A stretch of 6,146 nucleotides of DNA from a bacterium (GTDB taxonomy: Bacteria > Planctomycetota > J058 > JAJDCP01): the NCBI GenBank assembly GCA_030428695.1, contig JAUIEM010000484.1:1-6146 (forward strand). The letters are read 5' to 3'. Every line of letters starts with the position of its first letter. Positions within the stretch are counted from its first letter, which is position 1. Of this stretch, positions 1 through 6,146 are shown in pieces. A program made the position numbers and the translations under genes. Below the pieces are notes generated by a model. It had not been told where the DNA came from and searched no databases. It was given only the letters and a program-made list of their open reading frames with translations.

Positions 1-279
1 GACCTGGAACTCCGGGTCGAGCAGCACCTCCTCGGTGGTCGCGGTGCCGTTGGTGTGCAGGAGCTTGCCTTCGAGGGCGGCGTCGAGGCTGGCCGATTCG
101 ACGGACACGGCGGTGGCGTCGGCGTCATCGATGTCGTTGGCGCGCTCGAGGGAGCGTCCCTCGTTCCACCACAGCAGGCCGAAGGAGGCGAGGAAGAGCA
201 GGATGCCCATGCCCGCCTGAACGATCGACTTGCCGAGGTTGCCGCCCATGCCGGTGCGGGTGACGCGTGTGAAGGCCAT
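1..279 (-). CDS. TMEM43-family membrane protein, N-terminal part (cut by window edge)
   Basis: The gene reads leftward from ATG at 279-277 and stays open to base 1, giving 93 residues; its 3' part lies outside the window. An AGGAG ribosome binding site sits just upstream. Residues 20-37 form one hydrophobic segment that ends in LLWWNEGRS. A membrane helix followed by a WNEGR-type motif near the N-terminus is the hallmark of the TMEM43/LUMA family (DUF1625), whose bacterial members are membrane proteins of unknown function. After the helix the chain becomes acidic and extracytoplasmic-looking, with EEVLLDPEF near the cut. It is divergent from the regulator gene at 426 and may share its intergenic control region. 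The family assignment rests on the N-terminal signature only. Confidence 0.75.
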   Translation of the reverse strand, partial: MAFTRVTRTGMGGNLGKSIVQAGMGILLFLASFGLLWWNEGRSLERANDIDDADATAVSVESASLDAALEGKLLHTNGTATTEEVLLDPEFQV

Positions 280-353
280 CGTTTCTCCTCTCGCTGGGTG
301 AATCTGCGCTTGCTGGATACAGGGAATCGCCCCGCGCTGCAAACGTTGGCTCA

Positions 354-393
354 TCCGACAGATTTTTTTTCCTTGAAAAACTAGACTGTCGGA
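354..393. promoter_or_regulatory. Candidate operator: perfect 8-bp inverted repeat
   Basis: TCCGACAG (354-361) and its exact complement CTGTCGGA (386-393) lie with starts 32 bp apart, about three helical turns, so both arms face the same side of the DNA. They enclose an A/T-rich stretch in otherwise GC-rich DNA: a run of eight T (363-370) and a possible -35 box TTGAAA (373-378). A weak -10 candidate TACTCT (395-400) follows after 16 bases. The arrangement suits a dimeric winged-helix repressor acting on its own promoter and possibly on the divergent gene. The repeat is seen directly; binding by the adjacent regulator is inference. Confidence 0.5.
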
Positions 394-425
394 CTACTCT
401 GGGAACAGCCACCCGAGGAAGCCCG

Positions 426-1022
426 ATGCCCGACGCCCTCCGTGTCATCCGCGAGCCCGCCCAGGCCTCCGCCGTGCTGCAGCCGCTGCGGGCCCGCCTG
501 CTCGGCCTGCTGCGCGAGCCGCAGTCCGCCGCCGGCCTGGCCCGCAGCCTCGCGCTGCCCCGGCAGCGGCTGCGCTACCACCTGCGCGAGCTCGAGAAGC
601 TCGGCCTGGTGGAAGAGGTCGCGTCGCGGCGCAAGGGCAACTGCGTCGAGCGGCTGATGCAGGCGCGGGCGCGGTCCTGGGTGCTGTCGCCCGAGGTGCT
701 CGGCGAGCTCGGGGTCGCGCCGGAGGATGTGCAGGACCGCTTCTCCAGCGCCTACCTGACCGCCGTCCTCGCCCGCTGCCTGCGCGACCTCGTCGCCCAG
801 CGGGCCGAGGCACGCCACGCGGGCAAGCGGCTGGCGACGCTGAGCCTGCAGGCCGACGTGCGCTTCGCTTCCGCCGCCGCCCGGACGTCCTTCAGCGAAG
901 AGCTCGCCGCCAGCCTCGCGAACCTGGTCGCCAAGTACCACGACGCAGAGGCCGACGGCGGGCGCAGCTTCCGCTTCACCCTCGCCGCCCAGCCGACGCC
1001 GATCCCGGAGGACGAGACATGA
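426..1022 (+). CDS. ArsR-type winged-helix transcriptional regulator
   Basis: This 198-residue protein has an N-terminal winged-helix DNA-binding domain at about residues 15-80. A first helix is followed by the SAAGLARSLAL helix, the putative recognition helix PRQRLRYHLRELEKLG (45-60), and a wing LVEEVASRRKGNCVERL. RYHLRELEKLGLV is the typical signature of the ArsR/HTH_20 group. The remaining hundred or so residues are helical and end in a strand-like FRFTLAAQPTP, making it longer than minimal metal-sensing ArsR proteins. No clustered Cys/His metal site is visible, so metal sensing is unlikely. The start at 426 has GAGGAA at 415-420. It is the first gene of an operon with an SRPBCC protein, a pairing common in this regulator group. 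The likely role is local autoregulation; the ligand is unknown. Confidence 0.85.
   Translation: MPDALRVIREPAQASAVLQPLRARLLGLLREPQSAAGLARSLALPRQRLRYHLRELEKLGLVEEVASRRKGNCVERLMQARARSWVLSPEVLGELGVAPEDVQDRFSSAYLTAVLARCLRDLVAQRAEARHAGKRLATLSLQADVRFASAAARTSFSEELAASLANLVAKYHDAEADGGRSFRFTLAAQPTPIPEDET
1007..1011 (+). promoter_or_regulatory. Relict Shine-Dalgarno at end of regulator gene
   Basis: GGAGG lies inside the last codons of the regulator, 7 bases before the ATG at 1019 that overlaps the regulator's TGA. It has no conventional gene to serve now: the frame it opens is the short frame inside the palindromic element. It would be ideally placed for the SRPBCC gene if the element were absent, so it supports an ancestral ATGA overlap at this point. 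Confidence 0.6.
1018..1022 (+). repeat. Left copy of CATGA direct repeat (putative target-site duplication)
   Basis: CATGA at 1018-1022 recurs at 1173-1177, and the two copies flank the palindromic element exactly. The bases immediately outside differ. Collapsing the copies joins the regulator's last codons to the SRPBCC start codon with an ATGA overlap. The match is short, and CATG is itself palindromic, so a duplication of 4 rather than 5 bp is possible. Confidence 0.55.
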
Positions 1023-1177
1023 GCTTGTCTCCGAATTCCGCGAGGGCGTCGCGTAGCGCCGGGCCGCAAGATCGAGGACTGAGTTCGACGGGTGGCGGTG
1101 TCCCTCGGAGAACGAAGACGAAGAGCTTGCGAGCCCGCCGCAAGCGAGGCCCCGTGGAATGGGAGACACGCTCATGA
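1019..1177 (+). CDS. 52-codon open frame traversing the palindromic element
   Basis: An ATG at 1019 overlaps the regulator stop as ATGA, has GGAGG 7 bases upstream, and opens a frame of 52 codons. Its TGA (1175-1177) again overlaps the next gene's ATG. The product would be a basic, Arg/Ser-rich peptide starting MSLSPNSARASRS and ending EWETRS, with no recognisable domain or signal. It lies wholly inside the inverted-repeat element, so it is more likely an incidental frame than a conserved gene. Its translation could nevertheless preserve coupling between the regulator and SRPBCC genes, because ribosomes ending at 1177 would be on top of the start at 1174. Confidence 0.3.
   Translation: MSLSPNSARASRSAGPQDRGLSSTGGGVPRRTKTKSLRARRKRGPVEWETRS
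1023..1172. mobile_element. Putative MITE/ERIC-like palindromic insertion element
   Basis: The segment folds back on itself almost end to end. Paired blocks, in order from the outside and including the flanking repeat, are: CATGAGC 1018-1024 with 1170-1176; TGTCTCC 1026-1032 with 1162-1168; ATTCC 1035-1039 with 1156-1160; TCGC 1049-1052 with 1144-1147; GCG 1056-1058 with 1139-1141; CGGGC 1060-1064 with 1133-1137; CGCAAG 1065-1070 with 1126-1131. By hand roughly 45 of 56 left-arm bases pair, with small bulges. A tighter local hairpin, GCTTGCG/CGCAAGC with a 7-base loop (1125-1145), is an alternative fold. There is no transposase, so it would be non-autonomous. The size, imperfect palindromy and intra-operon position resemble ERIC or NEMIS elements, but I do not recognise a named family. 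A structured RNA is the main alternative. Confidence 0.6.
1161..1165 (+). promoter_or_regulatory. Ribosome binding site supplied by the element's right end
   Basis: GGGAG lies 8 bases before ATG 1174 and is the only good Shine-Dalgarno for the SRPBCC gene as the sequence now stands. It belongs to the right terminal arm of the palindromic element and would be sequestered by TGTCTCC at 1026-1032 if the long hairpin formed, giving a possible translational switch. It also favours 1174 over the in-frame ATG at 1159, which has only a weaker GAGG upstream. Confidence 0.5.
1173..1177 (+). repeat. Right copy of CATGA direct repeat (putative target-site duplication)
   Basis: This second copy of CATGA contains the start codon now used by the SRPBCC gene (ATG 1174-1176) and the stop codon of the frame inside the element (TGA 1175-1177). 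Confidence 0.55.
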
Positions 1178-1974
1178 CCGAGGAAGGCCGCCGCATCGAC
1201 GAGCGCATCGAGCTCGACGCGTCCCCCGACCGCGTCTGGCACGCCCTGACCGACGCCGAGCAGCTCGCCCGCTGGTTCGCCCAGAGCGCCGAGGTCGAGC
1301 CCGGCCCCGGGGGCTCGATCAGCGTCGCCTGGGAGCCGCCCTTCGCGATGAAGTGCAAGGTCGCGACCTGGCAGCCCGGCGAGCGCCTCGCCCTGCGCAT
1401 GGCCCGCGGGCCGGACATCGAGGTCGCGGTCGACTACGAGATCGCCGCCAAGGGCGGAAAGACCGAGCTGCGGGTCGTGCAGTACGGCTTCGGCGACGGC
1501 TCCGACTGGGACGACGAGATCGAGACCACCCGCGGCGGCTGGCGCTTCTTCCTGCGCGCCCTGCGCCAGCTCCTCGAGGTCCACGACGGCGCGGCCCGGC
1601 GCTGCGCCTCCGCCCGCACCCACCCCCTGTGCCTGTCACGGGCCGAGATCTGGCGCCGCCTGACCGCGCCCGAGGGGCTGTTCGCCGGCCTCGCCGTCGA
1701 CGGCCTGGCCGAAGGGGACCCGGTCGCCTTCCGTGGCCCCGCCGGCGACTTCTCCGGCCGGGTCTGGGTGCACCAGCCGGGCATGCAGCTCGGCCTGGAG
1801 CTCGACGGCCTCGGGCGCGGCAACCTGCTGCTCGAGCTCGAGCCGCTCGGGGAGGGGAAGCTGCTGCCCGCGCTCTGGATCTCGACCTGGGGCCTCGGCG
1901 CCGATGCCGTCGACGCCCTGCAGGCGCGCTGCCGCGCCCTGTTCACCACCCTGTTTCCCGAGGAGGAAAACTGA
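1174..1974 (+). CDS. SRPBCC (AHSA1-like) protein with a probable second SRPBCC repeat
   Basis: This 266-residue protein begins with a domain of the Hsp90-ATPase-activator-like SRPBCC fold. RIDERIELDASPDRVWHALT (residues 7-26) matches the family's first strand and helix. LARWFA (31-36), the strand rich in WEPPFAMKCKV, and the closing helix RGGWRFFLRALRQLLEVHDG (120-139) match the rest. Residues 150-262 look like a second, more diverged copy: SRAEIWRRLTAPEGLF echoes the VW..LTD..LARWF motif, and a helix DALQARCRALFTTLFP closes it. Typical single-domain members are about 140-160 residues. There are no catalytic residues to read, and the fold binds hydrophobic ligands or client proteins. The start at 1174 is preferred to 1159 because GGGAG is 8 bases upstream. 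The stop overlaps the next gene's start as TGATG. The ligand is unknown. Confidence 0.85.
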   Translation: MTEEGRRIDERIELDASPDRVWHALTDAEQLARWFAQSAEVEPGPGGSISVAWEPPFAMKCKVATWQPGERLALRMARGPDIEVAVDYEIAAKGGKTELRVVQYGFGDGSDWDDEIETTRGGWRFFLRALRQLLEVHDGAARRCASARTHPLCLSRAEIWRRLTAPEGLFAGLAVDGLAEGDPVAFRGPAGDFSGRVWVHQPGMQLGLELDGLGRGNLLLELEPLGEGKLLPALWISTWGLGADAVDALQARCRALFTTLFPEEEN

Positions 1975-2594
1975 TGCGTCCCCTGTGCCTGTCCCTGCTG
2001 CTGCTGTTCGCCCTGCCCGCCTTCGCGCAGGACCGCGAGGAGATCGACCCGAGCACCCTGACCGAAGAAGAGAAGCGCGAGATCGCTCGCCAGGTCCAGG
2101 CGCTGCAAGGCCCTGGCCCCGAGCACGAGCTGCTCGCGCGCAGCGTCGGCCGCTTCGACACCCTCGTCGAGCTGTGGCCGACCCCGGGCGCCGCGGAGTC
2201 GATGACCTTCCGCGGCAGCTCCGAGGGCAAGCTGCTCCTCGACGGGAGCTTCCTGCAGCTCGAGTCGACCACCGGCGGGGACGGCTTCACGGTCGGGTCG
2301 ATGGGCCTGCTCGGTTTCGACCGGCGCTTCGGCCACTACACCTACAGCGGCTACGACACCACGGCCACCTACGGTGTCCACGCGACCGGCACCTACGACG
2401 AGGAGACCGGCACCCTCACCCTGTCCGGCGAGGACTACGACCCGATCATGAAGGTCACGCAGAAGTACGACTTCGTGTTCCGCTACCCCGACGAGGACAC
2501 GACGGTGATCGAGATCTGGTTCAAGGACAAGTCCCACGGCAACGACGAGCCCTTCAAGATGGTCGAGATCACCCACGTCCGCGCCGAGGACTGA
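1974..2594 (+). CDS. Secreted DUF1579-family protein
   Basis: This 206-residue protein starts with a clear signal peptide: Arg at position 2, a Leu-rich core, and an ALPAFA cleavage site, so the mature chain begins near Gln19. A short acidic helical spacer (about 22-44) precedes the DUF1579 domain. That domain opens with GPGPEHELLARSVGRFD (47-62) and continues with LWPTPGAAESMTFRG, LLLDGSFLQLE, GLLGFDRRFGHYTYSGYD, GTYDEETGTLTLSGE and a final FKMVEITHVRAED. These are the usual family blocks, predicting a beta-rich fold with conserved aromatic residues but no established activity. It overlaps the SRPBCC gene by one base (TGATG), with GAGGAGG about 5 bases upstream, so the two are translationally coupled. 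DUF1579 and SRPBCC proteins under ArsR-type regulators suggest small-molecule or lipid handling, which is only inference. Confidence 0.85.
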   Translation: MRPLCLSLLLLFALPAFAQDREEIDPSTLTEEEKREIARQVQALQGPGPEHELLARSVGRFDTLVELWPTPGAAESMTFRGSSEGKLLLDGSFLQLESTTGGDGFTVGSMGLLGFDRRFGHYTYSGYDTTATYGVHATGTYDEETGTLTLSGEDYDPIMKVTQKYDFVFRYPDEDTTVIEIWFKDKSHGNDEPFKMVEITHVRAED

Positions 2595-2631
2595 GCGCCG
2601 CCTGGCGCCCCGCCCGGCGACGTGGCGGCGC
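2595..2631 (+). terminator. GC-rich hairpin directly after the DUF1579 stop
   Basis: GCGCCGCC (2595-2602) pairs perfectly with GGCGGCGC (2624-2631), and an inner CGCC (2606-2609) pairs with GGCG (2616-2619). It starts at the first base after the TGA. No T-tract follows, so it is either a U-poor terminator or an mRNA 3'-end stabiliser. Confidence 0.45.
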
Positions 2632-2649
2632 AGGAGCGGCTGTGGGAGC

Positions 2650-2875
2650 GGAGGAGACCGCGATGCTCCGTCACCCCCTGGGACGGTCCTCGTCTGCCTC
2701 GCCCGCGTTTCCCACGCCCAACAGCTCGAGCCGCCGATGGCGGACAAGCGGCCGCACGAGCTGCGCTTCCACGACCACACCCGGATCGACGCGACTTCTG
2801 GCTGCGGGAACGGAGCGACCCCGATGTGCTGGCGTACCTGCGGGCCCCCACCCCTACACGGGCATGCGCGACACA
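2650..2875 (+). pseudogene. Frameshifted 5' remnant of an S9A prolyl oligopeptidase / oligopeptidase B gene
   Basis: GGAGGAG (2650-2656) stands 6 bases before ATG 2663. The start of a secreted S9A peptidase can then be read across three frames. MLRHPLG passes, after a shift near 2680-2686, into VLVCLARVSHAQQLEPP and MADKRPHELRFHDHTRID (to 2790). After two extra bases (2791-2792) comes DFWLRERSDPDVLAYLRA (2793-2846). After another shift comes a trace PYTGMRDT (2852-2875). This matches the family's N-terminal order of PP-A-KRPHEL, H-TR-DDYYWLR, DPEVLAYL-AEN-YT. Only about 70 of the usual 650-720 residues remain; the propeller and the Ser-Asp-His catalytic domain are absent. The signal-like segment suggests the ancestor was exported. 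Sequencing error cannot explain the missing 90 percent. Confidence 0.65.
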
Positions 2876-2894
2876 CCGGTCTGCATCGGGGTTC

Positions 2895-2922
2895 GGCGCA
2901 ACTACCGCTGGGAAGCGGCGCC
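2895..2922 (-). terminator. Hairpin just beyond the oadB-type stop codon
   Basis: On the minus strand, GGCG (2922-2919) and CCGCT (2918-2914) pair with AGCGG (2909-2905) and CGCC (2898-2895), around a 4-base loop, with a 6-base bulge on the 3' side. It begins 2 bases after the TAG at 2927-2925. There is no T-tract, so its role as operon terminator is tentative. Together with 2595-2631 it would mark the ends of two convergent transcripts. Confidence 0.35.
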
Positions 2923-2924
2923 CC

Positions 2925-4058
2925 CTACGACGCCAACGCGAGCAACACGCCGGCGGCGACCGCCGAGCCGATCACGCCCGCGACGTTCGGCCCCATCGCG
3001 TGCATCAAGAGGAAGTTCTGCGGATTCTCCTGTTGCCCGACGGTGTTGACCACCCGGGCGGCCATCGGCACGGCGCTGACGCCGGCGGCGCCGATCAGCG
3101 GGTTGACAGGGGTCTTCGACAGCCGGTTCATCAGCTTCCCGAGCAGCACCCCGGTCGCCGTGCCGATCGCGAAGGCGACCAGGCCGAGCAGCAGGATGCC
3201 GATCGTCTGCATCGCGAGGAAGTCCTTCGCCGCGAGCTTCGAGCCCACCGCCAGGCCGAGCAGGATGGTCACGATGTTGATCAGCGAGTTCTGGGCCGTG
3301 TTCGAAAGCCGGTCGGTCACCCCGGAGACCCGGAGCAGGTTCCCGAACATCAGCGCCCCGACCAGCTCGCAGGCCGAGGGCAGCAGCAAGAGGCAGAGGC
3401 CGAAGGTCATCAGCGGGAACAGGATGCGCTCGGTCTTCCCGACCGGGCGCAGCTGCTTCATCACGATCTTCCGCTCCTTCTCGGAGGTCAGAAGCCGCAT
3501 GATCGGCGGCTGGATGATCGGCACCAGCGCCATGTAGGAGTACGCCGCGATCGCGATCGCCCCGAGCAGCTCGGGAGCGAGCCGGGTCGAGACGAAGATC
3601 GCCGTCGGCCCGTCCGCGCCGCCGATGATGCCGATCGCCGAGGCCTGCTCGATGCCGAAGGGGAACATCTCCTTGTCGAGGCCGGCCAGGGCGAGCGCCC
3701 CGAGCAGGGTCGTGAAGATGCCGAACTGTGCCGCCGCCCCGAGCAGGGCGGTCTTCGGTTGGGCGATCAGGGGCCCGAAGTCGGTCAGGGCGCCGACGCC
3801 GATGAAGATCAGCAGCGGGAACAGCCCGTTCTTCACGCCCATCGCGTAGACCAGCCCGAGGAAGCCCTCGCTGGCGATCTCGGCGCCGGGTACGTTGGCG
3901 AGCAGGCCCCCGAAGCCGATCGGCAGCAGCAAGAGCGGCTCGAACTTCTTGACGATCGCGAGATAGAGGAGCACCAGGCAGATCAGGATCATCAGCGCCT
4001 GACCGCCGGTCATGTTGGCGACGCCGGTCGCCTCCCACAGCTTGTGCGCGCCCTCCAT
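2925..4058 (-). CDS. oadB: Sodium-pump decarboxylase beta subunit (OadB family)
   Basis: This 377-residue polytopic membrane protein is the Na+ channel/pump subunit that decarboxylates the carboxybiotin carried by the alpha subunit and exports Na+. It is mostly hydrophobic and carries the family signatures [10 protein letters not shown] (146-155), [13 protein letters not shown] (319-331) and a closing [19 protein letters not shown]. Matching spacing to Klebsiella OadB, the residues known there to matter for Na+ transport are all present: Asp149 (D203), Tyr175 (Y229), Asn319 (N373), Gly323 (G377), Ser328 (S382) and Arg335 (R389). The length lies within the family range. It starts 3 bases after the alpha-subunit stop, with an AGGGG-type ribosome site inside the end of that gene, so it is the third gene of one operon. 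Members serving other biotin decarboxylases are hard to separate by sequence. Confidence 0.93.
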
Positions 4059-4061
4059 CCG

Positions 4062-5864
4062 CTAACCCCTGACCGTGGCGAGCTTGTCGCCGACCGCGAC
4101 CTGCTGCCCGACCTTGACGTGGATCGCCTCGACCGTGCCCGCGCAAGGGGACTGCACCGGCAGCTCCATCTTCAGCGCCTCGAGGACCAGCAGCACGTCG
4201 CCTTCCTTGACCTGGCTGCCGGGAGTGGCGACCAGCTTGAACACGCTCGCCGCCAGCTCGGCCTTGACCTCGGTGCCGGTCCCGGCGCTGACGGCGACCT
4301 GGCCTCCGCCGCCCGCGGCCAGGGCGCTGACCGCGTAGCTGTAGGAGCGGCCGTTCAGGAGGGCCTCGCCGTCCCGCAGCTCGACCTCGTAGGAGGTGCC
4401 TCCGACGGTGATCTTCAGCCGCTCGGGGCCAGCCGGCTTCGTTGCCTTGGGCTTGGCCTTGAGCTTCTTGCGGATGCCGAGCTTCGCTTCGCCCTTGAGG
4501 AAGGCGATGCCCTTGTCGCCGCAGGTCGCGGCGATGAAGATCGTCTCGTCCTTGACCTCGAGGCCTTCGTCCTTCAGCCGCTTCGTCGCCGCGGCGACGC
4601 CCTTCTTCGGGTCGGCGTCGTTCAGGGCGCGCGGATTTTCGGTCGTCGGCTCGAGCTTGAGCTGCTCCTTGGCGAGCGCGACGATCTCGGGATCGGGCTC
4701 GACCGGCGTCTTGCCGAAGTAGCCGAGCACCATCTTGCCGTAGGAGGGCGAGATCTTCTTCCAGGGCCCGAACATCACGTTGTTGAAGGCCTGCTGGAAG
4801 TAGAACTGGCTGACGGGCGTCACCGAGGTGCCGAAGCCCCCGCGGGTGACGACGTCCCGCATCGCCATGATCACCTTCGGGAAGCGGTCGAGCATATTGT
4901 TGTCGCGCATCATCTGCGTGTTCGCGGTCAGGGCCCCGCCCGGCATCGGCGAGAAGGGGATCAGCGGCTCGACGGCGAGGGCCTCGGGCGGCATGAAGTA
5001 GTCCTTCATGCACTCCTTGAAGACCTCCTCGGCCTCGAGCACCTTCTCGACATCGATGCCGAGGTCGAAGTCGGTCCCCCGCAGGGCGTGCCACATCGTG
5101 ACGAAGTCGGGCTGCGCGGTGCCGCCGGAGACCGGCGCCATGCACAGGTCGATGCCGTCGGCCCCGGCCTCGAGGGCGGCCTGGTAGGTCGCGACGCTGA
5201 TCCCCGCCGTCTCGTGCGTGTGCACGCGCAGGTGGACGTCGTCGCCGAGCAGCTTGCGGGCGGCCTTGATGGTCTCGTACACCTTGCGCGGCGCGGCGGT
5301 GCCCGAGGCGTCCTTGAAGCACACCGAGCTGTACGGCACGTCGGCGTCGAGGATGCTGCGCAGCACCCCGATGTAGAACTCCGGCGTGTGGGCGCCCTCG
5401 CAGCCCGGCGGCAGCTCCATCATCGTCACGACGACCTCGTGCTGGAGGCCCGCGTCGGTGATGCACTTCCCGCTGTAGCTGAGGTTGCGCACGTCGTTGA
5501 GCGCGTCGAAGTTGCGGATGGTCGTCATGCCGTGCTTCTTGAACATCTTCGCGTGCAGGTCGATGATGTCGCTCGACTGTGACTCGAGCCCGACCACGTT
5601 GACGCCGCGGGCGAGGGTCTGCAGGTTGGCGTCGGGACCGACCGTCGCGCGGAAGCGGTCCATCATGTCGAAGGCGTCTTCCTTGCAGTACAGGTACAGC
5701 GCCTGGTAGCGCGCCCCGCCGCCCGCCTCGAAGTGGGTGAAGCCGGCGTCCCGCGCGGCCTCGAGGGCGGGCAGGAAGTCGTCGGTCGCCACCCGCGCGC
5801 CGTACACCGACTGGAAGCCGTCCCGGAAGGACGTGTTCATCACGCTAACGCGTTTCTTCGCCAT
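4062..5864 (-). CDS. oadA: Biotin-dependent decarboxylase alpha subunit (OadA-like carboxyltransferase plus biotin carrier)
   Basis: This 600-residue cytoplasmic subunit moves a carboxyl group from a 2-oxo acid such as oxaloacetate to biotin. The HMGL-like TIM barrel covers about residues 5-290. Its metal ligands are recognisable: Asp15 (FRDGFQS), Lys184 (CFKDASG) and the HTH pair His215/His217. Gln18, Arg86 and Thr313 (PGGALTAN) align with catalytic residues of pyruvate carboxylase. The conserved PYC_OADA region follows to about 465 (SVTPVSQ, GYFGKTPVEPDPEI). A basic Lys/Pro linker then leads to a biotinyl domain with EALKM; the biotin-accepting Lys565 is 35 residues from the end, as is normal. 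The start at 5864 has GGAGG upstream. It overlaps the gamma gene by 20 bases. Phe17 and Leu93 replace the His and Tyr of classical OadA, so the exact substrate is uncertain. Confidence 0.88.
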   Translation of the reverse strand: MAKKRVSVMNTSFRDGFQSVYGARVATDDFLPALEAARDAGFTHFEAGGGARYQALYLYCKEDAFDMMDRFRATVGPDANLQTLARGVNVVGLESQSSDIIDLHAKMFKKHGMTTIRNFDALNDVRNLSYSGKCITDAGLQHEVVVTMMELPPGCEGAHTPEFYIGVLRSILDADVPYSSVCFKDASGTAAPRKVYETIKAARKLLGDDVHLRVHTHETAGISVATYQAALEAGADGIDLCMAPVSGGTAQPDFVTMWHALRGTDFDLGIDVEKVLEAEEVFKECMKDYFMPPEALAVEPLIPFSPMPGGALTANTQMMRDNNMLDRFPKVIMAMRDVVTRGGFGTSVTPVSQFYFQQAFNNVMFGPWKKISPSYGKMVLGYFGKTPVEPDPEIVALAKEQLKLEPTTENPRALNDADPKKGVAAATKRLKDEGLEVKDETIFIAATCGDKGIAFLKGEAKLGIRKKLKAKPKATKPAGPERLKITVGGTSYEVELRDGEALLNGRSYSYAVSALAAGGGGQVAVSAGTGTEVKAELAASVFKLVATPGSQVKEGDVLLVLEALKMELPVQSPCAGTVEAIHVKVGQQVAVGDKLATVRG

Positions 5865-6084
5865 CGGAGCGCCTCCGCCAAGCCTCTGCGACCGCCAGCA
5901 CGACCGCGATCTCCTCTTCCTCCGCCCCGGACACCTGGCGCGCCGCGGGCGCCGGTGCCACCGCCACAGGGTCGGCGCTGCCCGCGAACAGGGCCGCGCT
6001 GACGTGCAACAGGCCGACCAGAAGGGAGAGGAAGGCGAACACCGTCGCCATGCCGACGAGCATGATCTCGATACCCTGAGCCAT
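5845..6084 (-). CDS. oadG: Sodium-pump decarboxylase gamma subunit (OadG family)
   Basis: This 79-residue protein has the classic OadG plan. A single N-terminal membrane helix (about 5-34) begins with the signature GIEIMLVGMATVFAFL. An Ala/Pro-rich linker follows (38-50), then a short C-terminal helix EEEEIAVVLAVAEAWRRR. That last motif resembles the conserved tail by which gamma binds alpha and holds the complex to the membrane. GGGAG (minus strand, 6096-6092) is 7 bases before the start. The gene ends 20 bases inside the alpha-subunit gene, so it is translated with it. The order gamma-alpha-beta is the same as in classical oadGAB operons. Such small subunits are variable in sequence, but the position and both motifs make the call firm. 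Confidence 0.88.
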   Translation of the reverse strand: MAQGIEIMLVGMATVFAFLSLLVGLLHVSAALFAGSADPVAVAPAPAARQVSGAEEEEIAVVLAVAEAWRRRSDGEETR

Positions 6085-6146
6085 GATCCGGCTCCCGTTC
6101 CTCGTTTCTGTGTGGGCACGAGGATCGCCGATTTCGACGCGCGCTG
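6085..6146 (-). other. Leader of the gamma-alpha-beta operon, cut by window edge
   Basis: Sixty-two bases upstream of the gamma gene contain its ribosome binding site. I see no convincing -35/-10 pair, operator or upstream gene end in them. The promoter, or a further upstream gene, must lie beyond the window. Confidence 0.4.

Follow-up and report, generated by a model that had tools for sequence, protein, structure and literature searches.

Small palindromic elements lodged in bacterial operons have been reported to alter the fate of the mRNA and to donate reading frames to their hosts. Among the described families, YPAL or RU-2 of Yersinia (about 168 bp) is palindromic and not A+T-rich, carries a contiguous frame of 56 codons, makes target duplications whose size varies from 3 to 26 bp and enters targets that span or adjoin a dyad symmetry, as described in the parts of PMC2229807 that concern it. 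The same paper describes ERIC (IRU, RU-1) and RPE, which measure about 100-200 bp, end in inverted repeats, form long stem-loops and may carry open frames and join host frames. Chunjie, a MITE of Geobacter uraniireducens, also sits in an operon; the title cited in PMC10969869 has it inserted without disturbing operon structure, while the passage of the review itself states that it disrupts one copy of a phosphate uptake operon. The BOX elements of pneumococcus (PMC3049150) supply stop codons to upstream genes, in 36 of 58 overlapping frames, and encode predicted short proteins within transcripts. In the open-licence literature we found nothing that joins translational coupling with miniature inverted-repeat elements, and nothing on inverted-repeat MITEs of Myxococcota.

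The locus analysed here holds a palindrome of about 150 bases at the point where two genes would otherwise share an ATGA stop/start overlap, and this palindrome is real and most likely a MITE-like insertion, a reading that rests on one copy and whose interest lies in the stop-to-start relay that the element appears to keep. Its likeness to YPAL extends to length, base composition, a contiguous frame of similar size and a putative dyad target, CATG being itself a dyad, and is drawn from the description; the inverted repeats of YPAL are internal and those found here are terminal, and YPAL is abundant, with empty and filled sites compared across species, whereas one copy is known here (PMC2229807, in the parts cited). 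The earlier note had called the element MITE/ERIC-like, and its termini contradict membership of ERIC: ERIC ends in TA (PMC2229807, Table 1), while CATG(A) flanks the present element and its ends are AGCTTGTCTCC and AGCGTGTCTCC. RPE lies in frame within proteins (PMC2229807), whereas the frame found here is a separate one that starts at one overlap and stops at the other. Chunjie measures 178-235 bp and has 37 further copies, against the single known copy here (PMC10969869, passage cited), and BOX differs in its modular boxA/B/C build and in that the three expressed BOX frames examined have no good Shine-Dalgarno candidates (PMC3049150).

The locus and its genes

The window, that is, the whole stretch of DNA analysed (6146 bases), encodes on its plus strand an ArsR/HTH_20 regulator, an SRPBCC/AHSA1 protein and a DUF1579 protein, and on its minus strand the beta, alpha and gamma subunits of oxaloacetate decarboxylase. 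A search with the alpha subunit placed the closest genomes at no more than 73 percent identity. The regulator's protein record comes from a contig of 6146 bases, and the cluster of the SRPBCC protein reports one of 2378 bases. In agreement with the earlier note, none of the five window proteins scanned is a transposase. The features of the junction are as follows.

426 to 1022, plus strand: ArsR/HTH_20 regulator, the gene upstream of the junction
1007 to 1011, plus strand: GGAGG, 7 bases 5' of the first ATG, best anti-Shine-Dalgarno duplex -9.5 kcal/mol
1018 to 1021: left CATG copy (CATGA if read to 1022), containing the first ATG and overlapping the regulator's TGA; from the sequence and the palindrome boundary
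1019 to 1177, plus strand: open frame of 52 codons with ATGA at each end, bridging both junctions; atypical codon use
1022 to 1172: element body, 151 bases; from hairpin alignment, fold and end search
1161 to 1165, plus strand: GGGAG ahead of the SRPBCC start, contributed by the right arm of the element; best anti-Shine-Dalgarno duplex -7.3 kcal/mol
1173 to 1177: right CATG(A) copy, containing the TGA of the 52-codon frame that overlaps the SRPBCC ATG; from the sequence and the list of open reading frames
1174 to 1974, plus strand: SRPBCC/AHSA1 protein, the gene downstream of the junction

A long palindrome between short direct repeats

Bases 1018-1176 form a single long imperfect hairpin whose edges lie exactly at the two CATG(A) copies. 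A pair count of the longest unbranched stem was not distinctive (57 pairs in the element, 65 and 60 elsewhere in the window), and after it failed to discriminate we adopted a gap-tolerant Watson-Crick hairpin alignment. By this measure the best hairpin of the window has its arms at 1018-1086 and 1110-1176 and scores 32, against 23 for the runner-up and 22 for the top of 40 mononucleotide shuffles; in 1,400,982 bases of other loci two hairpins scored higher, one at L069 (75) and one at L103 (41). The RNA fold of 1010-1185 has a predicted energy of -100.2 kcal/mol, compared with -66.7 +/- 4.1 for shuffles (z -8.16; 0 of 200 equally good), and contains 63 pairs, 60 of them Watson-Crick; the element itself accounts for 60. 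The earlier note's claim of arms of about 55 bases, self-complementary at roughly 80 percent, is borne out: a count by eye in the predicted fold finds 46 of the left arm's first 56 bases in pairs (82 percent). Folding energy by itself is not distinctive here, for the 160-base plus-strand windows at 1661 and 481 (taken in 20-base steps) are more stable. The inverted ends AGCTTGTCTCC and AGCGTGTCTCC (as ends to search with, AGCNTGTCTCC...GGAGACANGCT) differ at one base, and the hairpin spans the full length; terminator-like sites number none on the plus strand of the element and two on the minus strand.

The direct repeats CATGA were likewise found at both flanks, at 1018-1022 and 1173-1177. CATG is self-palindromic, so the duplication can be read either as CATG, with 151 bases between the copies, or as CATGA, with 150, and the empty site is identical in both cases. 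Rejoining the flanks at a single CATG yields GAGACATGACCGAGG, with the ATGA overlap that had been claimed for the removal of the element with one repeat, and a good Shine-Dalgarno sequence precedes it; the element lengthens this junction by 155 bases. The putative target duplication measures only 4-5 bases, is self-palindromic and falls on a start codon and a stop codon. The GGAGG at 1007-1011 would be the Shine-Dalgarno sequence of the former empty junction, which now precedes the 52-codon frame. Downstream, the N-terminus of the SRPBCC protein aligns with that of a relative, P0002 (MDEHAGRRIDERLEI against MTEEGRRIDERIEL). The two proteins begin at the same place, which makes the ATG at 1174 the probable natural start of the SRPBCC gene.

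The junction in distant relatives

Regulator/SRPBCC pairs were sought with an SRPBCC query made of a five-protein alignment (E up to 1e-20), which matched 5 of 377, 14 of 240 and 3 of 35 genomes in overlapping sets, and with the window's SRPBCC protein, which matched 3 of 13 genomes at E up to 0.001 and none of 52 at E up to 1e-10. The alignment searches scored no more than 6 candidates per genome among the 377 and no more than 10 among the 240, and the pairs number at least 14. From the 24 loci examined, 10 with no regulator match were left out (L102-L108, L113, L115 and L126). The 14 pairs kept are distant, with 29-52 percent identity in the regulator and 25-35 percent in the SRPBCC protein.

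Nine of them overlap by 4 to 17 bases. L114 and L117 have an exact ATGA, L119 overlaps by 4 bases with a GTG start or by 10 with an ATG, L122 by 10, L111 and L101 by 14 (L101 judged by eye), and L121, L124 and L125 by 17. One pair is fused, the regulator and the SRPBCC protein sharing a single open frame (L123:1401-1520), and three are spaced by 2 to 29 bases (L127 by 2, L120 by 12, L118 by 29). The last, L112, has an unrelated spacer of 417 bases, which shows that spacers can arise in other ways. Since the proteins are distant, these pairs represent the usual overlapping or close arrangement rather than a sister empty site. Compared by blastn with the 14 loci and L126, the element gave two weak matches, one in L127 (within the regulator gene) and one in L126, and none at a junction.

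The 52-codon frame

The earlier note had described the palindrome as a segment between two genes. It does lie between them, but it is also a frame of 52 codons, open from end to end, with ATGA overlaps on both sides. The GC content of its three codon positions is 0.558, 0.731 and 0.673, and the last of these stands against 0.960-0.971 in the five neighbouring genes. Its synonymous codon score of -1.993 compares with a mean of -0.583 (sd 0.098, minimum -0.889) in windows of the neighbours; 0 of 1388 in-frame windows of 52 codons is equally atypical, and the frame falls 14 standard deviations below, a deviation that is descriptive only since the windows overlap. By its codon use, so far from that of the neighbours, the segment is not an ordinary gene of this genome.

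A search for homologues of the frame or of its reverse frame found none at E up to 1 (1 candidate), the query being a two-row one that included the reverse frame and had reduced sensitivity, and against Pfam the frame gave 0 matches at E up to 1. The chance of an open frame is 0.24 by shuffling or 0.31 by Markov resampling, each to be multiplied by 1/3 for length; at roughly 0.31 x 1/3, chance may account for the openness observed. The element is in fact open in both orientations, which Markov-1 resampling gives in about 0.20 of cases before the factor of 1/3 for length, again a rate that chance could supply. Because the codon use is foreign and no homologue was found, the frame is read as a by-product of insertion.

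Search for further copies

With the 160-base sequence as blastn query, the 13 genomes that carry 13 of the 80 alpha-subunit loci all matched at E up to 10, the best at E 0.015, which is chance level; seven of the 20 loci from this search were examined. The same query over 13, 5 (one order), 377 (one phylum), 128 and 52 genomes gave short scattered matches and no convincing copy; these sets share genomes, none of which is known as a near relative of the host, and the negative result is accordingly weak. The best single match (9e-6 over 39 query bases, at L116 in 1 of the 377 genomes) covers neither end and has no matching hairpin. Weaker ones turned up in 4 genomes out of 128 (E up to 0.001) and in 7 out of 52 (E up to 0.01), at 11 loci (L109, L110 and L129-L137). 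Five of these (L129, L130, L132, L133 and L134) were examined in translation and two (L109 and L110) by folding, while L131 and L135-L137 were assessed for open frames. Together with L116 these make 12 loci, and in each of them one or more open frames span the match, as coding matches by chance would, a criterion that is weak in GC-rich DNA.

The structural model R1, a weak one whose input was the element together with its reverse complement, was run with stricter filters over the 377 genomes; the sole outside place found, on both strands, was at L128, inside a long open reading frame. In the window R1 recovers the element, and the next best match has only 13 bits (E 0.026). A paired-ends pattern was found in 0 of 311 genomes, and three patterns, with paired ends among them, gave no copy in viral contigs. 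Plasmids gave 2 weak matches (E 0.4) and phages none. The earlier note did not recognise the family, and Rfam 15 yields one match at E up to 10, of 14.6 bits against a gathering threshold of 80, which is chance level. The dispersed copies that would mark a mobile family were recovered neither by blastn nor by the structural model in these genomes, which are not known to be close. MITE families are often restricted to a species or genus, and absence of copies is for this reason expected whether the element was inserted or is not mobile.

What the element is

We consider it probable that a non-autonomous, MITE-like palindrome of about 150 bases was inserted at CATG in the ATGA overlap of the ArsR and SRPBCC genes, duplicating CATG(A) and leaving a relay frame of 52 codons. 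Insertion is the best reading, because 13 of the 14 distant pairs overlap, are fused or lie no more than 29 bases apart, two of them with an exact ATGA. The size (151 bases between the CATG copies, within about 100-200 bp), the lack of a transposase and the terminal inverted repeats agree with what defines a MITE, and the move itself would have been made in trans by some transposase encoded elsewhere. Of the two parts of the original proposal, insertion into a stop/start overlap is thus favoured by the P0002-like start, the junctions of relatives and the foreign codon use, while membership of a mobile family is so far not favoured, for want of a second copy in the genomes searched.

It is unlikely, in our estimation, that the palindrome is instead a non-mobile structured spacer evolved in place, an attenuator or translational switch whose hairpin masks the SRPBCC start until a signal opens it. 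The predicted hairpin does pair that start and most of its ribosome site, no convincing copies turned up elsewhere in the genomes searched, and L112 demonstrates a long unrelated spacer. However, one would not expect a regulatory leader to be a full-length imperfect inverted repeat that ends exactly in a short direct repeat, or to leave a clean ATGA when removed; Rfam offers no family above threshold, and the element has no blastn match at the junctions of the 14 regulator loci or L126.

That the frame from 1019 to 1177 is a genuine operonic gene for a small protein of 52 codons strikes us as very unlikely. It is open, overlaps both neighbours by ATGA and has a strong Shine-Dalgarno sequence, but its codon use and third-position GC lie far outside those of the neighbours, neither homologue (E up to 1, at reduced sensitivity) nor Pfam match was found, and its sequence is palindromic. 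A structured intergenic leader inherited from an ancestor and kept in all orthologues is highly improbable, having nothing in its favour beyond the structure itself: the alignable spacer of the same length in every orthologous operon, named in the earlier note as its mark, was not seen, and the 13 relatives at -17 to +29 bases or fused contradict it within their distance. An assembly or amplification chimera deserves hardly any credence, for although the regulator's protein record stands on one contig of 6146 bases with no second assembly to confirm it, such artefacts repeat adjoining sequence in inverted form almost without mismatch, as seems to be the case at L069, whereas the arms here are only about 80 percent complementary and the element model matches no other part of the window strongly.

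Proposed translation through the insert

If a palindromic element did enter at CATG and duplicate CATG(A), its length and sequence would have kept the relay from stop to start, with one frame running from the left CATGA to the right. In the mRNA a long stem would pair the SRPBCC ribosome-binding site and ATG: bases 1162-1165 are predicted to pair with 1029-1032, so that most of the GGGAG site, together with the ATG, is bound to the left arm. The mean unpaired probability near the SRPBCC start is 0.19 with the element and 0.50 in the joined junction. Because the hairpin pairs the downstream start, ribosomes would reach it by way of the short frame; they may translate the 52 codons, open the stem, stop on the SRPBCC ATG and restart at the second ATGA. 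We infer from this predicted structure that translation of the SRPBCC gene now depends mainly on ribosomes coming through the 52-codon frame, and both the translation of that frame and its gating effect would follow from the same model. The long stem might just as well serve as a site for RNase III, by analogy with what has been proposed for Neisseria elements in the part of PMC2229807 that treats them.

If true, an element that sits in an ATGA overlap and relays the stop to the start would show how a translationally coupled gene pair can take up an insertion and stay coupled; it would also provide a simple natural test of termination-reinitiation across a long stem. A further step, that it represents an undescribed family which targets the CATG of CATGA overlaps, with a frame open in either orientation, coupling kept and the downstream start placed under a hairpin, is speculative and in our judgement distinctly improbable.

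Other palindromes and remnants

The hairpin scan is able to find similar shapes elsewhere. At a planctomycete locus, L103:498-642 is a palindrome of 145 bases (score 30) with long matching ends, ATTAATAAGCCCGGAGCGTAAGCGACGGG, and looks like another MITE-type repeat; at the same locus, the intergenic segment 212-367 looks like a hairpin of a different repeat type. L069:4221-4440 is a long inverted repeat that includes coding sequence close to a contig end, a probable assembly chimera or inverted duplication.

Within the window itself, positions 1-279 on the minus strand hold the 5' part of a gene for a membrane-type protein, truncated by the contig end; this piece gave no Pfam match, and its product is presumably similar to TMEM43-like proteins. 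On the plus strand, positions 2655-2890, between the DUF1579 gene and that of the oxaloacetate decarboxylase beta subunit (OadB), contain broken frames, the pieces of two of which gave no Pfam matches; we take them to read like the beginning of a gene of the prolyl oligopeptidase/oligopeptidase B type, and the segment is possibly the remnant of a decayed gene.
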